From assembly GCF_001974875.1 (NCBI RefSeq), contig NZ_MTQD01000001.1, positions 248,001 through 312,000 on the forward strand: a stretch of 64,000 nt of DNA, given 5' to 3'. The first letter of the stretch is position 1, and each line of letters starts with the position of its first letter. Below the pieces are notes generated by a model. It made no database searches. It had not been told where the DNA came from and saw only the letters and a list, made by a program, of their open reading frames with translations. The DNA is from Pseudoalteromonas sp. EB27. Lineage in GTDB: Bacteria; Pseudomonadota; Gammaproteobacteria; Enterobacterales; Alteromonadaceae. Position numbers and translations under genes: made by a program. Below are positions 1-64,000 of the stretch, piece by piece.

Positions 1-115
1 CTCACTTAGTAGTAAAAGTATTTATGCATTAACGCCCTACACGCACAACATGCCAATCTCTGTAAAAATATGCATTGATGAAATAACAAAACACTTAAAC
101 AAACTTACAACTTAA
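1..115 (+). CDS. 3' end of a LysR-type regulator (partial)
   Basis: The frame starting at base 2 is open from the window edge for 37 codons and stops with TAA at 113-115. The translated tail contains IYALTPY followed by a P-x-x-V-K-x-x-I-D pattern. This resembles the C-terminus of LysR-type regulators, where a Y-A-x-x-P-H segment is followed by P-x-K-V-R-x-F-I-D-F-L. Only the last 37 residues are visible, so neither the HTH nor the ligand domain can be checked. The family call is an inference from this short tail. The 116-389 stretch after it is AT-rich and shows no gene; it presumably holds the promoter of the next gene. Confidence 0.5.
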   Translation, partial: SLSSKSIYALTPYTHNMPISVKICIDEITKHLNKLTT

Positions 116-389
116 GTTTAATAAGCGTTACTCCACTTTTTTAAATATATTAAGCATAAAAAGTCACTTTTACATGCATAAATACTGTAAAATTTATTCA
201 AACACTAAAATACCATTTCAATAATACGTAACTTATTAAATTAAAATGACTTAATTATACAAATAAGTAGCTAACCTTAGCTAAATACCGCGCAATTAAT
301 GGTTACATTTCAGCCATCAAGACCGCTATAAGCTTGTTTAATAAAGCCGTAACGCATATTATTGGTAGATTGCATGGAGGATAAGTCGC

Positions 390-3062
390 TTGGTCATGAA
401 AACCAGTAAGTTAAGTATTCGATTATTATGGTATATAACACCCCTTGTTATTCTACCGCTGCTATTTTTAGGTGGCTTTACGCTCACCACTGTAACTAAT
501 TCAACACAAAAACAAGCTGATTTAATAATGAGCCGTTTTGTTGAGCAACAACAGCAAAAAATATTTAACTATATCGACTCTTTTCACTCTACAGCAAAAC
601 TACTTTCAACTTCGCCAGTACTTAGCGACTTTTTAGCAAACGACATTCGTGCCAACGGTAACCACACCCGAAAACTTGGCGCGCTTATGGATGTATTTGC
701 CAGCTACAGTGAAGCTTATCCAGATATTATTAGTATTAATTTAGTCTCTGCCAGTGGGAAAAGTGATGCTTACTACTCTAACAACCTAACTACTGCACCT
801 AAAAGCTATCCATTTTTTAATCAAGTCTTGCAAAGTAATTTAAGTAAACAGCAATTTATGATTCAAAAGGATGACGGCACCACTAGTTTGTATTTTATTC
901 AACGAATTTATAGTGTTGATTACTATTTAAAACGCCCACAGCAACTTGGTTTTATTGTAATACATATAGAGCCTTCGATACTTAACTCCAGTATTTTAGA
1001 AGCACCGTATAACAACACGCTTAATTTGATGTTAACCAAAGACGGTAAGATTTTATTTAGCTCTGACTACAACATGCGCGGCCAATATATAAGCGAATAC
1101 GAACTCAACCAAATCCACGACCTGGCCGATATAGGCATGCTTTCGACCATTGAGCTCTCAAGTATAGATAAAATTGAGCGTATGATTTTTGCAGTACAAA
1201 TGCCTGGCGGATATTATTACGTATCTACCATTCCAAAAGGTGTGCTTTACCAATCAGGCAAAGCTATAAGTTTAATAACGGGCTTAATTGTTATTATTTC
1301 AGTGATCACTCTACCAATATTAATTTTTGTAGTGGTGCGTAATTTATTACTTAATCCAATTGAGTTACTAGGTGCAGCGAGTCACCGTGTGGGTGATGGT
1401 GATTTGTCGGTGCACTTACCTGCGCACACTAATGATGAAGTGGGTGTTTTATTTAACGACTTTAACCACATGGTTAATCAAATAAGGCATTACCAGCAGC
1501 AGCTTGAAGAATATAAGCATCATCTTGAGGATAAAGTAGAAAGTCGCACCCAAGCACTTGAAGCTATGAACAGCCAACTTGAGTTGGCTATTGGCCAAGC
1601 TGAGCAAGCCAATCAACTTAAGAGCCGATTTCTAGCTAACATGAGCCATGAAATACGCACGCCACTTACTGCTATTATGGGCTTTACAGAACAGTTGCTA
1701 CACAATGGCAAGATTGAGAACGATAAGCAACATCTCAGTACTATTTTACGTAACTCAAAACACTTATTAGAGCTAATAAATAATATTTTAGATTTATCTA
1801 AAATTGAAGCCGAAAAGCTAGCTGTTGATTTGTCAGCATTAAACGTAGTGCAGCTTGTACACGACATTGAATCAATTATTCAACCACTGGCACAAGAAAA
1901 ACAATTAACCCTTAATATTGACTATCAACTACCGCTACCTCGCACTATTTATAGTGATGTGACTCGCTTAAAACAAATACTTATAAACATTGCCAATAAC
2001 GCCGTTAAATTTACCGAAAATGGCAGTGTGTCTATTTGTGTGCACTATTTAGAATCGAGTCAAAAGCTTGAGTTTGTAATTAAAGATACCGGTATTGGTA
2101 TGTCTGAGCATCAAATAGAGCGTGTATTTAAACCGTTTGAACAAGCTGATGCAACAACTACACGTCGTTTTGGTGGTACAGGTCTTGGATTGTGTATTTC
2201 TAAAAATTTAGCACTGCTACTTGGTGGCGATGTAAATCTTGAAAGTGAAGTGGGTGTTGGTAGTCGCGTTACAATTAGGGTGGCGTGTCAGTTATCTGAT
2301 GATCAACCCATGCTTGAATTTTTAACGCAAGACAGCCAGTTAATACCAGAGAAAGACCCTCTATTATCATTTGCCAGCAATAGCTTCGACGCCAATATAT
2401 TAGTTGCTGAGGATAACCCAGATAACCAATTATTAATTAAATTACTACTGCAAACCTGGGGTCTTGAACCCGATATTGCCAATAATGGTGCACAAGCCGT
2501 AGAAATGGCACTCGTAAACGACTACCAACTTATTATTATGGATATGCAAATGCCTGTAATGGGCGGGTTAGAAGCGACTAAAATGCTTCGCCATGCCGCG
2601 TATGATGGCCCTATTATTGCCCTTACTGCCAATGTAATGAACCACGATATAGGGACTTACCTAGAGGCTGGTTGCGATAAAGCACTTGCTAAACCCATTG
2701 ATAAAGATGCTCTGGAAAATGTACTCGTGAGCTACCTGCATCTTGAAAAAGATAATCAAAATAAATGGGATAGCCTATTAAAAAGCGAAAAATTCCAGCA
2801 AATTGCTGATAATTATTTAGCTAACTTACCTACATATTTAAAAGAAGTTAAAGCTCTGCAACATTGTGATGATTGGGAAGCATTAAGAGGTGTAGCGCAC
2901 AGTATTAAAGGTAGTTCTGGATGCTTTAACTTTGATGAAATTTACCATAGTGCTGCGGCACTTGAAGAGAACTTAAAAAGTAACAATAAAGTGCCAAGAG
3001 ACGAGCTGGTAAATGATCTAATAGCAGCCATTGAGCAAGCAATTAGCGACAAAGTAACCTAA
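390..3062 (+). CDS. Hybrid sensor histidine kinase (HAMP-HisKA-HATPase-REC-HPt)
   Basis: Inner-membrane hybrid kinase that should carry a complete internal phosphorelay. Membrane segments lie near residues 12-35 and 292-317 and enclose a periplasmic sensor region of about 250 residues. A HAMP region (about 318-370) and a coiled coil (about 365-415) follow. The H-box is NMSHEIRTP with H420, and the ATPase domain has DTGIG and GGTGLGL. A receiver has D718 in IIMDMQMP, and a C-terminal HPt has H837 in AHSIKGSSG. The start is probably TTG at 390: GGAGG at 376-380 sits 9 bases before it, against 15 bases before the ATG at 396. No partner response regulator is adjacent, so output target and ligand are unknown. 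Domain order resembles BarA/ArcB-type sensors. Confidence 0.9.
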   Translation: MVMKTSKLSIRLLWYITPLVILPLLFLGGFTLTTVTNSTQKQADLIMSRFVEQQQQKIFNYIDSFHSTAKLLSTSPVLSDFLANDIRANGNHTRKLGALMDVFASYSEAYPDIISINLVSASGKSDAYYSNNLTTAPKSYPFFNQVLQSNLSKQQFMIQKDDGTTSLYFIQRIYSVDYYLKRPQQLGFIVIHIEPSILNSSILEAPYNNTLNLMLTKDGKILFSSDYNMRGQYISEYELNQIHDLADIGMLSTIELSSIDKIERMIFAVQMPGGYYYVSTIPKGVLYQSGKAISLITGLIVIISVITLPILIFVVVRNLLLNPIELLGAASHRVGDGDLSVHLPAHTNDEVGVLFNDFNHMVNQIRHYQQQLEEYKHHLEDKVESRTQALEAMNSQLELAIGQAEQANQLKSRFLANMSHEIRTPLTAIMGFTEQLLHNGKIENDKQHLSTILRNSKHLLELINNILDLSKIEAEKLAVDLSALNVVQLVHDIESIIQPLAQEKQLTLNIDYQLPLPRTIYSDVTRLKQILINIANNAVKFTENGSVSICVHYLESSQKLEFVIKDTGIGMSEHQIERVFKPFEQADATTTRRFGGTGLGLCISKNLALLLGGDVNLESEVGVGSRVTIRVACQLSDDQPMLEFLTQDSQLIPEKDPLLSFASNSFDANILVAEDNPDNQLLIKLLLQTWGLEPDIANNGAQAVEMALVNDYQLIIMDMQMPVMGGLEATKMLRHAAYDGPIIALTANVMNHDIGTYLEAGCDKALAKPIDKDALENVLVSYLHLEKDNQNKWDSLLKSEKFQQIADNYLANLPTYLKEVKALQHCDDWEALRGVAHSIKGSSGCFNFDEIYHSAAALEENLKSNNKVPRDELVNDLIAAIEQAISDKVT

Positions 3063-3127
3063 AAGCAAACTTACAAAATGCAGTACTTTAGCGACTCTGT
3101 ATTTTAAATGCTAATTACCGACTTTAA

Positions 3128-3604
3128 TTATGAAAAGTTTAAACCTAGCGCCATACCCATTAAAATAGCGTCTTCAAAGCCATTTTTAGCAGGGTTATCA
3201 CTTGGGTAGTAGTTTTTACGAACTGACATCTCAGTAAAGCCTGCGCGCTCGTACAGCGCAATAGCACGCGTATTTGATTCGCGTACTTCTAAAAAAAGGT
3301 TTTCAGCATTTTGCTGCTCACCATATTCAATAAACTGCGCTAACAACTGCCTTGCAATACCCTTACCCTGGTGACTTGGTGTTACACAAATATCCATAAG
3401 TGTAAAATCAGGCCCTGCTTTTTCACCAATATAAAAACCAATCATGCTCGCATCATCAAATGCGGCAACATTAAAATAGCGCCCGCCTATGCATGAACTC
3501 ATTGTATTTAAAGTCCACGGATGGCTATGACACGCTGTTTCGACGGCCATTAATTGAGATATTGCAGTTTCATCTACTGGTTTAAAGTTTATCAAGGTGT
3601 TCAC
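3128..3604 (-). CDS. rimI: Ribosomal protein S18 alanine N-acetyltransferase
   Basis: GNAT acetyltransferase that in E. coli acetylates the N-terminal alanine of ribosomal protein S18. The 158 residues match the family length. The acetyl-CoA loop is visible as VTPSHQGKGIARQLL (Q-x-x-G-x-A type), followed by FLEVRESNTRAIALYERAGF, a hallmark of RimI and its close paralogues. Its 5' end overlaps the end of holD by 23 bases. This holD-rimI overlap matches the E. coli arrangement and supports both calls. It converges with the hybrid kinase upstream in the window; no clear terminator lies between them. Confidence 0.93.
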   Translation of the reverse strand: MNTLINFKPVDETAISQLMAVETACHSHPWTLNTMSSCIGGRYFNVAAFDDASMIGFYIGEKAGPDFTLMDICVTPSHQGKGIARQLLAQFIEYGEQQNAENLFLEVRESNTRAIALYERAGFTEMSVRKNYYPSDNPAKNGFEDAILMGMALGLNFS

Positions 3605-3887
3605 TCATTAAAGCCCATAAAGCACGCTTTTCAGAAGCGTTGAGCTGTGGGGTTGGCAATGTAAGCTCATTATCGTTTAATTGCATCTCACGGCCCTGTA
3701 CAACACTATTTATAATAATAGGCTCGGCACTGAGTTTAATGTCTGTAAGTAATTGCTCATTGAGCGTTAAAGGACTGGCTATCGCACTTTGTAATAAAGT
3801 ATTAGCTTGATCATTTGCTTGAGGACAATAATGTTGATTGAGTTCAAGATTTTCTATATCAAAAATAGCTGCGTAACGTGGATGCAT
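3582..3887 (-). CDS. holD: DNA polymerase III psi subunit
   Basis: Small acidic protein of 101 residues, probably the psi subunit of the DNA polymerase III clamp loader. Psi joins chi to the gamma/tau complex and contacts single-strand-binding protein. Psi sequences diverge strongly, so the call rests on size, a YAAIFDIE-type N-terminal segment, an overall alpha/beta pattern, and above all position. The gene lies immediately before and overlaps rimI, as in E. coli and other gammaproteobacteria. It probably starts at the ATG at 3887 and is the first gene of a two-gene unit read away from tRNA-Trp. Confidence 0.8.
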   Translation of the reverse strand: MHPRYAAIFDIENLELNQHYCPQANDQANTLLQSAIASPLTLNEQLLTDIKLSAEPIIINSVVQGREMQLNDNELTLPTPQLNASEKRALWALMSEHLDKL

Positions 3888-3951
3888 AACAACTCAGTAG
3901 ATTAGACATTTGAACAATATAAGAAGTAATAAAAACGATGTAAAGAAGAAA

Positions 3952-4028
3952 TGGCAGGGGCGGAGAGATTCGAACTCCCAACCATCGGTTTTGGAGACCG
4001 CTGTTCTACCAATTGGAACTACGCCCCT
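3952..4028 (-). tRNA. tRNA-Trp (CCA anticodon)
   Basis: The reverse strand folds as a cloverleaf with acceptor stem AGGGGCG/CGCCCCT and discriminator G. The CCA is encoded at 3954-3952. The D arm is GTTC...GAAC, the anticodon loop CTCCAAA reads CCA, and the T arm is GGGAG-TTCGAAT-CTCTC. It is nearly identical to E. coli tRNA-Trp apart from one extra base in the D loop. The outer anticodon-stem pair appears mismatched (G-A). It is a single isolated tRNA upstream of holD on the same strand. Confidence 0.95.
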
Positions 4029-4111
4029 GCAATGACGACGAATTATAGAGAAGTTTCGCCAAAGGTAAAGAGAAAAATCACTCTTTTAGCTCAACTGCTT
4101 TTAAAATAAAC

Positions 4112-4145
4112 AAAACGGTGAATTAGCATGCTAATTCGCCGTTTT
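4112..4145. terminator. Bidirectional hairpin terminator
   Basis: A near-perfect 34-base palindrome with arms AAAACGG(T/C)GAATTAGC and one G-T wobble is flanked by A and T runs on both sides. It can act in either direction and separates the tRNA-Trp promoter region from the transporter gene. Confidence 0.75.
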
Positions 4146-4503
4146 ATCTACTGTAGTAACACAATAAATACTTTTATTTAGCGCTCTGCCCAGCGAGGGT
4201 TATTAAGAATAGACATCATAGAAACATAAAGAACATCAGTTCCATGCAAAACGTTGGTGACAAAAACACCTAAAGTAACTGTCATTACTGTTTTATTAAC
4301 TAAATAAAACTTAGCGGATGAGTAAACATACAAACAAATCAATAACATTGATAGCATTTATGATACAGTTTTTCCTCCAGAAGATCCGCGCTTTATCTCT
4401 AAATTGCATATTTCATCATGTATCTTATTCACGCGGGTTATACACAATACCAATATGGAGGAGTTTTACTATTCGCTTTTGCGGATGGTTTACACCATGT
4501 TAT

Positions 4504-6087
4504 ATGAAGTTTAAATCAAAAAAATATAGTATCGATTCAACCGATTATCAAGTAGGTCAAGATAACGTCAGTAAATGGGGGATGGATATTCATAGTAATG
4601 TGTTTTCTATTTCAATTGGCTTATCTTTACTTTTCATAATAACTTTACTCGCCTTGCCACCTAGCGAAACAAAAGACGCTATTAACACGATAAAAAATGC
4701 TGCACTCGTAAATTTTGATTTTGTATTTATGTGGGGGGCAAATATACTCCTGCTTTTTGCTATCGGCATTGCAGTATCTCCGCTTGGAAAAATTCGCTTA
4801 GGCGGCGATAAAGCAACAACCGACTACTCTACCCTTTCTTGGGTTTCAATGTTATTCGCTGCTGGCATGGGCATAGGGCTTATTTTTTGGGGTGTTGCCG
4901 AACCAACCGCATTTTATACAGACTGGGCAGGTACTCCTCTCAATGCTGAACCATTTACCGAGCAAGGTCGAGAAATTGCCTTAGGTGCGACGGTATTCCA
5001 TTGGGGTCTTCATGCGTGGGCGATTTATGGGATGACCGCATTATGCCTAGCTTATTTTGTTTATAATAAAGGCTTACCACTTTCAATGCGCTCTATATTT
5101 TATCCACTTTTTGGGGATCTAGTATGGGGGAAACTAGGCGATGTTATAGATGTAATGGCTGTTTTAGTAACTCTATTTGGTTTGGCTACATCACTTGGTC
5201 TCGGTGGTTCGCAAGCAGCAAGTGGGATAAGCCATGTTTTAGGGTTTGAAAATTCGCTACTATTGCAACAAGGCATCATTTTACTGATTATGGGCTTAGC
5301 CATTTTGTCGATTATACGTGGTATGGATGGCGGCGTTAAACTGCTTAGCAACATTAATATGGGCATTGCTTTTGTGTTTCTTGCTCTAATTGCTATTTTA
5401 AATTTTACTACCGTACTTGATTCTGGCTACACCGCAGTCGTCGGCTATGTAAAAAATATTATACCTTTGAGCTCAAGCACAGGCCGAGAAGACACTGAGT
5501 GGCTACATAGCTGGACTGTATTTTACTGGGCTTGGTGGGTGGCTTATGCACCTTGCTTTGGCATGTTTGTGGCACGTATCTCTAAAGGCCGCACCATACG
5601 AGAGTTTTTAGTATACGTATTACTTATCCCAACGCTTGTTACTACAGCCTGGATGTCGGTTTTTGGTGGGATAGCTATCGATCAGGTTATAAATGAAATT
5701 GGAGTGCTAGGCGCCGATAAAGGTATTACTGATGTATCACTTAGCTTATTTTATATGTTGGATGCATACTCTTTTAGTACAGTGCTTTCGCTTTTAGCTA
5801 TCGCGTTGATTATCATCTTTTTTGTAACGACTCTAGATTCGGGCTCTATTGTGATAGATAGCCTTACATCAGGCGGTAAACTTGAAGTACCAATAAAACA
5901 AAAGCTAGTATGGGCTAATATTGCAGGTATTATTGCAATGCTAATGCTCTGGATTGGGGGTACTGAGTCTATTCAAGCACTACAATATATAACGATCATT
6001 GCGGCACTCCCTTTTACGCTTATTTTATTACTTGGCAGTATTAGCCTTGTAAAAGGACTAATGACAGAGCTAGAAACACACAAGTAA
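4504..6087 (+). CDS. BCCT family betaine/choline/carnitine transporter
   Basis: Secondary transporter of the betaine-choline-carnitine family, importing compatible solutes or quaternary amines by sodium or proton coupling. About twelve hydrophobic segments are present. The family signatures are clear: GMGIGLIFWGVAEP, and a W-x-x-F-Y-W-A-W-W segment near the middle followed by ARISKGRTIREF. The frame is open from an ATG at 4318, but those extra 62 residues are Cys/Trp-rich and unlike the family. The family-like N-terminus begins at MKFKSKKYS (ATG 4504), giving 527 residues; that start lacks a good ribosome-binding site. The 4029-4503 stretch otherwise holds only the terminator at 4112-4145. 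Substrate cannot be read from the sequence. Confidence 0.88.
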   Translation: MKFKSKKYSIDSTDYQVGQDNVSKWGMDIHSNVFSISIGLSLLFIITLLALPPSETKDAINTIKNAALVNFDFVFMWGANILLLFAIGIAVSPLGKIRLGGDKATTDYSTLSWVSMLFAAGMGIGLIFWGVAEPTAFYTDWAGTPLNAEPFTEQGREIALGATVFHWGLHAWAIYGMTALCLAYFVYNKGLPLSMRSIFYPLFGDLVWGKLGDVIDVMAVLVTLFGLATSLGLGGSQAASGISHVLGFENSLLLQQGIILLIMGLAILSIIRGMDGGVKLLSNINMGIAFVFLALIAILNFTTVLDSGYTAVVGYVKNIIPLSSSTGREDTEWLHSWTVFYWAWWVAYAPCFGMFVARISKGRTIREFLVYVLLIPTLVTTAWMSVFGGIAIDQVINEIGVLGADKGITDVSLSLFYMLDAYSFSTVLSLLAIALIIIFFVTTLDSGSIVIDSLTSGGKLEVPIKQKLVWANIAGIIAMLMLWIGGTESIQALQYITIIAALPFTLILLLGSISLVKGLMTELETHK

Positions 6088-6115
6088 AAACCTATCAGCA
6101 CGAAGCTGTAGTCGT

Positions 6116-6145
6116 AAAAAAGCCCGTTTTATAAACGGGCTTTTT
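6116..6145. terminator. Terminator between the BCCT gene and guaA
   Basis: Stem AAGCCCGTTT / AAACGGGCTT with a short AT loop is flanked by an A run on the left and a T run on the right. It can therefore end transcription of the transporter and of guaA, which converge here. Confidence 0.85.
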
Positions 6146-6190
6146 AATGAGCGACTATAAACTGACTAAAATAAGCTTATACGCTTAAGG

Positions 6191-7768
6191 TTATTCCCAC
6201 TCAATAGTTGCCGGTGGTTTACCAGAAATATCGTAGACAACACGTGAAATACCATCTATTTCGTTAATGATACGGTTAGAAACCACACCTAAAAACTCAT
6301 ATGGTAAATGTGACCAGCGCGCTGTCATAAAGTCGATTGTTTCAACACAACGAAGTGATACAACCCAATCGTACTTACGTGCATCACCCATAACCCCTAC
6401 CGATTTAACAGGTAAGAATACAGTAAATGCTTGGCTTACTTTATGGTAAAGCTCAGCTTTGTGAAGCTCTTCGATGAAAATCGCATCAGCGCGGCGTAAT
6501 AAATCACAGTATTCTTTTTTGATTTCGCCAAGTACACGCACACCTAAACCTGGTCCAGGGAAAGGGTGACGGTAAAGCATGTCGTACGGTAAACCTAGCT
6601 CTAGGCCAATTTTACGTACTTCATCTTTGAATAATTCACGTAATGGCTCAACAAGTCCCATTTTCATGTCATCTGGTAATCCGCCCACATTGTGGTGAGA
6701 TTTAATAACATGTGCTTTGCCTGTGGCAGATGCCGCAGATTCAATAACGTCTGGGTAAATTGTACCTTGCGCTAACCATTTTGCATTTTTAAGCTTTTTG
6801 GCTTGCTCATCAAATACATTAATAAACGTGTGACCAATGGCTTTACGCTTATCTTCTGGGTCTGACTTACCAGCAAGATCATTTAAAAACTGCTCTTCGG
6901 CTTCAACTTTAACAATGTTTAAACCAAATTTATTACCAAACATGTCCATTACTTGTTGGCCTTCGTTTAAACGAAGTAAACCATTATCAACAAATACACA
7001 TGTTAGCTTTTCGCCAATTGCACGGTGAATTAGCATAGCCACAACCGATGAATCAACACCACCAGAAAGGCCTAAAATAACTTCGTCATCACCTACAGTT
7101 TCTTTAATACGCTCGATAGCATCATCGATAATTTTTGCAGCAGTCCACAACTTTTCACAGCCACAAATATCAATAGCAAAACGCTCTAATAAGCGCTGAC
7201 CTTGATGCGTGTGTGTAACTTCTGGATGAAACTGTACGCCGTAAAAACGTTTTTCTTCATTAGACATTGCAGCATGTGGACAAGTAGATGTTTTAGCTGT
7301 TGTAGTAAAATCAGCTGGAATATCCATTACTTTATCGCCATGACTCATCCAAACGTCAAGTATGCCGTTGCCGCCATCTGTAATATGGTCTTCAATTGCA
7401 TCAAATAATGCACAATTGCCCACTTTTTCTACTTGTGCGTAACCAAACTCTTTTTTATCTGAGCTGTGTACGTTTCCGCCTAGTTGAGCCGCCATTGTTT
7501 GCATACCGTAGCAAATACCTAGTACAGGCACGCCTGCATTAAATACATACTCAGGAGCGCGCGGGCTGTTTTCAAGCGTTGTTGATTCTGGGCCACCAGA
7601 AAGAATAATACCTTGTGGGTTGAACTCGCGAATTTGCTCTTCAGTCACATCCCATGCCCATAGCTCACAGTAAACACCAATTTCGCGGATACGGCGCGCG
7701 ATTAATTGCGTGTATTGTGAACCAAAGTCTAAAATGAGAATTCGTGAATCGTGAATATCTTTGCTCAT
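6191..7768 (-). CDS. guaA: GMP synthase (glutamine-hydrolysing)
   Basis: Converts XMP to GMP with glutamine and ATP, the last step of GMP synthesis. The class I glutamine amidotransferase domain is N-terminal ([23 protein letters not shown] with the catalytic Cys, FHPEV). The PP-loop ATP pyrophosphatase follows (LSGGVDSSV), and the C-terminal dimerisation domain ends PPATIEWE, typical of GuaA. The open frame extends 23 codons further upstream, but the family start [18 protein letters not shown] corresponds to the ATG at 7768, giving 525 residues, the usual length. It is downstream of guaB in the same orientation, as in the classic guaBA operon. Confidence 0.97.
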
Positions 7769-7820
7769 GGAGTATCTCGTAAAGTCTGATGCTAAATGCC
7801 GTTTGTTAATGTAAACGACT

Positions 7821-7846
7821 AAAAAGAGGGCTTGCAAAGCAAGCCC
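7821..7846 (-). terminator. Hairpin with T run in the guaB-guaA gap
   Basis: On the minus strand, GGGCTTGC-TTT-GCAAGCCC is a perfect 8-base stem with a 3-base loop, followed by CTC and five T residues. It lies about 25 bases downstream of the guaB stop and before guaA. It looks like an intrinsic terminator or attenuator that would lower guaA expression relative to guaB. Confidence 0.7.
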
Positions 7847-7870
7847 AGTATATTAAATTAATTACGCTGC

Positions 7871-9340
7871 TTAACCTAAGCGGTAATTTGGTGCTTCTTT
7901 AGTGATTTGCACATCATGAACGTGCGACTCACCCATACCCGCTGAAGTAACACGTACAAATTGTGGTTTTGTATTTAGCTCTTCAATTGTTGCACAACCC
8001 GTTAAGCCCATAGCACTACGTAAGCCACCTACTTGCTGATGAATAATCGTTGCAATAGGACCTTTGTAAGCTACGCGACCTTCAATACCTTCAGGTACTA
8101 ACTTGTCTGCTTCGTTTGATTTTTGGAAGTAACGATCTGATGAACCTTCTTTTTGATCCATCGCGCCCAATGAGCCCATACCACGGTAAGATTTATAATA
8201 ACGGCCTTGGTATAATTCAACTTCACCTGGTGCTTCTTCTGTACCAGCAAGAAGTGAACCCACCATTACACACGATGCACCAGCAACAAGTGCTTTAACA
8301 ATATCACCAGAAAAACGAATGCCACCATCAGCAATAACAGGAATGTCGCGACCCTTTAAGCCTTCAACAGCATCTGAAATAGCTGTAATTTGTGGAACGC
8401 CACAACCGGTAACAATACGTGTAGTACAGATAGAACCTGGGCCTATACCTACTTTAACTGCATCGGCACCAGCGTCTGCAAGTGCAATAGCACCTTCAGC
8501 GGTAGCTATGTTACCGGCAATAATTTGTAAGTCAGGGTACTCTTTACGCGTTTTAGTAACACGGTCAATAACGCCTTGAGAGTGACCATGCGACGTATCA
8601 ATAAGTAAAACATCAATACCCGCTTCTACTAATGCAGCAATGCGCTCATCAGTACCTGCGCCAACACTTACAGCAGCACCTACACGTAAACGACCTTGGT
8701 CGTCTTTACATGCGTCAGGTTTGTCTTGGGCTTTTTGGTAATCTTTTACTGTGATCATGCCTTTAAGTTTAAATTCATCATCAACAACTAAGATTTTTTC
8801 AATGCGGTGTTCGTGCATTAAGCCTAAAATTTCTTCGCGTGCTGCGCCTTCTTTAACGGTAACAAGCTTTTCTTTTTTAGTCATAACGGTAGAAACAGGC
8901 TGTTCAAGCTTAGTTTCAAAACGCATATCACGACTAGTAACAATGCCTACAAGCACATTATTGCTATCGGTAACCGGAAAGCCTGAAAAACCTTTTTCGT
9001 GCGAAAGCTCAATTGCATCTGCAATTGTTAAATCGGCAGTAACCGTTACAGGGTATGAAACAATACCTGCTTCGTAGGTTTTAACTTTACGTACGTTTTT
9101 CGCTTGTTCTTCAATAGTCATGTTTTTATGAATAAAACCAAGACCACCTTCTTGCGCAAGGGCAATAGCTAAACGAGCTTCTGTAACAGTATCCATAGAT
9201 GCTGAAATAAGCGGCAAGTTAAGTTTGATACCACGCGTTAAGCGAGTTGAAATATTTGCCGTGTGTGGCAAAACAGTAGAATGACCAGGTACTAAAAGTA
9301 CGTCATCAAAGGTAAGAGCTTCTTTAGCGATTCTAAGCAT
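7871..9340 (-). CDS. guaB: Inosine-5'-monophosphate dehydrogenase
   Basis: Oxidises IMP to XMP with NAD, the committed step of guanine nucleotide synthesis. The 489-residue length is standard. The TIM barrel is interrupted by a Bateman module of two CBS domains (about residues 95-205). The catalytic loop [13 protein letters not shown] has Cys305, and the flap region contains [13 protein letters not shown]. It is the first gene of a guaBA unit, about 100 bases before guaA with a hairpin in the gap. It is divergent from xseA, a neighbour arrangement common in gammaproteobacteria. Confidence 0.97.
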
Positions 9341-9475
9341 TTTGGCAACTTCTCACATGTGGATCTAAGATAAGGAATTGCGGCCAAATTTTAACAGCGT
9401 TGTTGGCATGAGTAAATAATATTTCGCAAATATTTATGATAAAGTAGCCCTATAAATAGATTTAGGTTGTTTTTT

Positions 9476-10807
9476 ATGTTTTCACCGTCCTCAAAAGCAG
9501 TTTACACCGTGTCACGCCTTAATAGAGAAATTCGCACGCTTCTTGAACAAGGGTTTGCATCGCTTATATTAACCGGCGAAATTTCGAACTTTATTACACC
9601 AGCATCTGGGCATTGGTATTTTTCGTTAAAAGACGATAAAGCACAAATTAAAGCCGCTATGTGGCGCGGCAACAATCGCAACCAAAGCTACCGCCCTGCC
9701 AATGGCGCACAAGTTACAGTAAAAGCGCGTGTATCGCTTTATGAACCTCGCGGTGATTACCAGCTTATTGTTGAGCATATGGAACCCGCAGGCGAAGGTC
9801 AGCTAAAGCAAGAATTTGATGCGCTTAAAATGCGCTTAGCCGCCGAGGGATTATTTAGCTCAGTTCACAAACAACCATTACCGCAAAATATTAATCGTAT
9901 TGGTGTTATTACCTCAGCAACCGGCGCTGCTATAAAAGATATTTTAACGGTACTCAAACGCCGAGCGCCGCAGCTAGAGGTCATCATTTACCCTGCTATG
10001 GTACAAGGCAAAGAAGCGCACGTGCATTTAATTAACCAAATTGACTTAGCCAACACACGTGACGAAGTAGACGTACTTATTTTAGGACGCGGCGGTGGTT
10101 CACTTGAAGATTTATGGTGTTTTAATCACGAACAGCTCGCCCGCGCTATTTTCAAAAGTGAATTACCGATAGTAAGTGCGGTAGGCCATGAAATAGATAC
10201 AACTATTAGCGATTACGTTGCTGATGTTCGTGCAGCGACCCCATCAGCCGCTGCAGAGCTTGTAAGCCCAAATACACAAGAGTTACATAACAAGGTAACG
10301 CAATTAGTTAATCGTTTATCCAACGCGTTTAAGCACGATATTGCTGAAAAACGCGCACTTGCAACGCAGCTACAACATCGCCTTAACTTATGCCATCCGC
10401 GTAATCAGCTTAATCAAAAATCACAACGTTTGGATGAGCTAAACATTGCGCTGCAACAAGCTATGCGTAATCGTTTATACCAGCAAGAACGCACACTCAA
10501 TAACTTAACGCCGCGTTTAATGCGCCAATCGCCTGATAAAAAACTCGCTACAGCAAGCCATCAACTTTCGCAATTACAAGCTAGGCTAAACCAAGCTATA
10601 CAGCATCAATTACAGCAAGCTAATAATAGCTTGGCATTGCAAGCAAGTAGGTTAGATTCGGTAAGTCCGCTTAATGTTTTAGCGCGCGGTTATAGCATCA
10701 CTAAAACACAGCAAGGGAAAGTAGTTAAATCTGTGGATAAAATTAAAACAGGCGATGTTTTAATTACAGAGCTCGTTGATGGCTCTATAGAATCACAGGT
10801 TACTTAA
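9476..10807 (+). CDS. xseA: Exodeoxyribonuclease VII large subunit
   Basis: Large subunit of exonuclease VII, which degrades single-stranded DNA from both ends in the cytoplasm. An N-terminal OB-fold (LTGEISNFITPASGHWYFSL) binds DNA. The nuclease core follows with GVITSATGAAIKDI, ILGRGGGSLEDLW and AVGHEIDTTI. A long coiled-coil helical region (about 270-400) leads to the C-terminal LARGYSITK segment. The frame opens at a TTG at 9467, but AGG at 9464-9466 fits the ATG at 9476 (9-base spacing), giving 443 residues. Its TAA shares bases with the stop of the convergent gene at 10804. xseB is not adjacent. Confidence 0.96.
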   Translation: MFSPSSKAVYTVSRLNREIRTLLEQGFASLILTGEISNFITPASGHWYFSLKDDKAQIKAAMWRGNNRNQSYRPANGAQVTVKARVSLYEPRGDYQLIVEHMEPAGEGQLKQEFDALKMRLAAEGLFSSVHKQPLPQNINRIGVITSATGAAIKDILTVLKRRAPQLEVIIYPAMVQGKEAHVHLINQIDLANTRDEVDVLILGRGGGSLEDLWCFNHEQLARAIFKSELPIVSAVGHEIDTTISDYVADVRAATPSAAAELVSPNTQELHNKVTQLVNRLSNAFKHDIAEKRALATQLQHRLNLCHPRNQLNQKSQRLDELNIALQQAMRNRLYQQERTLNNLTPRLMRQSPDKKLATASHQLSQLQARLNQAIQHQLQQANNSLALQASRLDSVSPLNVLARGYSITKTQQGKVVKSVDKIKTGDVLITELVDGSIESQVT

Positions 10808-11484
10808 AGCTCGGTACTTAGCAACAATTTAAGCTCGCTATCGCTAGATGTAGAGGTAGTGCTTTTAAATTGCTGCCAAAATTCCTGCTTCATCAACTTG
10901 TCGTTTAGCTCTCGCCATTGAGCACTGCCAAATGTATCGTTATCAGCGGGCGCGGCTAGTTCAAATTCACATACCGTTGTTTTACATTTTGCGCTAACAA
11001 TATCAGGCATAATTGCCAAATCAGCTGTTAATAAAAAATCTTGTAATGCCATTTCAGTACGATAAGCCCATTCTTCGTCACGCGTTTGCTTTTCAAATTT
11101 ATCACGTAAGACCTTCTCAAAATCTGAAGGGCCTCTCATTTGCTTTAAAACGCTTTTAAGCGTCGCTTTCTGTTCGGCGAGTTGCTGCTTAAGCTGAGTG
11201 ACTTGCTCTTCTAAAGGTAGCTCATCAAGCATTTGGGGTTCTAAATCGGTTGGAGACGTGTCTTCAGCGGGCTCTGTATTAGCTACTTGCTCAGGTACTA
11301 CAGAGTCTGCATTACTTAATACCTCATTACTTTGTTGTTCAGTATGAAGCTTTTGCTGTTTTTCATAACTTGGCTGCGACTTAACAGATTCTGGATGACT
11401 TGAAGCTGCATTAAAGTAGCTCCAAGTTAAACCTACACCCGCAATAAACCCAATCCCTAGAGCCAATAAACTATTTTTGTTCAT
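10804..11484 (-). CDS. Unknown membrane-anchored protein with coiled coil
   Basis: No family recognised. The 226-residue protein has one N-terminal hydrophobic segment (about residues 5-25, LLALGIGFIAGVGLTWSYF), which suggests an inner-membrane anchor with a periplasmic body. A low-complexity Glu/Gln/Ser/Pro stretch follows (about 30-85), then a coiled coil around 88-120. A C-terminal domain of about 100 residues holds two Cys spaced C-x(4)-C (SAKCKTTVCEFEL), which could form a disulphide. Its stop overlaps the xseA stop tail-to-tail. It lies just downstream of cysE on the same strand with a 35-base gap, but nothing ties it to cysteine synthesis. Confidence 0.7.
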   Translation of the reverse strand: MNKNSLLALGIGFIAGVGLTWSYFNAASSHPESVKSQPSYEKQQKLHTEQQSNEVLSNADSVVPEQVANTEPAEDTSPTDLEPQMLDELPLEEQVTQLKQQLAEQKATLKSVLKQMRGPSDFEKVLRDKFEKQTRDEEWAYRTEMALQDFLLTADLAIMPDIVSAKCKTTVCEFELAAPADNDTFGSAQWRELNDKLMKQEFWQQFKSTTSTSSDSELKLLLSTEL

Positions 11485-11519
11485 GTTAATTCCTTTTAAG
11501 TTTTATTATTTTTCATTAC

Positions 11520-12338
11520 CTATAGCATTGCACTCGTGTGCGATTCGTTTTCAGGCTCAGGATTTGCTAAAAAGTTTTGGTTCATACTTTGCGCCGGACA
11601 CTCACAATCCGGTCGACCAATAATTTTAGCGGGTACGCCAACAGCGGTTGTGTGTGGTGGAACATTGCTAAGTACAACTGAGCCCGCGCCAATTCGTGCG
11701 CCCTCACCTACTTCAATATTACCCAGTACTTTAGCACCCGCGCCAATTAATACGCCCGCTCTAATTTTAGGATGACGATCGCCCTGCTCATTGCCTGTAC
11801 CGCCAAGCGTTACAGATTGCAAAATTGATACGTTATCTTCAATTACCGCTGTTTCACCAATAACAATACCGGTTGCGTGGTCAAACATAATGCCTTTACC
11901 CACTTTACATGCTGGGTGAATATCGACCCCAAACACTTCAGAGTTACGGCTTTGAATAAAGCGTGCTAACTCTTTGCGATTTTGTTGCCACAAACAATTA
12001 GCCAAACGGTGCGCCTGAATAGCATGAAAACCTTTTAGATTTAATATAACCGTAAGATAGGTTTCTGATGCAGGATCGCGGTCTTTTACCGCTTTAATGT
12101 CCTCAGCAACAAATGAGAGCATACGGTCACATTTTACAAACGCTTGGTCGAACAGCTCTCGGATAGTGAATGCAGATACAACCGCATCAGCCAACTTATT
12201 AGCAACAATAAAGCTCAATGCCGAACCTAAACAATCATGATTCAAAACACATGAATAAACATGACTTGCTAATAATGGTTCACGTTTTACTACATCGTTA
12301 GCTTCATCGCGAAGCTGTTGCCAAATTGCATGACGCAT
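11520..12338 (-). CDS. cysE: Serine O-acetyltransferase
   Basis: Makes O-acetylserine from serine and acetyl-CoA, the entry step to cysteine. An all-helical N-terminal domain is followed by a left-handed beta-helix of hexapeptide repeats (about residues 150-240: VDIHPACKVGKGIMFDHATGI, then VSILQSVTLGGTG). A flexible C-terminal tail follows; in CysE this tail mediates cysteine feedback and cysteine synthase binding. The open frame has 21 extra N-terminal codons, but MRHAIWQQLRDEA at 12338 matches the family start and gives 272 residues, close to the 273 of E. coli CysE. No other sulphur genes are adjacent. Confidence 0.94.
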   Translation of the reverse strand: MRHAIWQQLRDEANDVVKREPLLASHVYSCVLNHDCLGSALSFIVANKLADAVVSAFTIRELFDQAFVKCDRMLSFVAEDIKAVKDRDPASETYLTVILNLKGFHAIQAHRLANCLWQQNRKELARFIQSRNSEVFGVDIHPACKVGKGIMFDHATGIVIGETAVIEDNVSILQSVTLGGTGNEQGDRHPKIRAGVLIGAGAKVLGNIEVGEGARIGAGSVVLSNVPPHTTAVGVPAKIIGRPDCECPAQSMNQNFLANPEPENESHTSAML

Positions 12339-12446
12339 AATACTGCACTGCCTTAAGTTGATATAAAATAGCCTTTTCCCAAGTCTAACGGATTTAGCCA
12401 CTAAGGTGTTAATCCCTTAGTTATTTGTTCTGGTTATTAGATATAA

Positions 12447-12716
12447 CTAGGGCGTGTTGATCTTTGGTGATTGGATTTGCAGCAGTATATTTGGTTTTTA
12501 GGCAAGGCAGAGCCTATGTAGTGTGGTTACTCCCCATAAATAGGCGATAACGCAGCATAAATACCAAACATGCGCTGCCCTTTGGGTTCTTTCTAGGGAC
12601 GATTAACTCTTTGTTGATCGGTTTTTACTTAGCCCACTAGGTTACAAACCTCGCGCCGCGATTAAATCGACCCTAGATTGAACAAATTTCAATCCACAGA
12701 GTTCAACACGCCCTAG
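12447..12716 (+). mobile_element. MITE-like inverted-repeat element, copy 1 (270 bp)
   Basis: Begins CTAGGGCGTGTTGA and ends with the inverse TCAACACGCCCTAG, so it has perfect short terminal inverted repeats bounded by CTAG. That fits a TA target duplication. The interior contains nested inverted repeats (for example TTTGGTTTTTAGGC against ATACCAAACATGCGC) and no open reading frame. It is the same length as copy 2 and closely similar; copy 3 is longer by about 45 bases. It fills most of the gap between cysE and the gene at 12946. It is probably a non-autonomous transposable repeat; the parent transposase is not in the window. Confidence 0.8.
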
Positions 12717-12835
12717 CACCCAGAAATGATATTTTAAATACATACCCACTTTTTAGATTAAGTTATACGACAGTTGCTAAAATTTCCAATACATACTTAA
12801 AATATAATAAATTAATAAAAATCAAAAGCTAACAA

Positions 12836-12860
12836 CATATGACAGCTCACCTGTCATATG
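12836..12860. promoter_or_regulatory. Perfect 10-bp inverted repeat, possible operator
   Basis: CATATGACAG-CTCAC-CTGTCATATG is a perfect 10-base dyad with a 5-base spacer. It lies about 85 bases upstream of a two-gene unit whose second gene is an HTH regulator. There is no T run, so a terminator is unlikely. A 25-base dyad with a short spacer suits a dimeric HTH protein and could be the site for autoregulation. Confidence 0.45.
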
Positions 12861-12945
12861 CCAAAATACATACTGGCGTATAGCTGACGGCGTAAATAAC
12901 AAAAACAAACGCTAAATTAGCATCATCAACTCAACAAGGATAACG

Positions 12946-13353
12946 ATGATGAAAAACGATATATTAAATACAAGAAAATTAGGTTACAAATTTTACTTTC
13001 AAGATGGCGATGATCAAATAGCGTGTTTTGGTAGCTACTTTACAGGGAAAGAAGAAGTATACGTAAATGATGAACTTATAAGTAATAAGCGTAACCAAAG
13101 GATTCACAGTGGCCATCAATTTAATATTGGTGACAATGATTTTAAAGTAATGTTTGAAATGCGTAATATTTTAACTGGCAAGTTAGAGTGCTCACTTTAT
13201 AAAAATGGCCAATTTATAAAAAGTTATGAACAATCATCATTATTAAATAACCCAAAAACTTCGTTAAAAGTGCTTTTTGGCTGCTTTTTTGGAGGCCTAG
13301 TTGGTGGCTACTTGCTAATTATAATTTTAGAATTCTTGATTGGGAAGCTTTAA
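12946..13353 (+). CDS. Unknown protein with C-terminal membrane anchor
   Basis: No family recognised. This 135-residue protein has a polar N-terminal domain rich in beta-type segments (about 1-100) and one C-terminal membrane segment with a glycine motif (LFGCFFGGLVGGYLLIIILEF, about 110-131). The body would therefore sit in the cytoplasm or periplasm as a tail-anchored domain. AAGGA about 6 bases before the ATG supports the start. The next gene, an XRE regulator, begins one base after this stop codon, so the two are almost certainly co-translated. A membrane partner or sensor for that regulator is possible, but this is only inferred from position. Confidence 0.75.
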   Translation: MMKNDILNTRKLGYKFYFQDGDDQIACFGSYFTGKEEVYVNDELISNKRNQRIHSGHQFNIGDNDFKVMFEMRNILTGKLECSLYKNGQFIKSYEQSSLLNNPKTSLKVLFGCFFGGLVGGYLLIIILEFLIGKL

Positions 13354-13354
13354 A

Positions 13355-13675
13355 ATGCAACTTAATCCTAAAACAATAAAAGAACTTAGGCAGCAATTTA
13401 ATTGGACGCAACAGCAACTTGCCGATGCCTGTGATGTAAGCTTGAGAACAATCCAACGGGTAGAAAAAGAAGGCTCGGCATCAAAAGAAACCACAATGGC
13501 TTTATGCGCGGTTTTAGAAGTACGCCAGGGTAAATTAATTAAGCTTGATGAAGATACAACACCTCTCGGTGGTGCAACAACTTTAAACAAGCACACTATA
13601 ACCACGGTGTTAGCATTGTCATCAGTAGTCAGCTTCATATTAGGCATGATAACTGTTTTTTTTATTATGAAATAA
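13355..13675 (+). CDS. XRE-family regulator with C-terminal membrane segment
   Basis: The N-terminal HTH_3 domain (about residues 5-60) reads IKELRQQFNWTQQQLADAC followed by SLRTIQRVEKEG, a clear Cro/C1-type helix-turn-helix. The C-terminus (about 82-104, VLALSSVVSFILGMITVFFI) is a membrane segment, so this is a membrane-tethered DNA-binding protein. The ATG at 13355 follows the upstream stop by one base. The TAA at 13673-13675 is followed in the same frame by 43 more open codons encoding a second membrane segment; see the separate entry. An inverted repeat upstream of the operon could be its operator. Confidence 0.82.
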   Translation: MQLNPKTIKELRQQFNWTQQQLADACDVSLRTIQRVEKEGSASKETTMALCAVLEVRQGKLIKLDEDTTPLGGATTLNKHTITTVLALSSVVSFILGMITVFFIMK

Positions 13676-13807
13676 AGATCTACAGCAATATCAAAATATA
13701 AGTCGAAAGAGCTACGTGGCCACATCACTTTAGTTGTAATAATAAGTGCAATGATACTTTTTGGGTTAGGTGTAAAAATTGGTTCAATACTATATCCAAC
13801 ACCATAA
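13676..13807 (+). pseudogene. In-frame continuation of the XRE gene after TAA (second TM segment)
   Basis: Directly after the XRE stop codon the same frame stays open for 43 codons and ends with TAA at 13805-13807. It encodes a basic linker (SKYKSKELRGH) and a convincing membrane segment (ITLVVIISAMILFGLG). The second stop abuts the terminator hairpin, as expected if it were the true gene end. The XRE protein may originally have had two membrane segments and been shortened by a point mutation. Alternatively it is a separate small ORF starting at an internal codon, or chance. Confidence 0.4.
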
Positions 13808-13834
13808 AAAATGCCCCAATATATGGGGCATTTT
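13806..13834 (+). terminator. Terminator of the membrane/XRE unit
   Basis: ATGCCCC-A-rich loop-GGGGCAT stem preceded by five A and followed by a T run. It would also work on the minus strand, ending the M16 peptidase transcript that converges here. Confidence 0.85.
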
Positions 13835-13866
13835 AATTATCTTAACTTATATAACTATTTAAACCT

Positions 13867-16749
13867 TCATTGAAAGACTTTATCGACTTTCATCACTTCA
13901 ATATTTTTTGCAGGAATGGCTAATTTGTAATCAGCAATTACTTTATCCTCAGCAACCAGCTCAGCAGGTTTATTAGTGTTGTAAACCATTGGTGATGTTT
14001 GCTCAGACGCTAAACGTTTTTGCATATCAGCAACGTCTGCGGTTATAAACACATATTGAACATTGTCTGTTTGTAAGTTTTCTTTAATAACGCGGTTTAC
14101 ATCAGCAACGCTTAGCGTTTTAAGTTTATTAGTAACGTAACTTACAAAGCTATCTGTGTTGTAAAATTCGCTATCAAGTGCGTAACCTAATTGGCGATTT
14201 TGACTTGCGACCATTTGCGGCACAAAGTTAATTAAAAAGTTACGCGTAGCTTCAAAGTCATCTTCGCTCATACCATTTTTAATTAGCTTATCTAGCTCAA
14301 ACAAGGCTGTACGTGTTGCAAAGTGCGCATCGTTATTAGAGCGAAGTGGGCGTAACCACACTTGAAAAATTTGCTCAGAGCGCCCTAGGTTTGCATCAGG
14401 CTTGGTTTGAAACATACCACGTGGAAAATATTCAATGTATACGTAATCGCCGTAGTTCATGCCGCGAGTTTCACGAATGCGCTCATATAAAAAGCTGTTA
14501 GAACTACGGTGCTCACCAAAGTACGAACGCACAAGCCACAGGGCTGTCCAGTCTTCGCTACTTCTTATTGTATCAATAGGAAAACCAAACGATACCGCTG
14601 TCGATTGTGCCGATTTTTCTACAATCGTTGCATGATGACCTTTAAGCACTGGCGCATCAGGAATACTTAAACGGCTTTGCTCACCTTTTGGTAGCGTTGC
14701 AAAATCGCTCATCATTTTAGCTTTAAGTTTTACAGGCACAGCCCCAATTAAGCCAACCGTGAGTTTTGATTGCGTAAGCTCGCTGTTATAAAACGCTTTA
14801 ACATCATCCAGCGTCAACGCTTCTAAATCCGAAATATCACCGTAGTTGTAACTTTCATAAGGGTGATTTTTGTAAAGCGCACTGTATAGCACTTCTTTGC
14901 CTAGCTCTTCATCGTTAGATGCTTTTAAGCCTGACTTAATGCCGTCGATCATTTCTTTTTTAAGGCGCTTAAAATCGTCATCTCTAAAACCTGGATTTAG
15001 TAATTGATCGCTCACAAGTGTATACCACTGCGCCGCATTATCTTTATGAATACGCCCTTGAAACGACAGCATTTCTTTATCTATTTGATAGCCAAAGCTA
15101 CCCGCAAGCGGATAAAGTGCTTTTTGAATACCTTTATAGCTTGTCGCCTCTGAGCCACCTTGTGCAAGCATAGCTGCAGTTAACGCAGCAACACCTTTTT
15201 TGCCTTGCGGGTCGGCAGCCGCACCGGTATTGAATAAAAAGTTAACATCAATTAATGGCGAGCTATTGGTTTTATCAAGTACTTTAAATACAGGTGCCGC
15301 AGGTGCTTGTTCAAGCTTTGCAGTAAGCGCATTTAAATCAACTTCTTGCTCAAAACCAGGGGCTTTATCAAGTGCCGACATCGTTAATGTGGTACGTGCG
15401 TTATCAGTAAAGTATTTATTAGCAACGGCTTTAATATCTGCGCTGGTAATGTTATCTGATGATTTATAAAGCTGGTTTATAACCTCAGGATCGCGCTCAA
15501 AATGCATGTAGCTGGCAAGCGTTGATGCAATCGCTTGCGACGAATCTAAGCCGTTAATAAAGCTGTATTTAAGGTTCGATTTTAAATCATTTAGCTTTTG
15601 CTCATCAACAAGCTCAGTGCGTGCTTTTGCATAAGTGCGGTTAATTGCATCGCGTGCAGTGGCTAAATCGTCTGCGTTTTCTACCTTAACAAATACGTGT
15701 AATAAACCCGGATCTTTAGTCTCTGGGTTATAGGTAAACATTTGGCTGGCAATTTGTTTGTCGACCACTAGCTCTTGATATAGATCTGAATTATTTGAAA
15801 AATAAAGCTGTGAAATTAAATCAAGTGCCGCTCTGTCCTTTTTAGCAGGCTCCCACGCAGCGCCTTTGTACGATACAAGTAACCAATGCCCTGGTAGTGC
15901 TTCATCTTGCTGGTGCAAATATTTTGGTGCTTGTTGAACAGGCTCTGCTGTAATGTCAGCAACATAGTTACCCTTTTTCCAGCTACCCCAATGCTTTTTA
16001 ACCATTGCCATTGTTGCTTGTGGGTCTACATCGCCCACGATGACAAGTGAAACATACTCAGGCTTATAAAACTTAGCAAAAAACTCTTTCCCGTACGCCA
16101 TTTGATCAGGCATGGCTTCTATGTCTTTAAAAAAGCCCATAGTGGTGTGTTTATACGTGTGCTTATCAAACGCTTCTTCGCGTACAGCACTTAATAATTT
16201 ACGAATTGGGCTCGCGTTGTTTTTTAAGTACTCACCTTTTACCGTTTGTGCTTCGGTTCTAAATTGTTCTTCGGTGTAGGTTAAATTTTGAAAAATATCA
16301 GCTTCAAGCTCAAGTACTTTATCAAGATGCTGCTTTGAAAAGTTTAAATGGTAATTTGTGTAATCGTTTGTTGTATAAGCGCGGTTATCAACACCTGAAT
16401 TTTTTAATATGTCTGAATATACGTCTTCTGGGTATTTTTGTGAGCCTTTAAACATCATGTGTTCAAAAAAGTGGGCAAAGCCTGTTTTGCCCTCTTCAAC
16501 TTCGTTACGCGACCCTACCGATACCGGAATTTGCAGCGACACTACATCAGGGTAATCGGTTTTAACAACCATGACACGTAAGCCGTTTTCTAGCTCTTCA
16601 ATTAAATAATCTTGCGAAAAAACACGGTCATCAGCTTTATTTACTTGTTCTTGTTGTGCTGTTGTTTGCGTGCTTTGGTTTTGTTGCATGGCGCAACCCG
16701 TTAACGCCAGCGATACCGCTAAGCTGGTTGCTAATAATTTAAATTTCAT
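13867..16749 (-). CDS. M16-family zinc metallopeptidase, lipoprotein
   Basis: Large insulinase/pitrilysin-type peptidase, probably degrading peptides in the periplasm. The signal peptide ends in a lipobox (LALTGC, Cys19), so it should be a lipoprotein. The inverted zinc motif HFFEH is at 93-97, inside the family context GFAHFFEHMMFKGS. The zinc-ligand glutamate follows about 75 residues later in the EAQTVKGEYL region. Two M16 repeats are evident: the first about 45-260 with its partner region to about 480, the second from about 490 to the C-terminus. The 960-residue length fits two-repeat bacterial members. It is monocistronic, with terminator hairpins on its 3' side. Confidence 0.92.
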   Translation of the reverse strand: MKFKLLATSLAVSLALTGCAMQQNQSTQTTAQQEQVNKADDRVFSQDYLIEELENGLRVMVVKTDYPDVVSLQIPVSVGSRNEVEEGKTGFAHFFEHMMFKGSQKYPEDVYSDILKNSGVDNRAYTTNDYTNYHLNFSKQHLDKVLELEADIFQNLTYTEEQFRTEAQTVKGEYLKNNASPIRKLLSAVREEAFDKHTYKHTTMGFFKDIEAMPDQMAYGKEFFAKFYKPEYVSLVIVGDVDPQATMAMVKKHWGSWKKGNYVADITAEPVQQAPKYLHQQDEALPGHWLLVSYKGAAWEPAKKDRAALDLISQLYFSNNSDLYQELVVDKQIASQMFTYNPETKDPGLLHVFVKVENADDLATARDAINRTYAKARTELVDEQKLNDLKSNLKYSFINGLDSSQAIASTLASYMHFERDPEVINQLYKSSDNITSADIKAVANKYFTDNARTTLTMSALDKAPGFEQEVDLNALTAKLEQAPAAPVFKVLDKTNSSPLIDVNFLFNTGAAADPQGKKGVAALTAAMLAQGGSEATSYKGIQKALYPLAGSFGYQIDKEMLSFQGRIHKDNAAQWYTLVSDQLLNPGFRDDDFKRLKKEMIDGIKSGLKASNDEELGKEVLYSALYKNHPYESYNYGDISDLEALTLDDVKAFYNSELTQSKLTVGLIGAVPVKLKAKMMSDFATLPKGEQSRLSIPDAPVLKGHHATIVEKSAQSTAVSFGFPIDTIRSSEDWTALWLVRSYFGEHRSSNSFLYERIRETRGMNYGDYVYIEYFPRGMFQTKPDANLGRSEQIFQVWLRPLRSNNDAHFATRTALFELDKLIKNGMSEDDFEATRNFLINFVPQMVASQNRQLGYALDSEFYNTDSFVSYVTNKLKTLSVADVNRVIKENLQTDNVQYVFITADVADMQKRLASEQTSPMVYNTNKPAELVAEDKVIADYKLAIPAKNIEVMKVDKVFQ

Positions 16750-16940
16750 TGTTGTCCCTTTTTAAATTGAGCAAATTTGTTGTTAGATTTAACACTAACT
16801 CACCCTCGATTATGCCCCAAAGCCAATAAATATAAGAGTCCCAAGGGAATTTATTATGTAAACAACTGTGTCAATTATAAATAATGGGAACAAGCACTAT
16901 GAATAAACATCATGTTAGTTGAAAAACTTTCATTAAATAA

Positions 16941-16964
16941 ATCTATCTAGACGTCTAAATGGCT
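16941..16964 (+). promoter_or_regulatory. MetJ operator (met box)
   Basis: Contains the perfect 8-base met-box consensus AGACGTCT at 16949-16956. It is flanked by weaker boxes in register (ATCTATCT before, AAATGGCT after), which is how MetJ operators are built. It lies about 50-60 bases before the start of the MTHFR-like gene. MetJ with S-adenosylmethionine represses methionine genes, so this gene is likely in that regulon. Confidence 0.7.
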
Positions 16965-17008
16965 GCTATATTAAATCTATCAAAACGCACTTGGCTGGAA
17001 TGAGGATT

Positions 17009-17965
17009 ATGGCTTTATCATTAAAAGAGAAAATAGAGGACACCAACCAAGGTGTTTATCTTATTGGTACTACCCCGCCTAAAATAGGCACCGATAAAGC
17101 GCAATTAAAAACTATTGCAGAAAAGCTATTAGGTCGCTTACACGAAATTGAATACGACGGCGTAATAATTTACGACATTCAAGACGAAAGCAGCCGAACT
17201 AATCAAGCGCGCCCGTTTGCGTTTAAACAAACCGTTGATCCGCGTGAATACAGCCATTTACTACGTGATTTATCTGCACAAGATGTAATTACTTATAAAA
17301 GTGTGGCGCAGCGTGGCGTAGGCGAATTTAAAGATTGGCTAAGTGAAACTAAAAACGACTACGATTTACAAAATGTAGTTTTAGTAGGTAGCCCGTCATC
17401 GGTAGGCGATATAAAGCTAAGTCTGCCAGATGCGTATAAAGCAATGGCTGAGCAATCAGATGATTTCTTTTTAGGTGGCGTTACAATTGCCGAGCGCCAT
17501 TCAAGTAAACGAAATGAGCACGAACGATTAATAGAAAAAACAGCACAAGGTTGTCAGTTTTTTATATCGCAAGCTGTTTACGACGCACAAGCGACTATAG
17601 AGCTAATTACTAGCTACGCACGTACATGTAAAGCACAGGGTATTACACCTCAACGTATTATATTAACGTTTACCCCGTGCGGCGGCGAAAAAACCTTAGA
17701 GTTTATGCAATGGTTGGGTATCTCAGTGCCAGAGGCAACTAAATGGCGCATGCTTGATGCAGACAATACACTAAGCGAATCGGTCCGTATTTGCCGCGAA
17801 AACCTCGACTTAATACTTAAAAGTTGTGCGCATTTAGACGTGCCACTGGGCTTAAATATTGAAAGCTTAACAAACCGTAAAGAAGAAATTGACGCGTCAA
17901 TTAACTTATACCGTTTATTAAAAGCCATTATGGAATTGAACCTTGCGGAAAAGCTAATAGCTTAG
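17009..17965 (+). CDS. Methylenetetrahydrofolate reductase-like protein
   Basis: Resembles the MetF/MTHFR TIM-barrel family. Visible family-like pieces are YLIGTTPPKIGTD at the N-terminus, DGVIIYDIQDESSR, VVLVGSPSS, FFLGGVTIAERH, FFISQAVYDAQ and ITPQRIILTFTPCGG. It is not canonical MetF, so it may be a paralogue acting with another folate or thiol donor. The met box at 16949-16956 supports a role in methionine or one-carbon metabolism. The frame opens at TTG 16991; ATG codons at 17000 and 17009 follow a GAGG sequence, and the shorter start (MALSLKEKIED) is preferred. It is followed by a strong terminator at 17999. Confidence 0.75.
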   Translation: MALSLKEKIEDTNQGVYLIGTTPPKIGTDKAQLKTIAEKLLGRLHEIEYDGVIIYDIQDESSRTNQARPFAFKQTVDPREYSHLLRDLSAQDVITYKSVAQRGVGEFKDWLSETKNDYDLQNVVLVGSPSSVGDIKLSLPDAYKAMAEQSDDFFLGGVTIAERHSSKRNEHERLIEKTAQGCQFFISQAVYDAQATIELITSYARTCKAQGITPQRIILTFTPCGGEKTLEFMQWLGISVPEATKWRMLDADNTLSESVRICRENLDLILKSCAHLDVPLGLNIESLTNRKEEIDASINLYRLLKAIMELNLAEKLIA

Positions 17966-17998
17966 AGTTTGAGCCTAAACCAATTCACACCCTTCTTG

Positions 17999-18022
17999 GC
18001 AAGCCTAGTGGCTTGCTTTTTT
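17999..18022 (+). terminator. Intrinsic terminator after the MTHFR-like gene
   Basis: GCAAGCC-TAGT-GGCTTGC stem-loop followed by six T residues. It sits about 35 bases after the stop codon of the MTHFR-like gene. Confidence 0.88.
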
Positions 18023-18090
18023 ATGTCCGTTCTTTGAAAAATGAATTAATAAATACAAATAAAATTTGCAGCTTAAGCTATTTATTAAAG

Positions 18091-18278
18091 CTATTTTTGG
18101 TTATTACTCTCAAGCCTTTTTAAGGCAAACCCCATAGAGGAGCACATAACACCAAAAATTATTCCCTCATTAGATATAAATCTAATGCTAGGGAACGTTT
18201 CAAATAAGCTTATTATTGCTAAGGAAAAAATAAAACCTATCGCAGAAAAACTAGCCAAGTTTGTGTGGCATGAGTCAT
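18091..18278 (-). pseudogene. Frameshifted mini-gene for a 2-TM protein
   Basis: An ATG at 18278 has a well-placed AGGAAG ribosome-binding site (6-base spacing) but stops after 13 codons (MTHATQTWLVFLR). A different frame is open across the rest and encodes two hydrophobic segments (IGFIFSLAIISLFETF and GIIFGVMCSSMGFAL), ending TAG at 18091-18093. Adding one T to the T5 run where the frames meet would give a continuous protein of about 62 residues. This looks like a one-base deletion or a sequence error. The gene follows the split GGDEF gene on the same strand. Family not recognised. Confidence 0.4.
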
Positions 18279-18294
18279 AACGAACTTCCTTTTA

Positions 18295-19275
18295 TTATTG
18301 TGCTTTTTTAGCTAGCTTATACGCTTGTTTATTTTTATACATTGCATGGTCTGCATCATTTAATAGCGTTTCAAAAGCCTGCTTTTGTTTATTAGTAAAG
18401 CTATAACCTATGCTGAGCGATAAATCGCAAACGTCTTCTTTGAGTAAAGCTTTTGAATACTCGGTCGAAATTTTATTCATAATATAGTTAATTTTACTTT
18501 TATCGCTTACTTGCATTACTGCAACAAACTCATCGCCACCTAAACGCCCTACTATATCGGCACCTCTTAAATGCGTTTTTAGCGTGTCCGCCAATATAAT
18601 CAATGCTTTGTCACCCACTTCATGTCCGCAGGTGTCGTTTAATTTTTTAAAGTCGTTTATATCAATAAACAAACAACACACGTCAAAACCTAAACGCAGT
18701 GCTAAGTTAAGCTTTTGCTGAGCTAGTAAGTTAAGTGCTCGGCGATTATAAATATTAGTTAATGAGTCTAACATGGCTATTTCACGCATTTGCTCATAGC
18801 TATAAACAAGGGCTAAGTCGTCTTCAATCAAATCGCGTAGCTGTTCTATGAGTTCAAAGTATTCATCGGTATAGCTTGTTATTTTAGTGTCTTTTAAACA
18901 TAACGTGCCAAACACTTCGCCTTCAGGCCAATGAATGGGTAAACCTAGGTAGGATTCAACACCGTCTTCAACTACTTCTGACAGGGTATTCCATGTATCG
19001 TTATTACTTGCATCATTAACATATAATGTATTGTTAGTTTCAGCTACGTGGCGACAAAACAGAGGAGTTTGAGGAGGGAGTATAGGGTTGGTCTCAAAGT
19101 TAGATCCACCCTAGTTACTTCTAATAACAACGCGATAGCCTTTGCTTGTTGCCTGAACTATATAACCAGACGGGGCTGAAAAAAGCCCCGTTATAAGATC
19201 AATTGTTTTTTGCCATTTATGCAAAGATATTTGGCCATCAATACCAGAAAATGCCCATTGATCAATTTCAAACAT
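18295..19275 (-). pseudogene. GAF-GGDEF diguanylate cyclase split by an in-frame TAG
   Basis: Would synthesise the second messenger c-di-GMP. Read through, it is a 326-residue protein with an N-terminal GAF sensor domain (about 15-150) and a C-terminal GGDEF domain (about 165-320). The active-site motif is GRLGGDEF, and an RGAD inhibitory site lies five residues before it. The frame is interrupted by TAG at 19113-19111 (codon 55). The 54 residues before it (from ATG 19275, which has a GAGG site) and the residues after it (HVAETNNTLYVND, SYLGLPIHWPEGEVFGTLC) are both clearly GAF. The GGDEF part is intact and might still be made from an internal GTG near 18915. It may be a pseudogene, a read-through gene, or a sequence error. 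Confidence 0.8.
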
Positions 19276-19333
19276 TGCTTTACCTCGGCTGCTTAGTAGC
19301 TCCAGTATAGGCAAAAAAGCAAAGTAAAAGCTA

Positions 19334-20581
19334 TTATTTACGACGCCTACTTGGCTCTCTTTTACCAGTGATGCGCTTTTTATCGCGATCTTTTCGCGAC
19401 TTATTGGTGTTTTTACGATTGTCTTTTGGCTTTTTATTAGGATCTGGCTCGTAACCTTCTAACCACTGCGGCGTTAAGCGCGTATCGAGTAATACTTCAA
19501 TTTCTTCTAGCAGCCATTGCTCATCAAGACTTACCAGCGACATAGCAAGTCCTTGTTCACCTGCACGACCTGTACGACCAATACGGTGTACGTAATCCTC
19601 TGCAATGTATGGTAGCTCAAAGTTAATTACGTATCTAAGTGTTGAAATATCTAAACCACGCGCGGCTACATCGGTTGCAACAAGTACACGTGTAATACCT
19701 TCTTTAAAGTTTTGCAATGCACGGTCGCGTGCGCCTTGCGATTTGTCGCCATGGATTGATTCGGTTTTTAAACCGTCTTTACACATTTCTTTAGCGAGCT
19801 GATCAGCCATTTGTTTTGTGCGAGTAAAAATAAGCACTTGTCGCCAGTTTTTCATGCCAATCATGTGCGATACAAGTTCGCGCTTACGATCCTCATCTAC
19901 AGCGTAAATAACTTGCTCTACTTCAACTGCGGCTGAGTTACGTTTATCAACTTCAATTAGCTCTGGGTTTTTAAGTAACTTTTTACTGAGTTCAAACACG
20001 CTGTCATCAAACGTAGCTGAAAATAGTAAAGTTTGGCGATCGCCTGGGATATGACGCAATATACGTCTAATTTCATCAATAAACCCCATATCAAGCATGC
20101 GGTCAGCTTCGTCAAACACTAAAGAGTCTACGCTTGAAAGTACCACACTACCTTTAACTATATGATCAAGTAAACGCCCAGGTGTTGCCACTATAACTTG
20201 GGCTGTTTTAAGTGCTTTTATTTGTGGACCAATACTTACGCCGCCATACGCTAAAGCACCATTGATATTAGTGCCTTGTGCGTACTTTTCAAAGCTGGCA
20301 AATACTTGCTGAGCAAGCTCTCGTGTTGGCGTTAAAATTACAACGCGGGCAAGACCTTGCTCATCTTTTTTAGGGGTATTTAAAAGCTTATGTAACAGCG
20401 GTAAAACAAAAGCGGCGGTTTTACCCGTACCTGTTTGTGCACTGCCCATTACATCACTTCCGGCTAAAATAGGCGGAATGGTTTTAATCTGAATTGCGGT
20501 AGGTTGAGTGTAATTATTTTGCTCAATCGCAGTTAATAATAACGGGTCGAGATTAAGTGATGAGAACGTAGTGGCAGACAT
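19334..20581 (-). CDS. DEAD-box ATP-dependent RNA helicase, RhlE-like
   Basis: Unwinds RNA duplexes, probably in ribosome assembly or RNA turnover. All helicase motifs are visible: Q motif (NYTQPTAIQ), motif I (AQTGTGKT), PTRELAQQ, TPGRLLDH, DEAD box written VFDEADRMLDMGF, SAT, and the second-domain motifs ARGLDI and HRIGRTGRAG. The last 40 residues are a basic Lys/Arg-rich tail, typical of RhlE-type RNA-binding extensions. The 415 residues fit the RhlE subfamily, although SrmB-like paralogues are hard to exclude. It lies upstream of the split GGDEF gene on the same strand. Confidence 0.9.
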   Translation of the reverse strand: MSATTFSSLNLDPLLLTAIEQNNYTQPTAIQIKTIPPILAGSDVMGSAQTGTGKTAAFVLPLLHKLLNTPKKDEQGLARVVILTPTRELAQQVFASFEKYAQGTNINGALAYGGVSIGPQIKALKTAQVIVATPGRLLDHIVKGSVVLSSVDSLVFDEADRMLDMGFIDEIRRILRHIPGDRQTLLFSATFDDSVFELSKKLLKNPELIEVDKRNSAAVEVEQVIYAVDEDRKRELVSHMIGMKNWRQVLIFTRTKQMADQLAKEMCKDGLKTESIHGDKSQGARDRALQNFKEGITRVLVATDVAARGLDISTLRYVINFELPYIAEDYVHRIGRTGRAGEQGLAMSLVSLDEQWLLEEIEVLLDTRLTPQWLEGYEPDPNKKPKDNRKNTNKSRKDRDKKRITGKREPSRRRK

Positions 20582-20713
20582 AGGCTTAGCTTTAAAATAA
20601 CAAAGAGCGCTATTGTACGCATATTACTGTACTGCGTAAATTAACCAGTTCAGAAAAGTATTTAATCGTAGTTACTCACTTACGCTTTAGCGCTAAAACA
20701 ATAAAAAAACCAA

Positions 20714-20753
20714 TAAAAAAGGCGCTAAATAACAGTTGTATTTAGCGCCTTTT
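20714..20753 (-). terminator. Bidirectional terminator near the DUF3581 gene end
   Basis: AAAAGGCGCTAAATA-ACAGTTG-TATTTAGCGCCTTTT is a perfect 15-base stem with A and T runs. It lies 17 bases beyond the stop of the DUF3581 gene on the minus strand and upstream of the helicase promoter. Confidence 0.88.
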
Positions 20754-20769
20754 ATAATTTTCTGTAGCT

Positions 20770-21471
20770 TTAAGCTGGCTTTAGTGTCGCTTTACGTTCG
20801 TTGTAAAACGCTATTAAATCGTCAACTGTTGCTTGGCAGTATTCGCGTATACCCGAAACCACCATGTGCTTTTCACCACTACCCACTTTAACGCCGTTTT
20901 CCAACAGGTTAAAACGTAGTGTGATTTTTCCGCGCTTACCGGCATACTCAAAACTAGGCTCTGCAAACTCAAGTTCTGGTTCTGTAATATCAAGATTATC
21001 AAGATTGATAAGCATTGATTCGTAAATCACCATCGGACGAGCAGGGTTTATCATTACCTCTTGCTTGCCCATTAATGGAATAATTACATGCGGAAAAGTA
21101 GTACCAGAAAACTCAACATAATTTTTTATAAGACTATTAGTTAATGCTGGGCATTGGCTGGTTTTACCGCTGCGCTTTACCTTTAAAATTACTTTTTCGC
21201 CATTGGTAACATCAAACTCATCGGCTCCCTCAGGAAAATTAAGTTTGGTGTTTTCATCAACCATACCAGCAAAAGTAAATTCCATTTGTTCACTAATACC
21301 GTAGCGGTCTAGTACCAATGAAAAAAGTAAGTCTCCTGGCGCGCAAAACTTTTTGGCATCTTTGTCGTGAAGTGGATTGTAATCGTCAGCAACGCATTTA
21401 GCGAATCGACAACCCTGCTCACGAGAGATAGAAACATAATCAGCATGCTGCTGAAAAAAAGGACTTAACAT
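20770..21471 (-). CDS. DUF3581 family protein
   Basis: Matches the DUF3581 family of gammaproteobacteria, for which I know no demonstrated function. The N-terminal segment FAKCVADDYNPLHD resembles the catalytic helix of hotdog/MaoC-type hydratases (D-x-N-P-x-H), suggesting a hotdog fold that binds an acyl thioester. It has 233 residues, no signal peptide and no membrane segment, so it is probably cytoplasmic. It stands alone between a terminator and the divergent CPBP gene. The enzymatic role is inferred only from that motif. Confidence 0.75.
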   Translation of the reverse strand: MLSPFFQQHADYVSISREQGCRFAKCVADDYNPLHDKDAKKFCAPGDLLFSLVLDRYGISEQMEFTFAGMVDENTKLNFPEGADEFDVTNGEKVILKVKRSGKTSQCPALTNSLIKNYVEFSGTTFPHVIIPLMGKQEVMINPARPMVIYESMLINLDNLDITEPELEFAEPSFEYAGKRGKITLRFNLLENGVKVGSGEKHMVVSGIREYCQATVDDLIAFYNERKATLKPA

Positions 21472-21583
21472 AGTTTGTTCACTGCTTAAACTGCTTATAA
21501 CCTATCTATATTACCAGAAAAAAAATATTGAGAGGTCGAATCTGTTAGATTAATGGCTAAATAAAACAGAGCAATAAAAAACA

Positions 21584-22465
21584 ATGACTTTTTATTTATT
21601 AGCGCTATCAATTATATGTGTTTTTCCGTACTGCAAAATATCAATAATGCGGCAACCCCTTTGGCACTACTTACTAGCTTTAGGTGTTGTAAGTGCGTAT
21701 TTTCAAGGTTATATAAATTTATATGCTCTGCTGTTCACTGGGCTTTACGTTGTTTTATACTACTGTGTGCAAAATACAAAGCGGGCAATAATACGCGCTA
21801 TATTAAGTACTGTTTTTATAGTTTCCTCATTGGCGTTAGCACTTCATTGGGTACCTGGTTTTAATAACCTCCCTATTGTTATAGACGAGCGTATTACCAG
21901 CGATGCGATTACTTTTACCCTTTATGCTAATTTTGATAAAGCTATGGCTGGGTTATTTCTTTGTGCTTACTTTTTTTCAAACTTAGATTCAAATAAAAAG
22001 CCTTTAAAAACAGACTCTAATAAAGCGGGCTCATTAAACGTTAAACAACCCATTTTTATAATTATTGCTACTGTTTTGGCTTCGTTCACTGCGGCTTTAA
22101 TGCTTGGACTTGTAAGCTTTGACCCAAAAGTGCCCAACTTTTGGTTAGTCTTTATTGCTATTAATCTTTTATTTACCTGTGTTGCCGAAGAAGCTTTATT
22201 TCGAGGTTTACTTCAAACTAAGCTTAGCAAAATAATTACACCGACCCGTTTAGCAATACTTGCCCCTGTAATTACTGCATGTATTTTTGCTTTGGCACAT
22301 TTTGCAGGAGGGTTTAACTATGTATTGGTTTCATTTATTGCAGGCTTAGGATATGGCTATGCTTTTTATAAAACGCGGCGCTTAGAGTGGGCTATTTTAT
22401 GCCATTGGTTGGTTAATGTTTGTCACTTCTTTTTGTTTACTTACCCTATGCTCAATAAAATCTAA
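21584..22465 (+). CDS. CPBP family intramembrane glutamic protease
   Basis: Polytopic membrane protein of the CAAX-protease/bacteriocin-processing (Abi) family. Roughly eight hydrophobic segments are present. The catalytic signature appears as VAEEALFRG (E-E-x-x-x-R), followed by FALAHFAGG and a later HWLVNVCHF; these supply the conserved Glu, Arg and His residues. The 293-residue length fits. Substrate is unknown; members cleave within or near the membrane, and some give bacteriocin self-immunity. No bacteriocin gene is nearby. The start ATG lacks a strong ribosome-binding site, and the ATG at 21644 is an alternative. Confidence 0.85.
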   Translation: MTFYLLALSIICVFPYCKISIMRQPLWHYLLALGVVSAYFQGYINLYALLFTGLYVVLYYCVQNTKRAIIRAILSTVFIVSSLALALHWVPGFNNLPIVIDERITSDAITFTLYANFDKAMAGLFLCAYFFSNLDSNKKPLKTDSNKAGSLNVKQPIFIIIATVLASFTAALMLGLVSFDPKVPNFWLVFIAINLLFTCVAEEALFRGLLQTKLSKIITPTRLAILAPVITACIFALAHFAGGFNYVLVSFIAGLGYGYAFYKTRRLEWAILCHWLVNVCHFFLFTYPMLNKI

Positions 22466-22560
22466 ATACATTTACAAATGCTAACAATTTACTTAGTAGT
22501 AAACATTGCCCGCATTTGATTTTGTTAGTAATTTACTACTTTAAATAAATTAAAGGATTA

Positions 22561-22959
22561 ATGAATATGCTACGTTTTATAACAACAATAACTGTGCTCG
22601 CCACAATAACGGGTTGTTCAAGCATGACTTATCATACAGATATAGACAACGGCGTTTTATCTCAAGAAATTGGCACTTACGTTAATAAAAGAGATTTACA
22701 GCAATTTTATAGCGATCAAGAAGCTCACGAGAGTGGCGCAACACTTTTAGGCCGAATAGAAGCTGAAAGCTGTGATGGCGACGGTAGAGGTAAAAATAAT
22801 GTAAGCTACAATCGCTCTAAATCAAACGCGATTGATTTACTTAAAGCTGATGCTATGCGCAAAGGTGGGAATGCTTTTACTATCAATTCTTGTAGTGAAA
22901 CCTCTGTATCGTACTGCGACCTATCTGTTTTATGCACCGGACAGGCCTACGATTATTAA
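22561..22959 (+). CDS. RcsF-like outer-membrane lipoprotein
   Basis: Small lipoprotein: signal peptide with lipobox ITGC (Cys near residue 19). The C-terminal domain has four Cys residues in the pattern ESC...NSC...YCDLSVLC plus LLKADAMRKGGNAF, close to the fold of RcsF. RcsF is the envelope-stress sensor feeding the Rcs phosphorelay in enterobacteria. The 132-residue length also fits. Rcs genes are not in the window, so the call is for fold family, not proven function. AAAGGA precedes the ATG at good spacing. It converges closely with the mini-oxygenase gene, leaving 4 bases between the stop codons. Confidence 0.65.
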   Translation: MNMLRFITTITVLATITGCSSMTYHTDIDNGVLSQEIGTYVNKRDLQQFYSDQEAHESGATLLGRIEAESCDGDGRGKNNVSYNRSKSNAIDLLKADAMRKGGNAFTINSCSETSVSYCDLSVLCTGQAYDY

Positions 22960-22963
22960 TAAC

Positions 22964-23263
22964 TTATATATTAAGCGCAAAGCTCAGTAGCACACGCTTT
23001 CCAGACTCGATTTTAGATACGCTGTGTTCGTACTTATCGGGTCTGAATAAATACACGCGATTAAATAAATTTATAATGCATTTTGAACATTTAAATACCC
23101 CACCCGCTTTAGGTTTTTCTAATACAAAGTTGAGCTTGTAATAGCGCCCTTGCTGCACAGGGTCAATATGGTTCATTACGCTGTGATTAGTTGGGTAAGT
23201 AACAAGGTTTATCGAAAATGTATTACTGCTAAAAATAGCTTTGTTTTTAACGGTTGCAATCAT
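22964..23263 (-). CDS. Mini 2OG-Fe(II) oxygenase-like protein
   Basis: Probable double-stranded beta-helix protein of the 2-oxoglutarate/Fe(II) oxygenase type, only 99 residues long. The iron triad can be proposed: H-x-D in NHIDP (H32, D34) and a distal His in YEHSVSKIESGKR with the following basic residue positioned to bind 2-oxoglutarate. RYYKLNFVLEKPKAGG and FRPDKYEHS match the core strands of small family members. Most of this superfamily exceed 180 residues, so this is a minimal core. An AGGAGG-like site (minus-strand reading of CCTCCT) precedes the ATG. Substrate unknown. Confidence 0.65.
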   Translation of the reverse strand: MIATVKNKAIFSSNTFSINLVTYPTNHSVMNHIDPVQQGRYYKLNFVLEKPKAGGVFKCSKCIINLFNRVYLFRPDKYEHSVSKIESGKRVLLSFALNI

Positions 23264-23370
23264 ACTGCCTCCTATGAGTTTATATGCCGCATTGTAGCAT
23301 TTAGTAAATTATGAATGCTTAGGCTAAACAATATCAAAATACGATGTCATATAGCTAAACAGCCTGAAAC

Positions 23371-23404
23371 AAAAAAGCCGAGCTTAATAAAGCTCGGCTT
23401 TTAA
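23371..23404. terminator. Bidirectional terminator after gltX
   Basis: AAAAAAGCCGAGCTT-AATA-AAGCTCGGCTTTTAA: a 10-base GC-rich stem flanked by A and T runs. It lies 40 bases beyond the gltX stop. Confidence 0.88.
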
Positions 23405-23444
23405 TACTTTTAACAACTAACTATTGAGCCGTTATTATTAAATA

Positions 23445-24929
23445 CTATGCGCTTGGGTATTCGCGGTACGCACGTTCTATATTTTTAGCCTGCTTTTTAG
23501 AAATACCTAAATGAGCAAGTGCTACACGTAAACGGGCGCGTGATAGGTCAGAGCCTAAAATTTCCATTGCATCAAGCACTGACGTACTTGATGTTTTGCC
23601 AGTAATTGCGACAAATATTGGCTCTAAAAAGTCTTTAATTTTTAACTCATGGAATGTTGCAACTTCTTTTGCAATTGCAAAAATAGCGGGTTTTTCAAAG
23701 CTACGCAAACCTTCAAGCTGCCATACAAAAAATTGTAGCGCTTGGCGAATTACGTTTTCGTCTGCTTTGCCGGTTGTTAATAACGCAGGATCGTAAGTTG
23801 GAATTCCGCCTACAAAGTGCCCTGCTAGTTCAACCATATCCGACAGTGTATTAATACGTGTTTTAACTTCTGGTAATATTTTAGCGAGCATTTCGCCGTT
23901 AAACTTCCAATCAACAAAGCGCTGAATTAACTGTTCGTCGGTTAGGTTTTCGCGGATCCACATGCCGTTTAACCAGCTTAGTTTATCTACGTCAAATACC
24001 GGACCACCAAGCGATACACGCTTCATGTCGAAGTTTTCAATCATCTCATTAAGTGTGAATTTTTCACGCTCATCAGGCATTGACCAACCCATACGACCTA
24101 AGTAGTTAAGCACGGCTTCTGGCAGGTAGCCCATTTCTTTATAGTAATTAATAGACGTTGGGTTTTTACGCTTAGACAGCTTTGATTTATCTGGGTTACG
24201 TAGTAATGGTAAGTGACCAAGTACTGGTGCTTCCCAACCAAAATCTTCATACAGTTTTAATAACTTAGGAGCTGAGTTAATCCACTCTTCACCACGGAAA
24301 ATATGACTAATTTCCATGTGGTGGTCGTCAACTACGTTCGCTAAAAAGTACGTTGGGAAACCATCAGCTTTTAAAAGTACTTGCATGTCTACGTTTTCCC
24401 ACGGGATCTCAATTTCATCACGTAGGTAGTCGTTAAACTTAAATGTGCCTTCGCTTGGGATTTTCATACGTATAACGTAAGGTTTGCCTGTCGCTAAGTT
24501 TGCTTTAATTTCTTCATCTGTATGGTTTAAACCACGGCCGTCGTATTTAGGGCGTAAGCCTTCTGCCATTTGCTCTTCACGCATTTGATCAAGCTCTTCG
24601 CTTGTTGCAAAGCAGTAAAACGCTTTGCCATCGTCAACTAACTGATGCGCGTACTTTTTATATAAATCGCTACGCTCAGATTGACGGTAAGGACCAAATT
24701 CGCCACCCACATCAGGACCATGATCCCAATCAAGCCCTAACCAACGTAGGCTATCCATAATCGCAAGTTCAGACTCTGGCGTGCTACGTACTTGGTCTGT
24801 ATCTTCTATACGAAGTACAAATTCACCGCCTTGTTGTTTAGCAAAACAGTAGTTAAATAAGGCGATATAAGCGGTGCCAAGATGCGGGTCACCAGTTGGC
24901 GACGGGGCAACACGGGTGCGAATTGTCAT
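23445..24929 (-). CDS. gltX: Glutamate-tRNA ligase
   Basis: Charges tRNA-Glu with glutamate. Class I synthetase signatures are clear: the HIGH-type motif in [14 protein letters not shown] near the N-terminus and the KMSKS-type motif in [10 protein letters not shown] (about residue 255). The C-terminal anticodon-binding region is all helical, ending in a short basic tail. The 494 residues fit the bacterial non-zinc form. The ATG start at 24929 is supported by AAAGAGA upstream. It is followed closely upstream by a glutaredoxin-like gene on the same strand (39-base gap). Confidence 0.97.
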
Positions 24930-24968
24930 GGTATATTCTCTTTAAATAAGTGAGATAGTAAAAGTGGT

Positions 24969-25328
24969 TTATGCAGCTACTTTGTTTAAATAAGCAATAA
25001 TATCGTTTGATTCATACAGCCATTGTACTTGGCCATTTTGCTCTATACGCAGGCAAGGTACTTTAACTTTGCCACCTTGCTCTAGTAGCTCTTGACGATA
25101 TTGCTCATTGTCTTTTGCATCACGCGTTTCTATGTTTAAGCCTTCGCGTTTAATGGCGCGACGTACTTTTACACAAAACGGGCATGCTTTAAATTGATAC
25201 AGTTTAAATTGTGAGGTTTGCTGATCAAGCTGTGCTTGCTCGTCGCTTGCACGCTTTTTACTGCGAGGAGTAAATACAAAATTAAAGAATAAGATTATAC
25301 AACCTAAAAACCAACGAACTAATTTCAT
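24969..25328 (-). CDS. Membrane-anchored glutaredoxin-like protein
   Basis: The glutaredoxin/GST-N thioredoxin fold spans about residues 40-118. The redox-active pair is CPFC in YQFKACPFCVKVRRAI, with the cis-Pro in KVKVPCLR and the glutathione-site-like YESNDIIAYL near the end. Unlike cytoplasmic glutaredoxins it has an N-terminal hydrophobic segment (about 4-20) followed by RSKKR, so it is probably tethered to the inner membrane with the domain on the cytoplasmic side. Length is 119 residues. It is likely a disulphide or glutathione oxidoreductase of unknown partner. Confidence 0.85.
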   Translation of the reverse strand: MKLVRWFLGCIILFFNFVFTPRSKKRASDEQAQLDQQTSQFKLYQFKACPFCVKVRRAIKREGLNIETRDAKDNEQYRQELLEQGGKVKVPCLRIEQNGQVQWLYESNDIIAYLNKVAA

Positions 25329-25444
25329 GTTCTGTGCTCTGCTTACAACAATTTAAGGAGCCAGATTTTAGCACAAATTTGCAATCAAAAAAGTGTAATA
25401 CTCCGAGAATTACACTCAAGTAATTTAATTTACTAAAAGTGCTT

Positions 25445-26548
25445 CTATAGCAATACCATATCATCCCTATGAAGTACTTCTGCGCCACTATCGTAATCGA
25501 GTAATTGGCCTATTTGACTAGAGTGCGCACCCTTTATTTTATTTACCTCAACGCTACTAAATCGCGTTAAGCCCCGTGCAATCACTTGATTTTTTGCATC
25601 TATTAAATCAATTAAATCACCGCGTTCAAAACGTCCAAATGCATTAGTAACGCCTTTAGCGAGTAAACTTGCGCCTTTATTTTGAAGGGCGCCAATAGCA
25701 CCTGTATCAATAACAATTTGACCGGTACTTTTAGGCCCGGCTAGTAACCATTTTTTACGGCCATCTTTTGGGGCGGTGAGTTTTAAAAAACGCGTGCCTG
25801 GTAACTCGTCACTCATACATTTTAAAATAACGTTTTTACCTGCACCTTTAGCAATAATAACTTCAACGCCTGCGCGCCTTGCAATATCGGCGGCTTGCAG
25901 TTTAGTTGCCATACCGCCGGTGCCTAAATTTGTGCCACTGCCACCAGCAAGTTGGCGTAGTTCATCGTTTATATGTGTTACCTCGCCAATGAGGGTGGCA
26001 TCGGCGTTTGTGCGCGGATCGCTGGTAAATAAGCCTTCTTGATCGGTAAGTAGCAATAATTTATTAGCATTAGCCAAAATAGCGACAAGCGCCGATAAAT
26101 TATCGTTGTCGCCTACTTTTATTTCACTGGTAGCGACTGCGTCATTTTCGTTAATGATGGGTACAACGTCGTAATTTAATAACGCATTGAGCGTATCGCG
26201 TGCATTAAGGTAACGCTCTCTGTCGTCTACATCAGCGCGAGTAAGCAGCATTTGTCCTACATTTATCCCATATAAACCAAACAAGCTCTGCCAAATATGA
26301 ATAAGTTGACCTTGTCCAATTGCAGCAAGCATTTGTTTATCAATTAAGCTTCTGCCACAGGGTTTTAATAGCTGTTCACGCCCAGCAGCTACCGCGCCGC
26401 TCGATACTAAAATAACGTGATGCCCCAGCTTTTTAAGCTCGCAGCATTGGCGTACTAATTCAACCATGTGCGCTTTATCTAGTTTATCGGTGCCGCCAGT
26501 AAGTACGCTTGTACCAAGCTTTACAACTATTACCTGTTCCCTTTGCAT
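25445..26548 (-). CDS. proB: Glutamate 5-kinase
   Basis: Phosphorylates glutamate, the first step of proline synthesis. The amino-acid kinase domain (about 1-255) shows [40 protein letters not shown] and [14 protein letters not shown]-terminal PUA domain follows (about 275-365, [13 protein letters not shown]). The frame opens six codons earlier at 26566, but the start at 26548 gives 367 residues, identical in length to E. coli ProB. proA, usually directly downstream, is not here; a glutaredoxin gene follows instead. Confidence 0.96.
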
Positions 26549-26625
26549 GTGCTTTTTACTAATCATTAATTAAAGATGAATTAATTTATACCAGCTCGGT
26601 ATTTTTGAACAAGTTAAAAATATTC

Positions 26626-27627
26626 ATGCTAGGATCTGATTTTATTAAATTATATAAATTACTCTCTATGCCTGCCAGTTTGTGTTTAATTATTGCCACC
26701 TTTTTATGGGGCAGCTCTTTTATAGCGCTTAAATATGCCATTGCCATTTACGACCCTGCCTTGGTAATATTTTTACGCATGCTCACCACGTTAGTTTTAT
26801 CGCTTTGCTTATGGCGCTACGTTATTCGGTTTGAGTATTTAAAAGGTGATTGGAAGTATTTAGTGGGTATGTCGCTTGCTGAGCCTTGCTTGTACTTTTT
26901 ATTTGAAGGTCACGCAATGGAATATACATCAGCCTCGCAGGCGGGTGTTATTGTGTCGTGCTTGCCTATAATTATTGCGCTGCTTGCCTTTTTATTACTT
27001 AAAGAATACATAAGCAAAGCCATTGTTGTTGGCTTTACGCTGTGTATTGGCGGCAGTATTTTACTTACGCTTCTTTCACCCAATTCTGAGCAAGCACCTA
27101 ATCCGTTACTAGGTAACTTTTTAGAGCTGATGGCTATGGTGTGCGCTGCATTTTATACCGTAAGTATTAAGCATTTAGCTAATCGCTACTCCCCCCTTAC
27201 TTTAATTGCACTTCAAGGTATTAGCGGCAGCTTGTTTTTTGCACCTTTTTTGTTTTTTATCGATCTACCAAGCGAAAACCAACACGACTTAACCGCGCTT
27301 ATGAGTATTTTATATTTAGGTTCGTGTGTAACCCTTGGCGGCTACGGCATGTACAATTATGCTATTAGCAAAGTCTCGGTATTAACCGCGGCTGCATATT
27401 CTAATTTAATTCCTATTTTTACACTTATTTTGTCAGCCATTATTTTGGGCGAAGTGCTCAACGTGTGGCAATGGCTGAGTATATTTGTGGTATTTATTGG
27501 TGTAATGGTAAGCCAGCGCCATCAAGAACTTGTGGTTGATATACCACTTAGTGAATCGGGTGAAGATATTTGCGCAGATACAAGCAATCTCAAATCAGTA
27601 CCTGAGGCAAGCGAATCAAAAGGATAA
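26626..27627 (+). CDS. EamA (DMT superfamily) exporter
   Basis: Ten-segment drug/metabolite transporter made of two EamA halves (about residues 15-140 and 160-295). Typical features are ATFLWGSSFIALKYA in the first segment and a repeated glycine-rich pattern in the second half, ending GVMVSQRHQE. The C-terminal 35 residues are hydrophilic and acidic, and their coding DNA overlaps the end of the sortase gene on the other strand by 106 bases. The frame opens at a TTG at 26605; ATG codons at 26626 and 26668 are the realistic starts, and neither has a good ribosome-binding site. Substrate unknown. Confidence 0.82.
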   Translation: MLGSDFIKLYKLLSMPASLCLIIATFLWGSSFIALKYAIAIYDPALVIFLRMLTTLVLSLCLWRYVIRFEYLKGDWKYLVGMSLAEPCLYFLFEGHAMEYTSASQAGVIVSCLPIIIALLAFLLLKEYISKAIVVGFTLCIGGSILLTLLSPNSEQAPNPLLGNFLELMAMVCAAFYTVSIKHLANRYSPLTLIALQGISGSLFFAPFLFFIDLPSENQHDLTALMSILYLGSCVTLGGYGMYNYAISKVSVLTAAAYSNLIPIFTLILSAIILGEVLNVWQWLSIFVVFIGVMVSQRHQELVVDIPLSESGEDICADTSNLKSVPEASESKG

Positions 27628-28127
27628 CAGGTCAGCAAGTACAATCCAGGTGTTTGTAAAAAGTCATGTTGAGATTGATGAATAACCTCAATCCCCGTTA
27701 CTTCATAGTTTTGTATCACCCCACTTTGCAATTGCAAAGTAAACGCCTCCCCCACTTTTGCGTTTTGTAAAAATGCAAAGTGGGTGTCGTTATGCCCTGC
27801 TATTAGCGCGCCTTTGTTGTTACCAAACTCTTTACCACCAAGCGCCCCTGCGGGTAAAAATTGGCTTGGCGCAAATGCTAAGTTACGCCCGCTTGCTCCT
27901 GCCAATACACTTAAAGTTTTATTGTGGCTTGGCCAATTAAGCTTTGCTGTCACGTAGCTGTCGGCGTAATACCAGGGTTTTACTTTGGTGCCAGATGATT
28001 TAAGCGCCTCTTGCCATGCTTGCTCAATTAATACTTGAGCAAGCCACGCTTTTGCCTGCATATAAGCGCCGTGCCCAAATAATCCAAGCCCAGCGATTAG
28101 TAAGCCCGCGCTTAGCCACTTTTTCAT
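27522..28127 (-). CDS. Class GN sortase (Gram-negative dedicated sortase)
   Basis: Membrane-anchored transpeptidase that cleaves the LPxT signal of the neighbouring target protein. One N-terminal membrane segment (about 5-24) is followed by the sortase barrel. The catalytic triad is visible as His112 (IAGHNDTHF), Cys167 (LLTCYPF) and Arg180 (TDLR). The 201 residues fit TIGR03784-type marine sortases. Its ATG overlaps the target gene's stop by 4 bases, so the two are translationally coupled. The last 35 codons overlap the convergent EamA gene. Confidence 0.93.
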   Translation of the reverse strand: MKKWLSAGLLIAGLGLFGHGAYMQAKAWLAQVLIEQAWQEALKSSGTKVKPWYYADSYVTAKLNWPSHNKTLSVLAGASGRNLAFAPSQFLPAGALGGKEFGNNKGALIAGHNDTHFAFLQNAKVGEAFTLQLQSGVIQNYEVTGIEVIHQSQHDFLQTPGLYLLTCYPFDSLASGTDLRLLVSAQISSPDSLSGISTTSS

Positions 28128-30142
28128 TTATGTTCCCTACTTAATTTAGGCCCTCGGTTTATTTTAAGCGCGCCAAATCCCAATAATAAAATACAGCCTA
28201 ACAATATGTGGAGCCTACTTTGCCCATCGGTTTGTGGTAAACGCATTGCCATACCTTGCGGTACTGCATTAGTAGCTTGCGCCGTTTGCTCTGCCACTTC
28301 TTTTGTTTGAGTTTGTTCAATCGCTATAAAAGCAGTAAAGGGGCTAAGTAATTGATGAGTAAGTGCAAGCTCCTGTACTTCATCTTTAACGGTACTTTGC
28401 TCGTTGTATAAAAGTAATGACTTAATTTTTTGGCGCGCCCACAGTTTTGCTATACCTTGAGCGCTTGAACTATTTTGTGTACTTAATCTAATACTTAAAG
28501 GCCCTTGTGCTGTTTGCCCAGCAAGTACCACACTTTTAGCATTATTAAGTTTTATAGCGACCATGATAGGCTCGCCAAAATATAAATCAGGTAGTGGTGA
28601 TGGCCAAAAATCTAAGCTGTTACCGCTTTCATCGCTTAGCGCCAAATTAGTAATCGCTGGATGTGCAAGCTTGTCAAACAATTGCTGCATTTTAGGTTGC
28701 ACCTCGCTTGTGCTGCCTATAAACGTAAATGAGCCTTTACCGATATCTGCCGCTCGGCGCATAAAAAAGCTGTTAGGTGCGCTGCCAATGCCCACTGTAA
28801 ATAAGCGGCTATCGCCTAATTCACTTTGAATATTTTTAAACAATGCGTCTTCATTGCTTACGCTGCCATCGGTTAAAAATACAACTTGGCGTACAAAACC
28901 ATCAAACTCGCTGCCATCAAGTACGGCATTAAGCGCACCTTGTATTTCTGTGCCGCCGTCGGCTTCTAGGCTATAAATAAATCGCTCTGCACGGCGTAAA
29001 TTAAAGTCGCTGGCTATAAATGGTTTATCGCTCATTGGAGTCACTATGTTATCAAAACCAATAATATTAAAGCTGTCGTCGCTATCAAGTAATGAAAGCG
29101 CATAAAACAACGCTTTTTTAGCTTGCTCCATAGATTGCCCGTGCATAGAGCCCGACGTATCAACGACAAATACCATTTCGCGAGGTAATCGCTGAGTTTG
29201 TGTAAAGTGATCCCCCGGTGGCATTAGCATAGCAAGCCCGTATCGATCACCATTTTCAAACTGCTGAGTGAAAAATGCAGCTTGGGCCTGCTCTTTTTGC
29301 AGCGGTTTAAACTCAAGTACAAAGTCGCGATTAACTGCATTTTCTTCATTTAACGCTATTTTATATTGCCCAAACGCAGTGTTTTTCACATCAATATTAT
29401 GAAATTTAGAATTGATATCCACCAGCTCTAAGCCAACGTCTATATCAATGTTTAAGCTAAATTTACTACTTGGTACGTTATCAGTTTGAGTGATGTTTTG
29501 AGTGCTGTAAACAGGGCTTAACCAGCCAGTTGGGAGTGGATTTGTATGCGCTTGGTGTTGAGTATTAACCTCAACCTCACCACTAATCGCGTGATAACGC
29601 GGTGTAATGGTAGTAGGAAATCTAATAGCGAATGTACCGCTGTTGTAATCAATTATTTCTTGATACTCAAGCTCAATAATTACCTGCTCACCAGGACCAA
29701 TATTCGCCACATTCGTAATAAACATATTGGCGCGTTGCTGGCGTACGAGTGCCGCTTGCTTGCCTGATTTTTTAGCCTCGTCGTATTTTTTTTCAGCCTC
29801 CACTTTTTTATCAATTTGGCCTTTAATAACTCGCTCACCTATACGCATCGTCATGGCATGTACGGCGCTTTCATCTGGCAATGGAAAAACGTAGCGCGCA
29901 TTAACTGCAAACGGATTTTCGTTTTGATAGGTTTGCGTTACTACAACATGATTAATCAGGCCGGTTAAGGTCATATTGGCATCGCTTTTTAATATTATTG
30001 CTGGCCCTGCTGGCGCACCATTGCTATCAAAAAGCTCTAACTTGGGTGATTGCGCATGGCTTTTAAAGCTCGCTAACAGCACAATCACTATGAATATAAA
30101 AATGCTTACTTTAGTAAGCATTTTGGTTGGTTTACTCAACAT
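28124..30142 (-). CDS. Marine sortase target protein (VIT-vWA domains, LPQTDG signal)
   Basis: Secreted surface or periplasmic protein that is the dedicated sortase substrate. Signal segment about 10-30; vault/inter-alpha-trypsin (VIT) domain about 35-170, including YVFPLPDESAVHAM; von Willebrand A domain about 315-490 with a metal-site DTSGSMHGQS. The C-terminal sorting signal is LPQTDG (635-640), then a hydrophobic segment and the basic tail KINRGPKLSREHK. This architecture is exactly that of the TIGR03788 family. Compared with canonical LPxTG, an Asp sits between Thr and Gly. It is between pdsO and the sortase, all on one strand. Confidence 0.93.
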   Translation of the reverse strand: MLSKPTKMLTKVSIFIFIVIVLLASFKSHAQSPKLELFDSNGAPAGPAIILKSDANMTLTGLINHVVVTQTYQNENPFAVNARYVFPLPDESAVHAMTMRIGERVIKGQIDKKVEAEKKYDEAKKSGKQAALVRQQRANMFITNVANIGPGEQVIIELEYQEIIDYNSGTFAIRFPTTITPRYHAISGEVEVNTQHQAHTNPLPTGWLSPVYSTQNITQTDNVPSSKFSLNIDIDVGLELVDINSKFHNIDVKNTAFGQYKIALNEENAVNRDFVLEFKPLQKEQAQAAFFTQQFENGDRYGLAMLMPPGDHFTQTQRLPREMVFVVDTSGSMHGQSMEQAKKALFYALSLLDSDDSFNIIGFDNIVTPMSDKPFIASDFNLRRAERFIYSLEADGGTEIQGALNAVLDGSEFDGFVRQVVFLTDGSVSNEDALFKNIQSELGDSRLFTVGIGSAPNSFFMRRAADIGKGSFTFIGSTSEVQPKMQQLFDKLAHPAITNLALSDESGNSLDFWPSPLPDLYFGEPIMVAIKLNNAKSVVLAGQTAQGPLSIRLSTQNSSSAQGIAKLWARQKIKSLLLYNEQSTVKDEVQELALTHQLLSPFTAFIAIEQTQTKEVAEQTAQATNAVPQGMAMRLPQTDGQSRLHILLGCILLLGFGALKINRGPKLSREHK

Positions 30143-30188
30143 AAAATCACTCCATCGAACGCTTAGCTTTACTTAGGTTCCGTTAGGT

Positions 30189-30920
30189 TTAGTTACTCGC
30201 CGTTTGGCCATTTACACTATTCATTGAGCGAGTGGTAAGCGTTACGCGTCTATCAAAAAAGTTGTCTTCCACCGTATTGCTGTTAGCCAATGTTTGCTGC
30301 TCGCCAAATGCCTGCGTGCTTAAGCGTTTGTGGCTCACGCCGTGTTTTATTAAATAGCTTTGCACGGCATTTACACGCGCTTTAGAAAGTAAAAGGTTAG
30401 CTTGCTCATCGCCGCGTTGATCGGCAAAGCCACTTAAATCAAGTGCGAGTTGTGGTTGGTTGTTTAACAAGGTAACCAGTTGATCTAACTGCAGCGCAAA
30501 ATGCGGGGCAATAACACTTGAACCTGTTTTAAATTGTACCGTCATCGCCAATAAGTTATTAATTTGAACTTGAGTTAACTGCTCATTTTGATTGGCAAGC
30601 ACTTCTAGCTGTTGCTCTAAGATATTATTGTGGTTAAGCACGTGTTGGTAATCGCTGGTTTTTTCTTTCATGACCGTAATAGCACGCTCTTGCTCTGCAA
30701 TTTTGTTATCAGCTACTTTTGAATCACCTATTAAGCCACCGGCAAATGCCCCAATAAACGCACCAATTGGCCCGCCTACTACGCCGCCAATAATAGCGCC
30801 TGCACCTAGCCCAATAGCCGTTTCTTTATGGGCTTCTTTTGATGGCGTGTTAGATGTTGAGGCAATTGCTGGAGTACAAAAACTAGCAACGAGTGTTAAT
30901 GCAATTAATGTCTTCTTCAT
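30189..30920 (-). CDS. pdsO: Sortase-system OmpA-family protein PdsO
   Basis: Third structural part of the dedicated sortase system (TIGR03789 type). A cleavable signal peptide (about 1-20) is followed by a glycine-zipper membrane hairpin (about 37-66, GLGAGAIIGGVVGG). A coiled coil (about 75-115) and a C-terminal OmpA/peptidoglycan-binding domain come next, with SGFADQRGDEQANLLLSKAR. It likely anchors to peptidoglycan near the target. It is the first gene of the pdsO-target-sortase operon (46-base gap to the target gene) and divergent from pdsR. The shared intergenic region carries four phased TGGCAA repeats. Confidence 0.9.
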   Translation of the reverse strand: MKKTLIALTLVASFCTPAIASTSNTPSKEAHKETAIGLGAGAIIGGVVGGPIGAFIGAFAGGLIGDSKVADNKIAEQERAITVMKEKTSDYQHVLNHNNILEQQLEVLANQNEQLTQVQINNLLAMTVQFKTGSSVIAPHFALQLDQLVTLLNNQPQLALDLSGFADQRGDEQANLLLSKARVNAVQSYLIKHGVSHKRLSTQAFGEQQTLANSNTVEDNFFDRRVTLTTRSMNSVNGQTASN

Positions 30921-30990
30921 GATTTGATCCTTAAACTTATCTTTAATTTGTGATGTTTTGTTTTGATGGACCTATTAAAACAAGCTCAAG

Positions 30991-31050
30991 TGGCAACAAA
31001 GGGGATCAAAAATGGCAAACTGCTGAGCAATTGTGGCAAAAAAATGGCAA
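30991..31050. promoter_or_regulatory. Phased TGGCAA repeats, candidate PdsR operator
   Basis: Four direct copies of TGGCAA start at 30991, 31013, 31034 and 31045. Spacings are 22, 21 and 11 bases, i.e. two, two and one helical turns, so all face the same side of the helix. OmpR-type regulators bind such direct repeats. The region lies between the divergent pdsO and pdsR starts and could serve both promoters. Confidence 0.6.
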
Positions 31051-31123
31051 TTGCCTTTTTAAGCGTACTTAGCTTAAAAACTTCGATATAGTGCACAGCA
31101 GAGCCGATAGGATAATGATTAAG

Positions 31124-31813
31124 ATGAAAAAAATAGCCATCGTTGAAGATGAACCCGCAATCCGCGAAAACTACATAGAAATGCTGAGCGCACAGGGCTA
31201 CCAAGTAAGTGGCTTTGCCGATCGCGCTTGCGCAGAAGCTGCATTTAAAAATGCCCTGCCCGATTTAGCCATAGTTGATATTGGCCTAGCCCATGAAATA
31301 GATGGTGGTTTTTTACTGTGCCAAACATTGCGATCGCTTTCTAAAACACTGCCTATTATTTTTTTAACCGCCCGCGATAGCGAAATAGATACCGTATGCG
31401 GCCTGCGCATGGGCGCCGACGACTACCTAACGAAAGACATAAGCTTGGCTCACTTGGCTGCACGTATTGGTGCGCTGTTTCGCCGAATGGAAGCACTTGA
31501 GCAACCCGCTGATGCAAACGCACTCATAACACGCGGGCAATTAACGCTCGACACACAACGTATGCAGGTATTTTGGCAACAACAATTAGTTGATTTAACC
31601 GTAACCGAATTTTGGATGCTGCATTCACTCGCCCAGCGACCAGGCCATGTTAAAAGCCGTAACGAATTAATGAGCGATGCTAAAATTTATGTAGACGACA
31701 GCACCATTACTTCACACGTAAAACGTATCCGTAAAAAGTTTATAGCACTCGACAGCGCCTTTGATTGCATAGATACCGTGTATGGCATGGGCTATCGGTG
31801 GGAACAACACTAA
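31124..31813 (+). CDS. pdsR: Sortase-system response regulator PdsR (OmpR type)
   Basis: DNA-binding response regulator of the dedicated sortase system (TIGR03787 type). Receiver about 1-120 with the acidic pair in IVEDEP, phospho-acceptor Asp52 (AIVDIGL), conserved Thr in FLTARDS and Lys in LTKD. A winged-helix OmpR domain occupies about 135-228. The frame opens at GTG 31091 and has ATG codons at 31115 and 31124; AGGA at 31109-31112 favours 31124, giving MKKIAIVEDEP and 229 residues. Its TAA overlaps the ATG of pdsS (TAATG), so kinase and regulator are coupled. Confidence 0.92.
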   Translation: MKKIAIVEDEPAIRENYIEMLSAQGYQVSGFADRACAEAAFKNALPDLAIVDIGLAHEIDGGFLLCQTLRSLSKTLPIIFLTARDSEIDTVCGLRMGADDYLTKDISLAHLAARIGALFRRMEALEQPADANALITRGQLTLDTQRMQVFWQQQLVDLTVTEFWMLHSLAQRPGHVKSRNELMSDAKIYVDDSTITSHVKRIRKKFIALDSAFDCIDTVYGMGYRWEQH

Positions 31814-33951
31814 TGCTACGATTTGGTCTGCGCAGTAAATTTATATTACTTTCATGTTTTTTGTTTTTGCTGCCGTGGCTTGGCTACGAGTACGTATGGG
31901 AAATGGAAAAGTTTTTACGCCAAGGCCAAGAAAAAACCCTCGTAGGCACTACTCGCGCACTTGCTACTGCACTACATGAGCGCCCCGCATTATTTGACGA
32001 GCAAACCAACTTTTTAGACCAAGTAGTAAAAGGCCGCGATTTATACGCTTATAATCTTAAAAATCCTATTCAGCTCGACGGTAAACTTAACGATTGGGAC
32101 AACTACCAACCGCTATTTTGGCATTACGACAAGCGCTACTTACAAAAAACAGATAACAAACATCAAGCCAGTGACTTATCGTTTGATCATATGGTGGGAA
32201 AGTTTGATAACTACTTATACGCCGTATTTAAAGTCACCGACAATACCCTTATTTATCGCGCTAAAAATAGCTTAAGCATTACTAATAACGATTATTTACA
32301 AATTGGCCTAAAAACGCCTGACGGCCAGTTTAACACTTACATTATTGCGCCACGCCAAAACGGCTGGGTTAATGCGTTTGATGCAAAAACCAAAGCCCCT
32401 TTTACTAAAATCCAGGGCTATTTTGAAAGTACCGAATCTGGTTATAACGTAGAGCTGCGTTTTCCTATTAACATGCTGGGCAACAAACTTGGCTTTGCCA
32501 TTGTTGATGTTGATAATAAAGAGGCACAGCTAGAGCCTAAAATAATGTCGACCTCAAACTTAAATAACCCAAACGATTTAGGCTCAGTACTCGTACCTTC
32601 CCCAGAAATTAGCCGTATTTTAAAAGGCATGGGCCACAGTGGTAGCCGCATTTGGGTAGTTGATAACCATCATCGTGTACTTGCACAATCGGGTACTATT
32701 CAAAATGCAGATGGCGTATGGGCTGATGGGCTTGCTAACCAAGCACCTAAAACTTGGTGGCAGCGCTTTGAGCAAAATTACTTGCACCCACTTTACTATA
32801 AAATATTAACGCGCCCCGAAAATGAGTTTTTAGATACCCTGCACGATGTAGCTTCTATGCAGGGCACACATTTAGCTAAAGCATTAAAAGGGCAACCAGC
32901 ATCGTCTTGGCGATTAACACCCGACAGCAAAGCTGTTATTTTATCGGCCGCTTACCCTATTTGGATCCAAGACCAAGTAATTGGTGCAGTAATAGCAGAG
33001 GAAACCACTAACGGCGTACGTACGCTACGTAATAAATCGCTCGAAAAACTGTTCAACGTTATTTTAGCCGTAATGCTAATTGGTACTGTCACCTTGTTCT
33101 TTTTTGCCTCGCGTATATCGAACCGAATTAGGCGACTGCGCGATACAGCTGAACAAGCAATTGATGCACAAGGGCGTGTTACCGGCAGTATTAATTACAG
33201 CGATGCTAACGATGAAATTGGCGATCTGTCTCGTAGTTTTTCAAACATTGTTAGTCGACTTGGTGGCTATACCGATTACTTAGAAAATATGTCGTCGCGA
33301 TTATCACACGAGCTGCGCACGCCGGTTGCCGTAGTACGCTCGTCACTCGAGAACTTACAAAGCTTGCCGCAAAACGAGCTGAGCCAAAAATATCTCGATC
33401 GCGCCAGCGAAGGCGTTGAACGCTTGGGTAAAATAATAACCACCATGAGCGAAGCCACTCGCCTTGAACAAAGTATTCAAAGCAACGAACCTGAGCCTTT
33501 TGATTTACAAAAAGTAATAAATGGCTGCATGCAGGGCTATCAGCTTACTTACCCACACCAGCTATTTACGCTTGATGTATGCCAAAACAAATTACCTATG
33601 CAAGGTGCACCGGAGTTTATAGCTCAGCTACTTGATAAGCTTATTAATAACGCGCTGGAGTTTAGTGAAGCCAATACGGCTATTAATGTAGGCCTTAAGC
33701 AGAGCGAAAATAAAGCAATATTAACAGTGAGTAACACAGGCCCCGCGTTACCCGAAGGATTAACTGAGCATATTTTTGACTCTATGGTGTCGGTACGTAG
33801 CCAGCAAATGCAGCAACAGCCACATTTGGGGTTAGGTCTTTATATTGTAAGGCTGGTGTGCGACTACCATAAAGGCAGTGTAACAGCGCAAAATGACGAG
33901 CAAGGTGATGGTGTCGTATTTACCGTAACGCTGCCGTTAGCTAATAGTTAG
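31813..33951 (+). CDS. pdsS: Sortase-system histidine kinase PdsS
   Basis: Membrane sensor kinase paired with PdsR (TIGR03785 type). Membrane segments lie near residues 8-26 and about 415-435. The large extracytoplasmic region between them contains a CBM9-like sugar-binding segment (about 75-240: PIQLDGKLNDWD, LYAVFKVTDN, GYNVELRFPINML). HAMP, HisKA with LSHELRTPVAVVRS, and an ATPase domain with N box INNALEFSE and LGLGLYIVR follow. The true start is the ATG at 31813, overlapping the pdsR stop, not the upstream frame start at 31765. It may sense a glycan or cell-wall cue, inferred from the sensor fold. Confidence 0.92.
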   Translation: MLRFGLRSKFILLSCFLFLLPWLGYEYVWEMEKFLRQGQEKTLVGTTRALATALHERPALFDEQTNFLDQVVKGRDLYAYNLKNPIQLDGKLNDWDNYQPLFWHYDKRYLQKTDNKHQASDLSFDHMVGKFDNYLYAVFKVTDNTLIYRAKNSLSITNNDYLQIGLKTPDGQFNTYIIAPRQNGWVNAFDAKTKAPFTKIQGYFESTESGYNVELRFPINMLGNKLGFAIVDVDNKEAQLEPKIMSTSNLNNPNDLGSVLVPSPEISRILKGMGHSGSRIWVVDNHHRVLAQSGTIQNADGVWADGLANQAPKTWWQRFEQNYLHPLYYKILTRPENEFLDTLHDVASMQGTHLAKALKGQPASSWRLTPDSKAVILSAAYPIWIQDQVIGAVIAEETTNGVRTLRNKSLEKLFNVILAVMLIGTVTLFFFASRISNRIRRLRDTAEQAIDAQGRVTGSINYSDANDEIGDLSRSFSNIVSRLGGYTDYLENMSSRLSHELRTPVAVVRSSLENLQSLPQNELSQKYLDRASEGVERLGKIITTMSEATRLEQSIQSNEPEPFDLQKVINGCMQGYQLTYPHQLFTLDVCQNKLPMQGAPEFIAQLLDKLINNALEFSEANTAINVGLKQSENKAILTVSNTGPALPEGLTEHIFDSMVSVRSQQMQQQPHLGLGLYIVRLVCDYHKGSVTAQNDEQGDGVVFTVTLPLANS

Positions 33952-34232
33952 AGCTGTATTTATACCGTTATATTTGTACCGTTATATTTATAGCTACAGC
34001 ATTATATGCAAATAGTAATTACGCAATAAATTAAATTCAGCTGTATATTTTTAGTTAAAAATAGTTATTTTAATTTACCTTAACTCCATATAAATTAACA
34101 AATAAACCCCTCTCACCCCTCAAAACCTGCCAGTTACAATTTAGTACAACTTCAAATGTAACTATTCACTTTTAATTCAGTCGAATGACCATACCCTACA
34201 TCATATTAAAGTATTAAATTGAAGGAATACTC

Positions 34233-34397
34233 ATGAAACCATCACTAGAGCGTGAAGAACTAGACTTTATTTTTGACTTATACAGGCCCTCTAAAAAACC
34301 GGAGTCTGAAAATGTAAAACCTAAAAGTACAAACTACAAAGAACTAAGAAAGCACGACGCGACTAAAAACCAAGGCGTATCGCACTATTTAGTCTAA
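34233..34397 (+). CDS. Small hypothetical protein (54 aa)
   Basis: Short ORF with a strong GAAGGA ribosome-binding site 6 bases before the ATG. The product is soluble and highly charged: an acidic N-terminal helix (LEREELDFIFDLYRP), then a Lys-rich stretch. No family recognised. Its stop is 2 bases from the convergent cca stop, a tight fit that supports it being real. The 33952-34232 stretch before it is AT-rich, with a short tandem TACCGTTATATTT duplication at about 33965-33990 and otherwise nothing I can name. Confidence 0.6.
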   Translation: MKPSLEREELDFIFDLYRPSKKPESENVKPKSTNYKELRKHDATKNQGVSHYLV

Positions 34398-34399
34398 TT

Positions 34400-35653
34400 T
34401 TATTGCGCTTGGGATTTCTCATGTTCTAAAAATGCTTTAATGCAGTTTATTTCTGCAAGTTTTACTTCTTCGCCTATTTCAGGGCCTTTTTTGCCATTTT
34501 TAAGTGCATTTTGCACTACTTGCTTCTTATCCATTTTTTGCAGTTCAGTATGAATTGCTCGCAGCTTAGCTGCTTGCGGATATGGCTTATCTACCAGTGT
34601 TTCACCACGCCCTTGTGCATCGCATTGGCATGCTTGGGTAAACGCTATAAAACGTTCTGGGTGTACCAACGCATTTAAGTTAGTCACTATTAGCTTGTGA
34701 ATAGTTTGCGGCCTTAACTGATCAATCGTGTGGCAAAGGGTATGATTATCACTGGTGAGTACACCAACATCGCGAAAACGATTAGGCACTTTTAAGCGCT
34801 CACAAAACGCCTCAATAACTGCAACACCTTCGCGTTCGTGCCCACGTAGGTTTCCATACTTTTTAAAACTAAGCGCTTTTCCAAAATCATGGGTTAGTGC
34901 AGCAAAACGTGCTTCCAAGTTAAAATTTAAATCGGCAGCACGCCTAAGTACCAGCATAGTATGTACAAATACATCCCCTTCAGGATGATGGTTTGCTGGT
35001 TGCGGTACATTAACCATGCGCTCAAGCTCTGGAAAAATACCTAAGCCTTGCAGTGCTTCAAAATAAAGCTCAGGGTACTTTTCACCCAGTGCTTTTTCGG
35101 TTTCAAGCCACACGCGCTCTGGTACTAAATGATTTAGCTCACCTTTATTTTTAAGCTCACGCATTAGTGCATACGTACTTGGGTGAATACGCCAATCACT
35201 GCCATAGCGCGCTAAAAAACGGGCAATACGCAGTACTCGAACAGGGTCTTCTACAAATGCCTCAGTGGTGTGGCGCAGTGTTTTATTTTGTAAGTCAGTT
35301 TGGCCATTAAACGGGTCAATAATATTACCGTGTTCATCAAGCGCCATTGAATTTATGGTTAAATCACGCCTTGCTAAATCTTCTTCTAGCGTTACAGTTG
35401 GGCTGGCATCAACCACAAAGCCAGTATAGCCTTTGCCACTTTTACGCTCCGTGCGCCCTAGTGCATATTCTTCTTTTGTTTTTGGGTGTAAGTAAACCGG
35501 AAAATCGCTACCTATTGGTACAAAACCTAGCGACTGCATTGTTTCTGGCGTTTCACCAATCACTACATAATCGTTATCTTTTGATTTTATATTTAGCAGC
35601 TTGTCGCGAACTGCCCCACCAACGAGGTAAACTTGTTTTAAGTTACTTTTCAC
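34400..35653 (-). CDS. cca: Multifunctional CCA tRNA nucleotidyltransferase
   Basis: Adds or repairs the 3' CCA of tRNAs. The class II nucleotidyltransferase head shows YLVGGAVRDKLL, KDNDYVVIGE and RRDLTINSMA. The neck carries EDPVRVLRIARFLARY, followed by an HD phosphohydrolase domain with THDFGK. This is the gammaproteobacterial form with extra phosphatase and phosphodiesterase activity. The 417 residues match. It stands alone on the minus strand between two small plus-strand genes. Confidence 0.96.
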   Translation of the reverse strand: MKSNLKQVYLVGGAVRDKLLNIKSKDNDYVVIGETPETMQSLGFVPIGSDFPVYLHPKTKEEYALGRTERKSGKGYTGFVVDASPTVTLEEDLARRDLTINSMALDEHGNIIDPFNGQTDLQNKTLRHTTEAFVEDPVRVLRIARFLARYGSDWRIHPSTYALMRELKNKGELNHLVPERVWLETEKALGEKYPELYFEALQGLGIFPELERMVNVPQPANHHPEGDVFVHTMLVLRRAADLNFNLEARFAALTHDFGKALSFKKYGNLRGHEREGVAVIEAFCERLKVPNRFRDVGVLTSDNHTLCHTIDQLRPQTIHKLIVTNLNALVHPERFIAFTQACQCDAQGRGETLVDKPYPQAAKLRAIHTELQKMDKKQVVQNALKNGKKGPEIGEEVKLAEINCIKAFLEHEKSQAQ

Positions 35654-35785
35654 TTTATTCCCATAAACATTAATAAAATTGTTTGATGTTAATCATAACA
35701 TTAATTAAAAAATTCTGCGGTGTTTGCCAAGCTCAAGTAAGCTCATTACAATGGCGCATTATTTTCAGCTATAGCCTCACAATTA

Positions 35786-36013
35786 ATGAAAAACCATTCA
35801 TCAAAAAAAGAACTTATGTTACTACCCATTTTATTAATGGTTATTTTAATGTGTGTGGCGGGTCACTTTTTACTACAAGCAAATTTTCAAGACAGTAATA
35901 TGGTTGAATACATGTTAGCAGCACTGCCGTTTGCTATGTTTGGATTGGTTATTGTGGCGTTTAAAATGGCGGCTAAAAGCGAAAAGGATGAACAAAACGA
36001 GCAGGACTCTTAA
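35786..36013 (+). CDS. Small two-TM membrane protein (75 aa)
   Basis: Two hydrophobic segments, about 11-31 (MLLPILLMVILMCVAGHFLL) and 40-61, with a short loop, and a charged C-terminal tail (KSEKDEQNEQDS). No family recognised. The start could be the ATG at 35786 or the one at 35816 just before the first segment. A terminator hairpin containing the stop codon follows directly, supporting an independently transcribed mini-gene. It is convergent with the glrR operon. Confidence 0.6.
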   Translation: MKNHSSKKELMLLPILLMVILMCVAGHFLLQANFQDSNMVEYMLAALPFAMFGLVIVAFKMAAKSEKDEQNEQDS

Positions 36014-36024
36014 TCCTGCTTTTT
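36000..36024 (+). terminator. Terminator overlapping the end of the 75-aa gene
   Basis: Stem AGCAGGA / TCCTGCT with loop CTCTTAA, followed by a T run. The TAA stop of the small membrane protein lies in the loop. Confidence 0.75.
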
Positions 36025-36031
36025 GGCTAAT

Positions 36032-36532
36032 TTAAAGTACGTGGTAGCCAAACCAGTCTGGCTTTATCGGCTGCGATATACCGCTGGGCGTGAGTTTAAT
36101 GTTTAGCTGGCTATCGAGTAAATCAATGGCAAAGCAATCGTCTACGTCATGTAAATCATCTTTATGAATATGGCTAAGGCCTGCAAGTAAATCGTTTTTA
36201 GCACGCTCTTTAGCTTCATGGCTACTACTTGCAACATACAACGCAAAGTCGTGTTGCTCAGCCATAGAATCACTTCTGTAAGCGCCTAAATTTACAAAAT
36301 AGAGTTGTTTATTTTGCTCCACATAGCTATCGACTACTTCTACTTTAAAGCCATCAATATGATTAATTGCCATGTAACTATCCATGTGAACACTACTTCT
36401 GTCGCCTACCCACTGGCTTTTTAACTTTGAGTAGGTTTGCTCTATATTCTCCCCTACAACAAAACGAATATCATGCATTTCAATGTGGCAACCTCGAATC
36501 CGGCCACCTAAATAAACCATAAATAACTGCAT
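36032..36532 (-). CDS. DUF1543 domain protein
   Basis: Matches DUF1543, a widespread bacterial family without assigned function. The N-terminal LFMVYLGG and CHIEMHDIRFVVG motifs are characteristic, and the same fold recurs in the second half (LYFVNLGAY...EQHDFALYVA). Together these suggest two copies of a small alpha/beta unit in 166 residues. No signal peptide or membrane segment. It is the last gene of the glrK-qseG-glrR transcript with only an 8-base gap after glrR; a link to that system is by position only. Confidence 0.75.
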   Translation of the reverse strand: MQLFMVYLGGRIRGCHIEMHDIRFVVGENIEQTYSKLKSQWVGDRSSVHMDSYMAINHIDGFKVEVVDSYVEQNKQLYFVNLGAYRSDSMAEQHDFALYVASSSHEAKERAKNDLLAGLSHIHKDDLHDVDDCFAIDLLDSQLNIKLTPSGISQPIKPDWFGYHVL

Positions 36533-36540
36533 GCTTTTCC

Positions 36541-37890
36541 TTAACCTAAATTATCAACATCAATATTATGCTTTTTAATCAACTTATAAAAATCTGAGCG
36601 GTTACGTTTAGCAAGCTTAGCGCCTTCGGCTACGTTACCACCTGCCATTTTTAAAGTGTTAATTACATAGTCGCGCTCAAACTCTTTTTTAGCGTCGTTT
36701 AGTGATAATGGTTCTACATTTGTTTCGTTACTATTTAGCGCTGCTAACACTAAGTGCTCTGAAATAACATCGCTTGGCGTTAATGCTACAACCTGCTCTA
36801 CTACGTTTTGTAGTTGGCGGATATTACCTGGCCAGTCGTAACGCACAAGCGCATGCATCGCATCGCTTGCAAAGTGTTTTTCAGTTTGCTTCATGCGCTT
36901 AGCAATGCTTGCACTAAAATGCTGTGCTAATAAGCTTATATCTTCGCGGCGCTCACACAGTGGCGGTAATTTTAAATTAACTACGTTTAAGCGATAGTAT
37001 AAATCTTCTCTAAATTGCTGGCTTAAAATAGCTTCAGGAAGATTTTTATGTGTTGCCGATACAATACGTACATCAATTGCTATTTCTTCTTGAAAACCCA
37101 CCGGGCGAATTGTTTTTTCTTGTAATACGCGCAGTAACTTAACCTGCAAGTTAAGCGGCATATCGCCTATTTCGTCTAAAAATAACGTGCCGCCCTCAGC
37201 TTGTTGAAACAACCCTTGGTGATCTTTAATTGCGCCTGTAAAAGAGCCTTTTTTATGACCAAATAATTCGGACTCTAAAAGCTCCCCTGGTACAGCGCCG
37301 CAGTTAATTGCAACAAAAGGTCCGTTACTTACATGGCTATGTTGATGAATCGCCTGTGCGAGTAGCTCTTTACCTGTACCACTAGCCCCCGAAATCAATA
37401 CATTAACTTGTGTTGGCCCAAGTAGTTTTACTTGCTCAAGCAAGTGAAGCATTGTGCCGCTACGCGTAACTATATTACTTTTTGGGGCTGCTTCATCAGC
37501 GTTAACACCGTGAATTTCTATCGCTTTAGCAAGGCTGTCAAATAGCTCATCTTTATCTACAGGTTTAGTTATAAATGCAAAAATGCCCTGCTTAGTTGCC
37601 TCTACTGCATCAGGAATTGAACCGTGCGCTGTCATCATAATGACAGGTAATGCAGGGTAGCGGCTTTGCAACTGACGATGCAGCGCCATGCCATCCATTT
37701 CATCCATACGCAAGTCGGTTATTACGGCGTCAAACACTTGGCTTTTAAGTATTTGTAGTGCGGTTAAGCCGCTTTCACAGGTCGTTACTTCGTACCCTTT
37801 TGATTCGATACGAATAGCGAGCAGTTTTAATAAGCTAGCGTCGTCGTCAACGAGTAATACTTTTGCACCTTGCACTTTAGTTGCTGCCAT
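36541..37890 (-). CDS. glrR: Sigma-54-dependent response regulator GlrR
   Basis: Enhancer-binding activator (QseF/YfhA) phosphorylated by GlrK. Receiver about 1-125 with Asp59 ([12 protein letters not shown]), AAA+ ATPase about 145-380 with SGASGTGKE and [12 protein letters not shown], and a C-terminal Fis-type HTH ([20 protein letters not shown]). The sigma-54-contact loop reads GSFTGA rather than the usual GAFTGA. The identification rests on the glrK-qseG-glrR gene order known from enterobacteria. A perfect match to its published enhancer consensus lies upstream of the operon at 40010. Confidence 0.9.
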
Positions 37891-37892
37891 AG

Positions 37893-38438
37893 TTACTGCT
37901 CCTTAGTTTCTTCTCGTAGTAAAAGCTGCTGCTCAATTGTTGCTAAAGATGAGAGGGTTTCTTGCATTTTATTGTTAAGTGCTTGTTGCTCTTTTTTAGC
38001 ATTTATTTGCATAGTCACTTGTTGCTTTTGAAGCCATAAATATTGCTTTATATCATCTGGCCAAAAGTAAGCAAGATCGAGTTTTAGCAACTTAGTCATT
38101 ACTGTATTTGGATCATCATTTATGTTTAAGCACATAAATTTAAAAAAGCGTTTAAGATCGTTTTCGCCTGTAAAAATATCTTTTTTTGGCACCAATTTAA
38201 ATCCGCCACACTGATTAGCGTGCCATGCAATAACTTGCTCTGCTGGAGGGTAGCTAGGTTCTATTTTTGGTCTGGGTTTTGGGCTTGGTTTGCTGTTTTT
38301 GTCGTTTTTTATTTTAGTATCGACCACAGGTGCTGGTGTAATTGACACACGCTCTTCTTGCCCATTATTAATTTCACAACCAGATATAACCATGCTGCTA
38401 CTGAGCACACATAAAATAGCGATTAAACGCAAGCGCAT
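37893..38438 (-). CDS. qseG: QseG-like lipoprotein
   Basis: Lipoprotein encoded between sensor and regulator, as qseG (yfhG) is in E. coli, where it is an outer-membrane lipoprotein that modulates GlrK/QseE. Signal peptide with lipobox ISGC (about residue 21), a Pro/Lys-rich linker (about 45-65), then a globular part with two Cys (NQCGG and FMCLN) and a C-terminal coiled coil (about 140-178). Sequence similarity to QseG cannot be verified by eye; the call is mainly positional. It starts 1 base after the glrK stop and ends 2 bases before the glrR start. Confidence 0.75.
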   Translation of the reverse strand: MRLRLIAILCVLSSSMVISGCEINNGQEERVSITPAPVVDTKIKNDKNSKPSPKPRPKIEPSYPPAEQVIAWHANQCGGFKLVPKKDIFTGENDLKRFFKFMCLNINDDPNTVMTKLLKLDLAYFWPDDIKQYLWLQKQQVTMQINAKKEQQALNNKMQETLSSLATIEQQLLLREETKEQ

Positions 38439-38439
38439 G

Positions 38440-39897
38440 TTAATTAACTCCTAGATTTTTTGTTATGGGAATTTTAATTGAAAACCGGCAACCATGTGGC
38501 TCATTATGTTCAACAGTAAGTGTACCTCTTAGCTGTTCAACAGACTCTTTTACAATAGTTAAGCCCAGCCCACTGCCTTGCAGCGTAACATTTTTACTGT
38601 GTTTACCTTGATAAAATGCGCTGAAAATTTGAGTTTTTTCTTGCTCTTTAATACCGCACCCTCTATCGAGCACAGCGATACAAAGTTGATTTTGCTCAAG
38701 CGCTAAATTAATAGTAACGCTTTGCTTATCTTCTGAAAATTTTAAGCCATTTGAGATAAGCTGAATTAAAATCATCTCAATAAGCTCACTAGGTAAAGCA
38801 AGCGGTTTATTTGGTAAGTCATTTTTCCATTGCAGAGCCTGCTCACGCGCACTTAAGCGATGCTCAAAATGGCTATTTATTTTATTAATAAGGAGGCTAA
38901 ATTCAACTTCGCTTAGACTGTCTTTACTGGTACGAATCGCATTATAACTCAATAAACTGTCAATCATTGTGCGAAGGCGCACCATAGATTGGCTAATAAG
39001 CTCAAGTACCGCTTTTTGCTCACCTGTAATTGGGCCTACTATTTCATCAGTTAGTAAGTCAGTACCTTCGACCATTGAAGCTAACGGCGTTTTTAGCTCA
39101 TGGGTAACATGGCGTAAAAAAGTATCTTTTTGCTGCTCAAGCATATGTAGTTGCTCTTGCACCCACTGAAGCTTCTCTCCTAGCTCAACTAGCTCAGCTG
39201 ACCCCTTAACAGATATTTTTTGCTGCCAATGTCCCTGTCCTAGCTTATCAATAACCGTGGTTAACCCTTTTAGTCGCCCACTTATGCGCCATAAAAAACC
39301 ACCACCTACAATTAAAGTAAGTGGAATAAGTGCCACCAGCCAGTTTATAAATGAGGCTTGCAAGCTTGTCAGCTCATTTTGGTTATTGGTAATTTGCGCT
39401 TCGTTTTTATCACGTAACCATAAAGTAAGTTCAGCGACTAAATCGCTCACTGGGACAAACAACTCAGCTTGTTGTTGTTTTTGCTCAACCAATTCAACAT
39501 GCGCGGTTTGTAAGGTGGTATATAAGCGTTGCCATTGGTGGGTATAATCTTTATTCATGTTTACAAATTTAAGCTCATCAATGCTTTGCAGGGATGATTG
39601 CCATTTATCAACGATGAGTTTGTCGAGCGATTCACTTTTTAATACCCAGTTTTGCCTAGTGGCCCGCTCAAGACTGTTGAGTTCTTGTTTTAGAGTATTA
39701 AACGATTTAGTAACTTGGTAATTGTTACTCACAATACTTTGAGTGATAGCTAATTGCTTGTTAAGCGCATTTAAAAATACAATCACCACTATAGAAAGCG
39801 GGAGCAACGAAAGCAGCATACTCATTGCAAATTGCCCGATTAAATTAGGCCGCCAGTTAAGCATTGCTTGGTATTTTTTAGCTATGGTTGCTGGCAT
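38440..39897 (-). CDS. glrK: Sensor histidine kinase GlrK
   Basis: Inner-membrane kinase (QseE/YfhK type) for GlrR. Membrane segments about 27-44 and 184-204 flank a mostly helical periplasmic region of about 140 residues. HAMP and a coiled coil (about 205-260) lead to an H-box HVTHELKTPLASM with His266. The ATPase domain has the N box LISNGLKFSED, DRGCGI and GSGLGLTIV. First gene of a four-gene operon (glrK-qseG-glrR-DUF1543). The 39898-40227 gap upstream contains a GlrR-type enhancer and a sigma-54-like promoter pointing the opposite way, towards the EF-hand genes. Confidence 0.9.
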   Translation of the reverse strand: MPATIAKKYQAMLNWRPNLIGQFAMSMLLSLLPLSIVVIVFLNALNKQLAITQSIVSNNYQVTKSFNTLKQELNSLERATRQNWVLKSESLDKLIVDKWQSSLQSIDELKFVNMNKDYTHQWQRLYTTLQTAHVELVEQKQQQAELFVPVSDLVAELTLWLRDKNEAQITNNQNELTSLQASFINWLVALIPLTLIVGGGFLWRISGRLKGLTTVIDKLGQGHWQQKISVKGSAELVELGEKLQWVQEQLHMLEQQKDTFLRHVTHELKTPLASMVEGTDLLTDEIVGPITGEQKAVLELISQSMVRLRTMIDSLLSYNAIRTSKDSLSEVEFSLLINKINSHFEHRLSAREQALQWKNDLPNKPLALPSELIEMILIQLISNGLKFSEDKQSVTINLALEQNQLCIAVLDRGCGIKEQEKTQIFSAFYQGKHSKNVTLQGSGLGLTIVKESVEQLRGTLTVEHNEPHGCRFSIKIPITKNLGVN

Positions 39898-40009
39898 TTC
39901 GTTTAGTCCTTTTAAATTAAGCGTTCTATTATTAAGTGCTTACCTTATACACTAGCTGAACCAGCAATTATATTTAATACGATTAACAGCCAGTGCTACA
40001 AAAACAATG

Positions 40010-40027
40010 TGTCGCCAAATAGAGACA
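40010..40027 (+). promoter_or_regulatory. GlrR enhancer site (TGTC-N10-GACA)
   Basis: TGTCGCCAAATAGAGACA is an exact match to the TGTC-N10-GACA consensus described for GlrR upstream of enterobacterial glmY. It lies in the glrK/EF-hand intergenic region, about 190 bases before the predicted EF-hand transcript start, a normal enhancer distance for sigma-54 activators. Confidence 0.65.
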
Positions 40028-40174
40028 GCGTAAGCCATTGATTTTAAAAACATCTCTTTAATCTCGCTACATAGTGTTGCAAAAGACATACAAAAATTAC
40101 AATAAACCCCGTAAAAAATTCTCACTCTCCTCAAGTTAAAACGCTAAGCATTTGAAAATTAATAATAATTATTA

Positions 40175-40191
40175 TTGGCATCATTTTTGTA
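40175..40191 (+). promoter_or_regulatory. Candidate sigma-54 promoter for the EF-hand genes
   Basis: TTGGCATCATTTTTGTA fits the -24 GG / -12 GC layout with the required 12-base step (GG at 40177-40178, GT at 40189-40190). One deviation is C to T at -12. Predicted transcription starts near 40201, leaving a leader of about 26 bases that includes the AAGGA site of the first EF-hand gene. Confidence 0.5.
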
Positions 40192-40227
40192 ATGCTGTTA
40201 CTAACTTTAATCAATAAGGAAATAATT

Positions 40228-40461
40228 ATGAACAAACGCATTTTAGTAGTTTCATCATTACTAGCTTTAGGCTTTTTAGGCGCTAACGCACACGCAATGG
40301 ACGTTCACGCGACTTTTAACGAGCTTGATAAAGACAGTAACGGTACATTAAGTGAAGCCGAAGCAGGTGAAGATGCCGTTTTACATGAGAATTTTTCTCA
40401 AATTGATACCAATCAAGATGGGCAATTGTCGCTAGATGAATTCAAAAAATTTATTCAATAA
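40228..40461 (+). CDS. Secreted EF-hand mini-protein 1
   Basis: Small exported calcium-binding protein of 77 residues. The signal peptide (about 1-23) ends AHA-MD. Two canonical 12-residue EF-hand loops follow: DKDSNGTLSEAE and DTNQDGQLSLDE, with Asp at 1, acidic or Asn at 3 and 5, Gly at 6 and Glu at 12. AAGGA lies 7 bases before the ATG at 40228, so the longer frame from 40192 is not used. First of four tandem paralogues; a sigma-54-like promoter and GlrR-type enhancer are upstream. The partner protein is unknown; a periplasmic calcium sensor or buffer is plausible. Confidence 0.88.
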   Translation: MNKRILVVSSLLALGFLGANAHAMDVHATFNELDKDSNGTLSEAEAGEDAVLHENFSQIDTNQDGQLSLDEFKKFIQ

Positions 40462-40485
40462 ACTCATTTAATAAGGAACGTGATT

Positions 40486-40713
40486 ATGAAACAACTTATA
40501 GCCGCTTTTTCATTAATGTTTTTAGCAATTAGTGCCACTGTAATTGCATCCCCAACAAACGTGCGCTTTGCTCATTTAGATAAAGATATGGATGGACAAA
40601 TATCAATTGTAGAAGCAAAGGAAGACAAGGAAGTAATGAGACAATTTGCCGACTTAGATGAAGACGGTGATGAAAAAGTCTCAAAAAAAGAATTTGAAAG
40701 CTTTAAACCTTAA
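40486..40713 (+). CDS. Secreted EF-hand mini-protein 2
   Basis: Paralogue of the preceding gene, 75 residues from the ATG at 40486 (AAGGA 8 bases upstream). Signal peptide about 1-23 ending VIA-SP. The first loop DKDMDGQISIVE is canonical; the second, DEDGDEKVSKKE, keeps the ligands but has Glu instead of Gly at position 6 and may bind calcium less well. It is 24 bases after gene 1, so the two form one transcript. Its stop codon lies inside a 32-base palindrome that should terminate transcription. Confidence 0.85.
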   Translation: MKQLIAAFSLMFLAISATVIASPTNVRFAHLDKDMDGQISIVEAKEDKEVMRQFADLDEDGDEKVSKKEFESFKP

Positions 40714-40736
40714 TCAGTAATTACTGATTAAGGTTT
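40705..40736 (+). terminator. 32-base perfect palindrome ending the EF-hand 1-2 unit
   Basis: AAACCTTAATCAGTAA followed by its exact reverse complement ending in TTT. It includes the EF-hand 2 stop codon. It is probably a terminator splitting the EF-hand cluster into two units, though it is AT-rich for one. Confidence 0.6.
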
Positions 40737-40899
40737 ACTTAAGCTTGTTACAGGTAAACTGAGCTTAAAAGCATTTGCCATAATCCCTGAGGGAGTGTGT
40801 AAAAGGATTTAATGTTGGGAGTTAAATTACGGCAAGTGCTTTTTCCTTTTTACTTTGTTTTAGTCACGAACTTTTAATACATCTTTTGGAAGGAACACC

Positions 40900-41136
40900 A
40901 TGAAGATACTTCCCCTTGTTATAAGCATTTTAATGCTATTAAGTTTTGATGCCGCGGCACTTGATGTAAAGCAACGCTTTGATCACCTAGATAGCGACAA
41001 AAGTGGCTATTTAACACACGACGAACTTGATCCCCAGCCACAACTTTTAAACACCTTTGTAAAATGGGACAAAAACCAAGATAACCAAATTTCGCTAGTC
41101 GAATTTAAAAGTTATCTAACTAACAACCTTTACTAA
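40900..41136 (+). CDS. Secreted EF-hand mini-protein 3
   Basis: Third paralogue, 78 residues, with GGAAGGA 7 bases before the ATG. Signal peptide about 1-21 ending AAA-LD. Loops: DSDKSGYLTHDE (canonical) and DKNQDNQISLVE (Asn at position 6). The 186-base gap before it, after the palindrome, probably holds its own promoter; I see no sigma-54 match there. Directly coupled to EF-hand 4. Confidence 0.85.
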   Translation: MKILPLVISILMLLSFDAAALDVKQRFDHLDSDKSGYLTHDELDPQPQLLNTFVKWDKNQDNQISLVEFKSYLTNNLY

Positions 41137-41145
41137 GTGATTTGT

Positions 41146-41382
41146 ATGAAAAGTATTAGCTATATAACGCTGCTGGCGTTTAGTATTTTTAGCACATTTA
41201 GTTTTGCCGCAAGTAACGATATTGCAAAGCAATTTAAAAAGCTAGATAAGAACAAAGATGGTTTCTTATCACGTTCAGAAACCGCTTTAGATCCGGCTTT
41301 GTGGTCACGGTTCTCAAGCTACGATAGTGATAAAGATGGCAAGTTAGCACTAAATGAATATGGCTTATATGCAAGTAAGTAG
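41146..41382 (+). CDS. Secreted EF-hand mini-protein 4
   Basis: Fourth paralogue. Signal peptide about 1-22 ending SFA-AS, then loops DKNKDGFLSRSE and DSDKDGKLALNE, both canonical. The frame continues back to a GTG at 41137 directly after the previous stop, but MKSISYITLL at 41146 is the natural signal-peptide start, giving 78 residues. It has no strong ribosome-binding site, suggesting translation coupled to gene 3. A hairpin follows the stop. Confidence 0.83.
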   Translation: MKSISYITLLAFSIFSTFSFAASNDIAKQFKKLDKNKDGFLSRSETALDPALWSRFSSYDSDKDGKLALNEYGLYASK

Positions 41383-41388
41383 TTTTAT

Positions 41389-41412
41389 AGCTAGGTAAAC
41401 AAGCACCTAGCT
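41389..41412 (+). terminator. Hairpin after EF-hand 4
   Basis: AGCTAGGT-AAACAAGC-ACCTAGCT stem-loop 7 bases after the stop codon, followed by an AT-rich stretch without a clean T run. Likely terminator. Confidence 0.55.
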
Positions 41413-41439
41413 TATTATATTTATATCTATTAATTACGT

Positions 41440-41892
41440 TCAGGCTTTATTTTTAGAGCAATGCGCCAAATACTCTGCATCAGTAGGTTTTGGGCTCACC
41501 ATAAAATCCATTTTGAGATAAGTTAGAATAGGTTGCTTACTCGTATTTTCAGTTGTCGCTTTCCAGCGCCATAAACCCACAGCAGCAGCTGCATTATTAT
41601 CAAACACACCCTCAGGGTAGGATGCAATAACCTTATACCCTTGGGCTTCACCTTGTGAATTAATTAACATAGCAAGCTCAACACAACCTGAAATACTTTT
41701 CTTAGCAGCTTCTATCGGATATCGCGGCTCTACTCTTTTAGCAACATCCCAGTATTCACCTGCCTTACTTCGCAGTTCAGGACTCGATAAATCAATAAAA
41801 CTCGGCATTTCATCGTTTACTTGTTGATCAGACGTTGAGCCACAGGCTGTTAGCATCATGCTCAACGGGAGTAATAAATAGAGAGCTTTCAC
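41440..41892 (-). CDS. TonB-C-like lipoprotein A
   Basis: Lipoprotein of 150 residues with a TonB C-terminal-type domain. Lipobox LTAC (Cys near 17). The body carries EPRYPIEAAKKSISGCVELAML, matching the P-x-Y-P-x-x-A-x-x-x-x-x-x-G-x-V pattern of TonB C-terminal domains, then GYKVIASYPEGVFDNNAAAAV and a W-x-W motif. Unlike TonB it lacks the N-terminal membrane helix and Pro-rich spacer, so it is not an energy transducer. The start is probably a GTG at 41892 preceded by AAGGA. It is a close paralogue of the next gene upstream (42073-42594). Confidence 0.8.
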   Translation of the reverse strand: MKALYLLLPLSMMLTACGSTSDQQVNDEMPSFIDLSSPELRSKAGEYWDVAKRVEPRYPIEAAKKSISGCVELAMLINSQGEAQGYKVIASYPEGVFDNNAAAAVGLWRWKATTENTSKQPILTYLKMDFMVSPKPTDAEYLAHCSKNKA

Positions 41893-41918
41893 AGTATTTC
41901 CTTATTCTTGATGCTTAT

Positions 41919-42072
41919 TTAGTTATTTGTAATATCCGTATTAAACTCATACCCATCAGATTTTATAAAGGTTCGATCTAAAACGTTACACACACTTAAA
42001 GTAACTTTAGAGTGAGGTAAATAAGTACTTTGTTCAAACCTTATAATCTTTCCCGTTACTTGAAATGTTTCA
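41919..42072 (-). pseudogene. Shifted-frame C-terminal extension of lipoprotein B
   Basis: Beyond the stop of the 42073-42594 gene, the +1 frame is open to a TAA at 41921-41919. It encodes about 50 residues beginning TDETFQVTGKIIRFEQ, then a beta-rich part with one Cys. ETFQVTGKI repeats the last folded segment of lipoprotein B, and the two frames meet at an A7 run in the coding strand. A one-base change there would fuse them into a protein of about 224 residues that ends 27 bases before the next gene start. Confidence 0.5.
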
Positions 42073-42594
42073 TCAGTAGGAGGTTTTTTTAATTTTACCT
42101 GTTACTTGAAATGTTTCGCCAGCCGGACAATTTTTTAAATATTTTTTACCTACTGGTATTGAATCAATCATGAAATCAATTCTGATATGAGTAAGTACAG
42201 GTTGTTTAGCTACATTTACGTTAGTAGGTAGCCAGGCCCATGTATTTAAAGATTGCGCTGCGGCTTCATCAAATAACCCCTTAGGGTATGAAGAAGTTAC
42301 TTTATATCCTTGCGCCTTACCCTCAGAATTAATAATAGTCATGAGTTCTACACAACCAGCAAGACCTTTTTTTGCAGCAGCTATTGGATATCGTGGTTCT
42401 GTTCTTGTGGAAATATTCCAATAGTCTTTCACCCTGTCGCGCAGCTCAACACTTGATAAATCTATATAATCGCGTATTTCAGCATTTGATACATCAGTAT
42501 GGTTTAGCTTTTCTACACTTTTATCTGCAGTAGGTGTCGATCCACATGCCGCAAGTAATGAAGTTAATGGGAGTAATAAATAGAGGGCTTTCAT
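42073..42594 (-). CDS. TonB-C-like lipoprotein B
   Basis: Paralogue of lipoprotein A, sharing the signal MKALYLLLPL, the lipobox Cys (LAAC), IDLSSxELR and the TonB-C signature EPRYPIAAAKKGLAGCVELM, then YKVTSSYPKGLFDEAAAQ. It is 173 residues as read. The C-terminus ETFQVTGKIKKTSY ends at a double stop next to an A7 run, and a longer tail lies in the adjacent frame (separate entry). The original product may therefore be longer. AAGGA precedes the ATG. Both lipoproteins are on one strand and likely co-transcribed; the pair looks like a tandem duplication. Role unknown. Confidence 0.78.
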   Translation of the reverse strand: MKALYLLLPLTSLLAACGSTPTADKSVEKLNHTDVSNAEIRDYIDLSSVELRDRVKDYWNISTRTEPRYPIAAAKKGLAGCVELMTIINSEGKAQGYKVTSSYPKGLFDEAAAQSLNTWAWLPTNVNVAKQPVLTHIRIDFMIDSIPVGKKYLKNCPAGETFQVTGKIKKTSY

Positions 42595-42765
42595 AGCGTT
42601 TCCTTATGCTTTATTGATTTTTTGCATACTAAACAATCACATCAATTACCTATTTTGTAAACAGTTAATATAGAGAAAAGCCTTAAAATGAGGTCTATCA
42701 ATTCATTGGTATTATAAAATCAAGTTTGTTAATGTAAGTAAATTAACAATAAAAATTAAGTAACT

Positions 42766-44448
42766 ATGCCACTCAAAAAAATAATCAAACCACTCATACT
42801 AGCCAGCCTTTGCGCTAGTTCTAGTTACACTCTCGCACAAACAAAAGTAATTTATAACGCCAATGGTTATACCCCTTTATACAAAGGTGAAGTACAGCAG
42901 TTTTCTACCCTCGTTATTAAAAATGGCAAGGTAGTTAAGCTCGGTAGCGAAACACTTAAAGATAGCTACCCAGATGCCAAGCTAATTGACGCGCACGGTA
43001 ATACCTTATTACCTGGCTTAATTGATGCTCATGGGCACGTTATTGGCCTAGGAGATAATTTATCGCAACTTGACGTACGCGGCGCAAAATCGGTAGATGA
43101 AGTAACAAATAAACTAAAAGTATTTGCCGATAACAAACAAGGTTGGATTATAGGGAGAGGTTGGAACCAAGAGCTTTGGGCTGATACACGCTTTCCTACG
43201 GCTAAAGATTTAGACAAAGTAGTGAGCGATCGACCTGTGGTTCTTTCGCGGGTTGATAGTCACGCCATTTGGGTTAATTCAAAAGCGCTCGAACTTGCTG
43301 GGATTAACGCCCAAACAAAAGCGCCCGAAGGCGGTGAAATAATTAAAGACGAATTTGGTAATCCTACAGGTATTTTTGTAGATAAAGCAGAATCGCTAAT
43401 TACCCAGCATATGCCAGCCCCTTCAAAGCAAGATATAAGTGACTCACTAGATGCAGCAGGTAAGCATTTATTAAGTTTAGGCATTACCTCTACTCACGAT
43501 GCAGGTATTGATAAAGCCACATGGGAGGTTTACAAAGAGCGCGGCGACCTTGGTAATTTACCGCTACGTATTGTGGCAATGTTAAGTGGTGCAAGCCCTG
43601 ATTTAGATACAATGTTAAAGGCAGGCCGATACCACGACAAAAATGACTTTATGGAAATTCGCAGTGTTAAAGTTTACGCAGATGGCGCACTTGGCTCTCG
43701 CGGAGCTGCTCTGATTGAAGAATACGCAGACCGATCTGGCCACCATGGTTTAATGCTTGAAACACAAGAAAAACTCGAAGCGCTCTTTACACAAAGCTTT
43801 AAAAGCGGCTTTAGCGCAAATACCCACGCCATTGGCGATAAAGCAAATAAAGTAGTACTTGATGCCTATCAAAATGTGTTTAAAAAAACGGGCGGTATAT
43901 TGCTACGTAATCGAATAGAGCACGCACAAATTGTAACGCCTGAGGATATCCCTCGCTTTAAAGCGTTAAAAATAATCCCTTCAATGCAGCCAGTACATGC
44001 CACTTCTGATATGCATATGGCAGAGCAACGCTTAACTGAAAAACAATTAAGCGGAGCCTACGCTTGGCAAACATTTTTAAAGCAAGGATCGGTTGTTGCA
44101 GCAGGGTCTGATTACCCTGTAGAGCTTGCAAATCCATTTGATGGTTTGTATTCAGCCATTACACGCATGGATCATAACAAACTACCTGAAAACGGCTGGC
44201 GCGCAAGTGAAGTACTAAGCCGCGAAGATGCATTACGTGCATTTACGCTCGGTGGCGCCTATGCGGCTCATCAAGAATTTAAGGTGGGCAGTTTAGAAAA
44301 AGGTAAATGGGCCGACTTTATTTTAATTGATAAAGACTACTTTAAGGTGCCTGTTGACGAGATATACAAAACAAACGTCCTGCAAACATGGGTAGCGGGA
44401 ATAAAACGGTACGAAAAAACCAAAACAGAAAATACTATCGATAAATAA
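42766..44448 (+). CDS. Secreted amidohydrolase, YtcJ-like
   Basis: Metal-dependent hydrolase of the amidohydrolase superfamily (Amidohydro_3), exported by a signal peptide (about 1-24). Metal and active-site motifs: LPGLIDAHGHV (H-x-H), VYADGALGSRGAAL, STHDAG, ANTHAIGDKANKVVLDAY, NRIEHAQIV and the late AAGSDYPVE with the conserved Asp. 560 residues, normal for the group. Such enzymes cleave amide, imide or cyclic C-N bonds; the substrate is not readable. Monocistronic and ended by a strong terminator. Confidence 0.88.
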   Translation: MPLKKIIKPLILASLCASSSYTLAQTKVIYNANGYTPLYKGEVQQFSTLVIKNGKVVKLGSETLKDSYPDAKLIDAHGNTLLPGLIDAHGHVIGLGDNLSQLDVRGAKSVDEVTNKLKVFADNKQGWIIGRGWNQELWADTRFPTAKDLDKVVSDRPVVLSRVDSHAIWVNSKALELAGINAQTKAPEGGEIIKDEFGNPTGIFVDKAESLITQHMPAPSKQDISDSLDAAGKHLLSLGITSTHDAGIDKATWEVYKERGDLGNLPLRIVAMLSGASPDLDTMLKAGRYHDKNDFMEIRSVKVYADGALGSRGAALIEEYADRSGHHGLMLETQEKLEALFTQSFKSGFSANTHAIGDKANKVVLDAYQNVFKKTGGILLRNRIEHAQIVTPEDIPRFKALKIIPSMQPVHATSDMHMAEQRLTEKQLSGAYAWQTFLKQGSVVAAGSDYPVELANPFDGLYSAITRMDHNKLPENGWRASEVLSREDALRAFTLGGAYAAHQEFKVGSLEKGKWADFILIDKDYFKVPVDEIYKTNVLQTWVAGIKRYEKTKTENTIDK

Positions 44449-44452
44449 AACC

Positions 44453-44482
44453 AAAAAGGGTTAACGCAAGTTAACCCTTTTT
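44453..44482. terminator. Bidirectional terminator between amidohydrolase and HDOD genes
   Basis: AAAAAGGGTTAAC-GCAA-GTTAACCCTTTTTG: a 9-base perfect stem with flanking A and T runs between convergent genes. Confidence 0.88.
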
Positions 44483-44503
44483 GTTTGCTATGATAAAACA
44501 TGT

Positions 44504-45343
44504 TTAGCTAAACATGTTTTTCACATCTTTTAGCATATCGTTGTATTCATCACTTGTGAATAATTGCATTGACGGTATTACACCTTTATCTATATATGTT
44601 TGCAGCGCTGCTGACTTATCAGAAACCTGTAATGTTCCCTCTAAAATAGCGCCTACTCGAATAAAGTCTACGTAACTAACTTTATCAGGTTTGTAACTTG
44701 GATCTGCCCAGCTTAGAGCTACATCAACAAACTCTTTAGGAAACTCCCACGCTTGCATGATGGATGAGCCAATTTTTCCACTCAGTTTTTGAATTGCGTG
44801 AGCTAAAAAGCTTGGATTAGCAAACACTTCAGGGTGGCGCTCAGCTTCAGTTAAAATTGGTAATACACCAATATTATAAACAAGTGCAGCTAATGTAATT
44901 GAATCACGATTTAATGAAGTGTGTTTATTGTTTTTTAAGTAAAACTCCATGAGTGTTATTGAATGGCTAGCAACGGTTAATGTTTTTTGCCAAGCCTTAC
45001 CCATGTAGCCTTTAATCAGCTCATTGTTTGATACAAATAATTGCTCCATGGCCATAGCCGTTGCAATATTTTTAATTTGGCGCAACCCAATACGAGTCAC
45101 CGCTTGTTGTAAATTAGATACTTTTACAGAACGTCCCATAATCGCACTATTAGCTACTTTTATCATACGAGCTGAAAGCGCTGGGTCTTGTGAGATTACA
45201 TCTGACATTTGCATTAAGTTCACATCAGGGTTATCTGCAGCTTGTCGAACCTTAATCGCTACTTCAGGTAGCGTTGGTAAAACCAAAGTATCGTTATTTA
45301 TTCTATCGACTAGAATCGTTAATAAAGCGTTTTCTGTAGACAT
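44504..45343 (-). CDS. HDOD-domain signalling protein
   Basis: The HDOD domain spans most of the 279 residues (about 15-215), beginning LPTLPEVAIKVRQAADNPD and continuing ISQDPALSARMIKVANSA and LQQAVTRIGLRQIKNIA. HDOD proteins resemble HD hydrolases but usually lack the metal His-Asp pair. Here the expected site reads ALVYNIGVLPIL, without HD, so it is probably non-catalytic and acts by protein or nucleotide binding. No signal peptide. Its leader contains a 10-base-stem hairpin at 45375-45402. Confidence 0.87.
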   Translation of the reverse strand: MSTENALLTILVDRINNDTLVLPTLPEVAIKVRQAADNPDVNLMQMSDVISQDPALSARMIKVANSAIMGRSVKVSNLQQAVTRIGLRQIKNIATAMAMEQLFVSNNELIKGYMGKAWQKTLTVASHSITLMEFYLKNNKHTSLNRDSITLAALVYNIGVLPILTEAERHPEVFANPSFLAHAIQKLSGKIGSSIMQAWEFPKEFVDVALSWADPSYKPDKVSYVDFIRVGAILEGTLQVSDKSAALQTYIDKGVIPSMQLFTSDEYNDMLKDVKNMFS

Positions 45344-45374
45344 AAAGCTGCCGTCCTTTTGTGTTCAGCCTGTA

Positions 45375-45402
45375 AATTAACTGCAAACTCAGGCAGTTAA
45401 TT
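45375..45402. promoter_or_regulatory. 10-bp inverted repeat in the leader of the HDOD gene
   Basis: AATTAACTGC-AAACTCAG-GCAGTTAATT, a perfect 10-base dyad with an 8-base spacer, about 32 bases before the HDOD start codon. It could be a leader hairpin affecting translation or an operator. The rest of 45344-45639 is AT-rich with no gene. Confidence 0.4.
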
Positions 45403-45639
45403 TTCGTATTAGTAATATAATTAGTATTGTCTAACTTACCGATAAAGTTAAGGAAATTATAGAAGTTTATTTTTATTTATAATGCTTTACCGCTCATGCT
45501 TGCCTTACAACGCCAAATACTTGCTATTTACTATTTAGTTTTGCTTTAATGCACTCACGATAAGGAAGCGTTTGTACATATTTAGTTATTTAACTAAGCA
45601 GTACAAGTTATTAAACTTACTTTTTTAACAGGCAATATA

Positions 45640-47340
45640 ATGATCTTAAATAAAATTAGCCAAGCAATTATGCTCTCAGGTGTCGTTTTTCTTAGTGCAT
45701 GTTCTGAACAAGCACCGTCTTCTACCGACAATACAGCCGTAGAGCTTGCTCAAAAAAGCAGTGCACAATCAGGCCCTGAGCTTATTAATACAGATAAACA
45801 ACGTTTAGATATTTATACCGACTTTAGCCTAGAGGCTGACCTTTCGCATTTGAGTGATAACCAAAAAGCGATGGTGTCTAAGCTTATTGATGCTTCAAAA
45901 ATAATGGACGAGTTATTTTGGAAGCAATCTTTTGGTGAGAATAGAGATGCGTTTTTAGCAAAACTCAATGATGAAAAAGTCCGTAAATTTGCCGATATTA
46001 ACTACGGTCCATGGGATCGCTTAAATGGCGATGAAGCATTTTTATCTAGCTATAAAGAAAAACCTCTTGGTGCACAGTTTTACCCTGCCGACATAACTAA
46101 AGAAGAGTTAAATAATGCAGACGTTGAAGACAAAACAGGGCTTTACTCTGTAATCAAGCGTGATGAGCAAGGCAAACTTTATAGCGTACCTTACTCTAAA
46201 GAATACGCTGTTGAGCTTGCAAAAGCCGCTGACCTTTTACGTGAAGCAAGTAAACTTGCTGACGATAAAGAATTCGCTAATTACCTAAATCTACGTGCTG
46301 ATGCCCTACAAAAAGATGATTTTCAAGTGTCTGATTTTGCGTGGATGGATATGAAAAACAACCCTGTAGATGTGGTTATTGGCCCAATTGAAACTTATGA
46401 AGATCAATTATTTGGTTACCGCGCAGCGTATGAATCTTACGTACTAATTAAAGATTTAAAATGGAGCGAGCGTTTAGCTAAATTTGCAGCTTTTTTACCT
46501 GAGCTTCAAAAAGACTTACCTGTTGATGCTAAGTACAAACAAGAAGTACCGGGTTCTGACGCAGACCTAAATGCATATGATGTTGTTTATTACGCTGGGC
46601 ATTCAAACGCGGGTAGTAAAACAATTGCAATTAACTTACCAAACGATGAGCAAGTGCAACTAGAAAAAGGGACTCGTCGTCTGCAACTTAAAAATGCGAT
46701 GCGAGCCAAGTTTGATAAAATTTTAGTGCCAATTTCAGAACAATTAATTGTACCTGAGCAGCGTAAACACATTACCTTTAACGCATTTTTTGCCAATACT
46801 ATGTTTCATGAAGTGGCGCATGGCTTAGGTATTAAAAATACACTTACGGGTAAAGGTACTGTTCGCCAATCACTACAAGAACACGCAAGTGCACTTGAAG
46901 AAGGTAAAGCCGATATTTTAGGTCTCTATATGGTTGAACAGTTACTTAATAAAGGCGAAATTACTGAAGGTACCCTTGAGGATTATTACACAACGTTTAT
47001 GGCCGGTATATTCCGCTCAGTTCGCTTTGGTGCATCAAGCGCACACGGTAAAGCTAACATGATTCGTTTTAACTTTTTTGCACAAGAAGGCGCATTTTCT
47101 AAAAATGACGAGGGTTTATACCGCGTAAACATGGAAAAGATGAGCATTGCAATGGCCAAGCTTTCTCGTCTAATTTTAACCTTACAAGGTGATGGCGACT
47201 ACGAAAAAGTAGATCAACTAATCGCAACGCATGGCGATATTAAAGAAGAACTAGCTAAAGACTTAGAAAAACTAAGTAAAGCAAATATCCCTGTAGATGT
47301 AACGTTTAAACAAGGTAAAGAAGTACTAGGGCTTAAATAA
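45640..47340 (+). CDS. M49-like zinc dipeptidyl-peptidase, lipoprotein
   Basis: Secreted metallopeptidase with lipobox LSAC (Cys near 21). Zinc site HEVAH at 390-394 followed 26 residues later by EEGKAD (420-425). The same spacing and second-glutamate arrangement occurs in the dipeptidyl-peptidase III (M49) group, where the first motif is usually the longer HELLGH. VVYYAGHSNAGSKTIAINLPND upstream also resembles that family. 566 residues. Likely trims oligopeptides in the periplasm. It starts with an ATG but has a weak ribosome-binding site, and ends at a strong terminator. Confidence 0.82.
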   Translation: MILNKISQAIMLSGVVFLSACSEQAPSSTDNTAVELAQKSSAQSGPELINTDKQRLDIYTDFSLEADLSHLSDNQKAMVSKLIDASKIMDELFWKQSFGENRDAFLAKLNDEKVRKFADINYGPWDRLNGDEAFLSSYKEKPLGAQFYPADITKEELNNADVEDKTGLYSVIKRDEQGKLYSVPYSKEYAVELAKAADLLREASKLADDKEFANYLNLRADALQKDDFQVSDFAWMDMKNNPVDVVIGPIETYEDQLFGYRAAYESYVLIKDLKWSERLAKFAAFLPELQKDLPVDAKYKQEVPGSDADLNAYDVVYYAGHSNAGSKTIAINLPNDEQVQLEKGTRRLQLKNAMRAKFDKILVPISEQLIVPEQRKHITFNAFFANTMFHEVAHGLGIKNTLTGKGTVRQSLQEHASALEEGKADILGLYMVEQLLNKGEITEGTLEDYYTTFMAGIFRSVRFGASSAHGKANMIRFNFFAQEGAFSKNDEGLYRVNMEKMSIAMAKLSRLILTLQGDGDYEKVDQLIATHGDIKEELAKDLEKLSKANIPVDVTFKQGKEVLGLK

Positions 47341-47370
47341 GTTTAGTCAAACTTAGCTAAACCCTAAATA

Positions 47371-47403
47371 AGCGTTGCAGCTTAAAACTGCAGCGCTTTT
47401 TTT
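47371..47403. terminator. Terminator between the M49-like and HIT genes
   Basis: AGCGTTGCAG-CTTAAAA-CTGCAGCGCT with one G-T pair, then a T8 run on the plus strand. The last codons of the convergent HIT gene lie inside it. Confidence 0.85.
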
Positions 47404-47786
47404 ATCTCTGTAATTTGTACATCTGTATACGGCACTGCTGGGTGCTTACCCCAAATTGGCGCAGGCCAAGCTGCATCACTCGTAAAGCGTGCAATATGGT
47501 GAATATGTAATTGCGGCACCATATTACCCAAAGCAGCTATGTTTAACTTATCAGGGCTAAACACATCCATTAATAATTTACTTAGCTTGGCTGACTCTTT
47601 TAAATACACAATTTGATCACTCTCAGATAAATCAATTACCTCTCTTAAGTCAGCCTGCCTTGGTACTAATACAAACCACGGATACTGACTATCGTTTAAT
47701 AAAAGTACTTTACACAGCGGCCAATCTGCCAGTTCTATACAGTCGCGCTTAAGCTCTGGCGCAAGTTCAAATTTAGGGTTCGTCAT
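47382..47786 (-). CDS. HIT-family protein
   Basis: Histidine-triad hydrolase/transferase of 134 residues. The triad appears as QLHIHHIARF (H-x-H-x-H-type, here H-I-H-H), and FVLVPRQADLREVIDLSE is the usual region of the fold. This is the variant seen in marine gammaproteobacteria, related to diadenosine polyphosphate hydrolases. Cytoplasmic. Substrate not known. Its stop overlaps the terminator hairpin of the neighbouring gene. Confidence 0.85.
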   Translation of the reverse strand: MTNPKFELAPELKRDCIELADWPLCKVLLLNDSQYPWFVLVPRQADLREVIDLSESDQIVYLKESAKLSKLLMDVFSPDKLNIAALGNMVPQLHIHHIARFTSDAAWPAPIWGKHPAVPYTDVQITEIKKALQF

Positions 47787-47897
47787 TGTTATATCCTACT
47801 TTGTCTTTAATAATCGCCACTTTATAGCATTTAGTTGCAGTTGCACACGCTTGGCTTTACCATCAAAGCAATATTTATAATAAGCTAAGGCAACCTT

Positions 47898-50123
47898 GTG
47901 CTAAAAAAAATAAAACACCTCTCACTAGCCCTACCATTAATGGTTGGCGCTATTAGTGTTCAAGCAAAACCTTTATCGTTGGAGCGTATTTTTGACGATC
48001 CGAGCCTTTCAGGTAAATCACCTGTACAACTTAAATTTTCGCCTGACGGCAGCCGTGTAACTTACCTGCAAGGTAAAAGCGATGACTACAACCGCTACGA
48101 TTTATGGGAATATAATTTAAAAGATAACACCAATCGTGTGCTAGTTGATTCGGCAAAATTATTTTCAGGCCCAGAAAACCTATCAGATGAAGAAAAAGCC
48201 CGCCGCGAACGCCAACGTATTTTTGGTAAAGGCATACTTGAGTACAAATGGTCGAAAGACGGTAAAGCACTTTTATTCCCACTTAACGGCGACCTTTACT
48301 ATTACGATTTAGCCTCAGGTAAAAGTAAAAAGCTAACCGATACTGAAACATTTGAAACCGATGCACGCTTTTCACCTAAAGGTAATTATGTATCATTTAT
48401 TCGTGAACAAAATCTTTATGCTTTAGAGCTTGATTCAGGAAAAGAAATTCAGCTTAGTAAAGATGGCGGTGGCGTAATTAAAAATGGTATGGCTGAGTTT
48501 GTTGCTCAAGAAGAGATGAGCCGCATGACGGGTTACTGGTGGTCAGGGGATGAAACTAAAATTGCCTATACCCGCGTTGACGAAACTCCAGTAAAAGAAG
48601 CTATCCGTAACGAAATTTACGCTGATGAAGTTAAGTTATTTAACCAGCGCTACCCGTTTACAGGTACCGACAATGTTAAAATTCAACTCGGTGTGGTTAA
48701 ACTAAACGACCAAAAAGTAGATTGGATTGATTTAGGTAAAGATGAAGACATTTATATCGCGCGTGCTAAATGGCTAAAAGACGGCAATACACTGTCGTAC
48801 CAATGGCAAAATCGCTCACAACATAAATTAGAACTGCGTTTTTATAACAGCGAAACTAAAGCTCAAAAAGTAGCATTAACCGAAAACAGCGAAACGTGGA
48901 TTAACTTACATTTTGATCTTGAGTTTTTAAAAGACAAAAAGCATTTTGTGTGGGCATCTGAGCGCGACGGTTTTAAACATTTATATCTGTATCGCACAAA
49001 CGGTCAACTTGTTCGTCAAATTACTTCTGGCGATTGGGCTGTTGATAGCTTAAAAGGCATTGATGAGAAAAAAGGCATTATTTACTTTGCTGGTCGTAAA
49101 GACACTCCTCTTGAAAGCCATTTATACAGCGCGCCTTTATTTAAAAAAGGCGATGCCAAACGTATCACCGAAAAAGGTCAGTACCATAATGTTGTGCTAG
49201 CAAAAGACAACAAAACCTTTATCGATAATAGCTCATCTGATAATAAACCAAACTCAGCAGCGCTTCGCAAAGTAAACGGCGAATTTATTACATGGCTTGA
49301 AGAAAATAAGCTAGATAGTAATCACCCGCTTACCCCTTATTTAAGCGATTTAACAAAACCAGAATACGGCATAATCAAAGCTGAAGATGGTCAAGTTATG
49401 CACTACCGTTTATTTAAGCCAAGTAACGTAACCGATGGTAAAAAGCATCCTGTTATTGTTAACGTATACGGCGGCCCGCATGCTCAGCGAGTAACGAATA
49501 GCTGGCGCAGTAAAAACTTGTACTTTCAGTACATGGCGCAACAAGGTTACGTAATTTTTCAACTCGATAATCGTGGTTCGTACAACCGTGGTAAAAAGTT
49601 TGAAGATGCAATTTATAAACACTTAGGTGTAGTAGAAGTTGCCGATCAAATTAAAGGCGTAGAGTTTTTACGTACACTTGATTACGTAGATCCACAGCGT
49701 ATTGGTGTTTATGGCCACAGCTACGGTGGCTACATGGCACTTATGACTATGTTTAAAGCGGGCGATTACTTTCAAGCGGGCGTATCGGGTGCTCCAGTAA
49801 CCGATTGGGCTCTATACGATACCCATTACACTGAGCGCTATTTAGGTCATCCTGATACCAATGCTAAAGGCTATGAGGACAGCGCAGTATTCCCCTACGC
49901 AGATGGCTTAAAAGGTCCATTAATGATTTATCATGGAATGGCTGATGACAACGTGTTGTTTACGCATTCAACTAAATTATTTAAGCAACTACAAGATAAC
50001 GAAAAACAGTTTGAAATGATGACCTACCCAGGCTCTAAGCACAGCCTACGTGGTAAACAGGTGCAAACACACTTACATCAAACAATTACAAACTTTTTTA
50101 ATCGTCATTTTGATGTTAAATAA
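47898..50123 (+). CDS. Dipeptidyl-peptidase IV (S9B)
   Basis: Exported serine peptidase removing Xaa-Pro dipeptides. Signal peptide about 1-23; an eight-bladed propeller domain (about 45-480) contains the EE motif that binds the peptide N-terminus (FVAQEEMSRMTGYWWS). The alpha/beta-hydrolase domain has Ser608 in GHSYGGYM, Asp in MADDNVLF and His in SKHSLRG. 741 residues, typical for bacterial DPP IV. A GTG start at 47898 is supported by AAGG 7 bases upstream. It fits a theme of peptide scavenging with the M49, M16 and M17 peptidases nearby. Confidence 0.95.
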   Translation: MLKKIKHLSLALPLMVGAISVQAKPLSLERIFDDPSLSGKSPVQLKFSPDGSRVTYLQGKSDDYNRYDLWEYNLKDNTNRVLVDSAKLFSGPENLSDEEKARRERQRIFGKGILEYKWSKDGKALLFPLNGDLYYYDLASGKSKKLTDTETFETDARFSPKGNYVSFIREQNLYALELDSGKEIQLSKDGGGVIKNGMAEFVAQEEMSRMTGYWWSGDETKIAYTRVDETPVKEAIRNEIYADEVKLFNQRYPFTGTDNVKIQLGVVKLNDQKVDWIDLGKDEDIYIARAKWLKDGNTLSYQWQNRSQHKLELRFYNSETKAQKVALTENSETWINLHFDLEFLKDKKHFVWASERDGFKHLYLYRTNGQLVRQITSGDWAVDSLKGIDEKKGIIYFAGRKDTPLESHLYSAPLFKKGDAKRITEKGQYHNVVLAKDNKTFIDNSSSDNKPNSAALRKVNGEFITWLEENKLDSNHPLTPYLSDLTKPEYGIIKAEDGQVMHYRLFKPSNVTDGKKHPVIVNVYGGPHAQRVTNSWRSKNLYFQYMAQQGYVIFQLDNRGSYNRGKKFEDAIYKHLGVVEVADQIKGVEFLRTLDYVDPQRIGVYGHSYGGYMALMTMFKAGDYFQAGVSGAPVTDWALYDTHYTERYLGHPDTNAKGYEDSAVFPYADGLKGPLMIYHGMADDNVLFTHSTKLFKQLQDNEKQFEMMTYPGSKHSLRGKQVQTHLHQTITNFFNRHFDVK

Positions 50124-50145
50124 TTAAACTATTTTAAAAATAGAT

Positions 50146-50176
50146 AAAGGCTGATTGATAAATCAGCCTTTTTTTT
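50146..50176 (+). terminator. Terminator after DPP IV
   Basis: AAAGGCTGATT-GATA-AATCAGCCTTTTTTTT: 10-base stem and an eight-T tail. Confidence 0.92.
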
Positions 50177-50265
50177 GCATTATTACTCGTCGGACCTAGA
50201 TTAAACTCTCTTTTTAGCTACGCTTATCCTATGCGCTAAAGCGCACACTTTTTGAGGATAAATGT

Positions 50266-51903
50266 ATGCCTAGTCTACGTAGTTTCAGTATATTCCAACG
50301 TTTCTCGCTACTTATAGCAATTGTGGTGTTTGGGCTTATAGCGCTTAGTATAGCCAGCTTAACTCACCAATATAGCTCTCTTAAAAACGAGCAGTATCTA
50401 AAAACACAAAACGTAGTAGAAACTGCTTACAGTATAATCGAGCACTTTTATGACCTTGAGCAAAGTAATTCACTTACTCAACAACAAGCTCAATCGCAAG
50501 CACTTAATGCAATAAGAGCAATGCGCTACGACAAAACCAATTACTTTTGGATTAACAACTATCAGCCCACAATGGTTATGCATCCTATAAAACCTGCGCT
50601 TGAGGGAAAAGATTTAACTAATAATAAAGACCCCGATGGCAAAGCATTATTTGTTGATATGGTGAATATAGTTAAACGTTCTGGCGAGGGGTTTATTCCT
50701 TATAAATGGCCAAAACCTGGTAAAGAAAAACCAGTTGAAAAAATCGCATTTGTTAAAGGTTTCAGTCAATGGCAATGGATTATTGGTTCAGGTGTTTATC
50801 TAGACTCAATTGACGCAGCATTTAGCGAGCAGCGTAATCTTATAGTTATCAGTGCTACAATTATGATTATTGCTGTTATTTTACTTAGTTACTTTATAGG
50901 CAAGAGCATTTTAATACCTACTCGTTTAGCGGCCGATATGATGAAAGATATTTCACAAGGCGAAGGTGATTTGACCCGCAAATTGAGTGAATCTGGAAAT
51001 GATGAAATATCTGAACTATCACGTTCGTTTAATTTATTTGCTTTAAAAATGCGAGAGTCACTTGCCCATGTATCTCAAAGCGCAAACGACGTAAGCGAGC
51101 ATGCGCATACAGTTGATGAATCAAGTAAAACAAGCCACTCATTTATTGAGCTCCAAAACGATAGCTCAACCCAAGTTGCAGCTGCCATGGAGCAAATGAC
51201 TCACCAAATACATGATGTAAGCCGTAACGCCGAAGCCGCAGAGCAAGCAGCTAAAGACGCAGCACAAAATGCATCAACAGGTAAAAACGTAGTTGCTCAA
51301 ACAATTACAGCCATAGAAACACTCTCAAGCAACATAGAAACAGTCAGCCGTGTAACAGAAGATTTAGCCAACGAAAGCCACAATATAGGCTCTGTACTTG
51401 ATGTAATAAGAAGTATATCTGAGCAAACAAATTTACTGGCATTGAACGCTGCCATTGAAGCTGCTCGCGCAGGTGAACACGGAAGAGGTTTTGCGGTTGT
51501 TGCTGATGAAGTTCGCACACTTGCAAGCCGTACAGGGCAAAGTACCGACGAAATTCAAACCATGATCACTAAACTACAAGAAGGTGCAAAAGCAGCAGTA
51601 GAAGCAGTTAAATCAAGCCAAGCACTTTCGGTTTCTACCGTAGCACAGGCGTCATCAGCCAATACTTCGCTTAATGAAATAGAACGACTTGTTTCAATTA
51701 TTACCGAAATGAACAGTCAAATAGCACGTGCTACAGAGCAACAAACTCAAGCTGCTGATGAAGTTAATTTACGTATTAATGAGCTATCTCAATCAACTGA
51801 GCAGTCACTCAATAATACTAAACAGCTTACCAATGCTAGTGATAACCTTAAACAAAGTAGCCAAGAGCTTTCGAGCGTAGTTAATCGTTTTAAATTAGAT
51901 TAA
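50266..51903 (+). CDS. Methyl-accepting chemotaxis protein with single Cache domain
   Basis: Chemoreceptor of the inner membrane. Membrane segments about 10-31 and 187-208 enclose a small Cache_2 domain (about 35-185) with [16 protein letters not shown] and [15 protein letters not shown], the classic single-Cache pattern. HAMP about 210-265. The cytoplasmic signalling domain has the invariant hairpin tip [32 protein letters not shown]. 545 residues. Single-Cache receptors often bind small carboxylates; the ligand here is unknown. A small GC hairpin (TGCGCTAAAGCGCA, 50234-50247) is in its leader. Monocistronic with its own terminator. Confidence 0.95.
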
Positions 51904-51926
51904 TCGATAGCATTGTCATAAAATGC

Positions 51927-51954
51927 AAAAGCCCTGAATTAACAGGGCTTTTTT
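51927..51954. terminator. Terminator between MCP and M17 peptidase
   Basis: AAAAGCCCTG-AATTAA-CAGGGCTTTTTT between the convergent genes, with an A run and a T run, so it can serve both. Confidence 0.9.
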
Positions 51955-51974
51955 ATCACATATAAACTTTTAGC

Positions 51975-53495
51975 TTACAAACAGTAACGTGCAAACAAGC
52001 TCGTTACTGATGCAGCCGTTGGCTTGCCATGCTGCCAATCACCGCCTTCAACACCGCTACCAGCAATATCCATATGAACATAAGGTAGTGGCTGAACTGA
52101 ATCGTTACCGTGCTTATCAAGCCCACCAACAATAGCCATAAAGGCCATTGGGAACTGATGACCACGAGCTGTAACAGCCGATGCCGCGTTATTGCTAGAT
52201 AAAACATCGTCAGCTAGCGTGCGTGGTTTAATAAAGTCGTAATCTTCGCGACGTGAACGCGATACTTCTGCACCATCAGCCCACAAATCTCCAAGATCAG
52301 CTATTTGACGTGAAACACCTGCGCTACGAGCAGGGCCATTTTCAACATACGCACCGTAAGGACCCATCGCACGTGCCGCGTGACCCGTTAATGTGGCTAC
52401 AGTAAATAACGTTGGATTGACCTCAGTTTTAGCTAAATCTTTCATTTCGCTAAGCAGGTCACCCATTGCTAAGCGCCCTTCTGCATCGGTATTACCAATG
52501 CGTACACGGATACCTTCTCGACTAGTAATAATTTCATCTGGCACAAAACAATCCGAGCCAATAGAGTTACGAACAACGGCTAAGTACGATACTACTTTAA
52601 CGCCTTTAGGCTGATAATCCGCAACAGCTTTCATAAAGCCCGCAACAGAAGCTGCGCCGCCTTTATCACGACTCATGCCTGCCATATGGCCGCCTACTTT
52701 TAAATCTGCACCGCCTGTATCGTACACAAGACCCTTACCTACAAACATAAGTGTGCGAGTAATTTCGCCCTCTGGTACATATTCAAGCTTAACCACACGT
52801 GGGTGATGGCGCTCAACTGCATACGATGCACGCGCAACTGTACTTAGCATTGGGTAGTTTTTATCAATAGCTGCAATATCATCAATTACGTCAACCGCAA
52901 TGTTTGAGCCTTTAAATAAGTCAACGCAGTAATCAGCAAAACGTGGTGGAGCCATACGCTCAGGTTCAGTGCCACATAAATCACGCGCGGCATATTGGCC
53001 AGCTGCAATTGCATTAACAGCTTTGATTGTTTGCTCGCTTGCGCCAACTAAACCAATTTGAGTAATAGGTTCAATACTTTCACCGTGATATTCACGCGCT
53101 TCTAATGGCTGCCATAAGGCTTGGCAAGCGCCTAAATAAGAAACTTCTAAAGCGTGCTGATAACGGCTGTCGCCATTTAAATTTGGTAAAAATAATGCAG
53201 GATTAACACTACCCGACGCTTTTGCTTCGTTAATTGCTAATTTAGCAGCATCAAAATAACGGCGAACATCATCGTAATCTCTATTTAACGGACCAGTAGG
53301 CGCAAGTACAACGCGCTTGTTTTCAATTACTAATAAAGTAACTTGTTTACCGATGCGAGAATCAACGTTTGCTTGGTCTAAAATAGCATCACGTAATGAG
53401 TTATTTGGTAATAAAGAAAAGTCATCACTAATAATAATAAGCGCATCATGTGATGTGCATTCAAGGCTCGCACTAACCGCTTGAGGGTATGCCAT
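51975..53495 (-). CDS. M17 leucyl aminopeptidase
   Basis: Two-metal cytoplasmic aminopeptidase. Catalytic-domain motifs: VGKGLVYDTGGADLK (metal-binding region), MSRDKGGAASVAGF, and NTDAEGRLAMGDLL, the M17 signature. An N-terminal macro-like domain occupies about 1-170. The MFVGKGLVYDTGG variant and about 506 residues place it in a subgroup separate from E. coli PepA. The frame opens at 53519, but MAYPQAVSA at 53495 has AGGA 8 bases upstream and is preferred. Works with the secreted peptidases to release free amino acids. Confidence 0.92.
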   Translation of the reverse strand: MAYPQAVSASLECTSHDALIIISDDFSLLPNNSLRDAILDQANVDSRIGKQVTLLVIENKRVVLAPTGPLNRDYDDVRRYFDAAKLAINEAKASGSVNPALFLPNLNGDSRYQHALEVSYLGACQALWQPLEAREYHGESIEPITQIGLVGASEQTIKAVNAIAAGQYAARDLCGTEPERMAPPRFADYCVDLFKGSNIAVDVIDDIAAIDKNYPMLSTVARASYAVERHHPRVVKLEYVPEGEITRTLMFVGKGLVYDTGGADLKVGGHMAGMSRDKGGAASVAGFMKAVADYQPKGVKVVSYLAVVRNSIGSDCFVPDEIITSREGIRVRIGNTDAEGRLAMGDLLSEMKDLAKTEVNPTLFTVATLTGHAARAMGPYGAYVENGPARSAGVSRQIADLGDLWADGAEVSRSRREDYDFIKPRTLADDVLSSNNAASAVTARGHQFPMAFMAIVGGLDKHGNDSVQPLPYVHMDIAGSGVEGGDWQHGKPTAASVTSLFARYCL

Positions 53496-53624
53496 AAATA
53501 AAGTCCTGTTAGAAAACATAGGCCTCTATTATCGTCGATTTAAATATTGAAGACCAGCTAGGTGCGATGAGCTAATTACACAACTTGTCAATAAATGGCA
53601 ACTTGGAGTTACAGGCTTTACAGC

Positions 53625-54677
53625 TTAATCAAGAATACTCAGTTGAAAGTTTTGATCTGGCTCACTTTTAATGCCAACGCCTATGCCAAGTAATCGTACA
53701 GGCTGCTGTAAACCTCTTTGATAAGCCTTGGTAAGTAATTGAACAAGTATTTCAGTGTTTAGTTCGTGGTATGCCTGGTCGGCTGAGGTTACTACAAAAT
53801 TTGCAAACTTCACCTTAACACTCAGTTTATTGATACGGTTTTGTAATTGTTGCTTATTAAGCCTTAAAACTAATTCGTCTAACAATTTTGGCAGCTCATC
53901 TAAGCACTCTTGCAAACTTGTTTTATTGTATTCGTAGGTATGTTCAACACTCAGCGATTTTCTTATGCGATCTGTCGATACTTTACCAATATACTCACCT
54001 GCACATTTTTGATAAAGCGATACACCAAAATTGCCTACATGTTGCTGCATCCAATTTACGCCCTTTTCACGTACATCTTTGCCGGTATATAAGCCTTTTA
54101 AATTGAGTTTTTCGAGCGTTACTTTACCTACCCCCGGAATTTTCCCCAGCGGTAATTGCGCTAAAAAGTCATCGACCTCATGAGGCAACACGACAAATTG
54201 ACCATTCGGTTTTTTTTCGTCGCTGGCTATTTTGGCAATAAACTTAATAGGCGCAATTCCTGCTGATGCAGTTAATCCTGTGGTACTGTAAATATCGGCT
54301 CTTATTTGCTGTGCAATAAGTGTGGCACTGCCTTTACAAGCGGTGCTGTCTGTTACATCTAGGTAGGCTTCGTCAAGGGAGAGAGGCTCTATTAAGTCTG
54401 TATAGCGGCTAAATACTTCGCGTATTTGATTTGAAGCTTCTTTGTATACAGCCATGCGCCCAGGGACAATAACTAAATCGGGGCATAATTGTTTAGCATG
54501 ATAGTTCGACATAGCCGATCGTACGCCATATTCTCTCGCTATATAGTTAGCGGTTGAGAGCACGCCTCGTCGGCTATTGCCTCCAATAGCAAGCGGTACA
54601 CATGCAAGTTTAGGATTATCTCGCATTTCTACTGCTGCATAAAAGCAATCCATGTCTATGTGAATAAACTTCTTCAT
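53625..54677 (-). CDS. dinB: DNA polymerase IV
   Basis: Y-family translesion polymerase. Palm motifs: IHIDMDCFYAAVEMRDNP with the first metal Asp, the steric and YIAREYGVRSAMS region, and LSLDEAYLDVTD with the catalytic Asp-Glu pair. HhH region KIPGVGKVTLEKL; little-finger domain about 240-345. The start at ATG 54677 gives 350 residues, against 351 in E. coli. The C-terminus lacks an obvious beta-clamp-binding motif apart from the end QNFQLSILD, which could serve as one (QLSIL-like). I did not identify a LexA box in the 40 bases between its start and the repeat element. Confidence 0.95.
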   Translation of the reverse strand: MKKFIHIDMDCFYAAVEMRDNPKLACVPLAIGGNSRRGVLSTANYIAREYGVRSAMSNYHAKQLCPDLVIVPGRMAVYKEASNQIREVFSRYTDLIEPLSLDEAYLDVTDSTACKGSATLIAQQIRADIYSTTGLTASAGIAPIKFIAKIASDEKKPNGQFVVLPHEVDDFLAQLPLGKIPGVGKVTLEKLNLKGLYTGKDVREKGVNWMQQHVGNFGVSLYQKCAGEYIGKVSTDRIRKSLSVEHTYEYNKTSLQECLDELPKLLDELVLRLNKQQLQNRINKLSVKVKFANFVVTSADQAYHELNTEILVQLLTKAYQRGLQQPVRLLGIGVGIKSEPDQNFQLSILD

Positions 54678-54739
54678 CACCACAACACAACTGTTTATTT
54701 ATACAGTCATTATTATGTAATCACTTGTGATAAGCAAGC

Positions 54740-55009
54740 CTAGGGCCTGTTTATCTTTCGAGGTTAAATTTGCAGCAGTATGTTTGGTATTTAGGCAAGG
54801 CAGAGCCTATGTAGTGTGGTTATTCCCCATAAATAGGCGATAACGTAGCACAAATGCCAAACATACGCTGCCCGAAGGGTTCTGCCTAGGGGCAATTTAC
54901 TCTTTGTTGCTCGGTTTTTACTTAGCCCACTAGGTCACAAACCTCGCGCCGCGATTAAATAGCCCCTAGATTGAACAAATTTTAATCCTGAGAGGTCAAC
55001 AGGCCCTAG
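54740..55009 (+). mobile_element. MITE-like inverted-repeat element, copy 2 (270 bp)
   Basis: Same length and orientation as copy 1. It starts CTAGGGCCTGTTTATCTTTC and ends TCAACAGGCCCTAG, so CTAGGGCCTGTT is repeated inverted at both ends. Interior inverted pairs: GTATGTTTGGTATTT against AAATGCCAAACATAC, and CCTAGGGGCAATTTA against TTAAATAGCCCCTAG. The whole RNA could fold into a two-armed structure. No ORF. It lies between dinB and a small gene whose stop is 8 bases away. Confidence 0.82.
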
Positions 55010-55016
55010 TTAGCGA

Positions 55017-55193
55017 TTAAAAAAAGTGCTTATTATCTTCTGGCTCTTTATGGCCACGTAACCAAAACATAACTTCGAAGAAAAACCCCGCTAACATCAA
55101 AATAATAGCGCCAGATTCATTACCCATTGCGTAGCAGGTAAATGAGGCTATAAAAACCAAACAAGCTAAAGACCAATTAATTATATTGTGCAT
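55017..55193 (-). CDS. Small two-TM membrane protein (58 aa)
   Basis: ORF with a strong AGAGG ribosome-binding site 5 bases before the ATG at 55193. It encodes two membrane segments (WSLACLVFIASFTCYAMG and AIILMLAGFFFEVMFWL) and a charged C-terminus (RGHKEPEDNKHFF). No family recognised. It ends 8 bases from repeat element copy 2, so the insertion lies just beyond the gene. Its leader includes a GT-rich run (about 55203-55235). The divergent neighbour is the thioesterase gene. Confidence 0.65.
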   Translation of the reverse strand: MHNIINWSLACLVFIASFTCYAMGNESGAIILMLAGFFFEVMFWLRGHKEPEDNKHFF

Positions 55194-55361
55194 ACATACC
55201 TCTGTGTGTGTTTTTGTGTTTGTGTTTGTCTGTGTAATTTAACTGTAGACCTAAAATTAAATAGGTACAATCATCTTATAAAAAAACATGCTATTAATTA
55301 CCTTGAGCTCACAACTCCATATTGATAATCTAAATACTTTAAAATTAAGGGCCAATAAATA

Positions 55362-55796
55362 ATGCAAACGTTTAAAGATCAGCACCCTATCCATACCGAC
55401 ATCACCGTAGCGTGGGCTGATATGGATGCACTACAACACGTAAATAATGTAGTGTATTTACGTTACTTTGAAATAGCCCGAATCGACTTCTTAAATAAAA
55501 TAAATCTGTTCGATACAATAAGCTCTAATGGCGTAGGCCCGGTAATAAGCGAAAATAACATTCGCTATAAACGCCCAGTTACTTTTCCAGATACGCTTAC
55601 AGTCGGCGTTACTATTTCTGATATAAAAACAGATCGATTTGTTATGAATTACACCGTATTTAGTCACGCGCAAAACGCTATAACAACAACAGGCACTTCA
55701 AAAGTGGTTATGTTTGATTTTGAAACAGGCCAAAAAGCGCCAATTGCAGAGCCTCTTTTATCAGCGTTAGTTAGCTACTCTCAAGACGATCAATAA
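55362..55796 (+). CDS. Acyl-CoA thioesterase (hotdog, 4HBT type)
   Basis: Hydrolyses acyl-CoA thioesters. Single hotdog fold in 144 residues. The catalytic segment is VAWADMDALQHVNNVVYLRYFE, where the Asp of D-x-D-A-x-x-H-V-N-N is the active-site acid of 4HBT/FadM/YbgC-type enzymes. The C-terminal half carries the expected beta strands. No signal peptide. A 9-base gap separates it from the aldo-keto reductase gene, so they form an operon. Chain-length preference cannot be inferred. Confidence 0.9.
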   Translation: MQTFKDQHPIHTDITVAWADMDALQHVNNVVYLRYFEIARIDFLNKINLFDTISSNGVGPVISENNIRYKRPVTFPDTLTVGVTISDIKTDRFVMNYTVFSHAQNAITTTGTSKVVMFDFETGQKAPIAEPLLSALVSYSQDDQ

Positions 55797-55805
55797 GGAA
55801 TTCTC

Positions 55806-56858
55806 ATGCAATACAGCCCACTTGGCAGCAGTGGTATTAACGTTTCAAGAGTATGTTTAGGCAGTATGACTTGGGGTAAACAAAATACTCAAAGCGATGC
55901 TGATGAACAAATAGCCTACGCGCTAGAGCAAGGCGTAAACTTTATTGATACAGCCGAAATGTATGCTGTGCCACCTTCTCCAGAGACCTATGGCAAAACC
56001 GAGGAAATTATTGGCGACTGGCTATCGCGTAATCAGCAAAAGCGTGGCGATGTAGTACTTGCCACAAAAATTGCAGGCAATGGATTATCTTGGGTACGTG
56101 ATGGCGGTAATATTACTCGCCAAACAGTAATAGAAGCCGTGGACGACTCACTTAAGCGTCTTCAAACCGACTACATTGATTTATATCAGCTGCATTGGCC
56201 AAATCGCTCTACTCCACACTTTGGCAGACAATGGCCTGGCACACTTAAATTTACCGACGTAAATACACAAGAACACCAAGCTAGTATGCTTGATATTCTA
56301 CAAGGCCTTAATGAATGTGTTAAAGCAGGTAAAATTAAGCACTGTGGTTTATCTGACGATACGCCATGGGGTATAAGCCAGTTTTTAAGCTTGGCCAAAG
56401 AGCATAACTTACCGCGCATGGTATCTATTCAAAATGAGTTTAGCCTAGCGCACGCTAAAGACTGGCCGTATTTAATAGAGCAATGTGTACACGAAGATAT
56501 TGCCTACTTACCGTGGTCACCTTTAGCCGCCGGTTTATTAACGGGTAAATACCTAAATGGTGCTCGCCCAGAAGGCTCTCGTTGGACCTTCATGCAGCGT
56601 AACGGTATTTTTAGAGATACACCAAACGCAGAGCAAGCAACTAAGCAGTATGTTGAACTGGCTCATGCAAACAATATCACTCCAGCACAACTAGCACTCG
56701 CATGGTGTAACCAAGTAGATGGCGTCACATCTTCAATTATTGGTGCAACAACCATAGCCCAATTAAAAGAAGATATTGATGCATTTAACATTACATTAAG
56801 TGACGAAATCCTCAGCGAAATTAATACTATATTTAAAAACTATCCAATGCCTTATTAA
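55806..56858 (+). CDS. NADP-dependent aldo-keto reductase, Tas-like
   Basis: TIM-barrel oxidoreductase of 350 residues. AKR signatures: FIDTAEMYAVPPSPETYGKTEE (catalytic Asp and Tyr), IDLYQLHWPNR, CGLSDDTPWG and a C-terminal cofactor segment SSIIGATTIAQLKED. The AVPP insertion after the catalytic Tyr is typical of the Tas/YghZ-like group (E. coli Tas). AAGGAATTCTC precedes the ATG. Co-transcribed with the thioesterase. Natural substrate unknown. Confidence 0.92.
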   Translation: MQYSPLGSSGINVSRVCLGSMTWGKQNTQSDADEQIAYALEQGVNFIDTAEMYAVPPSPETYGKTEEIIGDWLSRNQQKRGDVVLATKIAGNGLSWVRDGGNITRQTVIEAVDDSLKRLQTDYIDLYQLHWPNRSTPHFGRQWPGTLKFTDVNTQEHQASMLDILQGLNECVKAGKIKHCGLSDDTPWGISQFLSLAKEHNLPRMVSIQNEFSLAHAKDWPYLIEQCVHEDIAYLPWSPLAAGLLTGKYLNGARPEGSRWTFMQRNGIFRDTPNAEQATKQYVELAHANNITPAQLALAWCNQVDGVTSSIIGATTIAQLKEDIDAFNITLSDEILSEINTIFKNYPMPY

Positions 56859-56871
56859 GCGTGTAGCAGTT

Positions 56872-56903
56872 AAAAAGCAGCCTTGCATAAAGGCTGCTTT
56901 TAA
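56872..56903 (+). terminator. Terminator after the aldo-keto reductase
   Basis: AAAAAGCAGCCTT-GCAT-AAAGGCTGCTTTTAA: stem of about 9 pairs with a T run. Confidence 0.87.
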
Positions 56904-56976
56904 CTAAAATATTTGACCCTACAACAACCAACACTATACTTTAATTAAGTTTTATTAATTCAACGAATAATTATCA

Positions 56977-57900
56977 ATGCTGAAAAACGGATACTATGCA
57001 TTTTGCTTATTAATTGTATTTAACGCACATGCCGTTGAGCAAAAAGTACAGCCTCTAGAAGAGATTATTTGGCTGCAAAGTTACACGCCCCCTTTTCATA
57101 TAGCTAAGAGCGAAAGTGCACCACAAGGTGGAATTTGCGACAATCTAACTGAGCAACTAATCAGAACCATAACTGATGTAAAACATACTCGCTTAATAGT
57201 CCCTCAGCAGCGTATAAATAAATATTTAAATGAAGGAAAAAACGTATGTTTCCCATGTGTTATTTATAAAAAATATAATAACCAACTACTTAACTACTCA
57301 AATCCAACAACGGTATATCCTCCATTTTCAATTATCACGACAAAAGAGCTAAAGCCACAATTAGAGAAAAAGCACGGTTCACCTATTCATCTTATTAATT
57401 TATTAACTGATCCCCAATACGTATATGGACAAGCCGCTGCACGTAAATTTACAACTGAAATTAATACTATTATCGAAAATACAAAACGAGATAAAGAGTC
57501 ATCGTTAAGTTGGAGCAGTGAAAACGAAAGTCAGGCGGTTATAGCGCGTTTGAGTCACGGATTTTTAGACTATTCAATTGATTACCCGTTTATGGCCGAT
57601 TACTTTAATAAGCAAGGCGAATTTACGAATATAGAGAGTGTACCAATAGAAGAAAATGATGTTCAATTTATAAGAGGAGCAATAGGCTGTGCGGCTAACG
57701 CCCCCAATAATTTTGCAGAGCAAGCGCTCAAAAAAATTAACCGTTCACTAAAAAACAACGTACTACAATCACCTGAGTACCAACAAAGTCAGCATACTTG
57801 GCTTAAAACTACCTTTACCGACTTTGATAAACACTACCAACAGCAAGTCATTAATTTTTACTTACTTTCCACTGATGCTCAAGTAAACACTGATCATTAG
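56977..57900 (+). CDS. Periplasmic solute-binding-like protein (TIGR02285 type)
   Basis: Secreted protein of 307 residues with a short signal peptide (about 1-19, FNAHA-VE). It resembles the family-3 extracellular solute-binding fold used in TIGR02285 proteins: WLQSYTPPFHI with the ligand-loop Pro-Pro, GICDNLTEQLI, then VPQQRINKYLNEGKNVC in the first lobe and a late lobe return. Two Cys (CFPC) may form a disulphide. No ABC transporter genes are adjacent, so it may act as a sensor or orphan binding protein. Its last 50 bases overlap the convergent FAH gene. Confidence 0.72.
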   Translation: MLKNGYYAFCLLIVFNAHAVEQKVQPLEEIIWLQSYTPPFHIAKSESAPQGGICDNLTEQLIRTITDVKHTRLIVPQQRINKYLNEGKNVCFPCVIYKKYNNQLLNYSNPTTVYPPFSIITTKELKPQLEKKHGSPIHLINLLTDPQYVYGQAAARKFTTEINTIIENTKRDKESSLSWSSENESQAVIARLSHGFLDYSIDYPFMADYFNKQGEFTNIESVPIEENDVQFIRGAIGCAANAPNNFAEQALKKINRSLKNNVLQSPEYQQSQHTWLKTTFTDFDKHYQQQVINFYLLSTDAQVNTDH

Positions 57901-58471
57901 CATAAAGTGCAACAGCAAAAATACTTTTAGCCGTTACCTCACCTACGCCCGAAGGTGTGCCTGTCATTACTACATCACCGTCCTCGAGGCTCATAAATTC
58001 ATTAATCTCTTGTAAAATCGAGTCAGGATTATGTAGCATAAAATGAGTATCACCTCGCTGAATCACTTCATTATTAATTTTAAGTTCAAACGTAAAGTGT
58101 TTCATAGCATCAGTTAGTTCGACAAAGTCACTTAAAATAACAGAGCCATCAAACGCTTTAGCACGCTCCCATGGAAGCCCTTTATTTTTTAATTTACTTT
58201 GTACTGTGCGCTTAGTTAAATCTAAGCCCAACCCAACACCTACAAATTTTTTATCTTTAATTACAAAGCATAACTCGGTTTCATAATGCAGCGTATCGCC
58301 GTTATGAGCTGCAAGTAACGTATTAGTAATTGCGCTATTTGGTTTGTTAAATAAAACCATTTGATCTGGCGTTTCGTTATTTAGCTCTGCAATATGTGCG
58401 GTATAGTTACGGCCAACACACACTACTTTTGATGGTATTAATTCTTCAGATACTAACTTTATTGAATGCAT
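57851..58471 (-). CDS. Fumarylacetoacetate hydrolase family protein
   Basis: FAH-fold hydrolase or acylpyruvase of 206 residues, the short YcgM/FAHD1-like form. Motifs: KVVCVGRNYTAHIAEL at the N-terminus, LHYETELCFVI with the metal-binding acidic residues, KAFDGSVILSDF and MTGTPSGVG near the C-terminus. Metal-dependent, cytoplasmic. The ATG at 58471 is preceded by a weak ribosome-binding site and lies 20 bases from repeat element copy 3, so its promoter must lie within or across that element. Confidence 0.92.
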   Translation of the reverse strand: MHSIKLVSEELIPSKVVCVGRNYTAHIAELNNETPDQMVLFNKPNSAITNTLLAAHNGDTLHYETELCFVIKDKKFVGVGLGLDLTKRTVQSKLKNKGLPWERAKAFDGSVILSDFVELTDAMKHFTFELKINNEVIQRGDTHFMLHNPDSILQEINEFMSLEDGDVVMTGTPSGVGEVTAKSIFAVALYANDQCLLEHQWKVSKN

Positions 58472-58490
58472 ATAAATAATGTCTCAGTTA

Positions 58491-58805
58491 TTGGACCTGT
58501 TGACCTTTCAGGATTAAAATTCGTTCAATCTAGGGGCTATTTAATCGCGGCGCGAGGTTTGTAACCTAGTGGGCTCGATAACTGCTCCTGCGTTATTCTA
58601 CTGACTTACATCCCTGTAAGAATAAGTAAAAACCGAGCAACAAAGAGTAAATAGCCCCTAGACAGAACCCTTCGGGCAGCGCATGTTTGGCATTTGTGCT
58701 ACGTTATCGCCTATTTATGGGGAATAAACACTACACAGGCTCTGCCTTGCCTAAATACCAAACATACTGCTGCAAATTTAACCTCGAAAGATAAACAGGC
58801 CCTAG
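58491..58805 (-). mobile_element. MITE-like inverted-repeat element, copy 3 (315 bp, inverted)
   Basis: Reverse orientation relative to copies 1 and 2. The right end AACAGGCCCTAG is intact; the left end TTGGACCTGTTGACC has diverged. It carries about 45 extra bases (about 58573-58622) absent from the other copies, including a hairpin CTTACA-TCCC-TGTAAG. The terminal TAG at its right end is the stop codon of the hybrid kinase gene on the minus strand. It fills the 58472-58801 gap between two genes. Confidence 0.8.
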
Positions 58806-60769
58806 CTAATAAGCGTTTCAAGTAAGCTCAAATTAATAGGTTTAAGTAAAACTCGGTCTATATTTAAATCTTTTATTTCTCTAGGATCTGGCTCTGCACC
58901 ACTTACAATTACCAAGCGAAGCTCTGGATATCGCTCATTAATTTGCTGGCCTAAATCAGTGCCACGTCCATCGGGTAAATGCATATCTAGCAATACTTTA
59001 TTAAATTGCTGGTCGTGATTAAGTATTTGTAAACATTGCGCGCAACTTGACGCAATCACCGTCTCAACACCTAAACTTTCTAAAAGTAGCTGCGTAATTT
59101 GCGCTGCATCGTGATCGTCTTCTACCAGTAAAAAACGTTGTTTTTTCTCGGTTAAGCCATTACTACAATGTATATTTTTAGCTTGCGGTGCATGCTCCGG
59201 CGCGACTAAATAATCTTGCAGGCACTGGTATAAAGCAGCGCTATCAACGGGCTTTGGTATTACATCGTTAAAGCCAAGGGCTGCAAGCTCTTCGCGTATC
59301 CCTTTCATTGTAGCTGCCGTAAGCGCAATTATTGGGCCTTTGTAGCCCATTTTTCTGAGCTCTATGGTAGCTTCCTTGCCGCCCATTACAGGCATATGAA
59401 TATCAATAAAAATAATATCGTAAGGCGCTTTATACGCATCTGCAATACGCACTTTTTCAAGTGCTTGCTGCCCATGTTCGGCGTAATCTACGCGCGCACC
59501 ACAGGTACTGATCATATGCCCTACTAACATGCGTAAATCACGTAAATCATCAACTACTAATACTCGCCCATGCACTTTGCATGGGGCCGATTTACTTTGT
59601 AGTTGTGGAACGCTGCTAAAATTAAGTACTTGTCGTTCTACTTCGCTAATATCACCTGGATACACCGAAATCGTAAATGTAGCACCCTTGCCAATTTCAG
59701 AGTGCAAACTAATATTACCGTGCATACGCGCTAACAACTCAGCACATATTGCCAAGCCAAGGCCTGCACCACCTACAGAGCGTGATTCCACATCGGCTAT
59801 CTGCTCAAATGGCTTAAATATTAGTTCTTGTTTTTCAGGGGCAATGCCCATGCCTGAATCTTTAATGCTAAAAAATAGCATTTCATGATCATCAACCCAC
59901 TGCGTCCACGCATTAACAACAATTTCGCCTTTATCGGTAAATTTAACCGCATTGTTTATTAAGTTTATTAAAATTTGGCGAACTCTTGTTGCATCCAGTC
60001 GTGCAACTAAGGGCAATGGCTGTTGAGATTCAAAACGCAGTGTAAGGCCTTTATCAAGCACCGATACACGCATTAAGGTGTATACATCGGCAAGCATGCT
60101 ATCAAGGTTAACTTCGCTTAAGGTCAGTTCGAGTTTATCGGCCGCTATTTTAGATAAATCGAGCACGTCGTTTAACAAGCTCAATAAATGTTTACCATTT
60201 CGATAAATAACACCCAATTCATTTTCTGCTTGCTGACTAAAATCGCTCTGCATTAATAATTCGGTGTAACCTAAAATAGATGATAGAGGGGTTCTTAATT
60301 CATGGCTCAAATGAGCTAAAAAGCGGTCTTTTGAACGATTTTCAGCTTCGGCTTTTAAACGTTCAACTCGCTCGCCTTCAACATCTTTACGAGCAAGTGC
60401 ATAACGAATAGCACGTGCAAAACGGCTCGAACTCATTTCTGTTTTTATTAAGTAATCTACTGCACCGGCGTCAAGCGCTGCCGAGTCTAACTCATCGTTT
60501 GACTGCCCGGTAAGCATAATAATTGGGCCGCTAAAGCCATTCGCAATGGCCTCTTTTAATACATCTAAACCATTAGATGCACCCAAGCGGTAATCAAGCA
60601 AGCAAATGTCGTGCTCATTTTTACTAAGCGTTGCAATTGCCTGCTCTGGGGAGCTTATCCATTGAATGTTAAACGTGTGTGAATCCAATTGGTCCAGATA
60701 GTCGCAGGTGAGTATATAATCATCTTCATCGTCCTCTACAAGCAGCAACTGAGTCACTTTATCTAACAT
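58802..60769 (-). CDS. Hybrid kinase/response regulator (REC-HisKA-HATPase-REC-REC)
   Basis: Cytoplasmic phosphorelay hub of 655 residues with no membrane segment. REC1 about 5-125 (Asp59, CLLDYRLG), HisKA with His156 (HLSHELRTPLSS), ATPase about 255-370 (NNAVKFTD, SGMGIA, GAGLGLAI), REC2 about 402-520 (Asp456, FIDIHMPVMGG), REC3 about 545-655 (Asp595, LLDMHLPDG). REC1 gives input control and REC2/3 are phosphate sinks or relays; no output domain is present. Last gene of the operon, 10 bases after the single-REC gene. Its TAG stop lies in the terminal CTAG of repeat element copy 3, so the original C-terminus may have been altered by the insertion. Confidence 0.93.
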   Translation of the reverse strand: MLDKVTQLLLVEDDEDDYILTCDYLDQLDSHTFNIQWISSPEQAIATLSKNEHDICLLDYRLGASNGLDVLKEAIANGFSGPIIMLTGQSNDELDSAALDAGAVDYLIKTEMSSSRFARAIRYALARKDVEGERVERLKAEAENRSKDRFLAHLSHELRTPLSSILGYTELLMQSDFSQQAENELGVIYRNGKHLLSLLNDVLDLSKIAADKLELTLSEVNLDSMLADVYTLMRVSVLDKGLTLRFESQQPLPLVARLDATRVRQILINLINNAVKFTDKGEIVVNAWTQWVDDHEMLFFSIKDSGMGIAPEKQELIFKPFEQIADVESRSVGGAGLGLAICAELLARMHGNISLHSEIGKGATFTISVYPGDISEVERQVLNFSSVPQLQSKSAPCKVHGRVLVVDDLRDLRMLVGHMISTCGARVDYAEHGQQALEKVRIADAYKAPYDIIFIDIHMPVMGGKEATIELRKMGYKGPIIALTAATMKGIREELAALGFNDVIPKPVDSAALYQCLQDYLVAPEHAPQAKNIHCSNGLTEKKQRFLLVEDDHDAAQITQLLLESLGVETVIASSCAQCLQILNHDQQFNKVLLDMHLPDGRGTDLGQQINERYPELRLVIVSGAEPDPREIKDLNIDRVLLKPINLSLLETLIS

Positions 60770-60779
60770 ACAATCTCCA

Positions 60780-61241
60780 TTAATCGTTAAATGTTGTCGG
60801 TAGCTCTACAAACTCTACCCAGTATTTTCCTAGCGTTTTCATCAAATCAACCAAACCATCAAACGTCACTGGTTTTGTAATATAAGATGCAGCACCTAAG
60901 TTATACCCTTTAACCATATCTTCTTCTTGCTTAGATGTAGTTAAAATAACGACCGGAATTCCCTTTAAATTAGGGTTCCCTTTTATAGCTTCAAGCGCTT
61001 CACGGCCATCCATTCTTGGCATATTTAGATCAAGTAATATTAATCCTGGTCGCGGCGACACTGTTTTATCTTCAAACTTACCTTTACGTTCTAAATATTC
61101 AAGTAACTCAACGCCGTCTTCTACAAAATGAAGCTCGTTAAGTACACGGCTTTCGGCAAGGGCATCTTGTGTTAACAAACGATCATCTTCATCATCGTCT
61201 GCCATTAAAATAGTAATCGGTTTTACTTTTGAATAGGGCAT
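60780..61241 (-). CDS. Single-domain response regulator, Rcp1-like
   Basis: Stand-alone receiver of 153 residues. Acidic patch DDDEDD at 15-20, phospho-acceptor Asp71 in LILLDLNMPRMDGREAL, Thr/Ser in ILTTSKQEED and Lys in YITKPV. The insert between strands (KGKFEDKTVSPRP) and these motifs match the Rcp1-type receivers that partner phytochrome-like kinases; the neighbouring kinase has the matching HDLQEPL-type H-box. Start directly abuts the kinase stop. Probably carries phosphate from that kinase to the hybrid protein. Confidence 0.92.
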   Translation of the reverse strand: MPYSKVKPITILMADDDEDDRLLTQDALAESRVLNELHFVEDGVELLEYLERKGKFEDKTVSPRPGLILLDLNMPRMDGREALEAIKGNPNLKGIPVVILTTSKQEEDMVKGYNLGAASYITKPVTFDGLVDLMKTLGKYWVEFVELPTTFND

Positions 61242-62726
61242 TTAAGCCTCTCCTTGCAATGTGAAAAGCGCAGCTTCCACAGGTAGTTTTATAATGAAGG
61301 TTGCACCTTCACCGTCTTTACTTTGGGCTGTAATTGTTCCGCCATGGCGTTCCACAATACGCCTACATACAGAAAGGCCAATACCCGTACCTTTATATTG
61401 TGAGCGGCCATGTAAACGTTGAAACGGTACAAATATTTTATCGGCATAGTCTTGTGAAAAACCAATACCGTTATCTTCTATAGTAATAACTTGAAAGCTT
61501 AAATTAGCATTATGATCCTCGCTAAAAATGTCTTCATGCTGGTAACTAATTTTTATATGTGGACTTACATCTGGGCGTCTAAATTTAACAGCATTCGACA
61601 ACAAGTTTAAAAACAACTGCTGCATTTGGCTCTTATCAGCCTGAATAACTGGTAAATCCTCTACATCAACTTGTGTATTAGACTCGCCTATCGCAATTTC
61701 TAAATCACTGAGTATATCGGTTACAACGTCGTTTAAATTTGTATCATCAAAATCTTTACCACGGGTGGTAATACGTGAAAACTCTAGTAAGTCGTTTATT
61801 AAATTAGACATGCGTTGCGCCGCATTTTTCATGCGTCCAATATAATCAATACCCTTTTCACCAAGCTCATCCTTAAACATAGTTTCGAGTCGGTCACTAA
61901 ATGCCTGAATTTTCCTAAGAGGCTCTTGTAAGTCATGGCTTGCAACAAAAGCAAACTCCTCAAGCTCTCGGTTACTTCGGCTCAGTTCATCAGAATACAA
62001 AGTTAGCTCTTGTGTACGCTCAGACACTTTAGTTGCTAATGTTTCGTTTTGTTTTTCAAGCTCAAAGCGATACCGTGCCGCATTTCTTAAATTAAGCCGC
62101 GTCATTACAAACATACCTATAATAAGTAATATGCTTGTGACTGCTGTAATAGCAAACGTGATTTTAGCTTCATTCTTAATTTGCGCTAACTTTGAAAAAT
62201 GGCTCACTTTAAAGAGTAATTCACGGTCTTGAATTTCATTAACATACTCTCTAATTTGCTTATAAAGCTCCCTGCCTTTATGTGTATTTAACACATACAA
62301 TGCACGCCTTTCTCTATCATCAAGTGCCAGATTTACGGTTTGTTTTAGCTCTTTAATTTTACTATCGACAAGTACAAGTAGTTGGGCAATACGCTCAGCT
62401 TGGCCATCAATTTCAGAGTGCAACGACTTAACATGATCTGTCTGCGCTTCAATTTGCCCAACAGCATCGTAGTAAGGCGTTAAATAGTCAGTCTCTTCTG
62501 TTAATAAATAGCCACGCTGGCCTGATTCAGCCTGAACTATTGACAAATGTAGTTGCTCAATTGCTGTTGTCAGCATATTAGTGTTGTCTAAACTCTTTTG
62601 GGTTTGTGTTAAACCTTGAATCGTATTCAATGCTAAAAATGCGTTACCCACAATAATACTCAACACAACAACTATAAAAGCTGCCCAAGTAATATTCGCT
62701 TTCCCTTGATGTTCTTGTTTGCTCAT
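61242..62726 (-). CDS. CHASE3 sensor histidine kinase
   Basis: Membrane kinase of 494 residues. Membrane segments about 13-35 and 189-208 enclose a CHASE3 sensor (about 40-185) with the typical VQAESGQRGYLLTEETDYL. A coiled coil (about 215-255) leads to the H-box FVASHDLQEPLRKIQAF (His264), the form found in phytochrome-type kinases. ATPase motifs: LLSNAVKFRRPD, EDNGIGFSQ and GTGIGLSVCRR. Its cognate is most likely the abutting Rcp1-like receiver. The gap of 38 bases upstream leads to a tiny DHp-only gene. Confidence 0.94.
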   Translation of the reverse strand: MSKQEHQGKANITWAAFIVVVLSIIVGNAFLALNTIQGLTQTQKSLDNTNMLTTAIEQLHLSIVQAESGQRGYLLTEETDYLTPYYDAVGQIEAQTDHVKSLHSEIDGQAERIAQLLVLVDSKIKELKQTVNLALDDRERRALYVLNTHKGRELYKQIREYVNEIQDRELLFKVSHFSKLAQIKNEAKITFAITAVTSILLIIGMFVMTRLNLRNAARYRFELEKQNETLATKVSERTQELTLYSDELSRSNRELEEFAFVASHDLQEPLRKIQAFSDRLETMFKDELGEKGIDYIGRMKNAAQRMSNLINDLLEFSRITTRGKDFDDTNLNDVVTDILSDLEIAIGESNTQVDVEDLPVIQADKSQMQQLFLNLLSNAVKFRRPDVSPHIKISYQHEDIFSEDHNANLSFQVITIEDNGIGFSQDYADKIFVPFQRLHGRSQYKGTGIGLSVCRRIVERHGGTITAQSKDGEGATFIIKLPVEAALFTLQGEA

Positions 62727-62764
62727 TTAGCTTCCCGAATTAGCGTTTATACAACACTTAATAT

Positions 62765-62974
62765 TTATTGAGAGTCAGTTATTTTTTGTAAACTTTCACT
62801 ACACTGTTGACAGTTGTTAATAATCTTATCAAGCGCATCTAACGCTTTTTCTTTTGGCATATCGTTTTCGAGTACCAACTTAATAAGCTCTGCATTCATC
62901 GATATACGATTAAGCGGCGCTCTTGCATCGTGTACTAATTTGTTTAGCTGCTCTGTTTGGTTATCGGATGTCAT
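62765..62974 (-). CDS. Stand-alone histidine-kinase DHp domain (69 aa)
   Basis: A 69-residue protein that is essentially one HisKA dimerisation hairpin: H-box KLVHDARAPLNRI with His15, helix 1 about 8-37, helix 2 about 43-66, and no ATP-binding domain. GAGG 6 bases before the ATG at 62974 supports a genuine start (the frame itself opens at an upstream TTG). It lies between the sigma-54 regulator and the CHASE3 kinase in one operon. It could be a phosphotransfer protein phosphorylated in trans, or an inhibitor that forms mixed dimers with the kinase. I know no named family for it. Confidence 0.75.
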   Translation of the reverse strand: MTSDNQTEQLNKLVHDARAPLNRISMNAELIKLVLENDMPKEKALDALDKIINNCQQCSESLQKITDSQ

Positions 62975-62988
62975 GCCCTTCCTCAAAT

Positions 62989-64000
62989 CTATTTGTATTC
63001 GCCAATACCGCCATATGCATTAAGGCGGTTATAAAGTGTTTTAGTACTAATGCCCAGCATTTGTGCAGCAAGCGTTTTATTACCTTGCACCTTATCAAGT
63101 GTTGCATGAATAAGCTCTTTTTCAACTTCTTCAATAGTTTGCCCTGCTGATACTGGCTTATCTGCAGTTTGGTTATTAACACGTGAAAACGGCGACTCTA
63201 AGTTATCAGGTAAAATAATATCGCTAGTTTGCGGGTCACTCATAATGAATGCTCGGTGTATTGCGTGGCGAATTTCGCGCACATTACCTGGCCATTCATA
63301 GCTTTGCAGTTCTTTAAGCTGTGCGGGTGTCCAACTAAATGCGGTACCATTTTCATCATTAAGCTGATCTAAAAATGCTTTCGCTAATAAAGGAATATCT
63401 TCTTTTCTGTCGCGTAGCGGCGGTATATCAATAGGGAAAACAGCCAACCTAAAGTAAATATCTTCACGAATAATATTATTTTGCGCTAAATCGGTAAGCG
63501 AGCGGTTAGTAGCCGAAATAACACGACAATTGGTTGGTATTTCTCTGTTACCACCTACACGTGTTACTTTTTTAGTTTCAAGCACTCGCAGTAAATTTGG
63601 CTGCATATCAATTGGCATTTCGGTCACTTCATCTAAAAACAAAGTACCGTTATTTGATTGCTCAAATACCCCTTCTTTACGGGCTATAGCACCGGTAAAG
63701 GCGCCTTTTTCATGGCCAAATAATTCACTACCTATTAATTCTTTTGAAAGCGCACCACAGTTGCTCGCCACTAACGGGCCTTCGCACTGGCTTGCGTTAT
63801 GAATAGCTTGAGCTACAACTTCTTTACCTGCACCACTTTCACCCATCAACATCACATTGGCATTTGTTTTAGCAACGCGTTCAATCATATTGTAAAGCTT
63901 GTGCATTACTTCTGATTCGCCAATTAAACCACCAAAGTGACGCGTTATACCGCCCGACTTTGCTTTTTTAACTGCTTTTTTAGGGCCATTTAAAACCAGT
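62989..64000 (-). CDS. Sigma-54-dependent response regulator (partial, 5' end outside window)
   Basis: NtrC-type activator. The frame is open to the window edge; the N-terminal receiver expected of this class is not seen. Visible: the linker ending [15 protein letters not shown], then the AAA+ domain with [11 protein letters not shown] (Walker A), GAFTGA loop intact, [13 protein letters not shown] (Walker B) and RDRKEDIP. The C-terminal Fis-type HTH is [20 protein letters not shown]. It is upstream of the DHp mini-gene (14-base gap) and so heads, or is within, the phosphorelay operon; likely its transcriptional output. Whether a receiver is present cannot be judged here. Confidence 0.9.

Follow-up and report, generated by a model that had tools for sequence, protein, structure and literature searches.

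The small RNA gene glmY is an established target of the response regulator GlrR, also named QseF. Lanmodulin, for its part, carries four EF-hand loops, and of how small EF-hand proteins are controlled in bacteria little is known, to our knowledge. In E. coli, QseF is reported to bind, with the help of IHF, three TGTN12ACA sites at glmY and to fire its sigma-54 promoter (PMC6075780). A survey of quorum sensing in Pseudoalteromonas mentions QseF once, as a COG2204 match to LuxO (PMC6275029), and EF-hand proteins of Pseudomonas have been considered in a biofilm (PMC11962581). Within the open-access (PMC) literature, as partly covered here, we found no earlier description of a link between GlrR/QseF and an EF-hand gene, nor a paper combining GlrR with sigma-54 and EF-hand, EF-hand with sigma54 and Pseudoalteromonas, or QseF with EF-hand.

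Here we present a locus of Pseudoalteromonas at which, in our opinion very probably, GlrR, IHF and sigma-54 drive clusters of EF-hand genes, the GlmY RNA not being the output. Its promoter resembles that of Enterobacteriaceae glmY in combining palindromic candidate GlrR sites, IHF-like sites and a sigma-54 element, and also in adjoining a kinase-lipoprotein-regulator operon (PMC6075780, PMC8745638). It differs from glmY in that a series of secreted EF-hand proteins, instead of an sRNA, is the predicted output, in that two sites lie at fixed distances where glmY has three (PMC6075780), and in that many Pseudoalteromonas genomes contain the module more than once. A further parallel is offered by rpoE of E. 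coli, likewise a protein-coding, QseF-activated target tied to the envelope (PMC6075780), but this is another gene and it encodes no EF-hand protein.

The glrK Locus and Its Divergent EF-Hand Genes

The material of this study was a stretch of 64,000 nucleotides of Pseudoalteromonas sp. EB27 (GCF_001974875.1, NZ_MTQD01000001.1, positions 248,001-312,000 of the forward strand), hereafter called the window. Its minus strand presents the operon order kinase - lipoprotein - regulator of the GlrKXR arrangement, namely a glrK-like sensor kinase gene (38440..39897, 485 aa), a lipoprotein-like gene in the glrX/qseG position (37893..38438, 181 aa) and a glrR-like gene for a sigma-54 response regulator (36541..37890, 449 aa), whereas four small EF-hand genes lie on the plus strand. 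The regulator contains Response_reg and Sigma54_activat domains above the cut-off, the latter with a Pfam E value of 1.9e-70, and its top match among the 25 NCBIfam families shown is GlrR (PRK15115), with 605 bits under a cut-off of 763. The kinase has HATPase_c and HisKA above the Pfam cut-off and HAMP just below; the top one of the 25 NCBIfam families shown for it is CreC (130 bits vs a cut-off of 356), and none of them is a GlrK model. The product of the lipoprotein-like gene has no match in Pfam or NCBIfam; it shows a lipobox-like motif, VISGC by eye, and occupies the same position as QseG. A glrR-like gene is found near glrK, on the same strand, in all 87 loci of the genus considered below, the gene between them having been examined in the window only. 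The genome also possesses rpoN.

The EF-hand genes encode proteins of 77 (40228..40461), 75 (40486..40713), 78 (40900..41136) and again 78 residues (41146..41382). Protein 1, with two canonical loops, passes the Pfam cut-offs of EF-hand_5, EF-hand_1, EF-hand_6 and EF-hand_7, protein 2 those of EF-hand_1 and EF-hand_6, and proteins 3 and 4 those of EF-hand families as well. All four have an N-terminus that by eye looks like a signal peptide, followed by two EF-hand loops about 14 residues apart; the central glycine is retained in six of the eight loops (also by eye), proteins 2 and 3 lacking it in their second loop. The AlphaFold model of protein 1 shows the two loops paired, with a pLDDT of about 96 for residues 31-70 and a pTM of 0.61, and structure comparison returns generic calmodulin-like EF-hand matches, none at E 0.001 or better. 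From their loops, the proteins would bind calcium; they are presumably periplasmic, with a putative role in envelope or divalent-cation homeostasis. They resemble lanmodulin and further small EF-hand proteins of bacteria in being apparently secreted and in their closely spaced EF-hand pairs, but differ from lanmodulin in having two loops per protein and not four. An identity with lanmodulin was rejected, with the NCBIfam LanM model giving 23.8-32.8 bits for three of the four proteins against a cut-off of 135. All four match XopAW weakly too (24-32.8 bits, cut-off 120), and such LanM and XopAW scores are what any EF-hand might give.

The four genes may form a single transcript. A terminator-like stem-loop follows gene 4 on the plus strand (41389..41412), one of two terminator-like sites found between 39800 and 41500 vs 1.0 expected, the other lying inside gene 4. 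Gene 2 overlaps at its end with a hairpin on the same strand (40708..40733; folding energy of the segment 40708-40790, -21.7 kcal/mol with z -3.6), a possible attenuator or partial terminator.

Beside the EF-hand cluster, the minus strand carries a tandem pair of related lipoprotein-like genes (41440-41892 and 42073-42594).

Architecture of the Divergent Promoter

EF-hand gene 1 starts with the ATG at 40228, preceded by AAGGA at 40216-40220. The first-pass annotation of this DNA had proposed a perfect TGTC-N10-GACA palindrome and a sigma-54 element upstream of this gene, and both are indeed present, the former at 40010..40027 (TGTCGCCAAATAGAGACA, the distal GlrR enhancer-like palindrome or UAS1) and the latter at 40175..40191 on the plus strand (TTGGCATCATTTTTGTA, with GG at -24 and GT at -12). 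The annotation had overlooked the other palindrome of this promoter and both of its IHF-like sites. The proximal, degenerate enhancer-like palindrome or UAS2 (TGTTGCAAAAGACATACA, 40075..40092) matches the consensus in 9/12 positions. The IHF-like sites, both on the plus strand, are TAAGCCATTGATT at 40031..40043, which matches in 9/9 positions the sequence YAANNNNTTGATW that we took as the IHF consensus for scoring, and TAAGCATTTGAAA at 40145..40157, which matches in 8/9. The palindrome is real, and TGTYGC-N6-GCRACA describes it better than TGTC-N10-GACA, which it has superseded as the search motif.

On the basis of these parts, we propose that GlrK, with the lipoprotein beside it, would activate GlrR, and that phosphorylated GlrR would bind the two TGTYGC-N6-GCRACA enhancers. 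With IHF bending the promoter DNA, GlrR would then drive sigma-54 RNA polymerase at 40175-40191, leading to transcription of the divergent EF-hand cluster. Binding by GlrR, as well as dependence on sigma-54 and on IHF, are predictions drawn from the sites.

The minus strand contains an additional conserved block at 39944..39963 (CTTATACACTAGCTGAACCA), in which most columns are at least 70-90% conserved in the alignment of 22 clade-A representatives; it is likely to be part of the glrK promoter. We considered another sigma-54 promoter ahead of EF-hand gene 3 and rejected it, the matches being weak and the best scoring 15 points. We also dropped the absence of C at -12 as a specific mark of these promoters: C occurs there in none of the 84 cis promoters and none of the 88 composites described below, yet another promoter of the same genome, which looks to us like that of pspA, has TTGGA as well.

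Taken singly, either site is no better than chance. With up to one mismatch, TGTC-N10-GACA is found 6 times in the window vs 12.2 expected, 40010-40027 being the sole perfect instance, and perfect copies number 17 in the whole genome vs 31 for the reversed pattern; the sigma-54 consensus with up to two mismatches occurs 48 times in the window vs 42 expected. When 15 of the 17 genomic sites were examined as loci, a good sigma-54-like element (score of at least 17, within 320 bases) was found at two, the window's own and L005, where an EF-hand ORF is absent among the first ORFs after the element. It is from their conserved position across relatives that the sites derive their significance, not from counts of single motifs.

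Conservation of the Promoter in Pseudoalteromonas

GlrK was sought in 108 Pseudoalteromonas genomes, of which 87 have an ortholog (E 6.3e-51 or better); 51 of these orthologs show at least 46% identity and the others about 28-36%, while the next-best match listed is at about 1e-27. A sigma-54 element comparable to that of the window lies upstream in 84 of the 87 glrK loci. The remaining three (L042, L062 and L088) have neither an element scoring at least 17 nor an adjacent EF-hand cluster, and their removal defines the 84 cis promoters, which we scanned for palindromes from -260 to -20 of TTGG (17,666 positions in total). The distal palindrome TGTYGC-N6-GCRACA, at 10/12 or better, is found at -168..-150 (near -157, the offset of UAS1) in 78 of the 84 promoters, and the proximal one, at 9/12 or better, at -103..-78 (near -91) in 81. 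Both are present in 76 promoters. The first-pass annotation had made its proposal depend on the conservation of the sites in related genomes, and the proposal withstood this comparison: at least one palindrome is kept at the expected offset in 83 of the 84 glrK-adjacent promoters; the exception, L022, has its sole good palindrome at -401, perhaps displaced by an insertion. Matches to the IHF consensus number 146 over all bins of the 84 promoters, vs 22.7 on average after shuffling of the letters, and they cluster in the bins from -144 to -136 (58 matches) and in the bin at -32 (71 matches), positions to which 40031-40043 and 40145-40157 correspond in the window.

These data bear directly on the view that the sites are chance matches in AT-rich intergenic DNA, which would fit the chance frequency of each site on its own. 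We consider it extremely improbable in the face of palindromes confined to two fixed zones, with none of 10/12 or better elsewhere between -260 and -20 in the 84 promoters.

A perfect CTKAAY-N5-CTKAAY box, which we take to resemble PmrA/QseB-type boxes, is found at -67 from TTGG in 31 of the 35 promoters of the clade L067-L102 and in none of the 49 of the window's clade; it suggests a second regulator in the former.

A Wider Predicted EF-Hand Regulon

We then searched the 108 genomes of the genus for a composite pattern consisting of the palindrome, a gap (60-90 bases allowed) and the sigma-54 element. The composite is present in 85 genomes and the reversed control pattern in none. Its phyletic co-occurrence with glrK is nearly complete, as it is found in 85 of the 87 genomes with glrK and in 0/21 without (Fisher p 2e-20 with genomes treated as independent; the genomes are related and the counts are therefore inflated). 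The two genomes that possess glrK without the strict composite, G035 and G065, have a perfect distal and a 9/12 proximal palindrome at their glrK loci (L032 and L037). As for the family of EF-hand proteins (alignment A1, E 1e-4), it occurs in 87/87 genomes with glrK and in 4/21 without.

A total of 88 composites were read with their flanks, a set that leaves out some glrK-adjacent sites, the loci of which were examined within the cis-promoter set. EF-hand ORFs, assigned by loop pattern, follow 87 of the 88, many of them far from glrK, and the gap between palindrome and TTGG is 72-74 bases in 87 as well; the minus-strand site of L164 is the sole exception in both respects. Distant composites ahead of EF-hand ORFs are retained even in L042, L062 and L088. 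In the window's own genome, C11 carries the module described here, C35 (L103/L157) another and C14 a third, the last with a palindrome of 11/12 at -91.

The results of this analysis support a predicted regulon that exceeds the divergent cluster and includes distant EF-hand clusters. Because the same module precedes these further clusters, the GlrKR regulon would consist of secreted EF-hand pairs, with about 50 residues in the mature protein, instead of the GlmY RNA. Conservation, geometry and co-occurrence with glrK thus favor the earlier inference that GlrK/GlrR acts on small secreted EF-hand proteins; the divergent set stands as a target, but its role as the only one does not, since distant clusters share the module.

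The distant modules are equally relevant to the possibility that the palindromes serve mainly the autoregulation of glrK-glrR, with the EF-hand genes as passengers of another promoter. The sites do sit between divergent genes, and at L357 (g10), outside the genus, an EF-hand gene lies just before glrK, the two following each other on the same strand after a GlrR-type promoter, with a palindrome (11/12) and a sigma-54 element 91 bases apart. We regard this possibility as very unlikely, given that in Pseudoalteromonas the sigma-54 element faces the EF-hand genes at a fixed spacing and that distant clusters bear the same module.

Against the proposed control by GlrR stands an EF-hand protein of 173 residues, lipobox-like at its start, which the genome of EB27 encodes in C22 (L342, 1139-1719); upstream of its gene there are a sigma-54 element and an IHF-like site without mismatch, and no GlrR palindrome.

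GlrR-Type Promoters and Their Outputs across the Order

To relate the Pseudoalteromonas promoters to GlrR, we consider their likeness to glmY across the order. Of 394 genomes from the order, 17 matched the palindrome-promoter pattern, two of them being Pseudoalteromonas. All five matches in f18 (inferred to be Enterobacteriaceae) are glmY, and ten other matches include EF-hand ORFs at L155, L156 and L163. The gap between palindrome and promoter is 84-88 bases in the five glmY promoters, whichever glmY site matched, vs the 72-74 reported above. One match (L148) lies within a metabolic gene or immediately ahead of it, and in L149 and L150 (genus g12) the GlrR-type promoter is followed by a small membrane-protein ORF and then by a glrK-like gene.

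GlmY (Rfam RF00128) was found in 0/108 genomes of the genus by a search that was positive for the E. coli control and had stricter filters, which a very diverged RNA could escape; no GlmY-like RNA was found in the 64,000-nt window. Control of EF-hand proteins by GlrR and sigma-54, in replacement of glmY, is to be seen as a prediction, though a strongly supported one. The first-pass annotation had allowed an EF-hand output either in place of a glmY-like sRNA or in addition to it, and of these alternatives the first agrees with our results while the second fits less well.

Outside the genus we examined 40 glrK loci, drawn from 50 genomes with a best GlrR match of about 4e-103 or better; for 20 of them (L372-L391) the search for EF-hand ORFs covered about 1.7 kb upstream of glrK, except at L383, where it covered the whole stretch. 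EF-hand genes adjoin glrK in 12 loci and glmY does so in 10; the other 18 have neither, and the two never occur together. EF-hand neighbors are found in ten of the eleven f1 loci, one f11 and one f16 locus, and glmY neighbors in seven f18, two f10 and one f26 loci. The EF-hand call rests on the loop pattern only in L365, L366 and L384, whereas in each of the other nine loci one protein passes the Pfam cut-off. In a GlrK tree of 55 rows, glmY neighbors require two changes (possibly one) and EF-hand neighbors five, the latter lying to either side of the glmY clade, with an arbitrary root and a long-branch warning. An EF-hand output ancestral for GlrKR is consequently only a suggestion, because of this root and the long branches.

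The same comparisons help in judging whether another sigma-54 activator with a similar palindrome might drive the EF-hand genes, their adjacency to glrK being incidental. Among named records (80 loci of at least 119 stretches), the composite leads EF-hand ORFs in 29/30 Pseudoalteromonas sites vs 2/51 elsewhere, so that the pattern is specific only inside the Pseudoalteromonas lineage and 49/51 composites outside it lack an EF-hand ORF, as this alternative would have it. Genus g3 also fits it: in four genomes (L151-L154), similar palindromes with a sigma-54 element precede lipoprotein-like or glutathione transferase ORFs (the latter YghU-like, we presume) and not EF-hand genes, possibly representing another sigma-54 regulon. 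Moreover, the genome of the window carries further NtrC-type regulators (8 matches scored). We nevertheless deem another activator unlikely, as the composite tracks glrK (85/87 vs 0/21), the same motif marks glmY promoters and EF-hand genes adjoin glrK in 12/40 loci beyond the genus.

Control of the EF-hand genes by GlrR would combine a known regulator and promoter type with a new and apparently swappable output. It gives a testable role both to GlrK/GlrR (QseE/QseF) outside enteric bacteria and to small bacterial EF-hand proteins. A two-component system would retain both the DNA site and the layout of its promoter while the adjacent output is either protein or RNA, and this difference in output would help to date the origin of the GlmY pathway. 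A broader reading, which we offer tentatively and regard as somewhat doubtful, regards GlrKXR as in essence an envelope divalent-cation system, with a secreted EF-hand protein as the older adjacent output and GlmY as a later replacement in one enterobacterial clade. If true, the GlrR/IHF/sigma-54 promoter would be a conserved socket that has accepted different outputs, namely EF-hand genes, an sRNA, a small membrane protein and a further small protein. Under such a divalent-cation reading, the EF-hand proteins may serve as reporters or buffers of calcium, or of another metal, in the periplasm, and they may act back on the kinase or on the lipoprotein that accompanies it.

Two further kinds of ORF were observed near promoters of this type. 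An ORF for a small membrane-protein-like product of about 60 residues lies behind a GlrR-type promoter in L149, L150 and L356 (genera g12 and g4). In four f9 loci (L360, L380, L381 and L382), GlrR-like palindromes accompany a conserved protein of about 115 residues, encoded between glrK and a gene that we take to be asd-like; the L360 copy of this protein has no Pfam match, and the protein is a possible further output of GlrR.
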